A DNA stretch of 64,000 nt, from the NCBI GenBank assembly GCA_903813345.2, contig CAIIXF020000005.1:22077375-22141374 (forward strand), written 5' to 3'. The position numbers were made by a program, and so were the translations under genes. Below are positions 1-64,000 of this stretch, piece after piece. The notes under the pieces are model-generated. The model searched no databases. It was not told where the DNA came from and saw only the letters and a program-made list of their open reading frames with translations. Positions within the stretch are counted from its first letter, which is position 1, and each line of letters opens with the position of its first letter. This stretch comes from Owenia fusiformis. Its lineage: Eukaryota > Annelida > Polychaeta > Sabellida > Oweniidae.

Positions 1-327
1 TTATTAATGTCCTTTATAATTTTTTTACATTTAAAACATATTGCTATTACAGTTTTAAATATTGCACCTAAATTACTGTAAAATCTGCACTAAAATGGCA
101 GCCATTTTGAAATGAGCGGCCATTTTGAAAATCGGCTTTGGAGCAGAACTTTACCCCCATAGGGTATATGTGTAAAAAATATGAACAAAATCGGGCCAAA
201 GGTATTTGAGTTATTGCCCGGACGGACGTACGTACGTACGTACGTACGTACGGACGTACGGACGGACAGACGGACGGAGGCGTTCCCTATATCCCTCCGA
301 ACTTTGTTCGATGGGATAATAAATATA
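1..327 (+). repeat. GGAC-tailed family R1 copy (truncated by window edge)
   Basis: This is the 3' part of a dispersed family. It has AAAATGGCAGCCATTTTG units, the segment CCCCATAGGGTATATGTG, TTATTGCCCGGACGGACG, a GTAC/GGAC microsatellite (220-278) and the terminal CTCCGAACTTTGTTCGATGG. Other copies in the window end the same way near 7583, 10726, 21137, 30536, 31383, 36690 and 55938. Confidence 0.85.
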
Positions 328-463
328 TATTACCATGGACTCATAAATATGTTTAATGTTAAATAAACCTAAATCTTTTTTAATACGTGTTTAGTGAGGT
401 AAGATCAAGATAATATAAAGAAACAATGTCATGGCAAACGTTGTAAGCCTCCTTAACCTCGTA

Positions 464-1247
464 TACCGTATTCTCTGTAATTACCGCCCACTCTCTAATA
501 AGCGCCCACCCCGCTTCACAAAGTTCAAGAAACATCGAGGAATCAACAAGAATTGAAGAATATATCAGGAAAAAAATATTTCTCAAAATCCAGGAGCGGG
601 CGATAATAGAGTACTTACCCTAAAACTGCTGTAAACACGACGCGTTTTGTAATTCTATGCATCCTCTCGATACATATCTATCGATGGGTGCTTCCCACAC
701 CATACCATGCTAATATTGTCTCCAAATAGTCCATAATGAATGAAGGAATTGTTCTTTATCGGCATTCAGAAATTTCAAAAGCTACTGCGCAGATGTTCTG
801 CGCATGTCAAGGTCGTGAACTTTCTGGTTTCTTTTTAATGTTTCTCGACTTTTACACGACTTTTGCACGAATAATGATGATCTCTCATCAAATTAGAAAT
901 AATGTATAACTTTAGATCAATATCCAGCAGTCTCTAGTGGAAATATTGAAGGTAATCGGCGATAATGACAAAGTGGGCGTGCCGGAAATAAATTAGACAT
1001 AGACGGGTCTTCAACCACTGTCAATATTGTCTAAGCGATCTTTACCGTATTCTCTCCAATAACAGCACTTGTCATATTATTATAAAAATATGTTGAAGAA
1101 AATGCATTCTTGTCAAGAAAAATTGCCATACATGAAATTCCTCGGGATTTCTGATTTCTTTCATACATGGGCGCTTATTAGAATGGTCTAAATAATGTAT
1201 TTTCAATTTTCTAAACGCCCTGGGCGCTAATTACAGAGAATACGGTA
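464..1247. mobile_element. 784-bp element with TACCGTATTCTCTGTAATTA terminal inverted repeats
   Basis: The left end TACCGTATTCTCTGTAATTA and the right end TAATTACAGAGAATACGGTA are perfect inverse copies for 20 nt, followed by related GCGCCC motifs. There is no coding capacity, so it is a non-autonomous DNA transposon. A related, inverted fragment lies at 13437-13828. Confidence 0.75.
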
Positions 1248-1583
1248 TCTTCAAAGAAAAATTAATTTGTCGGAATTCTTTCATTGATTTGGGAAAATGA
1301 ATTGTCTGGATGATGTATAAAAATTGCATTGTTAACCTAATCAATATTTCAAGATGTTAGGGTTAGAATTATTATTATTAGAAACTATGATCATTTTTGT
1401 GAAAAAATCATCATTTCTTTCCAAAATTTCTAGAAGGTTTGAGAAGTTCTAGACCGTGTCCAGACGACATGTTCAGATGCAGTGATACAAGAAGTACATG
1501 TATATCTGCATGGTATGGTCAATGTTTCTACAAAAGGGAAAGAACCATATTCTGTCAAAACGACGAAATAAATGAGTACTTAC

Positions 1584-1668
1584 AAATCTCCCGCCAAAAA
1601 TACTTGTATAACATCATAAGCTTCTGGTGTTACGACGTATAAGGGAATGGGGTGTGCTTTTGCGTCAC
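1584..1668 (-). CDS. Probable exon 10 of the multi-pass membrane protein gene
   Basis: The frame DAKAHPIPLYVVTPEAYDVI and QVFLAGD is open and ends at a good GTAAGT donor in phase 2. The acceptor that keeps phase with exon 9 is AAAAAG at 1669-1670, just downstream of a better-looking CTGCAG (677-682 of the same kb), which would break the frame. The coding sense is plausible (hydrophilic cytosolic tail), but the splice choice needs RNA support. The continuation would lie left of this window. Confidence 0.55.
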
Positions 1669-2129
1669 CTTTTTGACTGCAGACAAGTGAAAATGAATAG
1701 TCAATGAACCAATCTATATTGACTATGGGCCACTTCTTAGTAATCTACCCCAACATCAGTTTAGACTAACTAAGCCACTTTGGAAGCAATTTGGTGATAC
1801 TATTAGTGCGCCAAATCCAAAGTATTACGTCTTGTATGGTCACAACACAATACATCTGATAAGCAGTACATTAAGTGTTTTCTATGAAATGATTATAGAC
1901 AGGCACTTATTCATTGTTACTGCGAATTTCTAAAGCCTCTAAATTGTGTGGAATAGAGCATACAATGTTTCTCAGTTTCAAGCAGATTTTAGTACATTCT
2001 GACCAATTGTGTTTTCAGACTTATTCATTTCATGATTATGTAATACTGACCTTCTTAATGTATGAGAAACCAAAGTTGCCATAACATTTGTGACATCTGA
2101 TAGACAAAACCAAAATAAATTATGCTCAC

Positions 2130-2216
2130 CTCTCTGTTTTAGACCCTTTCCAAAGTTTCTATAGACTACGACTAGTTCACACAACAGTACAAAGCGAACT
2201 ATCAAACTCAGGGCCC
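2130..2216 (-). CDS. Exon 9 of the multi-pass membrane protein gene (membrane segment 8)
   Basis: The acceptor is TTGTAATTATAG and the donor is GAG/GTGAGC. Phase-1 entry makes Gly280, then ALSLIVRFVLLCELVVVYRN completes a membrane segment with an internal Arg and Glu, followed by a basic FGKGLKQR tail. Exit is phase 1. Confidence 0.8.
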
Positions 2217-2416
2217 CTATAATTACAAGAAACACATGGTGATGATGTTTTAAAATGCAAAATAAAGAGAAATATAGCGTTAATTGCAAGGAATAAAGTA
2301 AACAGTGGCAGGGGTGTAGCCAGCTTTCAGCCAGGGGGGTGCGATTGCCAAATAGGTAGATAGGTATTTAGGTATGGTCAATTCTTATGTACATGTAAAT
2401 AACTTCTGTAACTTAC

Positions 2417-2486
2417 CAACAGCCAATGATGCAAATTCAATGACTTTCAAATTTGATTGGATTGCAGTGAAATCTTGATTGTAGAT
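2417..2486 (-). CDS. Exon 8 of the multi-pass membrane protein gene
   Basis: The acceptor is AATTATATTTTCAG and the donor is TTG/GTAAGT, with phase 0 in and phase 1 out. It encodes a polar loop, IYNQDFTAIQSNLKVIEF, then ASLAV, which starts membrane segment 8. The introns on each side are only 238 and 200 bp, so exons 7-9 form a tight cluster. It is too short to show as an isolated ORF. Confidence 0.78.
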
Positions 2487-2724
2487 CTGAAAATATAATT
2501 AAGGAAGCTGATAATAGTGTATGTAACGGTTGATGGGGGGGGGGGGTTATGTTAAGAAGATGTAGGTTGACACAAATCCCTTTTTTGTATGTAAATCTGA
2601 AGACTGGTAGCAGATATATTGCAAATTAAAAGAGTGACAATTTTTTCACATTTTTTGACATGTGTGCCAAAATATTCAATAAAATCCTTATACATAATCA
2701 AAATAAAGAAACAATTATACTTAC

Positions 2725-2811
2725 AAATACTATCTTATAAATGACATAGGCAGGAGTTAGAATTGACAGTACAGCGAATACCCATATCAACCACTGCAAC
2801 TCTTTACGCAT
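2725..2811 (-). CDS. Exon 7 of the multi-pass membrane protein gene (membrane segment 7)
   Basis: The acceptor ends ATTTTTTGATTTTCAG and the donor is TTT/GTAAGT, with phase 0 at both ends. The 29 residues MRKELQWLIWVFAVLSILTP plus AYVIYKIVF make a short basic loop followed by one membrane segment. The first codon is an ATG, but the exon reads in phase from exon 6, so it need not be a start. Confidence 0.82.
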
Positions 2812-3052
2812 CTGAAAATCAAAAAATACAATAAAAATTTGCATACTTCTTGATGTTATTATTGTATTTGGAATCATAGTGGTAATCTGATATAAACACA
2901 TAAAGTACTACATATTTACTATTCAAGCATCAATGTATTTTTCCATTAATCTGTGCTTGGAAGTATATTTCAATGGATCAATATCTAAGGAATAACTAGA
3001 AAATGGCAACTCCAAGGAGTAGCAAATCCCAACTAACACTAACACAACTAAC

Positions 3053-4026
3053 ACCACAAAAAAGTATACCCAACTTCAAATCCAGGATACCAGAATTCTG
3101 AGCAATTTTTAAAAAATTTAAAGGCTACAGTATAAAGCCTAGTTTATGCTCCATCAAATGGTACCTAGATCATTATGTAACTGTCATGTATGACTGAGCA
3201 ATCAAGACTTTTATGAAAGGTGGTAAAATCAGCACTGAGCCAAGTTAGCATTCAAGTAGGATTGACACAATGAATGTTTTTTTGTGTTCAAAACATTATT
3301 AATGTTCAAATTCAAACTTGTCCCATGTTCTTCAATCTTTTTGCATAATTTTCCATAACTTTTTATTGCTATCTCCCTCTCGGGAATTGGATCCCAAGAG
3401 CTTCTTGAACAGCAATGAAACTTCTACTTGATGATATGCAGCCTTGAAGTCATTGTATCCCCCATTTAAGTCAATACACCCTTGCTGAAATCCTCATTTT
3501 CTCAGAACTCAAGTTGATTGAGTCTCAACAAGTAGATTTATGTTGGACAGTATTGCTAGAATCCATTTTCAATAGTAAGAATACGGTTTCTTAAACAGTA
3601 CACTGGACTTGCTTTTTGTTGGCTCTACTGCTCAGGTGTCAGTTGAACCAAGTTTGCAGGCCTATTTTAGAGTAAGTAAGCTTTTTGCCAAATCTTTTTT
3701 TCATAAGAGAGCTACTCAGCCCCCAGTCCAGTTCATTATGAAAGTCCTGTCATCTAACATAATGTAACAGAAAAAGAATACTAAGCCAATTACAAATCAA
3801 TTGATTTCAATTGCCACACAGGAAGATAACTTGGCACAGTGCTGATTTTACCACCTACCAGAATGGTCATGATATCTCAGTCATACATGACAGTTACATA
3901 TAATCTAGGTACCATTTGATGGAGGACAAATAAGGCTTTTTGCTGTTACCTTTGGATTTCAAAATGATTGCTCAGGATTCTAGTAGTTTGGTTTTGAAGT
4001 TGGGTATACTTTTTTGTGGACACCCT
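3053..4026. mobile_element. Non-autonomous TIR element of about 970 bp with roughly 200-bp arms
   Basis: Sequence from CACAAAAAAGTATACCCAAC at 3053 to about 3257 returns as an imperfect inverse copy at 3822-4020 (GTTGGGTATACTTTTTTGTG). The right tip ends ACACCCTGTA as in mariner-type elements, while the left tip has lost that motif. No ORF is present. The middle (3470-3580) is also found at 9305-9420 inside another element. Confidence 0.7.
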
Positions 4027-4137
4027 GTATAAATCATCAATCTGTACAGTCACAATGTAATATTTACCATCTACTCTTACCTTAATAAATATTTTAAATC
4101 ATTGTAGTATCATGTGACCATACTTTCAAGATAACTC

Positions 4138-4440
4138 TAATTAATGGCAAATTTCTGCTCTAGTAAGCCATTTTGAATTTTCAGAGGCTCAAATCAGCAA
4201 AAAACAATGCCATAATTGTGATCTACTCTGAAATTCCTTCAATTTGAGTATAATATAGCCATACTTTTAAGAGATCAGAAAATAATTGCGAAATCCCGCA
4301 TTAGGTGGCCATTTTGAATTTTTTAGACCAGAATCAAACAAGCGCTACACTATTTGCAATCTACTCTAAATTGCCTTTCATTTGAGTATAATAAAGCTAT
4401 ACTTCAAAAACATCTCAAAATTAATGCAAATTCCTGTTTT
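4138..4440 (+). repeat. Short tandem array, about 130-145-bp units
   Basis: Three degenerate units each contain AATTGC/AATGCAAAT, GGCCATTTTGAATTTT, a polar spacer and TTTGAGTATAATA. Starts are near 4138, 4283 and 4411. Confidence 0.55.
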
Positions 4441-4828
4441 CCCAATCCCCCATTTCTGAAGTCAGATTTGAGCTTCTGTGAACTTGTCGACACGCTCAGT
4501 GATCGTACAAAATAGATGGAGGGGGGAGTAGGCGATTTCTGCAAGAAAACTCAACATATTTGGAAGATTTATTTTTTCAAGAGAAAATTTATGACTGAAT
4601 TGCCAAATGAGTAGGTGCAGTGCATGGCAAAATATGTTAGGGTCTTCTAGTATTTTTTTGAACTGATACACTTCTAACATATGAGATCCTTTAAAAAAGG
4701 CGCATCATCACCAACGTACAAAAGTCAATGTTTTTGCTATAAATCAGGCAACAATGGTCTACACAACCTGTAATAAATTGGTATAAGGGACGTTATTATC
4801 ACAACACAAATGACATTGCTCACTTTTA

Positions 4829-5163
4829 AAGTTAGTTTCCATTCATAATAAAGTTAGTTTCCATTCATTATACAAAAAATAATTGAAATAAATAACTTGG
4901 AGGAGTTATATGTCTTTACGATGGAACAAATTCAAAAGTTCTTTTGTATTTGAAAAAACTAAACTCAGTACACCAGTAAAAAACTGGATATTATATCTCT
5001 GGAGAATGAAAAATGGGAAAATTTGGAGTTATATGAATGAATTCAAGTAGCATTTCTTATCATGCTTATATACACGTTATTCCCCCCTCCATCCACTCCC
5101 CCTCCATCCAATATTAATTTATTTCGATTATTTTTTGTATAACGCATGGAAACTAACTTTAAA
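4829..5163. mobile_element. Small fold-back with TTAGTTTCCATTCATTATAC arms
   Basis: TAAAGTTAGTTTCCATTCAT at 4851 returns inverted at 5118-5163 as ATGCATGGAAACTAACTTTA-like sequence, with arms of about 45 bp. The left tip is doubled (TTAGTTTCCATTCAT occurs twice from 4830). Confidence 0.6.
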
Positions 5164-5164
5164 A

Positions 5165-6118
5165 ATCGGTCCTGTGCTCACACAGTTTGGAACCTTCAGA
5201 GGAATGTATATCCTGACTTTTAAAAATATTGATTTGGATTTGTATAGTCTCGAACTTTGAGAAACTTAGACAGCACAGTTGTGTGACCTAGTTTGATGAC
5301 CTTTGACCTTGAAAATTTTACTTATTTAGAGCTAAGGTCTTTTGTGATTAAGCTGACCAAAATTTACATCCAAAAAATCGATTTGAAAAATCAACTTTTT
5401 TTACCTTTCAAAGGTCACTGAAGGTCAAGTAAAGGTCAAATCCTAAAACTAATGTCAGATTTGAACTCCTGGTAACTTGTAGATAATTTTCAAAAAAGAA
5501 TTTGGTCAAATTGAATCAAGTTGAAAAATAACTTATTTTTACTGTTTTTTGACGTCAAATATCTCAAAAACGGTAAAAATTTGATGCTGACATATATTGA
5601 GCAATATGTAGAGAATGCTTAAATCTAATTATGATGTAATTCATTGCAAGAAATGATCAAGTATAAGGCAAACTTTGAGAAACTTGTCAATCACAAACCT
5701 GCCATTGACTAATACATAAGAAAGTTTCCTGAAAATGACCAAGTCCTACTTTTTGTCAAATTTCATAGAGTAAACAACAAAAACTGTAATTCCAAGAGCT
5801 TTGAAATCTTCAGAGGACATAAGTTGCATAAACAGCAACTACTACAAGTTATTTGAAAGTTCTACTTCAACAAAGTGTCTAGTATTTACAGAGAATTTGT
5901 CAAAATTAGCAATTTCTCAGAAACCGGGCGAACTTGGGAAATGGCGATGATAGGTCAAATAGGCATTATGGATATGCATAAAATGACTGTGGATATGACT
6001 CTATCTGAATAGCAGTTTTAATTTGTGCGGTCAATGTTGACGGACGGATGGACGGACCAACGGACGGACAGACGGACCAACGGACGGACCAACAGAAATC
6101 ACTGTGTGAGCCAAAAGG
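5165..6118 (+). repeat. GGAC-tailed family R2, copy 1
   Basis: It starts CCTGTGCTCACACAGTTTGG, holds repeated AAGGTCA/TTTGACGTC units, and ends with a (GGAC/CCAAC)n stretch at 6039-6095 followed by CACTGTGTGAGCC, the inverse of its start. No ORF is present. Confidence 0.75.
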
Positions 6119-6291
6119 TGAGCAATGTCATTAGTGTTGTGATAATAACGTCCCTTATACCTATTTATTACAGGTCGTATAGACAATTGTTGTCTGACTT
6201 ATAGCAAAAACATTGACTTTTGTACGTTGGTGATGAAGCGCCTTTTTTAATAGATCTCATATCTTAGAAGCGTATCAGTTCAAATAAAGGA

Positions 6292-7107
6292 CCCACGGTC
6301 CTGTGCTCACACAGTGTATAACCTTCAGAGAAATGTATATCCTAATTTTCAAACAAAATTATTGATTATGATTTGAAGTCTTGAACTTTGAGAAACTATA
6401 GTACAGTTTGTGACCTAGTTTCAGGACCTTTGGCCTCAAACATTTTCCTTATTCAGAGCTAAAATTTACATCTAAATAATCAATTTGAAAATTCATTGAA
6501 GGTCAACTCTCAAAACTAAGGTCAGATTTGACCTCCTGGCAACTTGTAGACGATTTTCCCAAAACAATTTGGTCAAATTGAAGCAAGGTGAAAAATAACA
6601 TTTTTTACAGGTTTTTGACGTCAAATATCTCAAAAACAGTAAAAATTTGATGCTGACATATATTATGCAATATGTAGGGAATGCTTAAATCTAGTAATGA
6701 TGTAATTCCTTGCAAGTAATGAACAAGTATAGGGACAAACTTTGAGAAACTTGTCAATCACAAAGCCTGCCATTGACGATATACATGAGAAAGCTCACTG
6801 AAAAGGAGTCCTACTTTTTGTCAAATTTTATAGAGTAAACACCAAAAACTGTAATTTAAAGAGCTTTGAAATCTTCAGAGGGCATAAGTTGCATGTACAG
6901 CAACTACTACAAGTTATTCGAAAGTTCTACTTCAACAAAGTGTCTAGTATTTACAGAAAATTTGACTTTTTGATGTCAAAATCAGCAATTTCTCGGAAAC
7001 CGGGCGAACTTGGGAAATGGCGATGAAAGGTCAAATAGGCATTATGGATATGCTTAAAATGAATGTGGATATGAACCAATCCGAGTAGCAGTTTTAATTT
7101 GTGCGGA
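6292..7107 (+). repeat. GGAC-tailed family R2, copy 2 (lacks the microsatellite end)
   Basis: It starts with GGACCCACGGTCCTGTGCTC and follows copy 1 closely through TTAATTTGTGCGGACC, where it stops before the microsatellite and terminal repeat. It interrupts the right arm of the fold-back complex, so it arrived after the arm formed or was moved with it. Confidence 0.7.
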
Positions 7108-7453
7108 CCAAAAAAATACTAGATGACCTAACATATTTTGCCATGCACTGCCCTATTCATTTGGCAACTCAGTTGTAAATTTTCTCTCGAAAAAATAAAT
7201 CTTCCAAATTTAATGAGTTTTCTTGCAGAAAACGCCTACTCCCCCTCCATCCATTTTGTACGATCACCTGGTGTGGTAGATGCTTTTGAAAAAAAAGTTG
7301 GTCAATTTGAAGCATGTTGAAAAAAGACCTTTTGAAAAATTTTGACCTTGAGAAGGTCATTGAAGGTAAAATATTTAAGTATTTTCTGTTCTATTTAAGC
7401 GACGATAAACGGTGGTATTGATTAGGGTATGTGGATTGTGGAACGCCTTGTAT

Positions 7454-7583
7454 ATAAAAAATTAAATATACAACGGAACGGCCAACGGAACGGAACAGCC
7501 AACGGAATTAAAGTTATTGCCCGGATGGATGGACGGACGGAGGCGTTCCCTATATCCCTCCGAACTTCGTTTGATGGGATAAC
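7454..7583 (+). repeat. GGAC-tailed family R1, 3' fragment
   Basis: Only the last part is present: TTATTGCCCGGATGG, a short GGAC run, GGCGTTCCCTATATCCCTCC and GTTTGATGGGATAA. The preceding AACGGAACGGCCAACGGAAC repeat is a variant microsatellite. Confidence 0.75.
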
Positions 7584-7862
7584 TATTGTTTGCTTTTTCC
7601 TCCAGGGCATCGGTAGAGATGGAATATGTAATATTAACGGTTTACCTCTGGGGGTTCTACTTTAGAGTTGCTAATGGAACTTTGATATATGGCTTTATAT
7701 GCAAGGATTATGATCAGATCATTCGTGGGGGGTGCCTAGGAGGTGCTGCCCAAAAGGTCTTTATGTATTTGGAGTTTGTATGTATGCGGTTATACTGTAA
7801 TAAATAGCGGCACAAAAAAGCCAATGTAAATTTATATGGTGGTTGTTTTGTTTTAATAGTTT

Positions 7863-10393
7863 CACTAGGGCAAAGCATTTGTACTGAAAGGAGCGTTTTC
7901 AGTACAAATAAAAATGTACTAGTTTTGTTTCAGTACAAATTTAAGTATATTTTTGTACTGAAAAATGCACTGATTTTTTTCAGTACATTTTTCAGTACAA
8001 ATTCATGTACTGAAAAATATACTGAATTTTAAGTACAAATTTAAGTATAAAGGACGATTCTCGGTTTGGAGAACAGTCTCCTGGGCTAATAATTTTTTCA
8101 TGAAAAATATAGAAATATTACCCAAATTAAACTATGAATATTCAAAAGAGGACATTTAAATCTACAAGATGTAAAAATAACAAATTGGTCTGAAGCAGGG
8201 ATAATGCTCAATTAGACTGATTCAATAAAATACAAGTCTTGATTTTGGGGAAAGAAGTTCATCAGTGTACTGCGCTAATATTTTTTTGCGAAAAATCTAA
8301 AAATATTACCCAAATTAAATTATGACTATTCAAAAGAAGACATTCAAATCTATATTATGTAAAAAAAATCAAATTTGTCCGAAACAGGGATAATGCTCAT
8401 TTAGATTGAAGAACTTCGTTCTCCAAACCGAGAATCGTCCTTTGTACTGAAAAATGTACTGAATTTTAAGGACAAATTTAAGTGCAAAAATATACTGAAA
8501 AATGCACTGAAAATTTAAGGATAAATTTAAGTACAAATATATACTGAAAAATGTACTGAAATTTAAGTGCAAAAGTCAGTATAAAAATGTACTGAAAAAT
8601 ATACTGAAATTTAAGGATAATTTTAAGTATAAATATATGCAATAAGAAATATTTGTGCCCAATAATGGAAATAAGAGAAAATGTAAATGTAAGGCATACT
8701 TTATAGTATTATATTTATTTACATTGTTCTAATAATTACATTGTACATAGACTGTCATATCATATAACAACAGTGTAGCAATCTTGTTGGTTTATGATAG
8801 CATTTTGATAGTAAGTCATTAGAAATAAATGCAGAGATGTTTTCTTATTAAATTCCAGTCAAAAGGAAAATGTATGTTGCATTTTTAAAACATTTGAAAT
8901 AATTTTGCAATTCTCCAATTCTGCAAATTCAGACACTAGGCAATACTCCATCTTGTAATCATAATTATAAAGTAAGGAAGATGTGTCTGTAAGGAAGAAA
9001 TTCTGTGATCAGAATAATTTGTTTATTGATGGAGAAAATGCAATCAGATATTATTACAGGATGCGTCTTAAATAATTAAATCCAAAAACATAACTTATTA
9101 AAAGGAAAACACTTGATTACAGTAAACCTAGCCTCTCCAGTTTGATTAGAGTCTGCTTTAAAGGATGTGTCTAAAGAAACTTTATTAATCCATTAACAAA
9201 ACAAAATATTTTGACAAGGCAAAACAAACCTGATTAAAGAGAGACTCTTTTAAGTTTGGTTAAAGTCTGCTGTAAAGGAAGCATCCAAAATAATTTCATT
9301 CAAGTTAACTCAGTGCACCCTTGCTAAAATCCTCATTTTCTCAGAAGAACTCAGTTTGATCGAATAACAACAGGTAGATTCATATTCCGATATTATTGCT
9401 AAAATCCATTTTCAGTTTAATAGGCAATATATGTATCTTCTTTGATATGAATGTTTGTGAAGTTTGAAGTAGCTTGCATGTCAACAAAATCTTTTTTACC
9501 TAAAACATGTCAACTTTAAGACTGAAATTTAACCGATTACTAGAATTTCTCTTTACTTTCCCAATAACTAATTTTTTAAATGACTTGTTTATAATATTAC
9601 AAACCTGCAGTAACAATTCAAGAAAATCGAATATCAATAAAATAATACAATTTCTTTTTAGCCCGATCAAACCTATCAAATATAATGCATATATACAGTA
9701 AGGGTTATGTACTGGGAGGTTTTGGATACCCATATTTCCTGAGGGATAAACCCTTTATTTAAAACTGATCGTACATAACATGTGTATTCCATACCTTTTC
9801 AGGTTTCTACAGGTAGATACATTCTACCTTATTAAGTTCTAAAATTCAAAAATATTAAAGGTACACATTTTCTCAGTCTTAAAAATAAGTTTTTCATGAG
9901 ATTTTCACTCATATTGCTTGAGCAAATTAATTAATTGATATCAAAATTAAAATATATAACATGAACATTTGTTCGAGTATAGCAAAATCCATGGTATAGA
10001 TGTCAAAGTCAGGAAGATGTCGTAATTCAAAATCTAAGTATATTTTTCAGTATAAATTTACACTTAAATATGCCCTTAAATTTCAGTATATTTTTCAGTA
10101 CATATTTGCACTTAAAATCACACTTAAATTTCAGTGTATTTTTAAGTACATATTTGCACTTAAAATCACACTTAAAATTCAGTATATTTTTCAGTATAAA
10201 TATATACTGAAAAATGTACTTAAAATTTCAGTACATTTTTCAGTACATATTTATACTGAAATTTGCACTGAAACTTTAAGTATATTTTTCAGTACATATT
10301 TATACTGAAAAATATACTTAAAAATTCAGTACATTTTTCAGTACATATTTGTACTGATAACGCTCCTTTCAGTACAAATGCTATGCCCTAGTG
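7863..10393. mobile_element. AGTAC-armed TIR element, copy 1 (2.5 kb)
   Basis: The termini are CACTAGGGCAAAGCATTTGT and its inverse CAAATGCTATGCCCTAGTG, each followed inward by 350-700 bp of alternating CAGTACAAAT / TTTAAGTATA / TTTTTCAGTA units on opposite strands. There is no transposase. Short ORFs rich in Phe, Ile and Tyr (8369-8572, 10000-10308) are read-through of the arms, not genes. A second copy is at 42656-44579. Confidence 0.85.
8049..8443. mobile_element. 395-bp MITE inserted in the left arm of the AGTAC element
   Basis: AAAGGACGATTCTCGGTTTG at 8049 and its exact inverse ending at 8443 delimit it. Copy 2 of the AGTAC element lacks it at the equivalent position, giving an empty site. 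Inside, two direct repeats of about 120 bp share ATTACCCAAATTAAA and TCAAAAGAGGACAT-like segments. Confidence 0.8.
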
Positions 10394-10432
10394 TTTAGTA
10401 TGGAGGACCAGCTTTCAAAAAGGCCGTCATTT

Positions 10433-10733
10433 TTCAAGATGGCTGCCATGTGCTTCTTTAAGATCTATATTTCTAGCTTTATTAATGTCCTATATAATTT
10501 TTTACATTTAAAACATATTGCTATTACAGTTTTACATTCATTGGAGTTGTACCTAAATTAAATGAATGAGCGGCCATTTTGAAAATAAATCAGCTTTCAA
10601 GCAGAACTTCTACTCCCATAAGGTATATGTTTACAAAATATGAAAAAATTGGGCCAACCCTATTTGAGTTATTGCCCAGAAGGATGGAGGTGTTCCCTCT
10701 ATCCCTGCCAACTTCGTCCGATGGGTAAAAAAT
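10433..10733 (+). repeat. GGAC-tailed family R1, diverged copy
   Basis: It shows the R1 order (CATGTGCTTCTTTAAGATCT, TTTTACATTTAAAACATATT, AGCGGCCATTTTGAAAAT, CCCATAAGGTATATG, TTATTGCCCAGAAGG) but has almost lost the microsatellite. It ends CTTCGTCCGATGGGTAA. Confidence 0.75.
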
Positions 10734-10734
10734 A

Positions 10735-11235
10735 ACTTAAAATGGGAATCCAATAAACAGAGGTTTTAAGGCAAATAGACCAAAAGTGGATTTCGCGAGA
10801 CAGATGGACAAATCAATGTTAACTAAAATGGCTGAAAATAAAAAAAAACAGACATAATTTTTTGCCTATTTTTGTTACAACAACTACTCTTTACAGTGAC
10901 ATGCCTTTTTACAATGCAGGACACCTGAAATTTTTTGTAAAGCTAGGAAGTGGGCCAAAAGTGAATTTCGCGAGACAAAAATGGCGACCATTTTGAAAAT
11001 AGGTGAGCTTTTGAACCAGGAGTCATAGGGGAGTTTTTTGTATTGATGTTGAACAAAAATAACTTAAAAAGGGAATCCTATCGACAGAAGTTTTAAAGCA
11101 AATGGTCCAAAAGTAAACTTCGCGAGACAAAAATGGCGGCCATTTTGAAAATAGGTCAGCTTTTGAACCAGGAGTCAAAGGCAGACAAGTCAGTGATTAC
11201 AATAGCGCACCATGTGAGCTAAAAAGGAGACCATA
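10735..11235 (+). repeat. Family R3 tandem units
   Basis: Two units contain AATTTCGCGAGACAAAAATG, GGCGACCATTTTGAAAATAG, CTTTTGAACCAGGAGTCA and AACTTAAAANGGGAATCC. It ends CACCATGTGAGCTAAAAAG. The same units occur at 28690-29130 and 31390-32040. Confidence 0.7.
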
Positions 11236-11751
11236 ACAATATATCTAAAGTCAGATTTGAGCTTCTGATAATTTGTTGATGAGATTTTAACAAAAAGTTT
11301 GGTCAGTTTGAAGCAAGTTGAAAAAAAGACCTTTTTGACCTTCGAGGCATGACCATGTTGACATATTATTACCGAGTTATAGATGACAGCATACTTACAG
11401 CAACCCATCCCATAATAACCCACAGTAGAGAATATGGTAACCCTGTAGCGAGGGTGACTACTTCTAACACAGACAGATTTGTCCCATCTTGTAATGCCAG
11501 TACAATAAAACTAAACTGGAAAACAAACCATATTAAACATTACAGCATTAACATGACAAATTATGATCTTAGTCAGATTTGAGCTTCTGAGAACTTGTAG
11601 ATTATTTTGAAAAAATTGGTCAATTTGAAGCAAGTTGAAAAAATACCTTTTTGACCTTTTTACTTCAAAAAAGGTGAAGGTCAAGTCATAAATCTAAAAA
11701 TCAGATTTGAATTTCTGAGATCTTGTAGATGATTTTGAAAAAAATATTTGG
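11236..11751 (+). repeat. AAGGTCA-type units of about 90 bp surrounding exon 6
   Basis: Degenerate units with CAGATTTGAGCTTCTGA, AACTTGTAGATGATTTTGA and TTTGAAGCAAGTTGAAAAA occur at 11250-11345 and 11570-11750, leaving exon 6 (11399-11515) between them. The same unit recurs at 7290-7380, 13926-14005 and 16530-16790 and forms part of family R2. Confidence 0.6.
11399..11515 (-). CDS. Exon 6 of the multi-pass membrane protein gene (membrane segments 5-6)
   Basis: The acceptor is TTTGTTTTCCAG and the donor is GCT/GTAAGT, with phase 0 on both sides. The 39 residues start FSFIVLALQDGTNLSVLEVV and run into a hydrophobic segment with LPYSLLWVIMGWVA. The exon is flanked on both sides by copies of a roughly 90-bp AAGGTCA-containing repeat but is not repetitive itself. 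Confidence 0.83.
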
Positions 11752-12172
11752 TTAAAGGTGCAACAATTAGTGCAGGGGGCCATTCAACGCTCATCGACCA
11801 GGGTCAAAACATATTTAAGTTGGGATATTTCATCAAGAGTAACATATATTTTTATTCCTGTGTAGATTCATCACTCTGGTAATATATTAATAATAACTTT
11901 AGTTCATTTACTTCAGAGTAAAATGTTTTATTTTCGACGTTTCGCAATCATCCAACTAGCTTTTTCAACATTCAAAATGGAAGTACACAGTTATATTATT
12001 TATGAGGTAATAATTGAACAATAATACAATATCCAGATAACAATAAACAACACAATAATAAACAATGACAATAAACTATGACAACAAACTATGACAATAA
12101 ACTACACATAGAAACACCAATGTTTTATATATAAAACTATGGCTAGGAAACAATTGAAATATCAATATAAAT

Positions 12173-12480
12173 TCATAGAAGTTTATAAAATACAGGGCTT
12201 ATAGGATATCCTGCATCCCTGTTCAACATTGGTTTATATTGCTTTATATAAACTGCCTCTTTAACTTTATGCTTGAGATTATTATTTTCTGTATCTATCA
12301 CTGAAACGTTTTGCCAGTCAATTGTATGATCATAATAATCAAGGGAATGTTCTTTTATTGCAGATGCCATTACATCACCATTCTCCTCTTGTGTTCTTTA
12401 ATTCTTGATCCTAAATCACGCCTGGTTTCACCTATATAACACCCCTGACACTGCTTGCAGTTGATCTTGTATATAACATT
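12173..12480 (-). pseudogene. GIY-YIG endonuclease remnant of the Penelope-like element
   Basis: The first frame (12376-12480) gives VIYKINCKQCQGCYIGETRR followed by DLGSRIKEH, the GIY-YIG core. One frameshift later (12173-12370), SAIKEHSLD, IDWQNVSVID, KVKEAVYIKQYKPMLNRD and SPVFYKLL match the C-terminal half of PLE endonucleases. In intact PLEs this domain cuts the target DNA for priming. The frameshift near 12371 inactivates it. Confidence 0.8.
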
Positions 12481-12739
12481 GGATCGTTTTTCTGTTTCCA
12501 CATTGTCCTTTACTAGTTGATCACGTAAGGTCATAGACGATTTAAAACATGCCCGGATTTTGTCTTTTAAAAATGCGTATCAGTTGGTTGGATATATTCG
12601 GAACAAAAGGAAGCACAACCGTTCCTTTTACCTCTGTAGATTGTGTAGGTTGTGTCCTTCTAGGTCTGTTTATTACCAATTGATTCACCTTCTTTGATTA
12701 ACCAATCTGGATACCCAAACTCCTTAAGCAATTGTTTGA

Positions 12740-13324
12740 TTAATGCCTTTTTTGTATAAGATCTTCAGGTTTGCTAACAATTAACAATGCCCGTCTATAC
12801 AATGTTTTAACTACCCCTCTCTTTGTGTCGATGGAATGACTAGAATTATAATGTAAATATTGGTTTGTGTGTGTAGGTTTCCTATATACTTTAAATGTGA
12901 TTGATCCATCCTGCTCAATGTGTGTTAAACAGTCTAAAAATGGAAGGTCCCCATTCTTGCATACCTCTTTCGTAAATTTTATACCTTCATTTTGTCTGTT
13001 TAAATGTTCAGTAAAAGACTCCACAGCATCTTTAGCAATAACTGCATATGTGTCATCGACAAAACGGCACCAGAGTTTCAGAGGAATGTCTGCTGAGGCC
13101 AAGGCCTTTTCTTCAAAGTCTTCCATGAATATATTGGAAATGATAGGTGACAACGGAGACCCCATAGCACAACCTGACTTTTGTCCGTAATAATCATCAT
13201 TCCATAGAAAGTATGTTGTGTTCAAACAGAATTTTAATAACTCTGCTATATTCTTAGGAGATAGCCGTGTTCTATCTTTTAAAAAGCTAGTTGGATGATT
13301 AGCGAAACGTCGAAAATAAAACAT
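12740..13324 (-). pseudogene. Penelope-like reverse transcriptase fragment
   Basis: This 194-codon open stretch carries DRTRLSPKNI, the palm motif GCAMGSPLSP at residues 51-60 and catalytic FVDD at 88-91. LPFLDCLTHI and YRKPTHTNQYLHYNSSHS follow, all typical of the Penelope RT. The first 16 codons (MFYFRRFANHPTSFLK) come from the inverted terminal repeat rather than from an RT N-terminus, so the fingers region is missing. Downstream the frame is lost at about 12740 and resumes as a diverged linker. It is a dead copy. Confidence 0.88.
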
Positions 13325-13436
13325 TTTACTCTGAAGTAAATGAACTTAAGTTATTATTAATATATTTTTATTATCTTCAAAGAAACCCCCTGGATGATGA
13401 TCATTTCAGCTGATATTCCTCTTGAACCCGTGGTGT

Positions 13437-13828
13437 AAAAGTCATGAATGAAAAAGTCGAGAAATCTTAAAAAGAAACAAGAAAGTTCACGACCTTGACA
13501 TGACCTTGACGATCGCTGAGTTAAAAAATTGTCGAAACAAATCTCTGAAATGTGATCATTTCCTTAATTCATTATGGACTATTTGAGATAATATTAGCTT
13601 AGTATTATGTGGGAAGCACCCACTGATAGATATTCATCGGGAGGATGCATCGATTTACCAAATGCATCATGTTTTCTGCATTTTAGTGTAAGTACTCTAT
13701 TATCGCCCACTATATTTCTTTGGAAATATATATTCGTTAATACTTGGCCATTCCTCGATATTTCTGGAGCTCTCTGTGAAGCAGGATGAACGCTTATTAG
13801 GGGTGGGCCCTTAATATGGCGATAATGG
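13437..13828. mobile_element. Fragment of the TACCGTATTCTC element family inside MITE M1
   Basis: Segments such as AAGTTCACGACCTTGACATG, GTGGGAAGCACCCACTGATA, TACTCTATTATCGCCCAC and ATCCTCC-like motifs match 490-880 in inverse orientation. The tips are worn. Confidence 0.6.
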
Positions 13829-13925
13829 TATGTCAAAGAAGATGTTCAGCCAAATATTGAACAGATAGCTCAGAAAAAATAAAAATTTTCAAATTTTCTC
13901 TCTAAAGTCCTTGTTGCCCCTTTAA

Positions 13926-14155
13926 TTTGAAGCAAGTTGAAAATCATCTTTTTGACGATTTTTGACCTTGAGACATTTGTTGAAGGTCAAATCTCAAATC
14001 TAAATTCAAAGGACGGGTGGCTTTAAGACCCTATATTAGCCCCCAAGATATTTAGAAAAAATTGTACAGGATATAAAAGAAGAGACTTTGTTTGATAACC
14101 AGATCCAAAAATTAGGTCATTCTGACATTTATATTTCAGAATATAGGTCATTCTA
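13926..14155 (+). repeat. AAGGTCA-type unit and unassigned spacer
   Basis: 13926-14005 is one more of the roughly 90-bp units (TTTGAAGCAAGTTGAAAAT, GAAGGTCAAATCTCAAA). The rest up to the mariner tip shows nothing recognisable. Confidence 0.5.
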
Positions 14156-15192
14156 CAGGGTGGTCCAAAAAAATGGGACACTCGTATTTCAAAAATAAAT
14201 AATGGTTTTCTTGATGAAAACATGTCATATTATATACCAGTGGATAGGGAATTTACTTATCTTTAATTTGGTTTATCATAAGTTCAAATTTATTATAATG
14301 TCTGTCAACCAGCGTCCATTATATAAATGACGTAATTTTATTTTCAAAACGGGTTCTCCAAAACTTGCAAACTTTTTTTACACAAACAGACGTTCAATAT
14401 GTCCATCATTTTGATCAATTATAGCTCTCAATTTTGGCCTTAACTGGTCAAAAACATCATTGATATTCTGTTGAGACAATGAATTCCACTTCTCAACAAG
14501 TCTATCCTTAATAAGGGACTGAGTAGATGTAAGGGTTTCATGATAAACCAATTCTTTTTGTTCTCCCAATACGTGGTAGTCGCAGACGTTGACATCGCAT
14601 TATCCAATTATGTTGTTTTAAGACCATCCTGGTTACCTCGAATCATTACATTTTCCACCAAGATGGGGCTCCAAGCAATAGATCTCACAAGAGTGTCAAA
14701 TGTTTCAAAGAAAATGTGCCTAGATTCATCTCCCTAATCACTGCCTCCCCCAGATCATACGATCAACCAATGTCTGCGACTACCATGTATCGGGAGAACA
14801 AACAGAATTGGTTTATCATGAACCCCTTACATCTACTCAGTCCCTTATTAAGGATAGACTTGTTGAGAAGTGAAATTCATTGTCTTTAACAGCATATCAA
14901 TGATGCTATTGGCCAGTGTAGGCCAAAATTGAGGGGTACAATTGATCAAAATGGTGGACATATTGAACATCTGTTTATGTAAATAAAATTGACAATAAAA
15001 CTTGCTTTTGCAATTTTTGGAAAACCTGTCATTTATATTATGGACACTGGTTGACAGACATTATAAAAAATTTGAACTTATGATATACCAAATTAAAGAT
15101 AAGTAAATTCCCTATCCATTGGTATATAATATGACATGTTTTCATCAGAAAAATCAATATTTATTTTTGAAATACGAGTGTCCCATTTTTTT
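14156..15192. mobile_element. Mariner-derived fold-back of about 1 kb
   Basis: A TA dinucleotide precedes CAGGGTGGTCCAAAAAAATG. The roughly 420-bp left arm (14156-14575) returns inverted at 14785-15192, up to CGAGTGTCCCATTTTTTT, where the last roughly 11 bp of the right tip are missing. Both arms encode a transposase C-terminal end on outward-facing strands: the left arm (14378-14569, minus) reads WNSLSQQNINDVFDQLRP and ends HIERLF, as in Tc1/mariner enzymes. The centre (14650-14720) has an IDLTRV remnant near where the last catalytic block (PDLTP) would be. Confidence 0.75.
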
Positions 15193-15193
15193 T

Positions 15194-15297
15194 TGAAATT
15201 TTCTCTTGAAAAAATAAATCTTCCAAATTTGTTGAGTTTTCTTGCAAAAATCGCCTAATCCCCCCTCCATCCATTTTGTATGATCACCGGGCGTGAG
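15194..15297 (+). repeat. Fragment of the 4.5-7.3 kb fold-back arm
   Basis: TTTTCTCTTGAAAAAATAAA through CCATCCATTTTGTATGATCA matches the outer arm at 7175-7275. It directly abuts the truncated mariner fold-back. Confidence 0.65.
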
Positions 15298-15502
15298 TTC
15301 ACTCATGCAGTTCCATTTGCTTTGGGTATTTTATTAGCAAATGTCGTTTTTTCCGCCTACTGATTGTGACTTACGGTATATTTCTTCTGTACAATAAAGT
15401 TGAGCTGGATTTCTAAATATGAACATTGGTTTGATCAGCCAGTGAACTGTGATAATATAAAAAAATTATTCATACACAAAACATCAAGATAAAATGATTG
15501 TA

Positions 15503-15739
15503 CAGTTGGGGACATAAATAAATGACAGGTGGATTTGCTGAAGTGAGGATTTCCCATGTTAAAAATAAGAGAATTTACAAGAGGCCATACATCAGTGGAT
15601 GAGATTATACAAAATGTAAAATATACAAATTTTAAGGGATATATATCTACACAATATTGGAAATTATGGGCTTTCAGACCACCATAATTAGGAAATGGTG
15701 ATCGAAAATCGACCTGTCATTTATTTTTGTCCCCAACTG
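15503..15739 (+). mobile_element. 237-bp TA-flanked MITE M2, copy 1
   Basis: CAGTTGGGGACATAAATAAA is the left tip, its inverse ATTTTTGTCCCCAACTG is the right tip, and TA lies on both sides. It has no coding capacity and is a mariner-type MITE. Copy 2 (56931-57167) is the same length with about three visible differences. Confidence 0.88.
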
Positions 15740-15741
15740 TA

Positions 15742-16525
15742 CTTGCAATCATCTCATATGAATGTATTGAAAGGAATTGCATGTTATTATGTTGCTTAGA
15801 GCCATGGTAAAGATATATCTTCTCAAGAGGTCATGCTCCAGTGCAAGCATACATATTAGTTCATGAAAAGATCATATGAATCAAGAAAATATACATGTAC
15901 TTAAATATATAAAACACAACTGTCACAATCATTCTAAGTATTTTCAAAATGGCTGACATCATTTTATTTCATGCTGAAAATTGCAGAAAAGTTCCATTTT
16001 TGCACAATGCTTGGTCATTACCTAGATTTTTACATATCTCAAGAAGTACCTAAGAAGTACACTATTCCCTCAATCTATATAACTTTCTAGGTAAGAACCA
16101 AGCGTTATATGGACAAAGCAAGAGTTTATCATATGACCTTCCTCTATCTAAAAAGAAGTAGGTCCACAATTGCAAACATAACTAGTCCCTACTCAATGAC
16201 TATTGAAATATGACTATTTATATGTACAAAATATTAATCCAATGAGTGTATAGAGTGACACAATCAAAGAATGGGACATCTGCCAAGTTGGGTTTATATA
16301 TTCTGGAGACATTTTCTGAGACTGATAAAAAAATTCATATTTTCACAGGAAGTGATACATATACCTCCCAAATCAACCAAAATATACTTTCTATCAGTAA
16401 TGTTGAATGCTTTTTATTGCTATTTCTTGAAAATATACATCGCTAACACTGAAGCATCACCATAAACAATGTTAATTGTTGATTCAAAAAATATTTAATG
16501 TTAACCTTATTTGATAATATTCTAG
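15742..16525. other. Intron sequence, nothing recognised
   Basis: This is AT-rich, unique-looking sequence within the intron between exons 5 and 6. The short overlapping ORFs at 16246-16465 have no recognisable motifs and no exon-like borders. Confidence 0.5.
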
Positions 16526-16529
16526 TCTA

Positions 16530-16915
16530 TTTGAAAAAAAGGTCAATAGAAGCAATCTGAAAAAATTTTTTGACCTTGAGACAGTCATTGAAGGTCAAGT
16601 AAGATTCGAACTTCTGAGAAATTGTAGATGATTTTGAAAAAAATTTGGTCAATTTGAAGCAAGATAAAAAAGACCTTTCTGACCTTGTTTTGACCCTGAG
16701 AAAGTCATTGAAGGTCAAATCTAAAATCTATTTGAACTTCTGAAAACTTGTAGATGATTTTGGAAAATTTGAAGTAAGTCTAAACAAAATTTGTTAAGTT
16801 ATTGGAAGTTTTAAGAATTTGTTACAGACACCAACCACAGATCGCCAACAACAAATCGCCGTCACAAAAAACAGAGGTCATAACAATATGTCACCACTTT
16901 TGGTGGTGACATAAA
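16530..16915 (+). repeat. AAGGTCA-type units and a small GTCACCAC hairpin
   Basis: Two to three units of about 90 bp are followed by TATGTCACCACTTTTGGTGG-TGACATA (16890-16911), a short hairpin resembling the end of family R4 (GTCCCCACC/GGTGGGGAC). Confidence 0.55.
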
Positions 16916-16919
16916 AACC

Positions 16920-17282
16920 ACATTTAAAAAAAATATATTATTTCAAATCAAATCTGGCAATTTATCATTTACATTTTTCTTTCATGATGTGTATCTATAT
17001 AGCCTAATAGTGATGTTCTAAAACAGCAATCATGACTTTTATTTGTGCTTTTAAAACATGTGTTTACTAGAAATGTATTTCTCAACATCAATTTTAACAA
17101 CAGTGATGTTAACCATAAATACTGAATGGGTGTTTATCTACAAGAAGTGTTCACTAAAGAAGGGTTCACAAGAGGGATGGCCACAGAAATGAAAAGTTCA
17201 TAAAATAAATGTGTTCTGATAGGTATTCTCTATAGCAATGTGTCAACTGGAGAGAGGTGATCACTACAAAGTACAGTCATTA
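16920..17282. other. Intron sequence, nothing recognised
   Basis: AT-rich with no ORF, repeat or structural signal that I can support. Confidence 0.5.
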
Positions 17283-17286
17283 TTAA

Positions 17287-17626
17287 AGGGGCAACAAGGA
17301 CTATAGAGAAAATTTGAAATTTTTTATTATTTATGGTCGATATCTGGCTTAACATCTAATCTGACATACCTATTTTCTTAAAATGTAAGGATAAACTCTC
17401 AATTTCAGCATTAAAAAGTGTAAATTAGTTCAAAGCTTCTATAAAGGGAATCCCACTCATAGATTTTTAAGATTCACCACGTTTCAATAGGAATATCAGC
17501 TGAAATAATGTTCATCCCGGGGGTTTCTTTGGAGATAATAAAAATATATGAAATATCCAAACTTAAATATATTTTGACACTGGTCAATGATCGTTAAATA
17601 GCCACCCTGCACTAATTGTTGCACCT
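17287..17626 (-). mobile_element. TTAA-flanked MITE M1, copy 2
   Basis: TTAA occurs at 17283-17286 and 17627-17630. The left tip is AGGGGCAACAAGGACTATAG and the right tip is CTGCACTAATTGTTGCACCT, the reverse orientation relative to the other two copies. The length is 340 bp and it is non-coding. Confidence 0.82.
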
Positions 17627-17732
17627 TTAACTAGTAGAGTATTCCAAAGAGAGATCTTAGAAAGATTTAAACTAGATGTAGGTGTTCACTAAAGAGATAT
17701 TTAAGATATGTTGAACTGTACATTGTACTTAC

Positions 17733-17791
17733 ATTAACATTTAGATCAAACTTTAAGAGGCAAGAAAACAATGCTGCCTGTCTGTACATAT
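17733..17791 (-). CDS. Exon 5 of the multi-pass membrane protein gene (59-bp micro-exon)
   Basis: This small exon has an acceptor after a T-run (TTTTTTTTTAG) and a GTAAGT donor. The split codon with exon 4 gives Tyr169, then MYRQAALFSCLLKFDLNVN, ending in phase 0. It continues directly into FSFIVLAL of exon 6, forming the fifth hydrophobic stretch, which carries a buried acidic residue in the KFDLN motif. The exact phase match on both sides is the main evidence that it is real. Confidence 0.8.
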
Positions 17792-17850
17792 CTAAAAAAA
17801 AATAGTAATTTAATTGTTCCATTGAAGACTTTTAAAAGATATTTGTATCC

Positions 17851-18620
17851 CCCTATCACACCAAACTAGTTCTTACCAGTCCTACAAAAACGTTGTGAAA
17901 TGGGCTTAATTTGGCTGTGGTCGGGAAATATGTCTAAAATAATTAGCTACTTCGTTCATAAACAGTCTTCAACACGTCCATCTCATTCGCAGTTTGTTCA
18001 GGTCGCATCACGTTGGTGTGCAACGTCGTATAAGGTGTCCCTTAGTCTAGAAGGTCATCATGACCTGATTACAGAATGGTATGGTCATCATCAAATTTCG
18101 AATCGATTCAAAATTCTAAATCACATTCCCTATTCGGGAAAGTTCATGAAGTTTGTAAACAGACCGTAGAATGTTGTAGCTACGTTCATTTCATTCGCAC
18201 ACAATTAAAACCACTTTTGAAGAACGCAGTGGCAACTTGCTTGGTGTGTTAGCTATATACGTTCTTAATCAGTTTTAACTCGTTTGCAATTAGTGCTACC
18301 TTGTTCTCAATATGTCCTCAGACAGTTCAATTTGTTGTAAAAACCTCCCTAGGAGGATTGAAGTACGACGGTTCCATTCATAGTACGTCCAGCTCGTCGT
18401 TAGTAGGTTGTCACTCGTTCTAATTGTAGAATGTGACGACCAAGAGAACATTTTGAGCATGTTCTTTCTAAGTACTAGAGGATCTACCCGTTTGAGTACG
18501 TTTGATTAAAGTTTGTAAAAAGACCCCAATTAAACGGTTCTAAGTACATCCTGTCCATTTGTACACAGTTGAAGCCCGTTTTTGAGAACGTAGTGAGAAC
18601 TTGTTTGGTGTGATAGTAGG
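17851..18620. mobile_element. TIR element of about 770 bp in the intron between exons 4 and 5
   Basis: The left end CCCTATCACACCAAACTAGT and the right end ACTTGTTTGGTGTGATAG are inverse copies. Inside, 18115-18250 and 18510-18620 are related direct subrepeats ending GAACGTAGTGAGAACTTG-like, so the right end is doubled. The 89-codon ORF at 17900-18169 has no recognisable motif. Confidence 0.72.
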
Positions 18621-18833
18621 GTAAGTGACATAATGTAATTTTGGTTAGTTTAATGTAAACAAACAGTATATGGAACAGAATATAAATATCAAAAGAAATG
18701 GGTTTTTAATCCATTTAAAAAAATCTATTTTATGTATATTTTAAAAGTAAAGTATACATCTTAACATTGTATGATGAAGTGGGGGTTTTGCCACTTATAG
18801 CTAATAGTTGGTTGCAACTGGACTGCGACTTAC

Positions 18834-18951
18834 ACTGAAAGGCAGCTGATGCTCCCACAATTCTAAACTCTAGAAAACCAAATTCCCTCGCAACTGCCAC
18901 GGCTAACCCTATGTTTAGTGGTACCAACACACATGCTGCTATCAAACGAAT
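18834..18951 (-). CDS. Exon 4 of the multi-pass membrane protein gene (membrane segment 4)
   Basis: The acceptor is TTGTGTTTACAG and the donor is AGT/GTAAGT, with phase 0 entry and phase 1 exit. The 39 residues begin with a membrane segment (IRLIAACVLVPLNIGLAVAV), then a mixed segment with FGFLEFRIVGASAAFQ. The exon lies 1 kb from exon 5, with a TIR element filling most of the intron between them. Confidence 0.82.
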
Positions 18952-19380
18952 CTGTAAACACAAAGATATAAACAAACATAAGACTCCAAAGATGATACGG
19001 GTGAAAAAGATTGCACTTTTGAGTCATACTGTACTATTTTATTTTAATATTCTTTTTGACAGGTCAAAAATATAATATCAAACATATATAACCAAAGTAG
19101 AAGTATTCTACTCATAGACACCCCAGAATAGCCTGACAATGGTAAAGTCAGATACCGTTGTCACAAATGGCTGATATATAACTACCGGTAATCATGAACT
19201 GTATGTTTAATAGAGCACCTAGACTAAATTCCTTTGGAACAACAATCAATCAAAGTGTCTTAACACTCTTTGTACAGTTAATAATGGTCTACCATCGAAA
19301 TAAAGTCTTTAATTTAACCAATCAAAATGAGATACTGGACAACAGACACTGTAATTACTATATGTTGTCTTTCTAAACTA

Positions 19381-20330
19381 GACAACAGCAACGCCAAAGC
19401 ATAGCAAATCCCATCGAACATGGTTGGCATTTTTACAAGCAAAATATATAGCAAAAATGGCTGCTATTTTGCAAAATGGCCAGCTTCTACCAAAAGTGTC
19501 ATTAGACAGTGTGCCATGCTTATAGTATTCACATACCAAATATGAACAAAATCGCTCCACTACTTTTCTAATTTTAGTTAAATACGTTAAAATGGTGGCC
19601 ATTTTTTAAAATGGCCACCTTCTACCAAAAGTGTCATTAGACAGTGTGCCATGCTTATAGTATTCACATACCAAATATGAACAAAATCGCTCCACTACTT
19701 TTCTAATTTTAGTTAAATACGTTAAAATGGTGGCCATTTTTTAAAATGGCCACCTTCTACCAAAAGTGTCATTAGACAGTGTGCCATGCTTATAGTATTC
19801 ACATTCCAAATATGAACAAAATCGCTCCACTACTTTTGGAGCAATAGTAAAATACGTTAAAATGGAAGCCATTTTTTAAAAATGGCCGCCTTCTACCAAA
19901 AGTGTCATTTGATAGTGCCATGCTTATAGTATTCACATACCAAATATGAAAAAATCGCTCCACAACTTTTCGAGTTACATCAAAAATCGTAAAATAACGA
20001 GTAAAGGCCACCATTTTTCAAGATGGCTGCCATGTGCTTTAATATCTACAGTTCTACTTTTATTAATGTCCTATATAATTTTTTTACATTCAAAACATTG
20101 CAATTACAGTTTTACATATTGCACCTAAATTACTGTAAGATCGGAACTAAAATGGCTGCCATTTTTAAATGAGCAGCCATTTTGAAAATCAGTTTTCGAG
20201 CAAAACTTCTACACCCATAAGGTATATGTGCATGTACAAAATATGAGCAAAATTGGGCCAATGGTATTTGAGTTATTGCCCGGATGGACGAGTGGATTGA
20301 TGGACGTACGTACGTACAGACGGACGGACG
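19381..20330 (+). repeat. GGAC-tailed family R1 with tandem units of about 115 bp
   Basis: It starts AACAGCAACGCCAAAGCATA and GCAAATCCCATCGAACA, then has four units of ACCAAAAGTGTCATTAGACA ... CGCTCCACTACTTTT ... AAAATGGTGGCCATTTTTTA. The R1 body follows, with TTATTGCCCGGATGG and a GTAC/GGAC run. Its terminal CTTCGTTCGATGGGATAA is displaced to 21097-21137 by the insertion at 20331-21096. Confidence 0.85.
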
Positions 20331-21096
20331 TCTTGTTTATATGCTTTTCATGTCATCTTCATTCAGTCCGGCTTGAAAATTTATTTGTAGTTGCTGTTGT
20401 TTTCTTCTTACTTCTTCTGATTTAATTTTTCTTTTTCTTTCACTTTTTGTTGTCTTAGTTTCTTCTTCTATGTTTCTGTTGTTGTTATTTTCTTGTCCTC
20501 TTTAGTTTCTTCTTTCTTGGTCTTCTTTCTCCCTATTACTTTTCTCTTTGGTCTTGTTTGGTATTGGGTCTGCAGACTTGTGACTACACGTCAGTGGGTT
20601 AAAGCTTTTTCTACCGGTAACATTCCCCTTTGTCTTTATCGATGTTTGTTTTTGTTGCTGTTTTCCTTCTATAGTTTACCTTCATTTCGGAGAGTGGTAT
20701 CTAAATTCTGTTCATTCTTGTTGTTTTTCTCATTTCCTTATTAGTCTTAGAACTCTGACCATATCTTTAATATTTGATTTTTTGGCTTTTTGTATTTTAT
20801 CTGCATCCATTTATTTTTAGCAATTGTCTTTTTGATATATGCTGACAGTGTTTCTTTCTTATATCCTTGAGATATCAGTTTTTCCCCTAGAACTTGATTC
20901 TTTTGGAAGCAATTTTTTCATCACTGCAGACTCTTGATATTCTTGTTATCTGTGACACATAAACTCCATATGATTGTTTTCTTGGAATGTTTCCTGAAAG
21001 GTCTGTATATTGAAATTAAAATCCTCTCTCTTTTCATATATTTGTGTAGTAATTTTCTTGTGTTCTATTGTAAGTTCCATGTCAAGAAATGTTGCT
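20331..21096 (-). mobile_element. 5'-truncated retroelement inserted in an R1 repeat
   Basis: The R1 repeat runs into it at GACGGACGG and resumes at TTTCCCTATATCCCTCTGAA. On the minus strand the block starts mid-protein (20747-21094) and ends in an A-rich, non-coding 3' region, as expected for a truncated reverse-transcribed insertion. Confidence 0.65.
20747..21094 (-). pseudogene. Retroelement polyprotein C-terminal remnant
   Basis: Two frames joined by a frameshift read FLDMELTIEHKKITTQIYEK then REDFNFNIQTF, and GNIPRKQSYGVYVSQITRIS, RVCSD, LGEKLISQGYKKETLSAYIK, ending KIWSEF and a stop. The order FLD-(L/M)-x-(L/I), KREDFNF, P-x-x-x-x-YGVY(I/V)SQ and LL-x-QGY is a pattern I know from the region just after the RT in a group of invertebrate retroelements. 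I cannot name the clade with confidence. It is frameshifted and truncated, so not functional. Confidence 0.6.
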
Positions 21097-21583
21097 TTCC
21101 CTATATCCCTCTGAACTTCGTTCGATGGGATAATTACTCAAATTCAGAATCTGTTGTCATTGACGATAGAGAAGACGCTTTTTATTGTGGCGATTCACGA
21201 CCCAATTTGATCGAAAATGGGATTTCATATGATACATTATCACAGTGACAGATGGTTATGTCTGCCATTTGTGACAGCGGTATCTGACTTTACCGTTGTC
21301 AGGCTATTCCGGTGTGATAGAGGGACAAGTTTAATTTACAACATAATAGTTCATATTGCATGTACCAGGCACAATTTATCCTTTATCAATGATAAAAACA
21401 TCAATTGACTTTAATCATTAGTACACTATCTTTGATTTGAGTATAGAAAGTTAATAAGCAACAAGTTAACTATGCTTAATATATATATAAAAGTTACTAT
21501 GCTACTATACAGTTACTATACAGTATGTACATATACATGAAATTAATGTTTATCAACCTGTATATCTCAAATGTGCATTTATA

Positions 21584-22632
21584 CAAGGGGCGATCCATAT
21601 ATTCTGATAAAAATGCTCTCAGTTTGTGATTTTTTCACATATCCCTCTCATTTTTTCAGAAAATGTAGATTATGTAATTACATATACAATGCTAAAATAT
21701 TATAGCTATATCTTAAATTATCATTGAGATAAGGTTGCCATGGTAACCTGTATTAAGGGTAGGCAGGTCAATTAAATTATAACATATAAATATCATAATA
21801 ACTTGTTATTTTAATTATTTTAAAGCATACGGAAATCATGCATTTTTTCAAAAAAAAGTTTGGTATTGTTGCTCGTTGTGTGTTGCTAAAAAATATGTGC
21901 TCACTATAACATCACACCAAATCACAATAGCATTGTAGGACAGAATGGACCAATTGACATTACACGTTATGAGACACACCAAAATCAAATTGTCAGATGA
22001 GGTTAATGTGGCTGATGCATAGTGTGACATTAACAGATACTACATTAGGGAATACCATTAGATTTTATTTTCTTTCAAGAATAAGTAAGATGACACTGTC
22101 AGAGACTTACATGGACTCATTTAGTGCATGGGTAAGGTGTTATATCTACATAAAGAATCTATAGGTAGTATTGTAAAGAGGAAGGCATGGTCACTGTTGA
22201 AGATCATCCACAATCTGGTTGCAAGAAGAGCTTGTTGACAGAGAATAACACTAGGATAAATTGAGATATTACTTATTAAAAGATAGCTATCCCACTGTGT
22301 AAATTATCAAACAAGGGTATCAGGGGTATAGAACAGATCAATGAATAGTTGGCAATGACTGGAAGATGTGTTTTATCTGCTTAAAATAGGTACAAAGGAA
22401 TGATTAAATTAACATATTTATCTATTTTAGACATTATAATTTAACTGACCTCCCTACCCTAAATACAGGTTACCATGGCAACCTTATTTCAAAATTAATT
22501 TAAGATATAGCTTAAATATTTTAGCATTGTATGTGTAATTACATAACCTACATGTTCTGAAAAATTGAAAGGGATATGTGAAAAAATCACAAAATGAGAG
22601 AATTTTTATCAGAATATATGGATCGCCCCTTG
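21584..22632. mobile_element. 1.05-kb TA-flanked element with roughly 190-bp TIRs
   Basis: CAAGGGGCGATCCATATATT at the left and its inverse ending GGATCGCCCCTTG at the right are both flanked by TA. The inverse match continues for about 190 bp through the palindrome GGTTGCCATGGTAACC. The middle is non-coding. This is probably a mariner-superfamily MITE. Confidence 0.82.
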
Positions 22633-22674
22633 TATACTCTTAAACATGTTCTTCTGGTTGGATCATCAAATGAC

Positions 22675-22800
22675 AAAAATATTTTTTTCTTCTTTTCACA
22701 ACCTTTATTTTACTAAACAGGACGTTTCGGTTCCTGTCTGGATCCTTTTTCAACTGTATAAAAACTGAACTGAAGCGCTACAAAACAATTAAATAAAAAC
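22675..22800 (-). repeat. Possible Penelope-like terminal fragment
   Basis: Read on the minus strand, TTGAAAAAGGATCCAGACAG and GAACCGAAACGTCC resemble the terminal region of PLEs, in which a GAAACGTC core recurs (compare 13290-13320). No coding part accompanies it. Confidence 0.4.
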
Positions 22801-23179
22801 AATATTATGTCATATTAGTTCACCATTTGAATTTTAAATGAATTTTTGGATAGTTGCTTTCTGACACCGAAATGAAATTTCACTGGCATGAAATTTTTCA
22901 AGGATTTTTTTTTTTTTAATTTATTTCTATCATTCATTAGCATACAAATCAATATTTCAAAATGAAATATTTCAAAAACTTTAAATACATTTTCTCAATC
23001 AACAATGTTTCTAACATATTTTTCATATTCAAACATTACAGATATATTTTTTCTCTCATTCTTTGAAAATGTAAAGTCATGTATGGTTTTCTTTATTACA
23101 AGTGACTTGTACAATAACTTTTTATCTAATATTCCCATCCCTATTTTTTCATTATCATTCAAAGCTACATCTTTCCAAA

Positions 23180-24288
23180 TATTTCTAATTGCATTACAAT
23201 GTATAAAAAGTGTTCAATATCATCAACTTCGTTACATAGTTTGCATAAATCAGATTGTTCTATGTTATATTTTTTTAATAAACCTCCATGTAGATATATA
23301 CCATGGAAAATTTTCCATTGGATACTTAAAAGACCAGTGTCTGACGTACATTTAAATAGCTAATTCCAAATGTCTGAACCAATAGTCAAACCATTAAATT
23401 GTACATCACACTGCCTTTCTTTTACAAGCTTATTCCTGGTTTTCTGTGATGTTAATTTTTCAATTTCTATCCCTCGAAATACTAGTGTTTCACTGGGTTT
23501 TATATTACCATACATATGACTTTTCTCTTGATTTAAACAAGCTCTTAAAATGTTATATTGCATTAAAGTTTCAGCATTTTTTCCTATTAGTTCAGAAATT
23601 ACCTCATATGGTTTTAAGTGTCCATTCACAACAACATCTGATATGTAGATTAAACCCTTTTCTATCCACTTGTGAAAGTACAAGGGATATCTCCTTAATA
23701 CAATATTTCTGTTATTCCATATTATAGATTCATCTGTATAATTGCTATTCTCAAGCCATGTAAATAATAATTTTTTATAGAAAATGCTCAAATGAGCGAT
23801 ACCTTTCAACTGATCAGTACTTATATTGCTGTTGAGAACACTAAACTTTTTACCTAATTTTCCATACATATACTCTGGTATAGCTCTCCAGTGGCCATCG
23901 CCATTCTCTGTTAATCTTTTAATCCATTGAATCATGTATGCAATTTGTAAGTCTTTACAGTTAATCATTTTTAAACCACCAAAATCATAGCCTTGTACTA
24001 AAATATCTCTTTTTACTTTATCAGGCACCTTGTTAAGGTCTTCCTCTTTGAATTTTCCTTTTGCCCATATGAACTTGAACATCATGGTGTTAATTCTATT
24101 TAACAATTTATCTGGTAAAATAAATGATTGCATTAAATACGAAAATTGAGATAGCAAAAGTGATTTAACAATGACAATTTTACCCATAACAGATAAACTT
24201 CTGCCATTCCATGATTTCATGATATTTTTACACTTGATAAATTTTGGTTCAAAATTAACATTATTTTCAACAACACTTGTTGAAGGAC
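23180..24288 (-). pseudogene. LINE C-terminal region (thumb and zinc knuckle)
   Basis: LSPSTSVVENNVNFEPKFIK, then CKNIMKSWNGRSLSVMGKIV, VKSLLLSQFSYLMQSFILP and FGGLKMINCKDLQIA are characteristic of the region after LINE RTs. The first 11 codons of the open stretch (MNEPSALIIAP, 24293-24325) derive from the inserted MITE. A stop occurs at 23357-23359, yet LLSIQWKIFHGIYLHGGLLK and CKLCNEVDDIEHFL continue beyond it in the same sense. Confidence 0.82.
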
Positions 24289-24292
24289 TTAA

Positions 24293-24656
24293 AGGTGCAA
24301 TAATTAGTGCAGAGGGTTCATTCAACGATCATGGACCAGTGTCAAAATATATTTAAGTTTGGATATTTCATCAAGACTAACATCTATTTTTATTATCTAC
24401 AAAGAAACCCCCTAGATAAACATTATTTTAGCTGATATTCTTCTTGAAACATGGTGGATCTTAAAAATATAAAAGTGGAAGTCCCCTTTTTGAAGCTTTG
24501 AACTGAATTTACACTTCTTAATGCTGAAATTGATAATTTATCCATACATTTTAAGAAAATAGGTATGTCAAAGAAGATGTTAAACCAAATGTTGCCTTGA
24601 TAGCTCAGAAAAAATGAAAAAACGTTCATATTTTCTCTACAGTCTTTATTGCCCCT
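24293..24656 (+). mobile_element. TTAA-flanked MITE M1, copy 3, inside the LINE
   Basis: TTAA lies at 24289-24292 and 24657-24660, with tips AGGTGCAATAATTAGTGCAG and GTCTTTATTGCCCCT. Removing it with one TTAA leaves the LINE frame ...ITLSPS..., so the target duplication is supported by the interrupted coding sequence. Confidence 0.85.
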
Positions 24657-24661
24657 TTAAG

Positions 24662-25452
24662 GTAATTCCTAAAATCTGTATATAATTTTCTGGATATATT
24701 TTCCATTTAATTTCACCAGGATTGTCCTTTCGATTTTTCCACTTACCTAGCCTAGCCACAAAGCTTCGGTCTTTTTAACATTTAATTTTAAACTCGACAC
24801 ATCATAAAAAGCTTTAAAAACATGTATTGTATTATGAAAAGATTGATCATCATGTAAAAATAAAGAGGTATCATCTGCAAATTGCAGTATCTTTGTTTGA
24901 TCGGCACACCCTTGAATTTTAATACCTTTTATGTTTTTTTCTTGTCGAACCTTACAAGACAGTAGTTCACAAGCTATTATAAATGTCAGTGGAGATAATG
25001 GGCAGCCCTGCCGAATGCCACGGTGCAGATTAATGTCTCCAATTACCCATCCATTATTTAAAATGTGGTTATGGCCATTTTTATTAATAACATCAACCCA
25101 TTTGATAAATGATGGTCCAAAACCAAAGTACTCTAATGAATGCAACATGAATTCCTTAGATATCGAATCATACGCTTTTTCATAATCTATTGTTAGCATT
25201 ATCCCTTGCAAATTATTACTGTCAATATATACAATCAAATCATCCACCGCCCTTAAAATTGTAGCAGCACTTCTACCTTTAATGTAACCACTCTGGTCTT
25301 CATGAATAATTGTTTTAATTACAGTTTTCAATCTATTAGCTAATATTTTCGTTGCAATCTTATAATCTACATTGGTCAGTGTCAAAGGACGCCAATTCTT
25401 TAACTCATCTCGAGGTAAGTTTTTTTGGGGAATTAATACAATTAAGCCAGTT
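24662..25452 (-). pseudogene. LINE reverse transcriptase fragment
   Basis: From the truncated end it reads GLIVLIPQKNLPRDELKNWR, then PLTLTNVDYKIATKILANRL. Counting from the first Met at 25385, the metal-binding motif IDYEKAYD is at residues 66-73, GIRQGCPLSP at 123-132 and catalytic FADD at 169-172. This order is standard for LINE reverse transcriptases, and the NVDYKI(A/L)(T/S)K(I/V)L..RL block fits the L1/Tx1 group. The open frame ends near KKTEALWLG, where alignment to the C-terminal part requires passing a stop and the MITE. Confidence 0.9.
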
Positions 25453-25454
25453 TT

Positions 25455-27345
25455 TTTTCAAGGAAAATGTGTGAAATATACGGTATCCACGTGAAAAGTC
25501 CGAATGAAATGCGTTCGTTTTTCGGTGTTCGGTTTTGTGCTGTATCGGCGATCATATTTTGGAAACTTTTCTACAGGAATATTTTTGCTGGACAATAATC
25601 AGGTAAAATGTGTATTTGCGTGACATTTTCTGTCACGCAAAAAAAACTGGCGTGACTTCAAATTTTCCAGCAAATGCGTGACAAATACGCAAATTGCGGG
25701 ACAGTTGGAAGGCCTGATTCCGTTGTTGCATCAATGTTGCAGTTTGTAGTGCGGTAAGATTGGAATGAAAGTGTTGGAAGTCAAATGAAATTATTTTTTC
25801 CAATATGGCGACTAGTCAACTGATCATGTGACCTTTTCTTACGGAATATTTTCTCACTTTTCAATCATTGTTTTCACCACGCTATTAACCAAAACAATGA
25901 ACAAAATATCTGTTATATTAAGATTGATAAGGGATCAATCATTTCTGATAATTTTTTCTGTACTCCCATGTGGGAATATGAATGAACATATCGATTGAAA
26001 AATAGGTGTGAAAATCCGCATGTTAAACCTATGGGGGAAAACAAGGAAGTATGAATTTGTTCCTTCGCGTATTGCATCATGGGAAATATTTTGACCTTAT
26101 AAGGAAAGATTTTCACATCTCCTCTTTTGAAGAGGGAACAACGAAAACGACAATTGTTTTTTATATAGCGTCAGAGTACACTTTTCCCAAAGGGTATATG
26201 TGCAGTTTTACCTGACGTAGGACTTCAGATATGCACTGATTTCAGTCTATTATGAATGCTCTTTAATTTACAGCGCAATGACTTCAATTTTAGTAGCAAA
26301 TGGACAAAATTGTGTTCACTCTGACCTAGAATGATGAAAAATAGCCCCATATAATCATCATGAGTATGCTTCAAAATTTCTAAGCCCTATGGGGGTGACC
26401 ACATCCAAAGCACCCCCATCTGATATGCCTGTACATATGGAAACTATACCAGCTAGGTTAAAATACAAGAAACCGGCACTGTGAATGTCTAACTACCCTC
26501 TTCAGTTGACATTTCAATTCCAATTGAGTTGATTTACAGCTCATATTATTTTTTGTACTTTGGAATAGTGTTAATGTGATAGGACATTTTAAAGGCACAT
26601 TGTACATAACATACAGCCAGTAAAATGATTCCAATTTTTTTTATAAGTGGCCCCAAGTAGATTTTCTAGATAGTCAAACTTTTCAAATATATATCCATAC
26701 TTTTGCTTCTCCATAACATCTATCTCTGTTGGTCTTGTGGTTACCGTCTCCAGCAGGAAATTAAATGGCCCTTAAGTTTGAATCCTGTAGGTGGTGCGCA
26801 TCAGTTCTCAATTTTGTTTGGGGACAAAGTAGTTTACATATACATTAAATAATACATTACAATTTTTACAGTTTTGAAATTTTTAGAGAGTTCTTTTCAT
26901 TCCTCTTTCTTTTGAGCCATTGACACTACTACAACCACGCGGTTCTAACTTCGACCGGTAATTTGAATTTCTGACCTACCAGATGTTTGAAAACCAAGGA
27001 TTACGAGTCTCATACTGCACCGTTTTTCTTCAAACTTGTTCTATTCAAAGCATAGCAAAAATCTCTTTCTGATGCAGGCCTGTCAACTGTCCCGCAATTT
27101 GCGTATTTGTCACGCATTTGCTGAAGAATTTGAAGTCACGCCAGTTTTTTTTGCGTGACAGAAAATGTCACGCAAATACGCATTTTACCTGGTAATTGTC
27201 ACGCAAATATGTTTCTGTAAAATTTTTTTCAAAATATGTTTATGATACGGTAAAAATACGAACGTCGGAAAAAAACGAACGCAATTTGTTTGGATTTGTC
27301 ACGCGAATCCCGTATATGTCACGCATGTTCATTGGAAATTTTCGT
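25455..27345. mobile_element. Inverted-repeat element with CACGCAAA-rich arms
   Basis: The left arm (25455-25720: GTCACGCAAAAAAAACTGGC, TGCGTGACAAATACGCAAAT, GGGACAGTTGG) returns inverted at 27080-27345 with about 80% identity by eye. The 1.36-kb centre is non-coding and includes a tRNA-like segment. No superfamily hallmark is visible. Confidence 0.7.
26730..26812 (+). repeat. tRNA-like segment (possible SINE head or tRNA pseudogene)
   Basis: GTTGGTCTTGTGGTTACCGT resembles an A box and AAGTTTGAATCCTGTAGG a B box, about 45 bp apart. The acceptor stem does not close, so a working tRNA is unlikely. Confidence 0.3.
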
Positions 27346-27850
27346 ACCTACCCCCCCCCCCCCCCCCCCCCCCCGTTGACGACAGCGCGAGCGTAGCGAG
27401 CGCGAAAAATTTGAGGTTATAAAAGTTTAGCAAAGGTGCTCAAACTTTGGCCAAAGGTGTTTAAAAGTTGGCCAAAGGTGTTCAAAATTTGGACAAAAGT
27501 GTTCAGATTTGGACTTCGGTGTCCAACATTTGTAAGTCACTCATATTAGGTGGTCCCAAGTTGACAGCCCTGCTGATGGTACATTATTCTCTTAAACAGA
27601 GTCCCTACTTCCAGCTGCATTTTGGTCCCCAGCTGTAAGAAGGCCTTCTAACAGCTGGGGACCAAAACGCTGCTAGAACGAGGGACTCTACAATAAAGTA
27701 ATGCACCGACAGAAAGGCAATTTTGTTTTGCTTTTAATGGTATAAGTTTGAAGAAAATCAGTGCAGTATGGTAGGTCGGTTCAAGCATCTGGTAGGTCAA
27801 AAATTCAAATTAATGGTTGAAGTTAGTACCGCGTGACAACGATCTGGCTT
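26920..27850. mobile_element. Second fold-back interlocked with the CACGC element
   Basis: CGCGGTTCTAACTTCGACCG and GAATTTCTGACCTACCAGAT at 26935-26995 return inverted at 27765-27835 (ATCTGGTAGGTCAAAAATTC, GTTAGTACCGCG). A central hairpin with TTTTGGTCCCCAGCTGT arms sits at 27620-27670. The right arm of the CACGC element lies inside this element's left half. Confidence 0.65.
27353..27374 (+). repeat. Poly-C tract of about 22 bp
   Basis: An uninterrupted run of C follows the CACGC element's right arm, and the next bases are GTTGACGACAGCGCGAGCGT. Confidence 0.9.
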
Positions 27851-28688
27851 ATCCCATTCAAAGGCTGGCTGCTGGCTTACTCATTCATGTTTTCGGGATT
27901 TACCATACACAAATACTAATAAATCCATTCTGTGTTGTTAAATAAATGTATACATGGTAATTGTCTCATGTAAACGCACTTAATTGTCAGTGATAGAAAT
28001 AAAACCTGTTTCGGATAATACTGAGTGCAACATTGTCTATTCCCAGTGTTTATTATTGTTCTAGTTGGTTGTGTGTTAAGGTTATTATCCTGTTAATTAA
28101 CCAGTCACGATTGACAACTGTTGTTTTTTTGATTGAAAATAAGGGGTCCGCCCATTATACAGAAACCGCAATTATGCCGACGCACATTGTACCAAAAGGC
28201 GTTACACCAAATGCCACAATTCCGACACGCGTTGTACTTACAAGTTTTCCTGGCTGCTTGTTAACTTTAAGAGACAATGCAAGCGCAAAGTAACTGATAG
28301 ACAAATTAGCGAGCACATAATATATCTAAGTTTATTTTGAGCAAAATAATATACATTTTTCAAGTTTTGATACATGATATTCATTAATTAGAATTGACGA
28401 AAATCCTTACAAATGGGAGAACATCTATTTTGAGATTAGAACTATATCTGTCATAGATGCATCGTTTCCAGTTAATCCCCAGAGATAGAAAAGCCACCTG
28501 TTTGTTTGTCTAGACGCCTAATGGCTGATTTGGAACAATCTTCGAAAATGGAAGCCAATTAGATGCAAAATAGTACCATGGGAACTGCGCTCACATGGGA
28601 AGGTTTCAATATTTTGTTTCAATATTTCAAAAAATAGTACTTTGGGTACTGGGCTCACATGTTGTTGCTCAAAAGTGAATGATGGCTA
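27851..28688. other. Intron sequence, nothing recognised
   Basis: There is no repeat family that I can match. The 86-codon ORF at 28033-28293 lacks recognisable motifs and exon borders. Confidence 0.45.
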
Positions 28689-28689
28689 A

Positions 28690-29130
28690 AATGCCACTAT
28701 TTTGGACTGTCTGAGAGACGGATGGACAAATCGATGTTAAGTAAAATGGCTGAAAAAACGGATATAATTTGTTGCCAATTATTTGTAACAAAATTATTTT
28801 ATATAACTGCTCTTTACAGTGACATGGCTTTTTGCACTGCAGGACACCTGAAATTATTTATAAAGCTAGGAAATGGGCCAAAATTGAATTTCGCGAGACA
28901 AAAATGGCGACCATTTTGAAAATAGGCAAGCTTTGAACCAGGAGACATAGGGGAGTTTTTGTATTGATATTGAACAAAAATAGCTTGAAACTGGAATCTT
29001 ATTGACAGAGGTTTTAAAGCAAATGGTCCAAAAGAGGATTTTGCGAGACAGATTGACAAATCAATGTTAATTAAAATGGCTGAAAATAAAAAAACGGATA
29101 TAATATTTTGCCGATTTTTGTAACAAAACC
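28690..29130 (+). repeat. Family R3 copy
   Basis: It starts CTGAGAGACGGATGGACAAA and contains two units with AATTTCGCGAGACAAAAATG, GGCGACCATTTTGAAAATAG and AACCAGGAGACATAGGGGAG, as at 10735-11235. Confidence 0.72.
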
Positions 29131-30537
29131 AGAACAACGCCAATGCCAAAGTGTAGCAAATCCCATGGAACAGAAATGGCTGGCATTTTTAGAAACAAAA
29201 TATATAGCAAATATCATAAAATAACACACATACATGTAAGAAAGGCCACCATTTTCAAAATGGTTGCTCACTAGCCAAGTTGTCATTAGAATTAAGAAGT
29301 AATATGCATTTTTTTATAGTATTCACATACCAAATATGAAAAAAACGCTCCACTACTTTTCCAGTTCTAGTAAAATACTTTAAAATGGTGGCCATTTTTC
29401 AAAATGGCCACCTTCTACCAAAAGTGTCATTAGACAGTGTGCCATGCTTATAGTATTCACATATCAAATATGAGCAAAATCGCTCCACTACTTTTCAAGT
29501 TACAGCAAAAATCGTACAATAACGAGTAAAGGCCTAGTAAAATACTTTTAAATGGCGACCATTTTGAAAAATGGCCACCTTCTACCAAAAGTGTCATTGG
29601 ACAGTATATCATGCTTATAGTATTCACATACCAAATATGAACTAGAAAAACAGCAACTCCACAGAGTAGCAAATCCCACCGAACAAAACATGTTTTGGTG
29701 AATAGTGGCCCTATAAAATTTGAGCGAAATCCATCCACTGGTATTTGAATTATCAAAGATTGTGTTTTTATGAAACATGGTTGCCATTTTGAAATTCAGC
29801 TGTCATCTTTCTCCTTTAGCAGAGCTCCTATGTCCAAAGGCATCAGCATATACATTTAATCCAAATCCGTCAACTGGTACTTTAGTTATCAAAGTTTACA
29901 TTCTTTTATGAAAAATGGCGGCCATTTTGAAATTTAGCTGCCATCTTAAAAAATCCCTTCTCGAAAAGAGCTCCAATGTCCCAGGCATCAGCATGTAAAA
30001 TTTGAACCAAATCCATTCAATGGTATTTGAGCTATCAAAGATAACGTTTTTTTACAAAAAATGGCCACCATTTTGAAATATGGTGGCCATCTTGAAAATG
30101 TCTTTTTGAGCAAGGCTCTTTTGTACCCAGGCAACAGCATATGAAATTTGATCCAAATCCATTCAATGGTACCTGAGTTATCAAAGATAATGTTTTTTTA
30201 CAAAAAATGGCCGCCATTTTGAAATAGGGTGGACATCTTGAAAATGTCTTCTTCAGCAAGGCTCCTTTGTACCTGGACAACAGCATATGAAAATTGAAAA
30301 ATGGCCGCCATTTTGACTTTAGTGGCCATATTGTAAATTCCTTCACGAGCAGAGGTCCTACACCCATAAGGCATGAGCCTATAAAATTTGAATGAAATCC
30401 CTCAACCGGTATTTGAGTTATTGCCCGGACACACGAACAGACGGACACACGAACGGACGGACGGACGAACGCACGGATGAATGGATGGACGGACGGCTTT
30501 TCTATATCCCCCTCGAACTTCATTCGGTGGGATAAAA
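29125..30537 (+). repeat. Composite GGAC-tailed array (R1-type head, 140-bp units, GGAC tail)
   Basis: Heads such as AACGCCAATGCCAAAGTGTA and GCAACTCCACAGAGTAGCAA are followed by 115-bp ACCAAAAGTGTCATT units. About six 140-bp units follow, with AATCCATTCAATGGTA, GAGTTATCAAAGAT and AAAATGGCCGCCATTTTGAA (29680-30420). TTATTGCCCGGACACACGAA, a GGACG run and CTTCATTCGGTGGGATAA close the array. Confidence 0.75.
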
Positions 30538-31385
30538 AATCGTTCCACCACTTTTCGTGTTATAGTAAAATACGTGAAAATGGCGGCCATTTTTCAAAAT
30601 GGCCACCTTCTACCAAAAGTGTTGTTAGACAGTGTGCCAAGTGCCATGCTTATATTATTCCCATACCAAATATGAACAAAATCGCTCCACTAGTCTACTT
30701 TTTGAGTTATAGTAAAATACGTTAAAATGGCGGCCATTTTTCAAAATGGCCGCCTTCTACCAAAAGTGTCATTACACAGTGTGCCATGCTTATAGTATTC
30801 ACAAACAAAATATGAACAAAATCGCTCTACTACTTTTTGAGTTATAGTAAAATAGGTTAAAATGGCGGCCATTTTTCAAAATGGCAGCCATTTTTCAAAA
30901 TGGCGCCCATTTTTTAAAATGGGCGCTTCCTACCTAAAGTGTCATTAGACAGAGAGCCATGCTTATAGTATTCACATACCAAATATGAACAAAACCTCTC
31001 TACTACTTCTTGAGTTACAGCAAAAATCGTAAAATAACGAATAAAGGCTGCCATTTTTCAAGATGGTCGGCATGTGCTTCTTTAATATCTACATTTCTAG
31101 CTTTATCAATGTCCTATATAATTTTTTTACATTTAAAACATATTGCTATTACAGTTTTACATATTGCACCTAAATTACTGTAAAATCGGCACTAAAATGG
31201 CCGCCATTTTTAAATGAGTGGCCATTTTGAAAATCAGCTTTCGAGCAGAACTTCTACCTCCATAGGGTATATGTGTACAAAATATGAACAAAATCGGGTC
31301 AACGTTATTTGACTTATTGCCCGGACGGACAGACGGACGAAGGCGTTCCCTATTTCCCTCCGAACTTCTTTCTATGGGATAATTA
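30538..31385 (+). repeat. GGAC-tailed family R1 copy with four 115-bp units
   Basis: Units of CCAAAAGTGTNATTANACAG ... ATATGAACAAAATCGCTC ... AAAATGGCGGCCATTTTTCA are followed by the R1 body, a short GGACGGACAGACGGACG run and CTTCTTTCTATGGGATAA. Confidence 0.82.
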
Positions 31386-31389
31386 TTTC

Positions 31390-32040
31390 ATACAACTACT
31401 CTTTACAGTGACATGGCTTTTAACAATGCAGAACAGCTGAAATTATTTGTAAAGCTAGGAAATGGGCCAAAAGTGAATTTCGCGAGACAAGAATGGTAAC
31501 CATTTTGAAAATAGGCGAGCTTTTGAACCAAGAGTCATAGGAGAGTTTTTTTTGTATTGATGTTGAACAAAATCAACTTAAAACGGGAATCCTATCGACA
31601 GAGGTTTTAAGGCAAATGGTCCAAAGTGGATTTTGTGAGACAGATGGACAAATCAATGTTAACTAAAATGGCTTAAAATAAGAAAATGTATATAATTTTT
31701 TTGCTGATTTTTCGTAACAAAATTATTTCATACATCTACTCTTTACATTGACATGGATTTTTACAATGTAGGACACCTGAAATTATTTGTAAAGCTAGGA
31801 AATGGGTCAAAAGTGAATTTTGCGAGACAAAAATGGCAGCCATTTTGAAAATAGGCGAGCTTTTGGACCAGAAGTCATAGGCCAGTTGATGTTGAACAGA
31901 CATAACTTAAAACAGGAAACCTATCAACAGAGGTTTTAGAATGTGCCACTATTGTTGACGGATGGACGGATGGATGCACCCACGCACAGACAGACAGACG
32001 GACAAGTGAGTGATTGCAAAAGCTCACCATGTGAGCTAAT
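31390..32040 (+). repeat. Family R3 copy with GGAC tail
   Basis: Three R3 units end in GACGGATGGACGGATGGATG, CACGCACAGACAGACAGACG and CTCACCATGTGAGCTAA. This is the fullest R3 copy in the window. Confidence 0.75.
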
Positions 32041-32340
32041 AAACACAAAAAATTTCAGTCAAATTTGTTGACGTTTAGACAGTCCCAAATCTTCAACCTC
32101 TGATTTATCAATATCAGCTAAATGCAATAGTTACAATGTGGAAATAATGGGACGGTATGTAGATATTTCCTGATATCCCACAAGTTCCTATGTAACCATA
32201 GTTATTTCTTCATATTGTATCTTGCGAGAATGTAAAATATTAAAAATACACAAATTCAAAATAATTCAATTATAACCTAGTCAGTCTGTTAATTGAATCC
32301 AATAATAACGTCCACCAATCCAATTGTTACATCATAATTA

Positions 32341-33045
32341 AAGGAGCACGTGGGTTATCGCAAACAATTTCAGAAGGTTATATCTTGGATTATGACTATT
32401 TTCTGACAATGAAGACAAGTTTATCTTTTAGATCAATTCATTATCTCAAAAAAATTATGCACAGTAATAATAAAGTCAAACAAACTCGGAGATATTTAAC
32501 TAGCAATCAACCCATCAACACACTTTTTCAAAGATGTTGACCCCATTTTCACCAAAAATGCAATCATTTTTTACAATGTTTAATGCATTACCATTCTTTA
32601 TTTTGATGTGTCAAATAGTTCTTGAAAGAAAACTTAATTGCTTTAAGATAAGTGTTCCCCATGTTATTTCTCCATTGAAAAATCTTGTGCTATCCATTGG
32701 TTTCAGTTCATTTTGGTCATCCAAATTCAGTATCTTTAAAGTCCCTGGAGCAATCAACTTTTCCTTTTACGAAATCGAACATGTCTCAAGGCACATTCTA
32801 ATTATGCATTCAACAATATAATAAAAGGTTGCATTTTTGGTGAAAATTAGGTCAACATTTTTGAAAAAGTATGTTGATTGGTCCATTGCCCCTTCAACAT
32901 CACTTAGGTCTGATCATTATTATATATACTTTTCTTGAAGATAATGAATGGCTCTAAAAGATACACCCATGTTCATGATCAGAAAATATTCATAATTCAA
33001 GTTAGAATCGTTTGAAATTGTTTGCGATAACCTACGTGCTCCTTT
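32341..33045. mobile_element. 705-bp TIR element with long arms
   Basis: AAAGGAGCACGTGGGTTATC at the left and GATAACCTACGTGCTCCTTT at the right are inverse copies, and weaker inverse homology runs on to TTGACC...ATTTTCACCAAAAATGC near the middle. The 95-codon ORF (32534-32821) has no known motif. The target duplication is unclear. Confidence 0.78.
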
Positions 33046-33089
33046 CTTTTTCAAAACGGAAACTTCATACCGTAACCTCAAAAATATTA

Positions 33090-33791
33090 TAACCAGAACA
33101 ACGGCAACGCCAAAGCGTAGCGAATCCCATCAAACAGAAATAGCTGACATTTTTACAAACGAATAGCAAATATCATAAAACAACACACCAGAAAGGCCAC
33201 CATTTTCAAAATGGTTGCTCACTAGCCAAGTTGTCATCAGAAGAAATACTATGCTTTTAAGTAGCCACCCCTAAAATTTTTGAAAAATCGCACACATACT
33301 TGTAAAATAACACACATAAAAATGGTGGCCATTTTTCAAAATGGCAGACTACTCCCCAAAGTTTTATTAGACAATGTGCCATGCTTAAAGTATTCACATT
33401 TCAAATATGAACAAAATCGCTCCACTACTTTTTGAGTTATAGTAAAATGCGTTAAAATGGCGGCCATTTTTCAAAATGGCCACGTTCTACCAAAAGTGTC
33501 ATTAGAAATGGACACTGGGCCATGCTTATAGTATTCACATACCAAATATGAACAAAATTGCTCCACTACTTTTCGAGTTATAGTAAAATACGTTAAAATG
33601 GCGGCCATTTTTCAAAATTTTTTTCAAAATGGCCGCCTTCTACCAAAAGTATCATTAGACAGTGTGCCATGCTTAAAGTATTCACATACCAAATATGAAC
33701 AAAATCGCTCCACTATTTTTTGAGTTACAACAAAAAGCGTAAAATGATGAGTAAAGGCCGCCATTTTTCAAGATGGCTGCCATGTGCCTCT
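33090..33791 (+). repeat. GGAC-tailed family R1, 5' half
   Basis: It begins AACGGCAACGCCAAAGCGTA and GCGAATCCCATCAAACAG, has four 115-bp units, and runs to CAAGATGGCTGCCATGTGCC before the TTAA where the X-Y-Y-X block is inserted. The 3' half resumes at 36320. Confidence 0.85.
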
Positions 33792-36319
33792 TTAAGGTAT
33801 GAGTACCGTAATCCAACACCAAATTCGAAAATTCATAACAATACTTTGCACATATGGCGTTCGTGACCAACTATAAAACGCTTACCCCCCATAGTGTTAT
33901 ATATCAAAATGTACCTGTTCATATAGGGGTTCGATTGATCTACATCAAATTATAGGGAGTCAGGTTACTTTTTGAGATATCAGCGCCATTTATTGTGACT
34001 CGCGTTTGCTACCACTTCCTCAATTCTGATGTGATGGGCAAACGCGTAGTAAACATGCTCACGTCGGAACTATTTTTGACCTACATCGCTATTTTCGTAA
34101 TTCAAATGAAAGTTGAACTCCTCCTCTTTATTTTGATACCAAATAGTGGCATACTAGGTACCCTAGAAGCCAACTATGGCGTTATTTAGAACAATACCAC
34201 GAGTTTTTAAATGGACTATATAGGGGTCATACCTTTTGGCGGATGGATATGGAACCTCATACCTTAATGTGTTATGACATCACACTGATTTTTGTCTCTG
34301 CAACTTTTTTTGGCAGAAAATATCATTTCTAGTTCAAAAATGCATAAAAACGTCGGAACTGGCTGAATATGTGAAAAATTTATCCATTTAGGCTAGAAAG
34401 GGTTAATTTGCCCTACCCCAAATACGTCTAAATACAAATATGCTAGTCTAACTTTGCCACTGTGACGTCACAAATCTAACCTGACTTTCTCTGAGTTTAT
34501 TGAAGAAAATGATACGTCTGATAAACAGCTTTCATTCCCTATATGGCACACCTTCTACTAAGAGTTGCATCATTGACTAAATCTAAGACAAAGGCCCTGT
34601 GTCCCGAGGATTTTGACTGAAATTTGGCCATTTTCGTCCAAATCTAACTAAATTGCAGTTTCCCTCACCCCTGTATTTTGAAATAAATATTGCTACAATG
34701 TAGCAATTTGAAAATCACACATGCTTACTGTTTCTGTCGACCTGACACGTGTATCTAGCCTGTAAAAATGAAAAATCGCTACATTGTAGCAATTTCACTG
34801 AGATATGGGCCCCGAAAATCATGTAATTTTAGCAAAGAATGAAGAAATAACCTGCAATTTTGACGGAATTTCAGAGCGCTTTCTTTCATTCCAGACCCTC
34901 CACGGGCCTCTTATGACCATTCTTATACTCACAGAATGGTTGAAAGTGATTTCAAATCATTGTTTGCCCTACGCAGAATGAAAAAATCGATTCTGTTCTC
35001 AAATTCTGCTAGAATATTGGTCTCTGGCCAACTAGCAGACAATTTTAGGCCTCATATTAATGTGTTATGACATCACACTGATTTTTGTCTCTGCAACTTT
35101 TTTTGGCAGAAAATATCATTTCTAGTTCAAAAATGCATAAAAACGTCGGAACTGGCTGAATATGTGAAAAATTTATCCATTTAGGCTAGAAAGGGTTAAT
35201 TTGCCCTACCCCAAATACGTCTAAATATGCTAGTCTAACTTTGCCACTGTGACGTCACAAATCTAACCTGACTTTCTCTGAGTTTATTGAAGAAAATGAT
35301 ACGTCTGATAAACAGCTTTCATTCCCTATATGGCACACCTTCTACTAAGAGTTGCATCATTGACTAAATCTAAGACAAAGGCCCTGTGTCCCGAGGATTT
35401 TGACTGAAATTTGGCCATTTTCGTCCAAATCTAACTAAATTGCAGTTTCCCTCACACCTGTATTTTGAAATAAATATTGCTACAATGTAGCAATTTGAAA
35501 ATCACACATGCTTACTGTTTCTGTCGACCTGACACGTGTATCTAGCCTGTAAAAATGAAAAATCGCTACATTGTAGCAATTTCACTGAGATATGGGCCCC
35601 GAAAATCATGTAATTTTAGCAAAGAATGAAGAAATAACCTGCAATTTTGACGGAATTTCAGAGCGCTTTCTTTCATTCCAGACCCTCCACGGGCCTCTTA
35701 TGACCATTCTTATACTCACAGAATGGTTGAAAGTGATTTCAAATCATTGTTTGCCCTACGCAGAATGAAAAAATCGATTCTGTTCTCAAATTCTGCTAGA
35801 ATATTGGTCTCTGGCCAACTAGCAGACAATTTTAGGCCTCATATTAAGGTATGAGTACCGTAATCCAACACCAAATTCGAAAATTCATAACAATACTTTG
35901 CACATATGGCGTTCGTGACCAACTATAAAACGCTTACCCCCCATAGTGTTATATATCAAAATGTACCTGTTCATATAGGGGTTCGATTGATCTACATCAA
36001 ATTATAGGGAGTCAGGTTACTTTTTGAGATATCAGCGCCATTTATTGTGACTCGCGTTTGCTACCACTTCCTCAATTCTGATGTGATGGGCAAACGCGTA
36101 GTAAACATGCTCATGTCGGAACTATTTTTGACCTACATCGCTATTTTCGTAATTCAAATGAAAGTTGAACTCCTCCTCTTTATTTTGATACCAAATAGTG
36201 GCATACTAGGTACCCTAGAAGCCAACTATGGCGTTATTTAGAACAATACCACGAGTTTTTAAATGGACTATATAGGGGTCATACCTTTTGGCGGATGGAT
36301 ATGGAACCTCATACCTTAA
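33792..36319 (+). mobile_element. X-Y-Y-X block inserted at TTAA
   Basis: X (33796-34267) and X' (35848-36319), each 472 bp including the final TTAA, are nearly identical direct repeats. Between them lie Y (34268-35060, 793 bp) and Y' (35061-35847, 787 bp), also nearly identical, Y' lacking 6 bp. TTAA occurs at all five borders. X has short TIRs GGTATGAG / CTCATACC next to TTAA, which points to a piggyBac-type MITE. The interrupted R1 repeat gives the empty site with a single TTAA. No long ORF is present. Short ORFs (33995-34189 and its twin 36047-36241) show no known motif. Confidence 0.85.
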
Positions 36320-36690
36320 TATCTACATTTGTAGCATTATTAATATCCTTTATAATTTTTTTACATTTACAACATATTGCTATTACAGTTTTACATATTG
36401 CACCTAAATTACTGTAAAATCGGCACTAAAATGGCTGCCATTTTAAAATGAGCGGCCATTTTCAAAATCGGCTTTCGAGCAGAACTTCTACCCCCATAGG
36501 GTATATGTGTACAAAATATGAACAAAATCGGGCCAACGGTATTTGAGTTATTGCCCGGACGGACAGACGGATGGATGGACGTATGTACGTACGGACGGAC
36601 GGACGGATGGACGGACGGACGGACGTACGTATGGACGGACGGATGGAGGCGTTCCCTATATCCCTCCGAACTTCGTTCGATGGGATAATT
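36320..36690 (+). repeat. GGAC-tailed family R1, 3' half
   Basis: It resumes TATCTACATTTGTAGCATTA and runs through the R1 body, a 90-bp GGAC/GTAC microsatellite (36557-36645) and CTTCGTTCGATGGGATAA. Confidence 0.88.
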
Positions 36691-36704
36691 ATAAAAATAG
36701 GACC

Positions 36705-37368
36705 CAAGGTCCTGTGCTCACACATTTTGGAACCTCCAGAGGAATGTATATCCTGACTTTCAAACAAAAATATTGATTTGGATTTGTAGTCTCGAACTTT
36801 GAGAAACTTAGACAGCACAGTTGTGTGACCTAGCTTGATGACCCTTGACCTTGAAAATTTTACTTATTTAGAGCTCAGTAAGGTCTTTTGTGATTAAGCT
36901 GACTAAAATTTACATCCAAAAATCCTACTTTTTGTCAAATTTTATAGAGTAAACACCAAAAACTGCAATTCCAAGAGCTTTGAAATCTTCAGAGGACATA
37001 AGTCATTTGAAAGTTCTACTTAAACAAAGTGTCTAGTATTTACAGAAAATTTGACTTTTTGACGTCAAAATCAGCAATTTCTCGGAAACTGGGCGAGCTT
37101 GGGAAATGGCGATGATAGGTCAAATAGGCATTATGGATATGCATAAAATGACTGTGGATATGACTCAATCCGAATGGCAGTTTTAATTTGTGCGGCCAAT
37201 GTTGACGGAAGGACGGACGGACGGACCAACGGACGGACCAACGGACGGACCAACGGACGGACCAACGGACGGACGGACCAACGGAGGGATGGACGGACGG
37301 ACGGACGGACCAACGGACGGACGGACATCTGGTCGATCCCATAGGCTCACTGTGTGAGCCAAAAAGCA
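36705..37368 (+). repeat. GGAC-tailed family R2, copy 3
   Basis: CCCAAGGTCCTGTGCTCACA through TTAATTTGTGCGGCCAATGT is shorter than copy 1 (internal deletion around 36917). It then has a long GGACGGACCAAC microsatellite (37204-37328) and CTCACTGTGTGAGCC. ORFs rich in Arg-Pro-Ser-Val on the minus strand are the microsatellite. Confidence 0.85.
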
Positions 37369-37429
37369 TTGGATTTGTATCTTCACAAAAAACATATTTG
37401 GATACATGAAATAATTATATTACTTGAAT

Positions 37430-38360
37430 TTTTGTATTCTCCATTTAAGTAAACCTATGGCAAATTACACAAACCTTCTCACAGCTTTGACCATTGATAA
37501 AACTGGTCAAGTGAACTCCTTTGAGTTAGATATTCGCCGTCACAATATCACAGAATGTGTGTTAATACAAGTTTGTATTTTAACAATGAAGTATAATATA
37601 TACAGATGAGTTAATATAGATTTTTTAAATCAAAGGGTACAATTCTTTCATTGAAAAGTACAGAGGTGTGAACTTCTGTTACATAACATGTGCATTACTG
37701 AATCCAACTATTTCAACTAGCCACAGTGTACTAACAGCGAAAACATTCCAAATTTTCAAAACCAAAAATGGTTTTGCAACTTTAACACACAAGATCTCAA
37801 CAATTAATGTGTTTATGCACTAATTTTTTGTTCTTACTCATAATTAGGTCTAGTTTGGTTGTGTTTAGAGCAAATTCACTTGCTAAGCAGGTAAGGAATA
37901 TACAATTAATATTGTTTTAATTAGCGAGGTATCAATACAATAAATCTTTCTGGGTCTTGTCCACACATTTCATCATAGCTTCAAGAAGTTGTCCACGCTC
38001 ATTACAAGGGGTGAGACTATAAACTGGCACACTTTTGAGCTTTGACATTTGAAGAAAGACATTTCCTAGACGTGAAGTTCTGAGCTTCAGAAATTGTAGT
38101 TTTCTGTCAATGTTTTATGAAATAAATGCTGAAATAATTTGACAGTTAAAATGGGCATTTCAAAAAGAATATGTCTTTCTATTCTTTTTTGCATGAATAG
38201 TTATGCATTTAACAACAGTTTACAATAAATTATTTGACAAGAATGAACTTTTAGGCCAAAGACAACCAGCAAAAAGCTGTAAACAACTAGAGGAAATTGC
38301 CATTTGCCTGCTGATGAAACCACTGTCAAGGCTGACTAAACTGAATATTTGAAAACTTAC
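37430..38360. other. Intron 3 next to exon 3, nothing recognised
   Basis: AT-rich, unique-looking sequence directly downstream of exon 3 on the gene strand. I see no repeat or ORF that I can support. Confidence 0.5.
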
Positions 38361-38506
38361 AAGTTTCACTGTAGTTCTCCCCTCTGCATTGACGCTGTAT
38401 TCTACCACACAATATATAACAACTGCAACCAATGCTGCTATGAGGGCATATAGCTCATAGATTCGCTCTCGCACCAAACCATGAATAACATAAAATACAC
38501 AGAATG
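38361..38506 (-). CDS. Exon 3 of the multi-pass membrane protein gene (membrane segments 2-3)
   Basis: The acceptor is CTATTTTCAG and the donor is CTT/GTAAGT. Phase-1 entry makes Ala81, then FCVFYVIHGLVRERIYELYA completes membrane segment 2 and a charged loop. A third hydrophobic run (LIAALVAVVIYCVV) follows, and the exon ends in a polar stretch EGRTTVKL. Exit is phase 0. The alternation of charged loop and hydrophobic run is typical of a polytopic membrane protein. Confidence 0.83.
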
Positions 38507-39715
38507 CTGAAAATAGACAGTCCTAAGTTATAAAATGAGAATACAGTTCATACACTAAATATATTAATCAATGACATTAAAGATTTATAGTAAACGATTA
38601 AATATGCAAGGAAAAAATATTGTGAATCTGTGATAAAAGAAGACATGTACTTGCAATTCAGAACTAAAATGTCTTTGAAAATGCACTGTTAAGAATGTGA
38701 AAGCAAAAAATAACTGTGACGCTGAGTCCATTTCAATGTTTTATTTTCATCAATAAAACCTAAATCTAAGGAATCAAAAGACCACAGTGCTGTAATATAT
38801 AGAAAAATGAATTGACATTGTACATGAATGACATTTTTGTATATCAGATTATTAGATTTATGTGATAAATTGAGAAAGAGTTGAAGGCATGCGAGGCGAA
38901 TCCTGGAAACAAGGGTTCGGAAAAGCAGGGTTCACTGTTTATTTCCGTTGACAACTGTGCGAAACTACATTCATAATTCATACAACAGTGAACAGGAGGT
39001 TTATAGTCAGACCCGGGTGCGCCAATCCCTTATGTAAACAACTGTTTCGCGGACCAGGGTTTAAGGCCATTCCAAACGAAATAAGTGTTTAATGAGGACA
39101 TGAAATATAAAAGTTCGTTTTATTAGAATTTAATACATATTCTTTTGTATCTACCAAGATGTTAAACATATTAGAAATGGTTATGTTATGATTGGACTAA
39201 AATGTGCAAAGCTAGAAGACTCCTTATACTCGTTCGTTCTCTATTTTGACTTAGATAATATATCAGTACAACGGCCACTAAAACGAGGAAAAATTGACCA
39301 GTAGAGAGCGATTTGAATCACATTTATTTTTATTTTATAAATATGGATAAAATTTGATTTAAATACAATTCCGCACTATTACCATCATCCAGTGTTGACA
39401 ATTTCTGTTGTGTCAGTCTGGGTCAAAATCTTATAATGTGATTTGATAACGAGGAACCCATCTGATAAAAGCAATTTTGAAAACTCCCGAAAATAACACG
39501 AACGATTCTAATTATGAACCGTTCACATTTTTGCAAAGGCGGATTTGGAAGACGGCAAACCCAGGTTTTGAGGGCACGACTTATGGCAACAAGTACTTCT
39601 GAATAAATCTGTGGCCTCTTGCAATCTAAGGAGTCAGCCATGTTAATTTTTTCAAAAATAACAAAAAATAACATGGCAGAGAAACATTAAAATATGAGAG
39701 CCCAAACAGTATATT
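38507..39715. other. Intron 2 sequence, nothing recognised
   Basis: There is no known repeat apart from a CTGTGGCCTCTTGCAATCTA segment (39597-39690) related to the hairpin at 54533-54624. The minus-strand ORF at 39423-39674 includes that segment and has no recognised domain. Confidence 0.45.
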
Positions 39716-39916
39716 ATGTATATTGTTAGTACCTCAGTGTAAATACTCGCATCTGATTGGTCAATTAGCGGTCAACAATTTTGCCTGTAACCCACCTATG
39801 AATCATGGGAAATAATATTATTGACCGCTTGTTGCATCTCATGCGTTATTGGTATGGACTGTGTGACTGTAATACGGATGTGAATTATGGGATATATATG
39901 ACGTCATCAAACAAAC

Positions 39917-40586
39917 ATGGCCATGGCAGACGAACGATTTGTGAACGTTGACGAAGATATTATATTATCATTACTTGAAAACAAAGACAGCAAAAACACA
40001 AAGAGAAATATACGATTGACTATGACTATACTCGACGAATATGCGGTATTCAGTAAGGTGGCAAAAATAGAAAGTTTAAAGAGAGAAATAGATGTTGACA
40101 ATTTTCTGCAAAAATTTTATGTCGGCGTTAGGAGAAAGGATGGGGAAATGTATAAAACAAAGACTTTCCAAATGTTGAAATGGGGAATAGGAAGATATTT
40201 AATGGATAAGAAGAAAATGGACATAAATGGGGAACATTTTAGAGGATCGAATGGTGTGTTCAAAGCGATGATTGTTGAATTACAGCGACATGGAAAGGGC
40301 AAGGTAACCCATAAGCCTGTCCTAGAGCCAGAAGATTTACGCAAAATCTACGAATGCTTGGATTTAAATACTCCAAAGGGGTTGCTGTATAAGGTCTTTA
40401 TAGACATCATGATACATTTGTGCAGGAGGGGTCGTGAGAACCTTAGGTCAATGTCCAAAAAAACATTCCATGTCTGTTCTGATGGGACTGGGGCAAAGTT
40501 TGTGGAGCAAGTCACTGGAGAGTTGCAGAAAAACCACAGGGATGGTTCTTCAAGTTTGGCTGAAGGGAGAATGTATGAAATTAAAG
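39917..40586 (+). CDS. Crypton recombinase exon 1 (N-terminal domain and first catalytic Arg)
   Basis: The exon encodes residues 1-223, starting MAMADERFVNVDEDIILSLL. An ATG six bases downstream is an alternative start, and the degenerate copy at 60050 aligns its ATG with MADERFV. Residues 1-125 look like a core-binding helical domain. VFIDIMIHLCRRGRENLRSM at 160-179 holds the first catalytic Arg (R171, RG-x-E pattern). The exon ends AAAG/GTGAGT in phase 1. The fold belongs to the DUF3504-like tyrosine recombinases found in Cryptons and in several domesticated animal genes. The enzyme would cut and join element ends via a covalent Tyr-DNA link. No stop or frameshift is seen. Confidence 0.82.
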
Positions 40587-40814
40587 GTGAGTCTAGTTGT
40601 ACATTATACAACTACATAGAGTTATTGTATACAATACATCATATATGACTGTAGTCCATGAAGTGATGTATTGAAGTAAATTCCAAATATGGCCCTACAT
40701 GTAACTGAGATGTGTCAGCCTAGGCCCCCCTAATACTGAGTGTACATGTACATATATACCTATCATAGGTGCATTCATTTATTCACTATACAATGTATGT
40801 AATATATCTTTCAG

Positions 40815-41069
40815 GAAATCCAATGTGCCCTGTGAAGTCTTTTGAGCAATACATGGCGAAGCTCAACCCAAGATGTGAAGCCTTTTGGCAATGTCCAAGT
40901 AGTGTCACATCAGCTACAATTGATCGTGCTGACTGGTATCAAGCAAAGCCTATGGGTCATAATACGTTAGGAGGTTTAATGAAGACAATCTCAGAACTCG
41001 CTCAACTCTCCACCATATACACGAATCACAGTCTTCGTTCAACTGCGATCCAAACTCTGATTGACAATG
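40815..41069 (+). CDS. Crypton recombinase exon 2 (HxxR motif)
   Basis: The acceptor is TATATCTTTCAG and the donor is AATG/GTAAGA, phase 1 in and out. It starts GNPMCPVKSFEQYMAKLNPR and carries FWQCPS and DWYQAKPMGHNTLGGLMKTI, typical of the DUF3504 type. NHSLRSTAIQTLIDNG supplies the catalytic His295 and Arg298 of the H-x-x-R motif. Confidence 0.85.
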
Positions 41070-41332
41070 GTAAGAGCTTTTCGAAATATGGATCAATGAT
41101 AGATCTTTGATATAATGATTGGCTTTCTAGGATTACCCCAATATAATTTACTTTTTATTATGAAATTTAGTGACTATTTATGTTTTTGTTTTCTTAAATT
41201 TTGTGAAAAGGGGGAGAAACAGTAACCAAAAATTACCAGGGTTACAGTTCGTCAATTGTCAGTAGGCTACATTAACCAGAACAGTATTAGAAAATGCATA
41301 TACTTACAGTAATGTAAACACCATTTTTTCAG

Positions 41333-41898
41333 GGTATGACCGAGGAGAAGTGAGGAAAATATCTGGTCACAAATCAGAGACAAGTATCAGTTCTTACGCA
41401 CATAGAATGACTTCTAACAAGAAGAGGAGAATGTCATCAACTTTGTCAGAGTCTCTTACTTCATCATCATGTTCAACTAAACCTGCTAATCTTGATTCTT
41501 CTGTGCAGGAGAATTCAAGCACTAAGATAAATGACAAAAGTGAACAGGGTCAAGAGAACTCAAATACTGCATCGGTGACACATTCTGGGGATATTGTGCA
41601 GGAGCTTTTTTTGTCAGATGACATGGATGATGAACTAGTGATGGCGACAAATGAAATACTAAATACTTTAAGTACTAATAAAAGCAGTGTATTGAGTACA
41701 AATGCCAGTGTTCCCATTGTATCGGATACAAATCCATGTACTAGTGCAAGTGCTCATAGTCACCTGAAGGCATTCAGCAATGACAAACTAGTCACTCCCT
41801 TATCTCCTATAAATGTACACAATGAAATGAATTTAGTTCCAAATAGTTTTAATTTTAGTAATTGCCAGGTGCACATCCATAATTATGGTCCAAGATAA
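41333..41898 (+). CDS. Crypton recombinase exon 3 (catalytic His and Tyr, disordered tail)
   Basis: The acceptor is CATTTTTTCAG and entry is phase 1. YDRGEVRKISGHKSETSISS places His321 and the nucleophile Tyr330 (SSYAH) nine residues apart, the canonical spacing. Basic KKRR and a Ser/Thr/Asn-rich, probably disordered tail of about 150 residues follow, ending HIHNYGPR and TAA. The total protein is about 496 residues. Because all five recognisable catalytic residues (R171, H295, R298, H321, Y330) are present, the copy may be recent and competent, or a domesticated gene. Confidence 0.85.
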
Positions 41899-42344
41899 TA
41901 AACCAAGAACTGCCTATGAACAGCTTTGTACACATCAAGAGCTGTAGAAGACGTTTATATTTGACAGTATGATTGGGACTGTGGCCACTTGAAAAGAGTA
42001 CAGGAGTACTGTATATGTTTATGTTATTGTATTAAGTCATTATTTATAACAAAGTTATTGTGAAAAATCTTCATATTTATGAAATAAATAGAAATATGTT
42101 TATGAACTTAAAACATTGTCATGATATTCTTAATGCAGCTAATAGTGTTGCATTATTTATTACACAGCATGGTAATTAGTTAATTACAGGCCTAGATTGG
42201 AATATTTCTTAATCGTCACTTTACCCTAGTCAAGTGCATGTCAGTGCTGCCATCTTAACTAAAGATAAAAGTTAAAAATATCTTATGGTAACTAACTTCC
42301 CTCGTAGGGTTGCAATCATGTAGTTTCTTCTGACTAACAAAACA

Positions 42345-42513
42345 ATTGTAGACCTCCCCATTTGGTCAACCAACAAAATTATATACCTCGACTGTAAACC
42401 TTGAAACTACTGTTGACCTCGACCTTCGGTCTCGGTCAACAGTAGTTTCGCGGTTTACAGTCTCGGTATACAATTTTGCCTGTTGACCTCTGGAGAGGTC
42501 AACAATTGTATAT
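42345..42513 (+). repeat. Palindromic 3' terminus of the Crypton
   Basis: ACTGTAAACC and GAAACTACTGTTGACC pair with GGTCAACAGTAGTTTC and GGTTTACAGT around a TCGACCTTCGGTCTC loop. The outer parts GGTCAACCAACAAAATTATA and TATACAATTTTGCCTGTTGA pair too. Copies occur at 60325-60490 and 60700-60860. Confidence 0.8.
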
Positions 42514-42655
42514 TGTATAGTATTGTATTGTATTTTGTTTACCACAAATGAGGGTGAGCAATACCTCTTGGGTTATCCGTGCCGGGACTATAGTCCTGTA
42601 CCGAGCTCAGTCTTTTGCCTGTACTTTAATGTGCACTCATACATAGCCATACAAC

Positions 42656-44579
42656 CACTAGGGCAGAGCATTTGTACTGAAAGGAGCGTTTTCAGTACAA
42701 ATATGTACTGAAAAATGTACTAGTTTTGTTTCAGTACAAATTTAAGTATATTTTTGTATTGAAAAATGCACTGAATTTTTTCAGTATATTTTTCAGTACA
42801 AATTCATGTACTGAAAAATATACTGAATTTTAAGTACAAATTTAAGTATAAATATGTACTGAAAAATGTATTGAATTTTAAGGACAAATTTAAGTGCAAA
42901 AATATACTGAAAAATGCAATGAAAATTTAAGGATAAATTTAAGTACAAATATATACTGAAAAATGTACTGAAATTTAAGTGCAAAAGTCAGTATAAAAAT
43001 GTACTGAAAAATATACTGAAATTTACGGATAATTTTAAGTATGAATATATGCAATGAGAAATATTTGTGCCCAATAATGGAAATAAGAGAAAACGTAAAT
43101 GTAAGGCATACTTTATAAACTCTAAATCACTCAAAAAGTTCTTAGAATGGTGAAAAAGTGCATGATTTTAAAAGAATTTTTAGCTGGGGGGGGGGGGTTC
43201 GCTTGGACCCCTGAAACCCCCCCCCACAGGAATGCTATTACATTATGAAATTATTTTGGATGCTTCCTTTACAGCAGCCTTTAACCAAACTTAAAAGAGT
43301 CTCTCTGTAATCAGGTTTGTTTTGCCTTGTCAAAATATTTTGTTTTGTAAGTTGACTAATAAAGTTTCTTTAGACACATCCTTTAAAGCAGACTCTAATC
43401 AAACTGGAGAGGCTAGGTTTACTGTAATTAAGTGATTTATTAAAATGGCCTAAATCACTCAAAAAGTTCTTAGAATGGTGAACAAATGCATGATTTTAAA
43501 AGAATTTTTTGCCGGGGGGGGGGGGTTCGCTTGGACCCCTGAACCCCCCCCCCCCCAGGAATGCTATTACATTATGAAATTATTTTGGATGCTTCCTTTA
43601 CAGCAGACTTTAACCAAACTTAAAAGAGTCTCTCTGTAATCAGGTTTGTTTTGCCTTGTCAAAATATTTTGTTTTGTTAATGGATTAATAAAGTTTCTTT
43701 AGACACATCCTTTAAAGCAGACTCTAATCAAACTGGAGAGGCTAGGTTTACTGTAATCAAGTGTTTTCCTTTTAATAAGTTATGTTTTTGGATTTAATTA
43801 TTTAAGACACATCCTGTAATAATATCTGATTGCATTTTCTCCATCAATAAATTTCTTTTTAGCCTGATCAAACCTATCAAATATAATGCATATATAAGAG
43901 TTATGTACTGGGAGGTTTTAGATGCCCATATTTCCTGAGGGATAAACCCTTTATTTAAAACTGATCGTACATAACATGTGTATTACATACCTTTTGAGGT
44001 TTCAAGATACATTCTACCTTATTAAGTTCTAGAATTCAAAAACATTAAAGGTACACATTTTCTCAGTCTTAAAAATAAGTTTTTCATGAGATTTTCACTC
44101 ATATTGCTTGAGCAAATTAATAAATTGATATCAAAATTAAAATATATAACATGGACATTCAACCTCATTTGTTCGAGTATAGCAAAATCCATGGTATAGA
44201 TGTCAAAGTCAGGAAGATGTTGTAATTCAAAATCTAAGTATATTTTCAGTATAAATTTACACTTAAATATGCCCTTAAATTTCAGTATATTTTTCAGTAC
44301 ATATTTGCACTTAAAATCACACTTAAATTTCAGTATATTTTTAAGTACATATTTGCACTTAAAATTCAGTATATTTTTCAGTATAAATATATACTGAAAA
44401 TGTACTTAAAATTTCAGTACATTTTTCAGAACATATTTATACTGAAATTTGCACTGAAATTTTAAGTATATTTTTCAGTACATATTTATATTGAAAAATA
44501 TACTTAAAAATTCAGTACATTTTTCAGTATATATTTGTACTGAAAACGCTCCTTTCAGTACAAATGCTCTGCCCTAGTG
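42656..44579. mobile_element. AGTAC-armed TIR element, copy 2 (1.9 kb)
   Basis: The tips CACTAGGGCAGAGCATTTGT and ACAAATGCTCTGCCCTAGTG, and both AGTAC-rich arms, match copy 1 (7863-10393). The centre differs: a roughly 330-bp segment is tandemly doubled (43121-43451 and 43452-43790, each with a G-run and a C-run around TTCGCTTGGACCCCTGAA), and the segment equivalent to 9030-9320 lies in the opposite orientation. No transposase is present. Confidence 0.85.
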
Positions 44580-46714
44580 AACTACACACCACAGACTTTT
44601 TACGACTCGTAGACCAGACTCAGTCAAACACTCTAAACAGGGCCATAGGGAGAGGGGATTCGGAGGGTTCATGCAAATGAACCCCACCCCCAAAAAAAAA
44701 ATCTTGACTTGACTTGAATCAAACCCACCTTTTCCGGCAATTCTGCGAACCACCCAAAAATTGGAATTAAAGTTAAACTATATAGCTCATTTGCATATTG
44801 ATGGTAGTTTACCGTTAATTAAGGTGCAAATTAATAGTTAATTAAGGTTATAGTTAGCTCATTTGCATGTGAATTCTTACACCTAACTTTCAACTAATTA
44901 CCAATAGTAAGTTAGGTGATAATTTGAGATGATTTTCCATAGGCTTTTTCAATTGGGTACACTTCGCATTTTAGGCCAAGAGTTTTTAGGCCAGTGAAAT
45001 ACTGTTCCTGGTTCTAATACCATCAAAAGGAATTCAATTGTACAAATAAAGCATACTTACCAAGTATAAACTGTCTGATTGGGATATAAGCCAAAATTGT
45101 CCCTAATTATGATATAAATCAGAATTTTGAACATGTGAAAGTTCAGTGATGCAATGCACGTGATGCACCAAGAGTTTTTAGGCCAGTGAAATACTGTGAT
45201 GCAATGCACGTGATGCACCAAAGTTCTGAACGCTAGAAAACTCTATTTTTGGTCAGGAGTCACTTTCAAAATTGCTTTCTTTCATTGGAACTCACATTTT
45301 TGCTAATTTTTTGCCTCCTATTTATTTGAATAGCACATTGTGCAAGTAATGGAAAATACAAGACAATTGAATTACACAACCTATGCTCAAGAATTAAATT
45401 GGAGGGGTCTATGTCTGATAATGTCCTTGAGCTATTAATTTTAGATTTATTTTTTGACCTATCCAGAATGTGGTAAAAACATAAAATTAAAGGGATTTTA
45501 ACAGGGCTTTGTTGAAAGAAAAAAGTTCTAGATTTTTGCCCTTAAATGTTCCAAATGAACGAAATTGGCATATTTCACTTTTCTTATGATTTTGCTCTTG
45601 CAATTGTTTGGTAAAGGTTAAAATTAATAAAATTGACCAAAATTAAGCAAATTTGGCAAAATTTAAGCAAATTAAATTCGTTGGACAGAATGTTAGTACA
45701 AATGCACTCACCTTCGGTTCGTGCTTTGTACAACATTCTGTCCAACTCGTGCTGAATTTCACCATATTGAACGGCCTATCATTATTTATTCCTTAAATAA
45801 AAGCTGTTGGGGAAGGGTACATTAACTAGTATTTAAGATATCAGGAAAATATCAAATAATTGGAGAGTTGGTGAGTTAATGTAATTTTGGATGATCTTTC
45901 CAACAGTCCATCAATATTGCTAGCTACCATAAATTCATGATTTCAGCTGTATTTGACAGCTTGTATATATTTGCAGAATGGATTGAGACACGATGTTAGG
46001 TCTATTAAAATAGCCCTTTATATTCAATTTTGTCCAAAGTTGCTCCATTTCGGCCACACCTGTACACACATTGTGCTATCTACCTTTGGCTGTGATTGCG
46101 TTCAGCTTCAGATATAAAGCAACACTGAGTCACGGACTGCGTTGGGCAGATGGATGGACTGAGACTATTATAATTTCCAATTTTCTATGTAATTGTACGT
46201 TTTTCGCTTACCAAATATCACACGAAGATGTAATTGTAACAACAGAACATGAATAATTATATTAATTCGATGTCATTTCTGATTCCTTTGTTTAAATCGG
46301 TATATTAGGGACAAATATTGACAAAATTACATTTTTTGTGGCAGATTTCGAATTCATTTGTGTTCATGCTAAACTATTGGACAGCCGAGCACCAAGAATG
46401 CCATTGCAGGTGGAGTATGAATATGTTGATCACCGACTGGAACATACTAGCTATTCTGTAGAATATCCAAACCAATAATCTACCCCAAATCCTAACATGC
46501 CTTCCAAATTAAGTTTGGACTTACCGCCATTGTTCAGCTATATTGCGTTGTAACCTCATTTTGAATTACGCGAGTCGCAGTCCTTGGCTTCGCCCTCGTT
46601 TTGCTTATCCCCCGTGATAGTGTAAAGGAGACTTTCAATATGTTTAAATTGAGAAAAACAATATCCTCTTTTTAGAAAATAAGCCTAACATTTTTCAATA
46701 AAACACACGGTGAA
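44580..46714. other. Intron 2 sequence, mostly unassigned
   Basis: There is no gene. A 49-bp unit containing GATGCAATGCACGTGATGCA and AGTTTTTAGGCCAGTGAAAT is repeated at 44978-45225. An inverted pair GGACAGAATGTTAGTACAAA / TTTGTACAACATTCTGTCC is at 45683-45745. The 61-codon ORF at 46071-46256 is not recognisable. Confidence 0.5.
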
Positions 46715-46715
46715 C

Positions 46716-48012
46716 AATATTGCACCCTTGAACAGAAATGGCCGTCTTAACATTTATCCAGAATGTCGAAAAACTAATCAGTTCTAAACTTTAATAATAG
46801 GTAGAAACATCCCTGAGAGAAACATCCCTAAGAATTTCAAATGAATCCCTCAAACGGTTTGGCTAGAAACCTGTAGACAAGCCTTGACAGACAAGATTTT
46901 AGAGTGGAAAATCCAAAATGGCCGCCTTTACATTTACCCAGAATGCCGAAAAACTAATCAGTTCTAAACTTTCATAGGTAGAAACATCCCTGAGAATTTC
47001 AAATGAATCCCTCAAACGGTTTGGCTGGAAACCTGTAGACAAGCCTTGACAGACAAGATTTTAGGAAGGAAAATCCAAAATGGCCGCCTTAACATTTACC
47101 CAGAATGCTGAAAAACTAATTAGTTCTAAATTTTCATAGGTAGAAACGTCCCTGAGAATTTCAAATGAATCCCTCAAACGGTTTGGCTGGAAACCTACAG
47201 ACAAGCTTTGACGGACAAGATTTTAGGACGGAAAATCCAAAATGGCCGCCTTAAGATTTACCCAGAATGCCAAAAAACTAATCAGTTCTAAACTTTAATA
47301 GGTAGAAACATCTCTGAGAATTTCAAATGAATCCCTCACGGTTTGGCTCGAAACCTGTAGACAAATTAAGCCTTGACAGACAAGATTTTAGGACGGAAAA
47401 TCCAAAATGGCCGCCTTAGCATTTAGCGTTTGGCTGGAAACCTGTAGACAAGCCTTGATAGACAAGATTTTAGGATGGAAAATCCAAAAATGCCGCCTTA
47501 AGATTTACCCAGAATGCCGAAAAAACTAATCACTTCTAAACTTTGATAGGTAGAAACATCCCTGAGAATTTCAAATGAATCCCTCAAATGGTTTGGCTGG
47601 AAACCTGTAGAAAAGCCTTGACAGACAAGATTTTAGGACGGAAAATCCAAAATGGCCGCCTTAACATTAACCGAGAATGCCGAAAAACTAATCAGTTCTA
47701 AACTTTAATAGGTAGAAACATCCCTGAGAATTTCAAATGAATCCCTCAAATGGTTTGGCTGGAAACCTGTAGACAAGCCTTGACAGACAAGATTTTAGGA
47801 CGGAAAATCCAAAATGGCTGCCTTAACATTTACCCAGAATGCCGAGAAACTAATCAGTTCTAAACTGTCATACGTAGAAACATCCCTGAAAATTTCAAAT
47901 GAATCCCTCAAACGGTTTGGCTGGAAACCTGTAGACAAGATTATTCGGGACGCCCACCCGCCCAACCGCCCGGCGAACTGATTACAATATAGCACCTTAG
48001 GGTGCGATAAAA
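46716..48012 (+). repeat. Family R5: tandem array of about 160-bp units with GC-rich tail
   Basis: Seven full units and one truncated unit start near 46737, 46916, 47079, 47241, 47406 (short), 47484, 47651 and 47812. Each has AAAATGGCCGCCTTAACATT, AACTAATCAGTTCTAAACTT, GAATTTCAAATGAATCCCTC and GTTTGGCTGGAAACCTGTAG. The array closes with CGCCCACCCGCCCAACCGCC and GCACCTTAGGGTGCGAT, whose inverse (TTGCACCCTTGA) stands at its start. Confidence 0.85.
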
Positions 48013-48329
48013 AGTGCCAAAGTGGGGCCCTAATCCATAATTTTTCAGAGAGTTGAAGTGATATTTTACTATCATGGGGACTTAACTTGAAAGAAAACAT
48101 ATTGTTTTAATAAAAATCACTGTATTTATGCCCAGAAAGTACTCATGGTGAAAGATATAACTGTCTCAAATCACTTGCCATACTGCACGTGGTCTTTTGA
48201 CAAAGTTTGAGCAAATTTGGCAAAAATTAAACAAACTAGGCAGAGCTTAAGCAAAGGATAGGTATCCTATGGTGGACTGAATTGAACAATGTTTTTCTCT
48301 TAAACCAATTATTGAATACATTCTGTAAA

Positions 48330-48925
48330 CAAGAGCACAAATGTGTACAAAATGTCCCCACCTATGGGTGATCCGTCAAATGGTTATCCTAAAAATGAGT
48401 TGACAAGACTTTACCGACACAATTTGAGGACGGAAAATCAAAAAAACTAATCAGATCTAGATTTTTATATGAAGAATCATCCCTGAAAATTTGAAATTGA
48501 TCTACTAAACGGTTCACCTGGAAACAAAGTATTATTGCGCGCTAACTTTTTTTTAAAACATTCAAAATGGCTGACATGACTGAGCTAACAGGTCCAAAAC
48601 CTAATCAGACGTAGAATGAAGTAAGCTGAACAAGATGTTAAAGTTTTAAAAGCAACTGTGAAGCCGTTTTTCTTAAAGTTTGCAGACAAGGATTTTAGCA
48701 TATGACTTCAAAATGGCTGACAGGAAGTAGGTATCGAGTCAAATTTTTTTCATCCACATCCACATGCACTCATAAGTCATCCCTGAAAATTTGAAGGTGA
48801 TATCAGTAGCGGTTTAGGAGAAAACTGCCGCATGTACAGACAGACGGACAGACAGATGGACGGACAGACAGACGGACGCGCCTAGGCCGACAATATGGCC
48901 CCACACTATGTGGTGGGGACATAAA
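48330..48925 (+). repeat. GGAC-tailed family R4 copy
   Basis: It starts AAATGTGTACAAAATGTCCC-CACC, contains TGGCTGACATGAC-type units, and ends with an ACAGACGGACAGACAGATGG run, GGCCGACAATATGGCCCCAC and GGTGGGGACAT, the inverse of the start. AAACA-like bases flank it. Confidence 0.72.
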
Positions 48926-49122
48926 AACACAGTCCTTTATGTAATGTTGACTGATTGACAACAATTTAATGCGAAAATTATTTTATTTATATATATTTCA
49001 TATAACTGCTTTTGTTAACATTTTTTGTTTTTTAGTGCAATTCTTTTTTTGTTCCTTTCTACCAATTCTTGAGAATGAAATAAAATGTCTTTCCGAACCT
49101 TGTTGGAAGAAAATAGCATATA

Positions 49123-49694
49123 CAGGGTGGTAAAAAAATGGAAACCCTAATACCATTTTCCTCATATCTTTGTCATTTTAAAAAATGACTCCCTGATATG
49201 TTACACTCTTGTACATCATTCAATTTCCTACCAGCCTACCTTATTTCATGACCATCAGATTGATAGTCACAATGTTACAGTACTTTAAAGAACATGCCCA
49301 GTGACCACTATTGCGTTGTGGGGAAACCTGTACTCATCGTCTAAAATGTCCCTACCTGTGGGGATATGGCAGAGATAGAGTATATGAGAATGACCTCAGG
49401 ACAATTGCAAACCTCAAAAGTGAGATAATTTATGTCATTCAGGCCATACCTGCTGAGGAATGCCTTCGGGTCATTGACAACTGTGCTGTTTTGCCTACAG
49501 CGCGATAATGGCCAAATCTGAAGCATCTTATTCAAAGTGCTGTAAAATTGTGACTATCAGTCTGATGGTCATGAAATATGGTAGGGTGGTAGGAAATTGA
49601 ATGATGTACTAATGTGTGAAATATCAGGGAGTAATATCTTAAAGTGACAAAGATATAAGGAAAATGCAGGGTTTCCATTTTTTTGACCACCCTG
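49123..49694 (+). mobile_element. Deleted mariner with transposase C-terminus (572 bp)
   Basis: TA / CAGGGTGGTAAAAAAATGGA at the left and its inverse TTTTTTTGACCACCCTG / TA at the right delimit it. The twin M3 copy has the uninterrupted AGCATATACAACAT (54033-54046), proving a TA target duplication. The only coding relic is at 49311-49508. Confidence 0.9.
49311..49508 (+). pseudogene. Mariner transposase C-terminal remnant
   Basis: CPYLWGYGRDRVYENDLRTI, then ANLKSEIIYVIQAIPAEECL and RVIDNCA match the end of mariner transposases (WGY-K-x-x-VY-x-x-P-x-T-I, LK-x-x-I, V-x-x-N). The catalytic DDE/D region upstream has been deleted, so it cannot be active. Confidence 0.82.
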
Positions 49695-50221
49695 TACAAC
49701 ATTTTCTTAAACTCTCAATATTATAGTTATACAAAGGAAATGTTGATTGATTTAACAAAAAGTATTCAAAAAATTAAAACAAACCCCCCCCCCCCCAAAA
49801 AATAGATAAAAATTAAGATAAACCTTTTATTTCATTAACAAGATACTTTTTTAAAATCAACCAAACTTTCCTTTATTATTATTACAATATTGAGAGACCT
49901 AAATTACACATTGTGTTTATGTCATTTTGTTCCAATGAGGTTCGCATAGATGTTTCATTTCATTCCGAACATATGATACCAAGAACAAAATAAGTGTCTG
50001 ATGTGTTTTCTAAAACAATATACATGTAGAGAAAAGTATGAATATTTTTTTTAAACATTATCGTTACCATTCAAAAGATGACCATTAAATTGACGATGTG
50101 TAAAATTTTCAGAATTTTTTGATGACTGGTTTAAGGGAAATGTGTGTTAAAAAGTTCACTATATTGATACCACTCCTTTGAAAAAGTTTTCACCTTATTC
50201 ACCGTTAGGTGGCTCCAAAAG

Positions 50222-50300
50222 ATTTTTTGCCTGAACCGAGGATCCTATCCAGGACCTATGTGTTATTTCTACACATGCTCTACCGCTGATCTATACGGAT
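50222..50300 (-). repeat. tRNA-like segment (possible SINE head)
   Basis: On the minus strand TAGATCAGCGGTAGAGCATG resembles an A box and GGATCCTCGGTTCAGG a B box. An anticodon-like stem TGTGT/ACACA has loop AGAAATA, lacking the conserved U33. A functional tRNA is unlikely. It lies about 110 bp from exon 2. Confidence 0.4.
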
Positions 50301-50412
50301 AGACTATGATGTAAAATATAAATATATTTTTCCATATATAACAGCACTTTGGACTTTGGTTCCATATTTTTTTTGGAATGGATGTTACAGTATAATGTAC
50401 GAAATACAATAC

Positions 50413-50581
50413 CTGCATTAACAAGCAGAAGTATACAAAATGTAAAGTCTGCACTTTTAGGATCGCTGCTAATGACAACATATAGTCTGTATACAGTGAG
50501 ACCTACAGTTGCCAACAGGTTGAGAATGGACACTGTCAGAAACAGTATTTCCATTGTATGTAGTGATGAAAATCTTCTTGT
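50413..50581 (-). CDS. Exon 2 of the multi-pass membrane protein gene (membrane segments 1 and start of 2)
   Basis: The acceptor is a pyrimidine-rich GTTTCGTTTCAG and the donor is CAG/GTATTG. The exon gives 56 residues plus one base. It starts TRRFSSLHTMEILFL, then has a long hydrophobic run with a YRLYVV turn, a short polar loop DPKSAD and the beginning of a second hydrophobic run (FTFCILLLVNA) that continues without break in exon 3. An internal ATG could serve as an alternative start, but the open phase-0 entry from exon 1 makes the longer form more likely. Confidence 0.8.
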
Positions 50582-50613
50582 CTGAAACGAAACAAAGGCT
50601 TACATTACCTTAA

Positions 50614-52113
50614 AGGCCCGGTCACACCGCCCGGACGTTGCTGGAGCGTTCCTTGAACGTTGAAAAAATTCATCAACGCTCGTCAACGCGCACAAAATGG
50701 GAAAAAAAAACAAAAACACGGGCGTTGGCTTAGCGGTGCACCGCTGAAGCCGGCGTTGCTTTAGCGTTGGTTAAGCGGTTGCGAGTGGTAGCTAGCGTTT
50801 GTTTAGCGGTAATGCGAGCGTTGGTATAGCGGCGTTCTGCGCATGAGAGCGTTGCCTCGGCGGGGGTATAAATAGCAGCAGCGTTGGTTTAGCAGCATAT
50901 CGCGTTTGACTACTGGGAAATTATTTCAAGTGGGAAGTGTTTAAGAGTAAAGACCTTTATTGGAATTTGTAACTTTAACAAAAGACCTTCAAGGATTAAA
51001 GAAGAAATGTTTTAAATCTAAAGTGCTTCTATTAATGTAATATGACATTAAGAATGAATAACATTACAATTTTCTTTAATAATCTCTCATATCATTTCAA
51101 ACAAACATATCACAATTTAATCGTTGCATTTCCATTACTTGGAACCGATTTACGTTCAAATTGCTTTAACAATGTCAAATAACATTTACAGCAAAGTAAT
51201 AATCATGACGCATGACAAATTTTTGCATTGCTGTGCGCGCATCAACTTTTTGTATAATACCATGACGAGTGCAACATTTTACAAGCTGCGCAGAAAATTC
51301 ACAGATAATTTATTGAATTGCTTGACGTGAAAACACTAGGTATATACTATATTTGAATAAAGGTCTCAGTAAAAGTCTATTTGTATTAACATTTAATGAG
51401 AAACAAAAGTCGCATAATTCACCTTTTTAAAATCCAAAATCACAAACTTTGAGCGCTTAATTTAGGAATTTACAATGCAAAAAATTGAAATGCCAGACAT
51501 GAATAAATATCAAATGTAAAATGCACAATTGTCTCCACAGTGTTCTACACAGTGGTGCATTTCTCCACGTATTTATAGCCAAATTTTGGTCCCGCTCCGA
51601 CACCTCTATACAAACGCCAAAGCAAAGTTCATCGCCGCCATGGAACGCTGCGACTTAACATCCGACACCGTTCCAACAACCCCATGTACGCTGATAAAAC
51701 GCTAACAACCGCTCCACCGACGTTAGTGCAACGTTTAATCGCCGCCCGGGCAACGCTGGCGAAGCAGCGGTGGTCCAGCGTTTAAGATTTCTGCGTTGGT
51801 CTAGCAGATTCAAGCGTCCACGAACTTGTGTCTAGCGGTGCCAAACTTTGACTGGGCGTTGGTTGAGCGGTGATAAACTTTGCCAGGGCGTAAAATTGTC
51901 CCTTTTTCAACGCTCGCAATATTTTGAGCAGCTCAAAACTTTTGGAGCGTTACAATGGCCACTCGAGAAACATCCGCGTTGGCCGAGCGTTTACAGCGTT
52001 GCTTTAACGGATGCCAACTTTTGTTAAACGGTGGTGAACGTTTACGAGCGTTGATGATTTTTTTCAACGTTCAAAGAACGCTCCAGCAACGTTTAGGCGG
52101 TGTGACCAGGCCT
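50614..52113. mobile_element. 1.5-kb non-autonomous element, TAA-flanked (Harbinger-like)
   Basis: AGGCCCGGTCACACCGCC at the left and GGCGGTGTGACCAGGCCT at the right are inverse copies, continued inward by GTTGCTGGAGCGTTC / GAACGCTCCAGCAAC. TAA stands on both sides (50611-50613, 52114-52116), as expected for the PIF/Harbinger type. About 200 bp at each end are CpG-rich with many GCGTTGGTTTAGCGG-like motifs, while the centre is AT-rich with a 68-codon ORF (51124-51330) of unknown nature. Confidence 0.78.
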
Positions 52114-52423
52114 TAAGATCTACAAACCTCAAAAATTGTTAAATGCGAATTGATCTGAAGCATCATTATAATATGAACTGGGTGATGGGAATCTAATTCT
52201 AAATTCCATTCCATTTTCAAATAGTTCATGTAAATTTCCTCTTGCTCCTTTACTTACTGTTTTCTTAAAACAATAAAAATTGATGAAAACAATACTTTCC
52301 ACATACAGGTACTGTAGGCTAGATCTAGCCTATACCGTTGAGAGTCTGTACCTTGTCAGTCAAAAATATGAATTTCTTGAAAAAATCAAATGCACGTATT
52401 AGATCCTTCAGTGTACTTACTTA

Positions 52424-53149
52424 CAGGGTGGGCCAATAAAAATTGGATCATTTTTCTATTTAATCAATTTTCTTTATTATTGCAGTTCAATCCACAATTG
52501 AATTTTTCAGAAAATGTACCCAACATATTGCTTAAAATTTGAAGCTCCTATCATTTGAAGAAATACGTTTTCTGAAAAATTCAAAATATTCTGTTCAGTG
52601 ACCTTTCAGATATGCTAACTTCTAACTTTTTTCAGTCACAATTTCAGAGGGCTGGAACAGCTATTTCAGCATGGTAAGGGTCAAGTGACCTCCCTGAGGG
52701 GCTACTTTTAGCTCTATTATTCAGTCACATTTTCAGAGGGCTGAAAAAGTTATTTTATCATGTTTAGGGTCATTCCGACCCTGTACACTGTGATCCTGGT
52801 CCTGAAAATGATATGTGGAACTATTTGAATTGACTAGAGGTCAAAACAGAACTCTATTATCTTTGTTCAAAAAATGTCTAAAAATGCTGCATGGGTTCCG
52901 GAAACTGAGGTATTTCTTTGTTTGGCCTAAGTACCACAGCACCTTAAATTTATTGAACCCCGGCTAGAAATTTTACAATAGTATAACTGTGTTCCAGATG
53001 GAATTACTTCTAGACAAGGATTGGCTAGAGACTTGAGTAAACCAGAGACATGTGTGTCTTAAATGTCTCTGAGTTAACTAAAGAATCCTGCACTTACTCG
53101 AGTCTCTAGCCAATACTTGGCTAGAAGTAATTTCATCTGGAACACCCTG
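52424..53149. mobile_element. Possible mariner-type element with an inner fold-back
   Basis: TA / CAGGGTGGGCCAATAAAAAT is a mariner-like tip and ACACCCTG at 53142-53149 could be the other end. In between are two units with TCAGTCACA(A/T)TTTCAGAGGGCTG (52635, 52722), and a 155-bp fold-back with TTCCAGATGGAATTACTTCT arms (52991-53143) sits at the right. Confidence 0.5.
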
Positions 53150-53780
53150 AACCATTTGAAAAAAGATCTGGTAAGAGGTCAATGGGAACTCAAGAGGGGG
53201 GAAAGCCCCAGAGTTTAAAGATGACAGACATAATTACGTCTCTTGCTTACCACTTTCATTCATTCGAATTTTCATCGGCTATTTATCAAATACTACACTT
53301 CGATGGGATGTTTTAATTGATATAGGCATATTCCGTACACCTTTCTTTATCTTGATGTGAAATGAGAAGCTATGATAACACACCAGAAATGAACATAATA
53401 TTATTCGAAGCGTATCTCGATAATTTTAATGACATCATTTGTTTGTCGTATGTCATCTTTGAACTCTGGTGTTATTCCCCCTCTGTGGGAACTCCAGGAA
53501 TTTCTAATATTTCACACTTTCTATTTTTCCAAATTTTCTTTCAAAGTTTCCAAACAATACAGGAGCAACCATTGACCTGTTTCCAAGTTTACTAAAAGTA
53601 GACATTGTAATGATACTTTCCTGAAAAAAGCAAGGAAATATACACATGCCTTCATACTTCATTTTTTAACAGAAAATAACATGTGCAGGTATGGCAATTT
53701 TTTACCAAAATGTTACTTTCCAGCTGAGCCTTAACGACGTTGAACTAGGGTACAATTTTAAATGTTTGGAACTTACTTTT
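53150..53780. other. Intron 1 sequence, nothing recognised
   Basis: The 77-codon ORF at 53362-53595 has no recognisable motif and no exon borders. Confidence 0.45.
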
Positions 53781-53782
53781 GT

Positions 53783-54508
53783 ATAAAGGATAGGTATCGA
53801 TATGGAGAACTGAATTCAACAATGTTTTTCTCTTAAACCAATCATTGAAAACAATCTGTAAAAAAACATGGTATTTCATGTAATGTTGACTGATTGGCAA
53901 CAATTTAATGCGAAAATTATTTAGAAATATTTTATATAACTGTTTTTGTTAACATTTTTTGTTTTTGCTCCTTTCTACCAATTCTTGAGAATGAAATAAA
54001 ATGTCTTTCCGAACCTTTTTGGAACAAAATAGCATATACAACATGTTTTTAGCCCTCTCAATATTAAAGTTATACAAAGGAATTTTTGGTTGATTTTAAA
54101 AAAGTATTCAAAAAAGTAAAACAAAATCCCCCCAAAATAGATAAAAATCAAGAAAAACCTTTTATTTCATTAACAAGATATTTTTTAAAATCAACCAAAA
54201 TTTCCTTTGTACAATTACAATATTGAGAGACCGAAACATGTTGTGTTTATGTCGTTTTGTTCCAATGAGGTTCGGAGAGATGTTTCATTTCACTCTGGAA
54301 ACATGATACCAAGAGCAAAACAAGTGTTTGATGTGTTTTTTAAAACAATATAGATGATAGTATGTATATCTATTTCAAATTATATTGTTACCATTCAAAA
54401 GATGGCCATTAAATTGACAATTTGTAGGATTTTCAGAAATTTTTGATGACTGGTTTAAGAGAAACGTGTGTTCAAAAAGTTCGCCATATCGATACCCATT
54501 CTTTTAGT
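53783..54508. mobile_element. MITE M3 copy B (uninterrupted)
   Basis: AGGATAGGTATCGATATGGA at the left and CCATATCGATACCCATTCTT at the right are imperfect inverse copies, continuing to TTTCTCTTAAACCA / TGGTTTAAGAGAAA. It serves as the empty-site reference for copy A. Confidence 0.8.
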
Positions 54509-54532
54509 TTGTTTTGTAGTTTAGCTATCATA

Positions 54533-54624
54533 TCTGTGGCCTCTTATATTTTGATGCTTCTCTGCCATGTAATTTTCGGAAAAATTAGCATGGCTGAAAC
54601 TCCCTAAATTACAAAAGGCCACAG
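54533..54624. repeat. Hairpin with CTGTGGCCTCTT / AAGGCCACAG ends
   Basis: The ends are inverse copies and an inner GCCATGTAATTTTC / AAATTAGCATGGC pair extends the stem. A relative is at 39597-39690. Confidence 0.55.
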
Positions 54625-55076
54625 CTTTACTGTACATTATACATGTAGTTTCAAATTGGCGCCACATTTAATTTTTGCCATCCGCCTAATGTATACCACT
54701 TAACTTTCATTGATTCTTTCATAAGTTTCGTCATAAACTCAGTTTGACCAGAAGTATCTTTGTTGCCGCTCAATTTTTTAAAAAAAATGTCACTTTTCTA
54801 ATCACCCGGATGTGCTGTTTACTTGGACTCGCCCAAAACGAGGGGTGTCAAACGCAAGATGGTAGAGATGCAGACATGTCCCCACTCTCAGAGAATCTAT
54901 TCCATAATTTCAACATTACTATGCGGTTTTACAAGCGAAAAGGATAAGGGCAGGTTGTATATAGGATTGGACAAGATGAAAATAAATATTCTAAATAGAT
55001 GAAACCCCTTTCGAAATAAGATGGACTGAACCTACACTAATTTTTTTATTCTGTGAACCAGTTCATATGGTTAAAA

Positions 55077-55940
55077 CCAGAACAACGGCAACACCAAAGC
55101 GTAGCGAATCCCATCAAACAGCCATGGCTGGCATATTTACAAACAAAGTATATAGCAAAAATGGCAGCCATTTTTCATGGCCACCTTCTACCATTAGACA
55201 GTGACATTAGACAGTGTGCCACGCTTATAGTATTCACATACCAAATATGAACAATATCACTCCAGTACTTTTCGAGTTATAGTAAAATACGTTAAAATGG
55301 CAGCCATTTTTCAAAATGGCCACATTCTACCAATAGTGTCATTAGACAGTGTGCTATGCTTATAGTATTCACATACCAAATATGAACAAAATCGCTCCAC
55401 TACTTTTTGAGTTATAGTAAAATACGTTAAAATGGCGGCCATTTTGAAAAATGGATGCCTTCTACCAAAAGTGTTATTAGACAGTGTGCCATGCTTATAG
55501 TATTCAGATACCAAATATGAACAAAATCGCTCAGCTACTTTTCGAGTTATAGTAAAATACGTTAGATAACGAGTAAAGGCCGCCATTTTGAAAAATGGCG
55601 GCCATGTGCTTCTTTAATAATTTCTAGCTTTATTAATGTCCTATATAATTTTTTTACATTTAAAACATATTGCTATTACAGTTTTACATATTGCACCTAA
55701 ATTACTGTAAAATCGGCACTTAAATGGCCGCCATTTTTAAATGAGCGGCCATTTTGAAAATCAGCTTTCGAGCAGAACTTCCACCCCCATAGGGTATATG
55801 TGTACAAAATATGAACAAAATCGGGCTAACGGTACTTGAGTTATTGCCCGGATGGACGGACAGACGGACGGACGTACGTATGGACGGACGGATGGAGGCG
55901 TTCCCTATATCCCTCCGAACTTTGTTCGATGGAATAATAA
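55077..55940 (+). repeat. GGAC-tailed family R1, fullest copy
   Basis: CCAGAACAACGGCAACACCA and GCGTAGCGAATCCCATCAAA start it. Four 115-bp units, the R1 body, a GGAC/GTAC run (55853-55892) and CTTTGTTCGATGGAATAA follow. ATCCCATC at the head is the inverse of the terminal GATGG(G/A)AT, so it behaves as a unit with short inverted ends. Confidence 0.87.
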
Positions 55941-55959
55941 TGAAAGAATGTGATGTAAC

Positions 55960-56602
55960 CACGTGTCTACTTACCAGCTTGTTCTGTATGTCATCCATCG
56001 GACTAGGTTACATCATGGAACTCAGACAAACACGACACTGAAGGCAGTATTCTGAGGTTATAAAATCTATATCTAAATAATTTCCCATTTGCAGCCCCTT
56101 GGAGATTTCCAGAATTGAACAAAGTAGCGAACGTTGCGATCTTTCAACTTTAGTTCGTTGTTTTTCACCACCTTATGTGTAGTGTTTTCATTTAGGAGGC
56201 GGTCTTATTTGAATGCATCATTTCAGGTCTTTATGAATCAATAGATCAATAAGCAGACTAAAAATACAATTTAGCAGTTTCGTTCGATGCGTAATTGGGC
56301 CTTCTATAATCAGTAGCAAATGCTCGGAAAACATTTTCCAAAATATTTACTTCCGTTTTCCTTGAAGACATGGTTGGTTGACACGTCATTAAGTCACATG
56401 ATCGATACAGTAACTAGTCACGTGATCAGACACGTGTCACGTGTCAGTCACATGAGCTTGCAAAATGGACGATCTAAATTTCCAAAAACTTGGCTAAGAT
56501 CAAGATCGATATGCTGTTGGCTTCAGTGTCCTGTTTGGCTGTGTTCCACAATGTAACCTAGTCCAATGGATGACATAGGACAAGCCTGTAAGTAGACACG
56601 TG
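55960..56602. mobile_element. 643-bp TIR element
   Basis: CACGTGTCTACTTACCAGCT and its diverged inverse ending GTAAGTAGACACGTG, extended by ATGTCATCCATCGGACTAGG, define arms of about 85 bp. The centre has several TCACGTG/CACATGA palindromes (56395-56455). Confidence 0.75.
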
Positions 56603-56794
56603 AAATGTTGAAAAGCAAGCCCAGTTTTCTATGGGAATATACGGTAATTTATAGTTACGTGTACAACATTACCGAGTTCGATGGTGCATAAGTTAGGCGG
56701 TGGATCATTTTGTAACTGTGACAATGTGAATTCATGCGACTGTTACTTGTCGAAAAGTTCCAAACATTTAAAATTTTACTGTAGATATCTATAT

Positions 56795-56913
56795 ACCCCC
56801 ATAAATGTGGGGTTATTTTGAGGTTCTTTGATATTTTGGACATTTGTTTCTCAAAATAAACAAATGTCCAAAATATCAAAGAACCTCAAAATAACCCCAC
56901 ATTTATGGGGGTA
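56795..56913. mobile_element. Near-perfect palindromic MITE
   Basis: ACCCCCATAAATGTGGGGTT through GGACATTTGTTT returns inverted from 56859 to 56913 with about 11 bp between the arms. Related ends are at 63118-63345. Confidence 0.85.
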
Positions 56914-56930
56914 ATATCTATACATGTATA

Positions 56931-57167
56931 CAGTTGGGGACATAAATAAATGACAGGTGGATTTGCTGAAGTGAGGATTTCCCATGTTAAAAATAAGAGA
57001 ATTTACGAGAGGCCATACATCAGTGGATGAGATTATACAAAATGTAAAATATACAAATTTTAAGGGATATATATCTAGACAATATTGGAAATTATGGACT
57101 TTCAGACCACCATAATTAGGAAATGGTGATCGAAAATCGACCTGTCATTTATTTTTGTCCCCAACTG
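56931..57167 (+). mobile_element. 237-bp TA-flanked MITE M2, copy 2
   Basis: Same tips and length as copy 1 (15503-15739). Visible differences are ACGAGAGG for ACAAGAGG, TCTAGACA for TCTACACA and TGGACTTT for TGGGCTTT. Confidence 0.88.
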
Positions 57168-57202
57168 TAGAACTGAAGAAGTCAGTCTTGTTTTATACTT
57201 AC

Positions 57203-57274
57203 TTTACCGACTACTGTTTCAGTTGTGACCGGGTTAACTGGGATCACAACCTCATCTATACTTTCATCCATCAT
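57203..57274 (-). CDS. Exon 1 (start codon) of the multi-pass membrane protein gene
   Basis: The exon opens with two adjacent ATG codons and encodes 24 residues, beginning MMDESIDEVVIPVNP and ending VVGK, then a consensus GTAAGT donor in phase 0. It is acidic and hydrophilic, as expected for a cytosolic tail before the first membrane segment. The start is chosen because the next exon (50413-50581) enters in the same phase and no upstream acceptor is needed. It lies 36 bp beyond a 237-bp MITE (56931-57167). Confidence 0.7.
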
Positions 57275-57720
57275 TAGTTTTGATGTTTACGGGTCATGTG
57301 GGCCCTGTTGACAATTAAATTGTCATAATTAGATTGAAATTCGCCACATTCTTATTTCCAGTGTGTCTACCATTTTGTTTATCTGGATCATGTGACTAAA
57401 AGTCACGTGACCTCGAAGGGTATTCTCAAAATAATTCATTTCGTTCGTTTACCACGGTGTCTAACCCAAACGCTCTTACATGTATGACGGAGTGTTTCAT
57501 TCACGCGGAAACGCTGTGGAGCGAAATGAAATGGCGGCTTGTATTGTTTCACTCGTTTCTCATATCATAGGCCTACGTTATGGTTTATCTCGTTCCAAGA
57601 CTATCTCGGTCCGTCTTCTCGTTGCAAGCAGATTGCCCCGAACCAGTCTGTCTTCTCGCTGCAAGCAGGATGAAATTCTTTGTCACAAAGTTTGGCATTT
57701 TTTATAAAATCAAACGCGCG
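57275..57720 (-). promoter_or_regulatory. Probable 5' flank and promoter region of the membrane protein gene
   Basis: This is one of the few stretches without recognisable repeats and it lies immediately upstream of exon 1. It is somewhat richer in GC and CpG than the introns and has several CACGTG-like or TCACGTGA boxes (57390-57410). I see no clear TATA box. Short plus-strand ORFs here look like chance. The promoter call rests on position only. Confidence 0.3.
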
Positions 57721-58733
57721 TCATTGAAACTCACAAGATGTAAATAGCATGTCATTTACATCATACCTTGATGGGGAAAAATAGATCTTATATGTTAGAA
57801 GTACTAAATAAAAGTAATCGTGAAAATGAGACAGTCGTTCTCGAGAGGAAAGAGCAGCGCATTTAGAGAGTTTTGGTCCGTTTAAAAATCTGTAAAAAAT
57901 TGGGGTACTAAAAGCATCGGGAGGCATCATATATTTCAAATTAGACACGAGGAAGTCAATATCATGAGCAAGTTATGGCTGTTTTAAATTCAAATAAAAC
58001 TGTTAACCCGTACCGGTCCAGCTTTTGACCCGTACCAGTCAATTTTCGTTAGCTGCGTATACCAAGGGTGTAATATCGCCTGACCCTTTAATGTTTCACT
58101 GCAATGCTTTCAATAGATTGGGGACATTCTGTGCTGTGGGAAAATATATGAGATTAAGGGTTCGAGGACATAATTATAGAATCTTAGATATGTGCAGTTC
58201 AATTGATGGGAAAACATTCAACAAGGCCTTCAGAGTCGTGACTGAGGAATTGAAATCCTTGTTAATTTCAAAATTCCATGAATCCGGAGGGTATTCAGCT
58301 TACTTATCGTATGATCTGTAAAATCAAGCCCTTTGATTGTTCAGTTTTTGTGCTCTACCAATCTGTATTGCTACTGATTAAAATGTATTGGCCTAAGACC
58401 ACCCTTCGGTCGTTCGGGGTACAGAAAACGTTTGTGCCTAGGGGTGTATTCGACGATATTACCCCTGCTTTTCGGTCTAAATATACTAAACAGGATCCTA
58501 AGAGGTTCTGGACAAATCATTTGATTCTGGACTTGACATATTTTTTTTCCAACGAAATCACATCCAAGGGTTGAATTTTTATTGGATATTTAGAGAGCGA
58601 GTCCTGTATTGATTTCAATAAAAAGGTTAAAATAGAACGCTATTTGAGAGTTAATCTTATACTTTCATTACATTGATAAATTAAGGCAAATTCTGAAAAA
58701 TTTTAAAGTGCATTTTTTATGAAATATTATCCA
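57721..58733. other. Unassigned sequence with short ORFs
   Basis: Two overlapping plus-strand ORFs of 98 codons (58025-58321, 58278-58574) are the longest. Neither shows a motif that I recognise, and there are no splice borders or repeats to explain them. Confidence 0.3.
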
Positions 58734-59810
58734 CACTGGGGGGTATCGTGATGCAACAACACCGTGTTGTTGCATCAAGATGGCCAGACTTCCGGTGATA
58801 GATTTTCGTACGATGTTTTGTTTTCCCAATTTACACCCATTTCTAGGACGAGTTGCTCAATAATCATACACATGCAGTTAGCACATGATCTATATTTTAA
58901 AAAACTGTCATTGGTATACATGTAGCATCATCAAGAAGCGATAAATTCGTGGTTTTAATTCCTCACTATTGATGCAACAACACCACTCTGTTTCTTATCG
59001 ATGATGCAACAACACCAATGTGCTGATGCAAAAACGCCAATATAATGTATCATTGAACAACAAGAGAAACTGTTTTATGTTCTGTTTACAGGTGTAGGTC
59101 GGGACATGAATAAAACGCGTGAGTCAGTGGTCCATGGACGAAACGTATTTTGTTTGGTTTCTTTGTCTATATCAAAGTTAAAAGGATATACAAGGCAAAC
59201 TAAATAAAGTACAGAATCCTCGGGAGGCAATCTCATTGATATTGTATCTGAAAAATAAAGATTATACATTTTCTAAATAAATGCCCTTGATTTACCGTAT
59301 GGAAATTGCTTACAAATAACTAATATAATTTTGGAAAGACAACAGATATCAGTCATTTTGTGTTGTTAGTACCTCAATTGAAATACTCAATTCTGATTGG
59401 TTGATGAGCGGGCAACAAAATGTATTGTTAGTACCTCAACTGAAATACTCGATTCTGATTGGGTGATTAGCGGTCAAAATTATGTATTATTATATACCTC
59501 AAATGTATTCTAGATGCTCATTGGCTTATTCATGGTCACATGACATGGAATAGATGAACAAATTCCCTGGAAAGTCCTAAATCCCTGCTTTCAGGGAAGA
59601 TGAATTGTACTAATCACCAGTTAGGTCATGTGACCAGTCAATAGTACATTTTATCTTCCCCCAAATCTGAGATTATAGGAGTTGAAAGGTAAAATGCCTT
59701 TAAATGCCAATAAGAACCTGTGAACATTTGATATTGAAATGAAAAGACTTCTCAATTTTGTTTTTGTTTACAGAGTACTTATCACTTTATCAGGTATATA
59801 ATAAAACAAA

Positions 59811-59973
59811 TAGTGACTGCCACATTTTCGGGAAATAGTGTAAAAATTTTCCTCTCGGGAATATCCTGTCCACTGACTTGTTCCCTCGGCCTGCAGCCTC
59901 GGGAACATGTCAGTGGACAGGATATTCCCTTGAGGAAAATATTTTGCACTATTTCCCTCAATGGCAGTCACTA
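59811..59973. repeat. 163-bp palindrome with TCGGCCTGCAGCCTC loop
   Basis: AATAGTGACTGCCACATTTT through CCACTGACTTGTTCCC pairs with GGGAACATGTCAGTGG through TGGCAGTCACTATT, giving arms of about 73 bp. It lies between the 5' repeats and the ORF relic of the degenerate Crypton. Confidence 0.82.
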
Positions 59974-60049
59974 TTTGTACACTGTTGACCGCTACTAGGT
60001 ACTGTTGACCGCTACTTCTGAAAAAAGTTTCATGACGTCACAAAAAATC

Positions 60050-60240
60050 ATGGAAGACGGACATTTTGTAAGTGTTGATGAAAATGACTTTACTAGGCGA
60101 CAAGTATAGCAAAAATACAAATAGAAACTTAAAATTAACATTAATTCACTAACGAGTACGCCGTGATGTGCCAAATACAGAGTTAAGCTTCTTGCACTGT
60201 CTCCATATTTTCTAAAAAAATATTGCTAACGTGGTTCGGA
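60050..60240 (+). pseudogene. Crypton recombinase N-terminal relic
   Basis: ATGGAAGACGGACATTTTGT-AAGTGTTGATGAA aligns with the start of the intact ORF (D-x-x-F-V-x-V-D-E). TTCACTAACGAGTACGCCGT aligns with ...LDEYAV. In-frame stops appear at once and no catalytic motif remains. Confidence 0.7.
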
Positions 60241-60689
60241 GAAAAGGTTGTGAAATGAAGCCATGCCGATTGATGATCGTCGTTTATATGTGTATTATTA
60301 GTTTACTCGGACTAACAAAACAATAGTAGACCTCTCCATTCGATCAACCGTCAAAATCATATACCTCGACTGTAAACCTTGAAACTACTGTTGACCTCGA
60401 CCTTCGGTCTCTGTCAACAGTTTTTTCGGTTTACAGTCTCGGTATACAATTTTGCCGGTTGGCCTCTGGGGAGGTCAACAATTGTAAACTGTTGACCACT
60501 ACTAGGTACTGTTGACCCCTATTTTTGAAAAATTGTTTTTTTTAATGTTGAAATTTTTTTAATTTTGAAAAAATAAGTTGTGTAAAAAATTGCAAGTATT
60601 CGACGGTTTGGGGATTTTTTGCTAAAATATGATACCTTTACTTATCAAATATGTTCACGTGATATTCGATTATATATTCGTCCAATTAT

Positions 60690-60865
60690 TATATTATTTG
60701 GACTAACAGAACAATTGTTAACCTCTCTTTTCGGTCAACTGGCAAAAGTGTCCTCGACATCTGGTCTCAGTGATCAACAGTACTTTCAACGTTTACAGTA
60801 TCGGTATACAATTTTGCCAGTTGACCTCAAGAGGGGTCTACAATTGTATATTGTATATCCTTTGT
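60690..60865 (+). repeat. Third copy of the Crypton 3' palindrome, diverged
   Basis: GGACTAACAGAACAATTGTT, CAACGTTTACAGTATCGGTA and TACAATTTTGCCAGTTGACC match the palindromes at 42345 and 60325. The stem is eroded. Confidence 0.7.
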
Positions 60866-61039
60866 TATCCCACCCAAAGTATGATGTCATATATCAGGTT
60901 GAAGAGTTGTATACGCTGCTCAGGAGTTTACGCTATCCAGGAGTTGTACATCGTTCTCAAGAGTTGTATAGGATGAGTGTTGGTTTAATGATATTGCAGT
61001 TATACAATGCTATTATATAAAAGTTATTTACTGAGAGGG

Positions 61040-61330
61040 ACTCAATATTGGTGGGCCCAGAAAAGAAATTGGGCCCTAAAAAGATTTTGGGCCAAAAAAG
61101 GCCTTCAGGCCCCAAAAAGTGGGCCTTTTTGATCATGAATGGGCCTTTTAAGGCCTTATTTTTTAATTTCAGGCCAAATTTTGAAGAAAATGGGCCTCTA
61201 AATTTCAAAATTTGGGCCCACTTTTGGGTTTTAGGGGCCCAAAAATTTTTTCCCAGCAAGCGCGGACGTGTTTTTCTCTGACCTGAAATTTGCCCCCCCC
61301 CCCCTTGTTGGTTCCCAGATCCGCCCCTGT
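61040..61330. repeat. GGGCC-rich repeat cluster
   Basis: At least ten GGGCC(T/C) motifs occur at 15-25-bp spacing with partial inverse symmetry around 61160. It ends GTTCCCAGATCCGCCCCTG, a form common at the tips of unclassified invertebrate repeats. It contains a C10 tract. Confidence 0.55.
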
Positions 61331-61334
61331 ACAT

Positions 61335-61521
61335 CTACTAGTTTATCACTGTTCCACAGATGGATGACAGATAATATCATGATAATATCCAATAGCTCAT
61401 CATGTTTACCGAGAACGAAAGATGTTTGTCCACCATTTTGAATGATACTAACTGGAGTCAGGGCCATCAAGCTATGGAACAGTGGTTTATGAAAATAGAT
61501 TGGGTTACTAAAGCTTGCCAT
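61335..61521 (-). CDS. Doubtful coding exon
   Basis: The minus-strand frame MASFSNPIYFHKPLFHSLMA, ALTPVSIIQNGGQTSFVLGK, HDELLDIIMILSVIHLWNSD has balanced composition, a favourable AACATGG start context and a possible donor CTA/GTAGAT. The sequence just past it is repeat. It sits inside the fold-back element. I do not recognise the protein; it could equally be a captured exon, a remnant or chance. Confidence 0.22.
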
Positions 61522-62056
61522 GTTAAAGGCGATTGAACTATGTTATAGAATAACGTCCAGTACATTATAATATGTAAAAGTATAAATTTTTGAAAATACA
61601 TATAAAGGATCTTCGCCCACAGGACGTGTATTTTGAATGCCTTGAGAAGAACGCAAATATGGGTAGGCTAATTGGTAACGGTATTGCAATAGTAGCATTA
61701 AAAAATCTGTTCCTCTCGAGATTTATGGTCTTCTGAAATTATACTATTAATTGGTGTTGCTGCATCATTGCTCAAATCTAGAGGAGTGTTGTTGCATCTT
61801 CGGTTTGGTGTTGTTGCATCAATAGTGAGGAACTAAAACCGTGAACTTATTGCTTCTTGGTGATGGTACATGTATACTAATGACAGTTTCTTTAAATATA
61901 GATCGTTCGCTAACTGCACGTGTATGGTTATTGAGCAACTCGTCCTAGAAATGGGTTTAATTGGGGAAACAAAATATCGTACGAAAATCTATCACCGGAA
62001 GTCTGGCCATCTTGATGCAACAACACGGTGTTGTTGCATCACGATACTCCCCAGTG

Positions 62057-63110
62057 ATCCAAGTATTTAGATGAAACGGTCTTATTTAAATACAAATCAT
62101 AACATGATGATATTTTTTCATAAAATATTTCTTCAAGAAATTCAATTGAAGGCTCAAGATAAAACGAGCTAATTTAGGTGAAAACCCTTACATGATGATG
62201 TGTTTTCATGACTTCTTTCATAAAATTCCATCAAGGGGTGAAAATAAAATGATCGAATTTAAGTGATTTAAGGATCACGAGGATAGGTTTTCTTGGATAT
62301 TTTCTATGAAATCCCATCCAGTGGTCAAGGTAAAATTTTTATTTGGTATATTTGGTCACGTGTTCGAACCCATAGAACGGTTATAATGAAAACACGCGCT
62401 ACGCGCTAACGCGCTAGCGCACTAACGCACTGTTCAGAATGATCGTTCCCACAGGCCCGGGAACATGTATAAAAATCGAGTGAGTGAAGAGATTAGGTGG
62501 CTCATCAGAAAGCAGAAGTATGAAGAAGCCCAATGTTTGATCGTTAACTGTGCAAAGATTATCGATTGTCAGTGTGTTTTATCTGATTTAAAAGGAAGAT
62601 AGAAAGTAGCACCTTACAAGATGAATGGTCGCAGATATGCGAATATGCTCCCTATTTCATTGCATTATTTGGGTCCATCCATCGGCGAGAAAAATCCCGT
62701 TTCGAAATCTGACCCGGGGGCCCGACTACTTGACTAATGACTTAATATAATGTTTATTTGTCGCATGTTACCTCTTAATATCAAGTCATGGATGTTTTAT
62801 ATATCTTTACTCTTTGTATTTGAAGTTATATCTCACATGACTTACCAAACGGTGGAATAATTCAGGCGTCGCAATTATATTTTTCCATTTTTCTTTTCGT
62901 GCCCGGTTACTCTCTTACGCTTTCATGGGGGGGGGGTGTATAGGGTTATCGTATAAGAGGAGGGTGAAAACCATATTGTGTATGGCCGCATAAGAGGGGG
63001 CAACATTTATCGTATATGGCATCGTATAAGTTAAATAAACATATGTTTTAAAAGAATTAAAGAAGCCGCTATTATGAAATTTAAAGGCAGTTTGAACGAA
63101 TACTGCAGAT
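62057..63110. other. Unassigned sequence
   Basis: No gene or repeat family is recognised. A short CGCGCTAACGCGCTAGCGCA run (62395-62432) and a G9 tract near 62930 are the only low-complexity features. Confidence 0.45.
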
Positions 63111-63114
63111 CCAG

Positions 63115-63348
63115 CTTATCCCCATAAATTTGGGATTTAAATACACAAGTAGTTGTGGGGGCTTGCCCGTAGCCAGCTTTTTTCCAGGGGAAGCTTTTTC
63201 ACAATTTTGGCTAATAATCATGAAAAAAATCTCAGAATGGTGAAAAACTGCATGATTTTGAAAGAATCTCTGGCCAGCTCCCCCTCTGGCTACGGGCCTG
63301 GTTGTGGGGGTGATTTGAAAAATAAGTCCCACGTTTATGGGGGTAATT
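63115..63348. mobile_element. MITE nested in a MITE (CCCCATAAA... and GCCCGTAGCCAG...)
   Basis: The outer ends CCCCATAAATTTGGG / CCCACGTTTATGGGGG resemble the palindrome at 56795-56913. Within, TGCCCGTAGCCAGCTTTTTT at 63165 and CTCTGGCTACGGGCC ending at 63299 are inverse tips of a second element of about 135 bp. Confidence 0.6.
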
Positions 63349-63399
63349 CAGATCTCTATATAGTAGTCTCTATATGCCATATGCCAGGACAGTAACCAG

Positions 63400-64000
63400 G
63401 ATTTCCCAGGGGGGGGGGGGGGGTCACTTTTTCAAAAATTCCAAAGTCACCCTCCGAACCCCCCTGGCTTCGGGGCTGTGTACTGCCTATTTGCCGTATG
63501 ATTATACATTTGGTACTACGTGGATTCTTGCATTATGTTAATTCCTTCTGAATATTATTCAAACTTTTCTCAACGGTGATTTCAAAATTATCGTACAGAT
63601 ATATTATTTACCCGACCTTTTTGTAAAATATAGTACTATAGGGAGTAGGTGCATTCATGCACCCTCTGGGTCTCTGAGGATCGTGTTGGTTCACCGTCTA
63701 TATAGGGAGATGTGAAAAATATTGCATACACTGTATGTTATACATGTAAAAGGGGTGAAAAATGCTGTAAATGGTATAAGACTGAAGGGCTTGTGAAAAA
63801 TAGTGTATATGGATTTCCAAGACCCCTATGAACCCCCCTTTCATGTTTGCTTTCGTTTTTCTCAATTTGATTTTAGATTTAAAAAGTTTTGAATTACGTC
63901 AGTCCCAGTGAATTGTATTACCTATTTTACCAGGAATATTGTTGAAAACAGGATTGTATTTCATTTGGAATTAAAGTTTTAAATAAGAGACGATTTAAAA
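63400..64000. other. Unassigned sequence with a G-run
   Basis: A run of about 16 G at 63408-63423 begins a segment ending CCCCCCTGGCTTCGGGGC. Otherwise nothing is recognised. Confidence 0.45.

Follow-up and report, generated by a model that had tools for sequence, protein, structure and literature searches.

A probable KolobokP-type composite transposon with a tandem internal region in a single TTAA of an Owenia fusiformis repeat

How two pairs of near-identical direct repeats came to stand in a row, with TTAA at every junction, is the question raised by a block found in a 64,000-nucleotide stretch of Owenia fusiformis DNA (the window). The block occupies positions 33792-36319 and reads TTAA-X-TTAA-Y-TTAA-Y'-TTAA-X'-TTAA, with all parts in direct orientation (Table 1, where X' and Y' are listed as X2 and Y2). 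An initial annotation made from the letters had described this order, and coordinates and alignment confirmed it together with the shared orientation and the TTAA at all five borders; the lengths given there (472, 793, and 787 bp) are consistent with ours, as each counts one TTAA. The block is best read, and probably so, as a single inserted DNA transposon, nonautonomous and composite-like, of the KolobokP type, in which X is the long terminal direct repeat (LTDR) and Y the internal region (INT), in the dimer-derived arrangement LTDR-(INT)2-LTDR.

Table 1. Coordinates of the block, of the repeat that it interrupts (R1), and of the empty copies of that repeat in the window
Feature	Position	Strand	Evidence or remark
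Host repeat (R1), left part, interrupted by block	33300..33791	+	blastn to 4 other copies
Left TTAA target duplication	33792..33795	.	Single TTAA in 4 empty host-repeat copies
X1, left LTDR, 468 bp, tips GGTATGAG..CTCATACC	33796..34263	+	
X1-Y1 border TTAA	34264..34267	.	
Y1, INT copy 1, 789 bp, non-coding	34268..35056	+	
Y1-Y2 (INT-INT) junction, single TTAA	35057..35060	.	
Y2, INT copy 2, 783 bp	35061..35843	+	
Y2-X2 border TTAA	35844..35847	.	
X2, right LTDR, 468 bp	35848..36315	+	1 difference vs X1
Right TTAA target duplication	36316..36319	.	Host-repeat empty copies
Host repeat (R1), right part	36320..36700	+	blastn to 4 other copies
Y end motifs TATGA, TATGAG	34268-34281, 35044-35056, same in Y2		Shifted versions of X's TTAA-GG-TATGAG
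Empty host-repeat copy	10419-10684		Single TTAA at 10458
Empty host-repeat copy	19589-20330		Single TTAA at 20039
Empty host-repeat copy	30577-31337		Single TTAA at 31082
Empty host-repeat copy	55206-55896		Single TTAA at 55614

The longest stop-to-stop open reading frame overlapping the block encodes 77 amino acids; from this length the block was taken as non-coding, and Y was ruled out as a gene. The repeats of LTR retrotransposons have TG..CA ends. X lacks such ends and has a TTAA on either side of it, which rules out an element of that class. Besides the five borders, TTAA occurs four times within the block (two in the X copies and two in the Y copies), and its frequency in the window is approximately once per 109 bp. 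No further copies of X or Y were identified elsewhere in the window (blastn, E values up to 1e-3). Two smaller sequence features were observed: a perfect palindrome, ATTGCTACAATGTAGCAAT, lies within Y at 34689-34707 and 35476-35494, followed 86 bp later by a near copy, and the 11-mer ACGTCGGAACT is common to X1 (34064) and Y1 (34350), its C being T in X2.

When the sequences flanking the block were joined at one TTAA, they aligned without a break to the host repeat at four other places in the window, with 81 to 88% identity. As these four empty copies each carry a single TTAA, the insertion used one TTAA as its target and duplicated it; the insertion into the single TTAA of R1 that had been proposed is thereby upheld by the empty form at four other sites. 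It also follows from the unbroken empty sites that the inserted DNA (the 2524 bp lying between the outer TTAAs, together with one TTAA) either came in as a single unit or expanded at this site from one. A single C/T difference in 468 positions separates X1 from X2, and Y1 is distinguished from Y2 by one substitution plus a 6-bp indel located between short AAAT repeats. Divergence within the block is therefore 2 substitutions in 1251 compared sites, or 0.16% (95% Poisson range, 0.02 to 0.58%), a figure that gene conversion between copies could also lower, and the X and Y pairs are similarly young. By comparison, the host repeat is far older, and the two substitutions in 1251 sites support the earlier view of a recent event.

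The tips of X form an inverted repeat (GGTATGAG) that is perfect over 8 bp and, in a longer gapped alignment, matches in 17 of 21 columns, and X starts with GG and finishes with CC, i.e., it has 5'-RR..YY-3' ends. Across the whole window, 4 of 4860 pairs of TTAA sites lying 200 to 1000 bp apart had tips that repeat perfectly over 8 bp or more; two of the four are the X copies, and the remaining two are at 4826-5162 and 14508-14851. Y had been described as lacking matching tips. It has no proper inverted repeat, as stated, but its ends do carry shifted TATGAG and TATGA motifs: reading from TTAA into the element, both ends of X show GG-TATGAG, the right end of Y has TATGAG (offset 0), and the left end of Y has TGTGT-TATGA (offset 5). 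Outside the block, TATGAG was found 4 times and TATGA 11 times at 0 to 5 bases from TTAA, in about 1150 TTAA directions. The presence of an X-like motif at both ends of Y is suggestive, and it may be a coincidence, being a short match spotted after the fact.

Elements of the KolobokP lineage consist of an INT between two LTDRs, each with short inverted tips and with 5'-RR and YY-3' ends (Kojima and Bao 2022, PMC9587614). LTDR lengths lie near 450 or 660 bp, with 473 and 480 bp among the examples, the terminal inverted repeats of oyster LTDRs are 11 to 18 bp and perfect or imperfect, and the outer target duplication is 3 to 5 bp, according to the same source. The forms described there are LTDR-INT-LTDR, solo LTDRs, (LTDR-INT)n-LTDR, and LTDR-(INT)n-LTDR, the last being non-zero in 3 of the 19 families of its Table 2. 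In KolobokP-1_MeMe, INT begins and ends with TATA, of which one is kept at INT-INT junctions; such junctions were explained by LTDR excision or by excision of a monomer from a multimer (PMC9587614). Autonomous members encode a Kolobok DDD/E transposase and a His-Me finger nuclease, and nonautonomous oyster families range from 1738 to 3261 bp (PMC9587614).

Five features of this anatomy are found in the block: direct LTDRs (468 bp, against approximately 450 bp), inverted tips belonging to each LTDR, RR..YY ends, a short outer duplication within 3 to 5 bp, and an INT-INT junction that keeps one tetranucleotide, here TTAA in place of TATA. A non-coding Y fits with the existence of nonautonomous families, and a monomeric X-Y-X would here measure 468+4+789+4+468 = 1733 bp, just under the oyster range. 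The block may depart from KolobokP in its choice of target: KolobokP is described as being without strong target specificity (PMC9587614), whereas all five borders here are TTAA. This pattern is seen in one insertion, which lies at TTAA and has TTAA at its inner borders too, and it would count against KolobokP if general. The block was likened to KolobokP by anatomy and published description. It has no coding capacity and contains neither a transposase nor a nuclease, so that architecture and tips are the basis of its assignment to the lineage. On this comparison, the X-Y-Y-X shape looks like a clear instance of an arrangement known from shellfish, and not like a novel class of element.

The unit proposed in the initial annotation, with X flanking a tandem Y and outer X tips as its bounds, is thus the reading that we retain and that fits the published KolobokP lineage, whereas its piggyBac component was not sustained. 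Termini of the form 5'-RR/YY-3' separate Kolobok from piggyBac (Kojima and Bao 2022, PMC9587614), and the GG...CC ends of X follow this rule, so that the classification of X as a piggyBac-type MITE is unsupported and, judged by its tips, probably wrong. The tips of piggyBac elements are typically CCC or CC[C/T]T, and also CACTA (PMC7351741, PMC10813416, PMC2872659); of the piggyBac features, the TTAA target duplication is present in the block and CCC or CC[C/T]T tips are absent (the X tip is GGTATGAG), and X was rejected as a typical piggyBac MITE for its GG tips. Described piggyBac elements and MITEs share with the block the TTAA target, seamless excision, and, in the coral CMITE, MITE tandem arrays, and they differ from it in their tips; no X-Y-Y-X arrangement with long direct terminal repeats was found in the available text of these descriptions (PMC7351741, PMC10813416, PMC2872659). 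The Kolobok elements and T2-MITEs of Xenopus likewise have a TTAA target and 5'-RR tips but are ordinary inverted-repeat elements with AG-type tips and are not composite (PMC6004289).

Other origins of the block were weighed against the KolobokP reading. If X were a piggyBac-type MITE with atypical tips, two copies could by chance have flanked an ordinary or doubled Y stretch and moved with it as an opportunistic composite, from which a middle X later left seamlessly. TTAA targeting and seamless excision are together known only of piggyBac, according to the available text of a structural paper on piggyBac, and the TTAA at all five borders agrees with this origin; we nevertheless regard it as unlikely, given X tips that begin with GG instead of CCC, CC[C/T]T, or CACTA and given that a 468-bp direct terminal repeat and an INT-INT junction are already features of KolobokP. 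It is very unlikely that X and Y are separate TTAA elements that landed successively in border TTAAs, with Y having only subterminal inverted repeats. Such a history would require near-identical copies to have landed precisely in border TTAAs three more times, always in direct orientation, and the resemblance that speaks for it, between the ends of the TTAA-bordered Y (TATGAG at offset 0 and TATGA at offset 5) and the TTAA-GG-TATGAG of X, is short and was noticed after the fact, even if Wuneng and Microuli provide a parallel in which a 7-bp motif is common to the tip repeat of a MITE and the subterminal repeat of the other TTAA element (PMC2872659). Finally, assemblies are well known to go wrong at near-identical repeats, and the initial annotation had named an assembly duplication as an alternative, but the doubling of a simple X-Y-X locus through the merging of two alleles or repeat copies is very improbable, since the copies differ (by one base in X and by one base plus 6 bp in Y), an overlap merge of X-Y-X with itself would give X-Y-X-Y-X and not the loss of X exactly at TTAA, and the same form has been published for other KolobokP loci (PMC9587614).

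Under the KolobokP reading, a transposase supplied from elsewhere would have moved the unit into TTAA by way of the outermost X tips. An X-Y-X monomer may have become X-Y-X-Y-X through unequal exchange between X copies or through capture of an X-Y circle, and the middle X could then have been excised with the loss of one TTAA, leaving Y-TTAA-Y. Unequal crossover, circles, and nuclease-induced unequal crossover are the sources of multimers discussed for KolobokP (PMC9587614), the circles corresponding to the circular intermediate that the initial annotation had offered as an alternative, and unequal exchange in X followed by excision of the middle X appears the most likely route here. As a one-step alternative we infer the cross-joining of two sister-chromatid excision gaps, one lacking the right X and the other the left X, a route that was not found in the available text of PMC9587614. 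The sequence fits all of these routes alike and cannot tell them apart, nor whether they occurred before or after insertion. Excision of KolobokP LTDRs usually costs 1 to 5 bp on one side (PMC9587614), and the loss of exactly one TTAA fits both this and the seamless excision of piggyBac. Two points pull against KolobokP-type excision, namely, that seamless excision at TTAA is known only of piggyBac and that KolobokP has no strong target preference.

The borders of X also led us to consider whether the LTDR ends might be cut sites for an I-PpoI-like nuclease such as that encoded by autonomous KolobokP, a proposal that we rate as highly improbable. X reads TTAAGGTA inward at both ends, and two X ends around one TTAA would form a perfect 20-bp palindrome, CTCATACCTTAAGGTATGAG, the core of which (CTTAAGGTA) coincides with a 9-base run in the I-PpoI site CTCTCTTAAGGTAGC (PMC6294500), a match spotted after the fact. 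The nucleases of KolobokP are I-PpoI-like, I-PpoI leaves TTAA 3' overhangs, and the KolobokP nuclease was suggested to cut at the TIR termini of a circle (PMC9587614). If a middle X were cut at its two borders, matching TTAA ends would result, so that X would be dropped and the two Y copies joined with one TTAA; the shifted TATGAG and TATGA of Y would be weak half-sites. What this would add to the suggestion of the KolobokP authors is the sequence match and the removal of a middle LTDR by border cuts, and, if true, the nuclease would prune and rejoin the composite directly, beyond provoking unequal crossover. Two results speak against the proposal. A search of the window with the I-PpoI consensus, allowing up to 3 mismatches, gave 0 sites. 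TTAAGGTA matched 7 times in the window, 4 of the 7 being X tips, compared with a mean of 3.5 in shuffled sequence (8 of 100 shuffles reached 7), and its enrichment is only mild.

This locus adds a very young case of LTDR-(INT)2-LTDR in which the empty site is clean and every border is TTAA, so that LTDR loss can be followed at single-base resolution. Should TTAA prove general for the X/Y family, this would be a KolobokP-type element that has retained the strict target choice seen in other Koloboks. Because its copies are nearly identical, the locus is a promising place to look for alleles of the form X-Y-X, X-Y-X-Y-X, or solo X; these would distinguish unequal crossover from excision or circle capture, a choice left undecided by the KolobokP authors in the available text of PMC9587614.

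Searches were also extended beyond the block. X1 plus Y1 had no match among phages, and exact patterns of the X tip, Y tip, X-Y border, and Y palindrome each gave 0 matches in viral contigs. The 19-base X tip matched genome contigs once, in a Tannerellaceae MAG, which was taken as chance, as the best X match there beyond those 19 bases was 14 bases (E value of 1.3). None of 4227 Rfam families was found in the window.

Several other features of the window were recorded. The TTAA pair at 4826-5162 borders a 329-bp stretch with a 13-bp inverted repeat starting with AG, possibly another Kolobok-like MITE, and that at 14508-14851 lies inside 14263-15096 as part of nested TTAA-bordered inverted repeats, the inner pair of which matches over at least 20 bp. 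Reverse transcriptase fragments on the minus strand (Pfam RVT_1) at 12740-13324 (E value of 2.8e-07) and 24747-25385 (E value of 1.4e-28) indicate that retroelements are nearby. A 243-amino-acid open reading frame on the plus strand (39917-40648) had no Pfam match at an E value of 0.001; its product may be a Crypton-type recombinase domain. Two tandem copies of a 329-bp unit, with 95% matches, occupy 43122-43767, and a 48-bp unit with many TACTGAAAAATGTACTG-like words forms arrays at 8445-8638, 10029-10357, 42690-43048, and 44230-44545.
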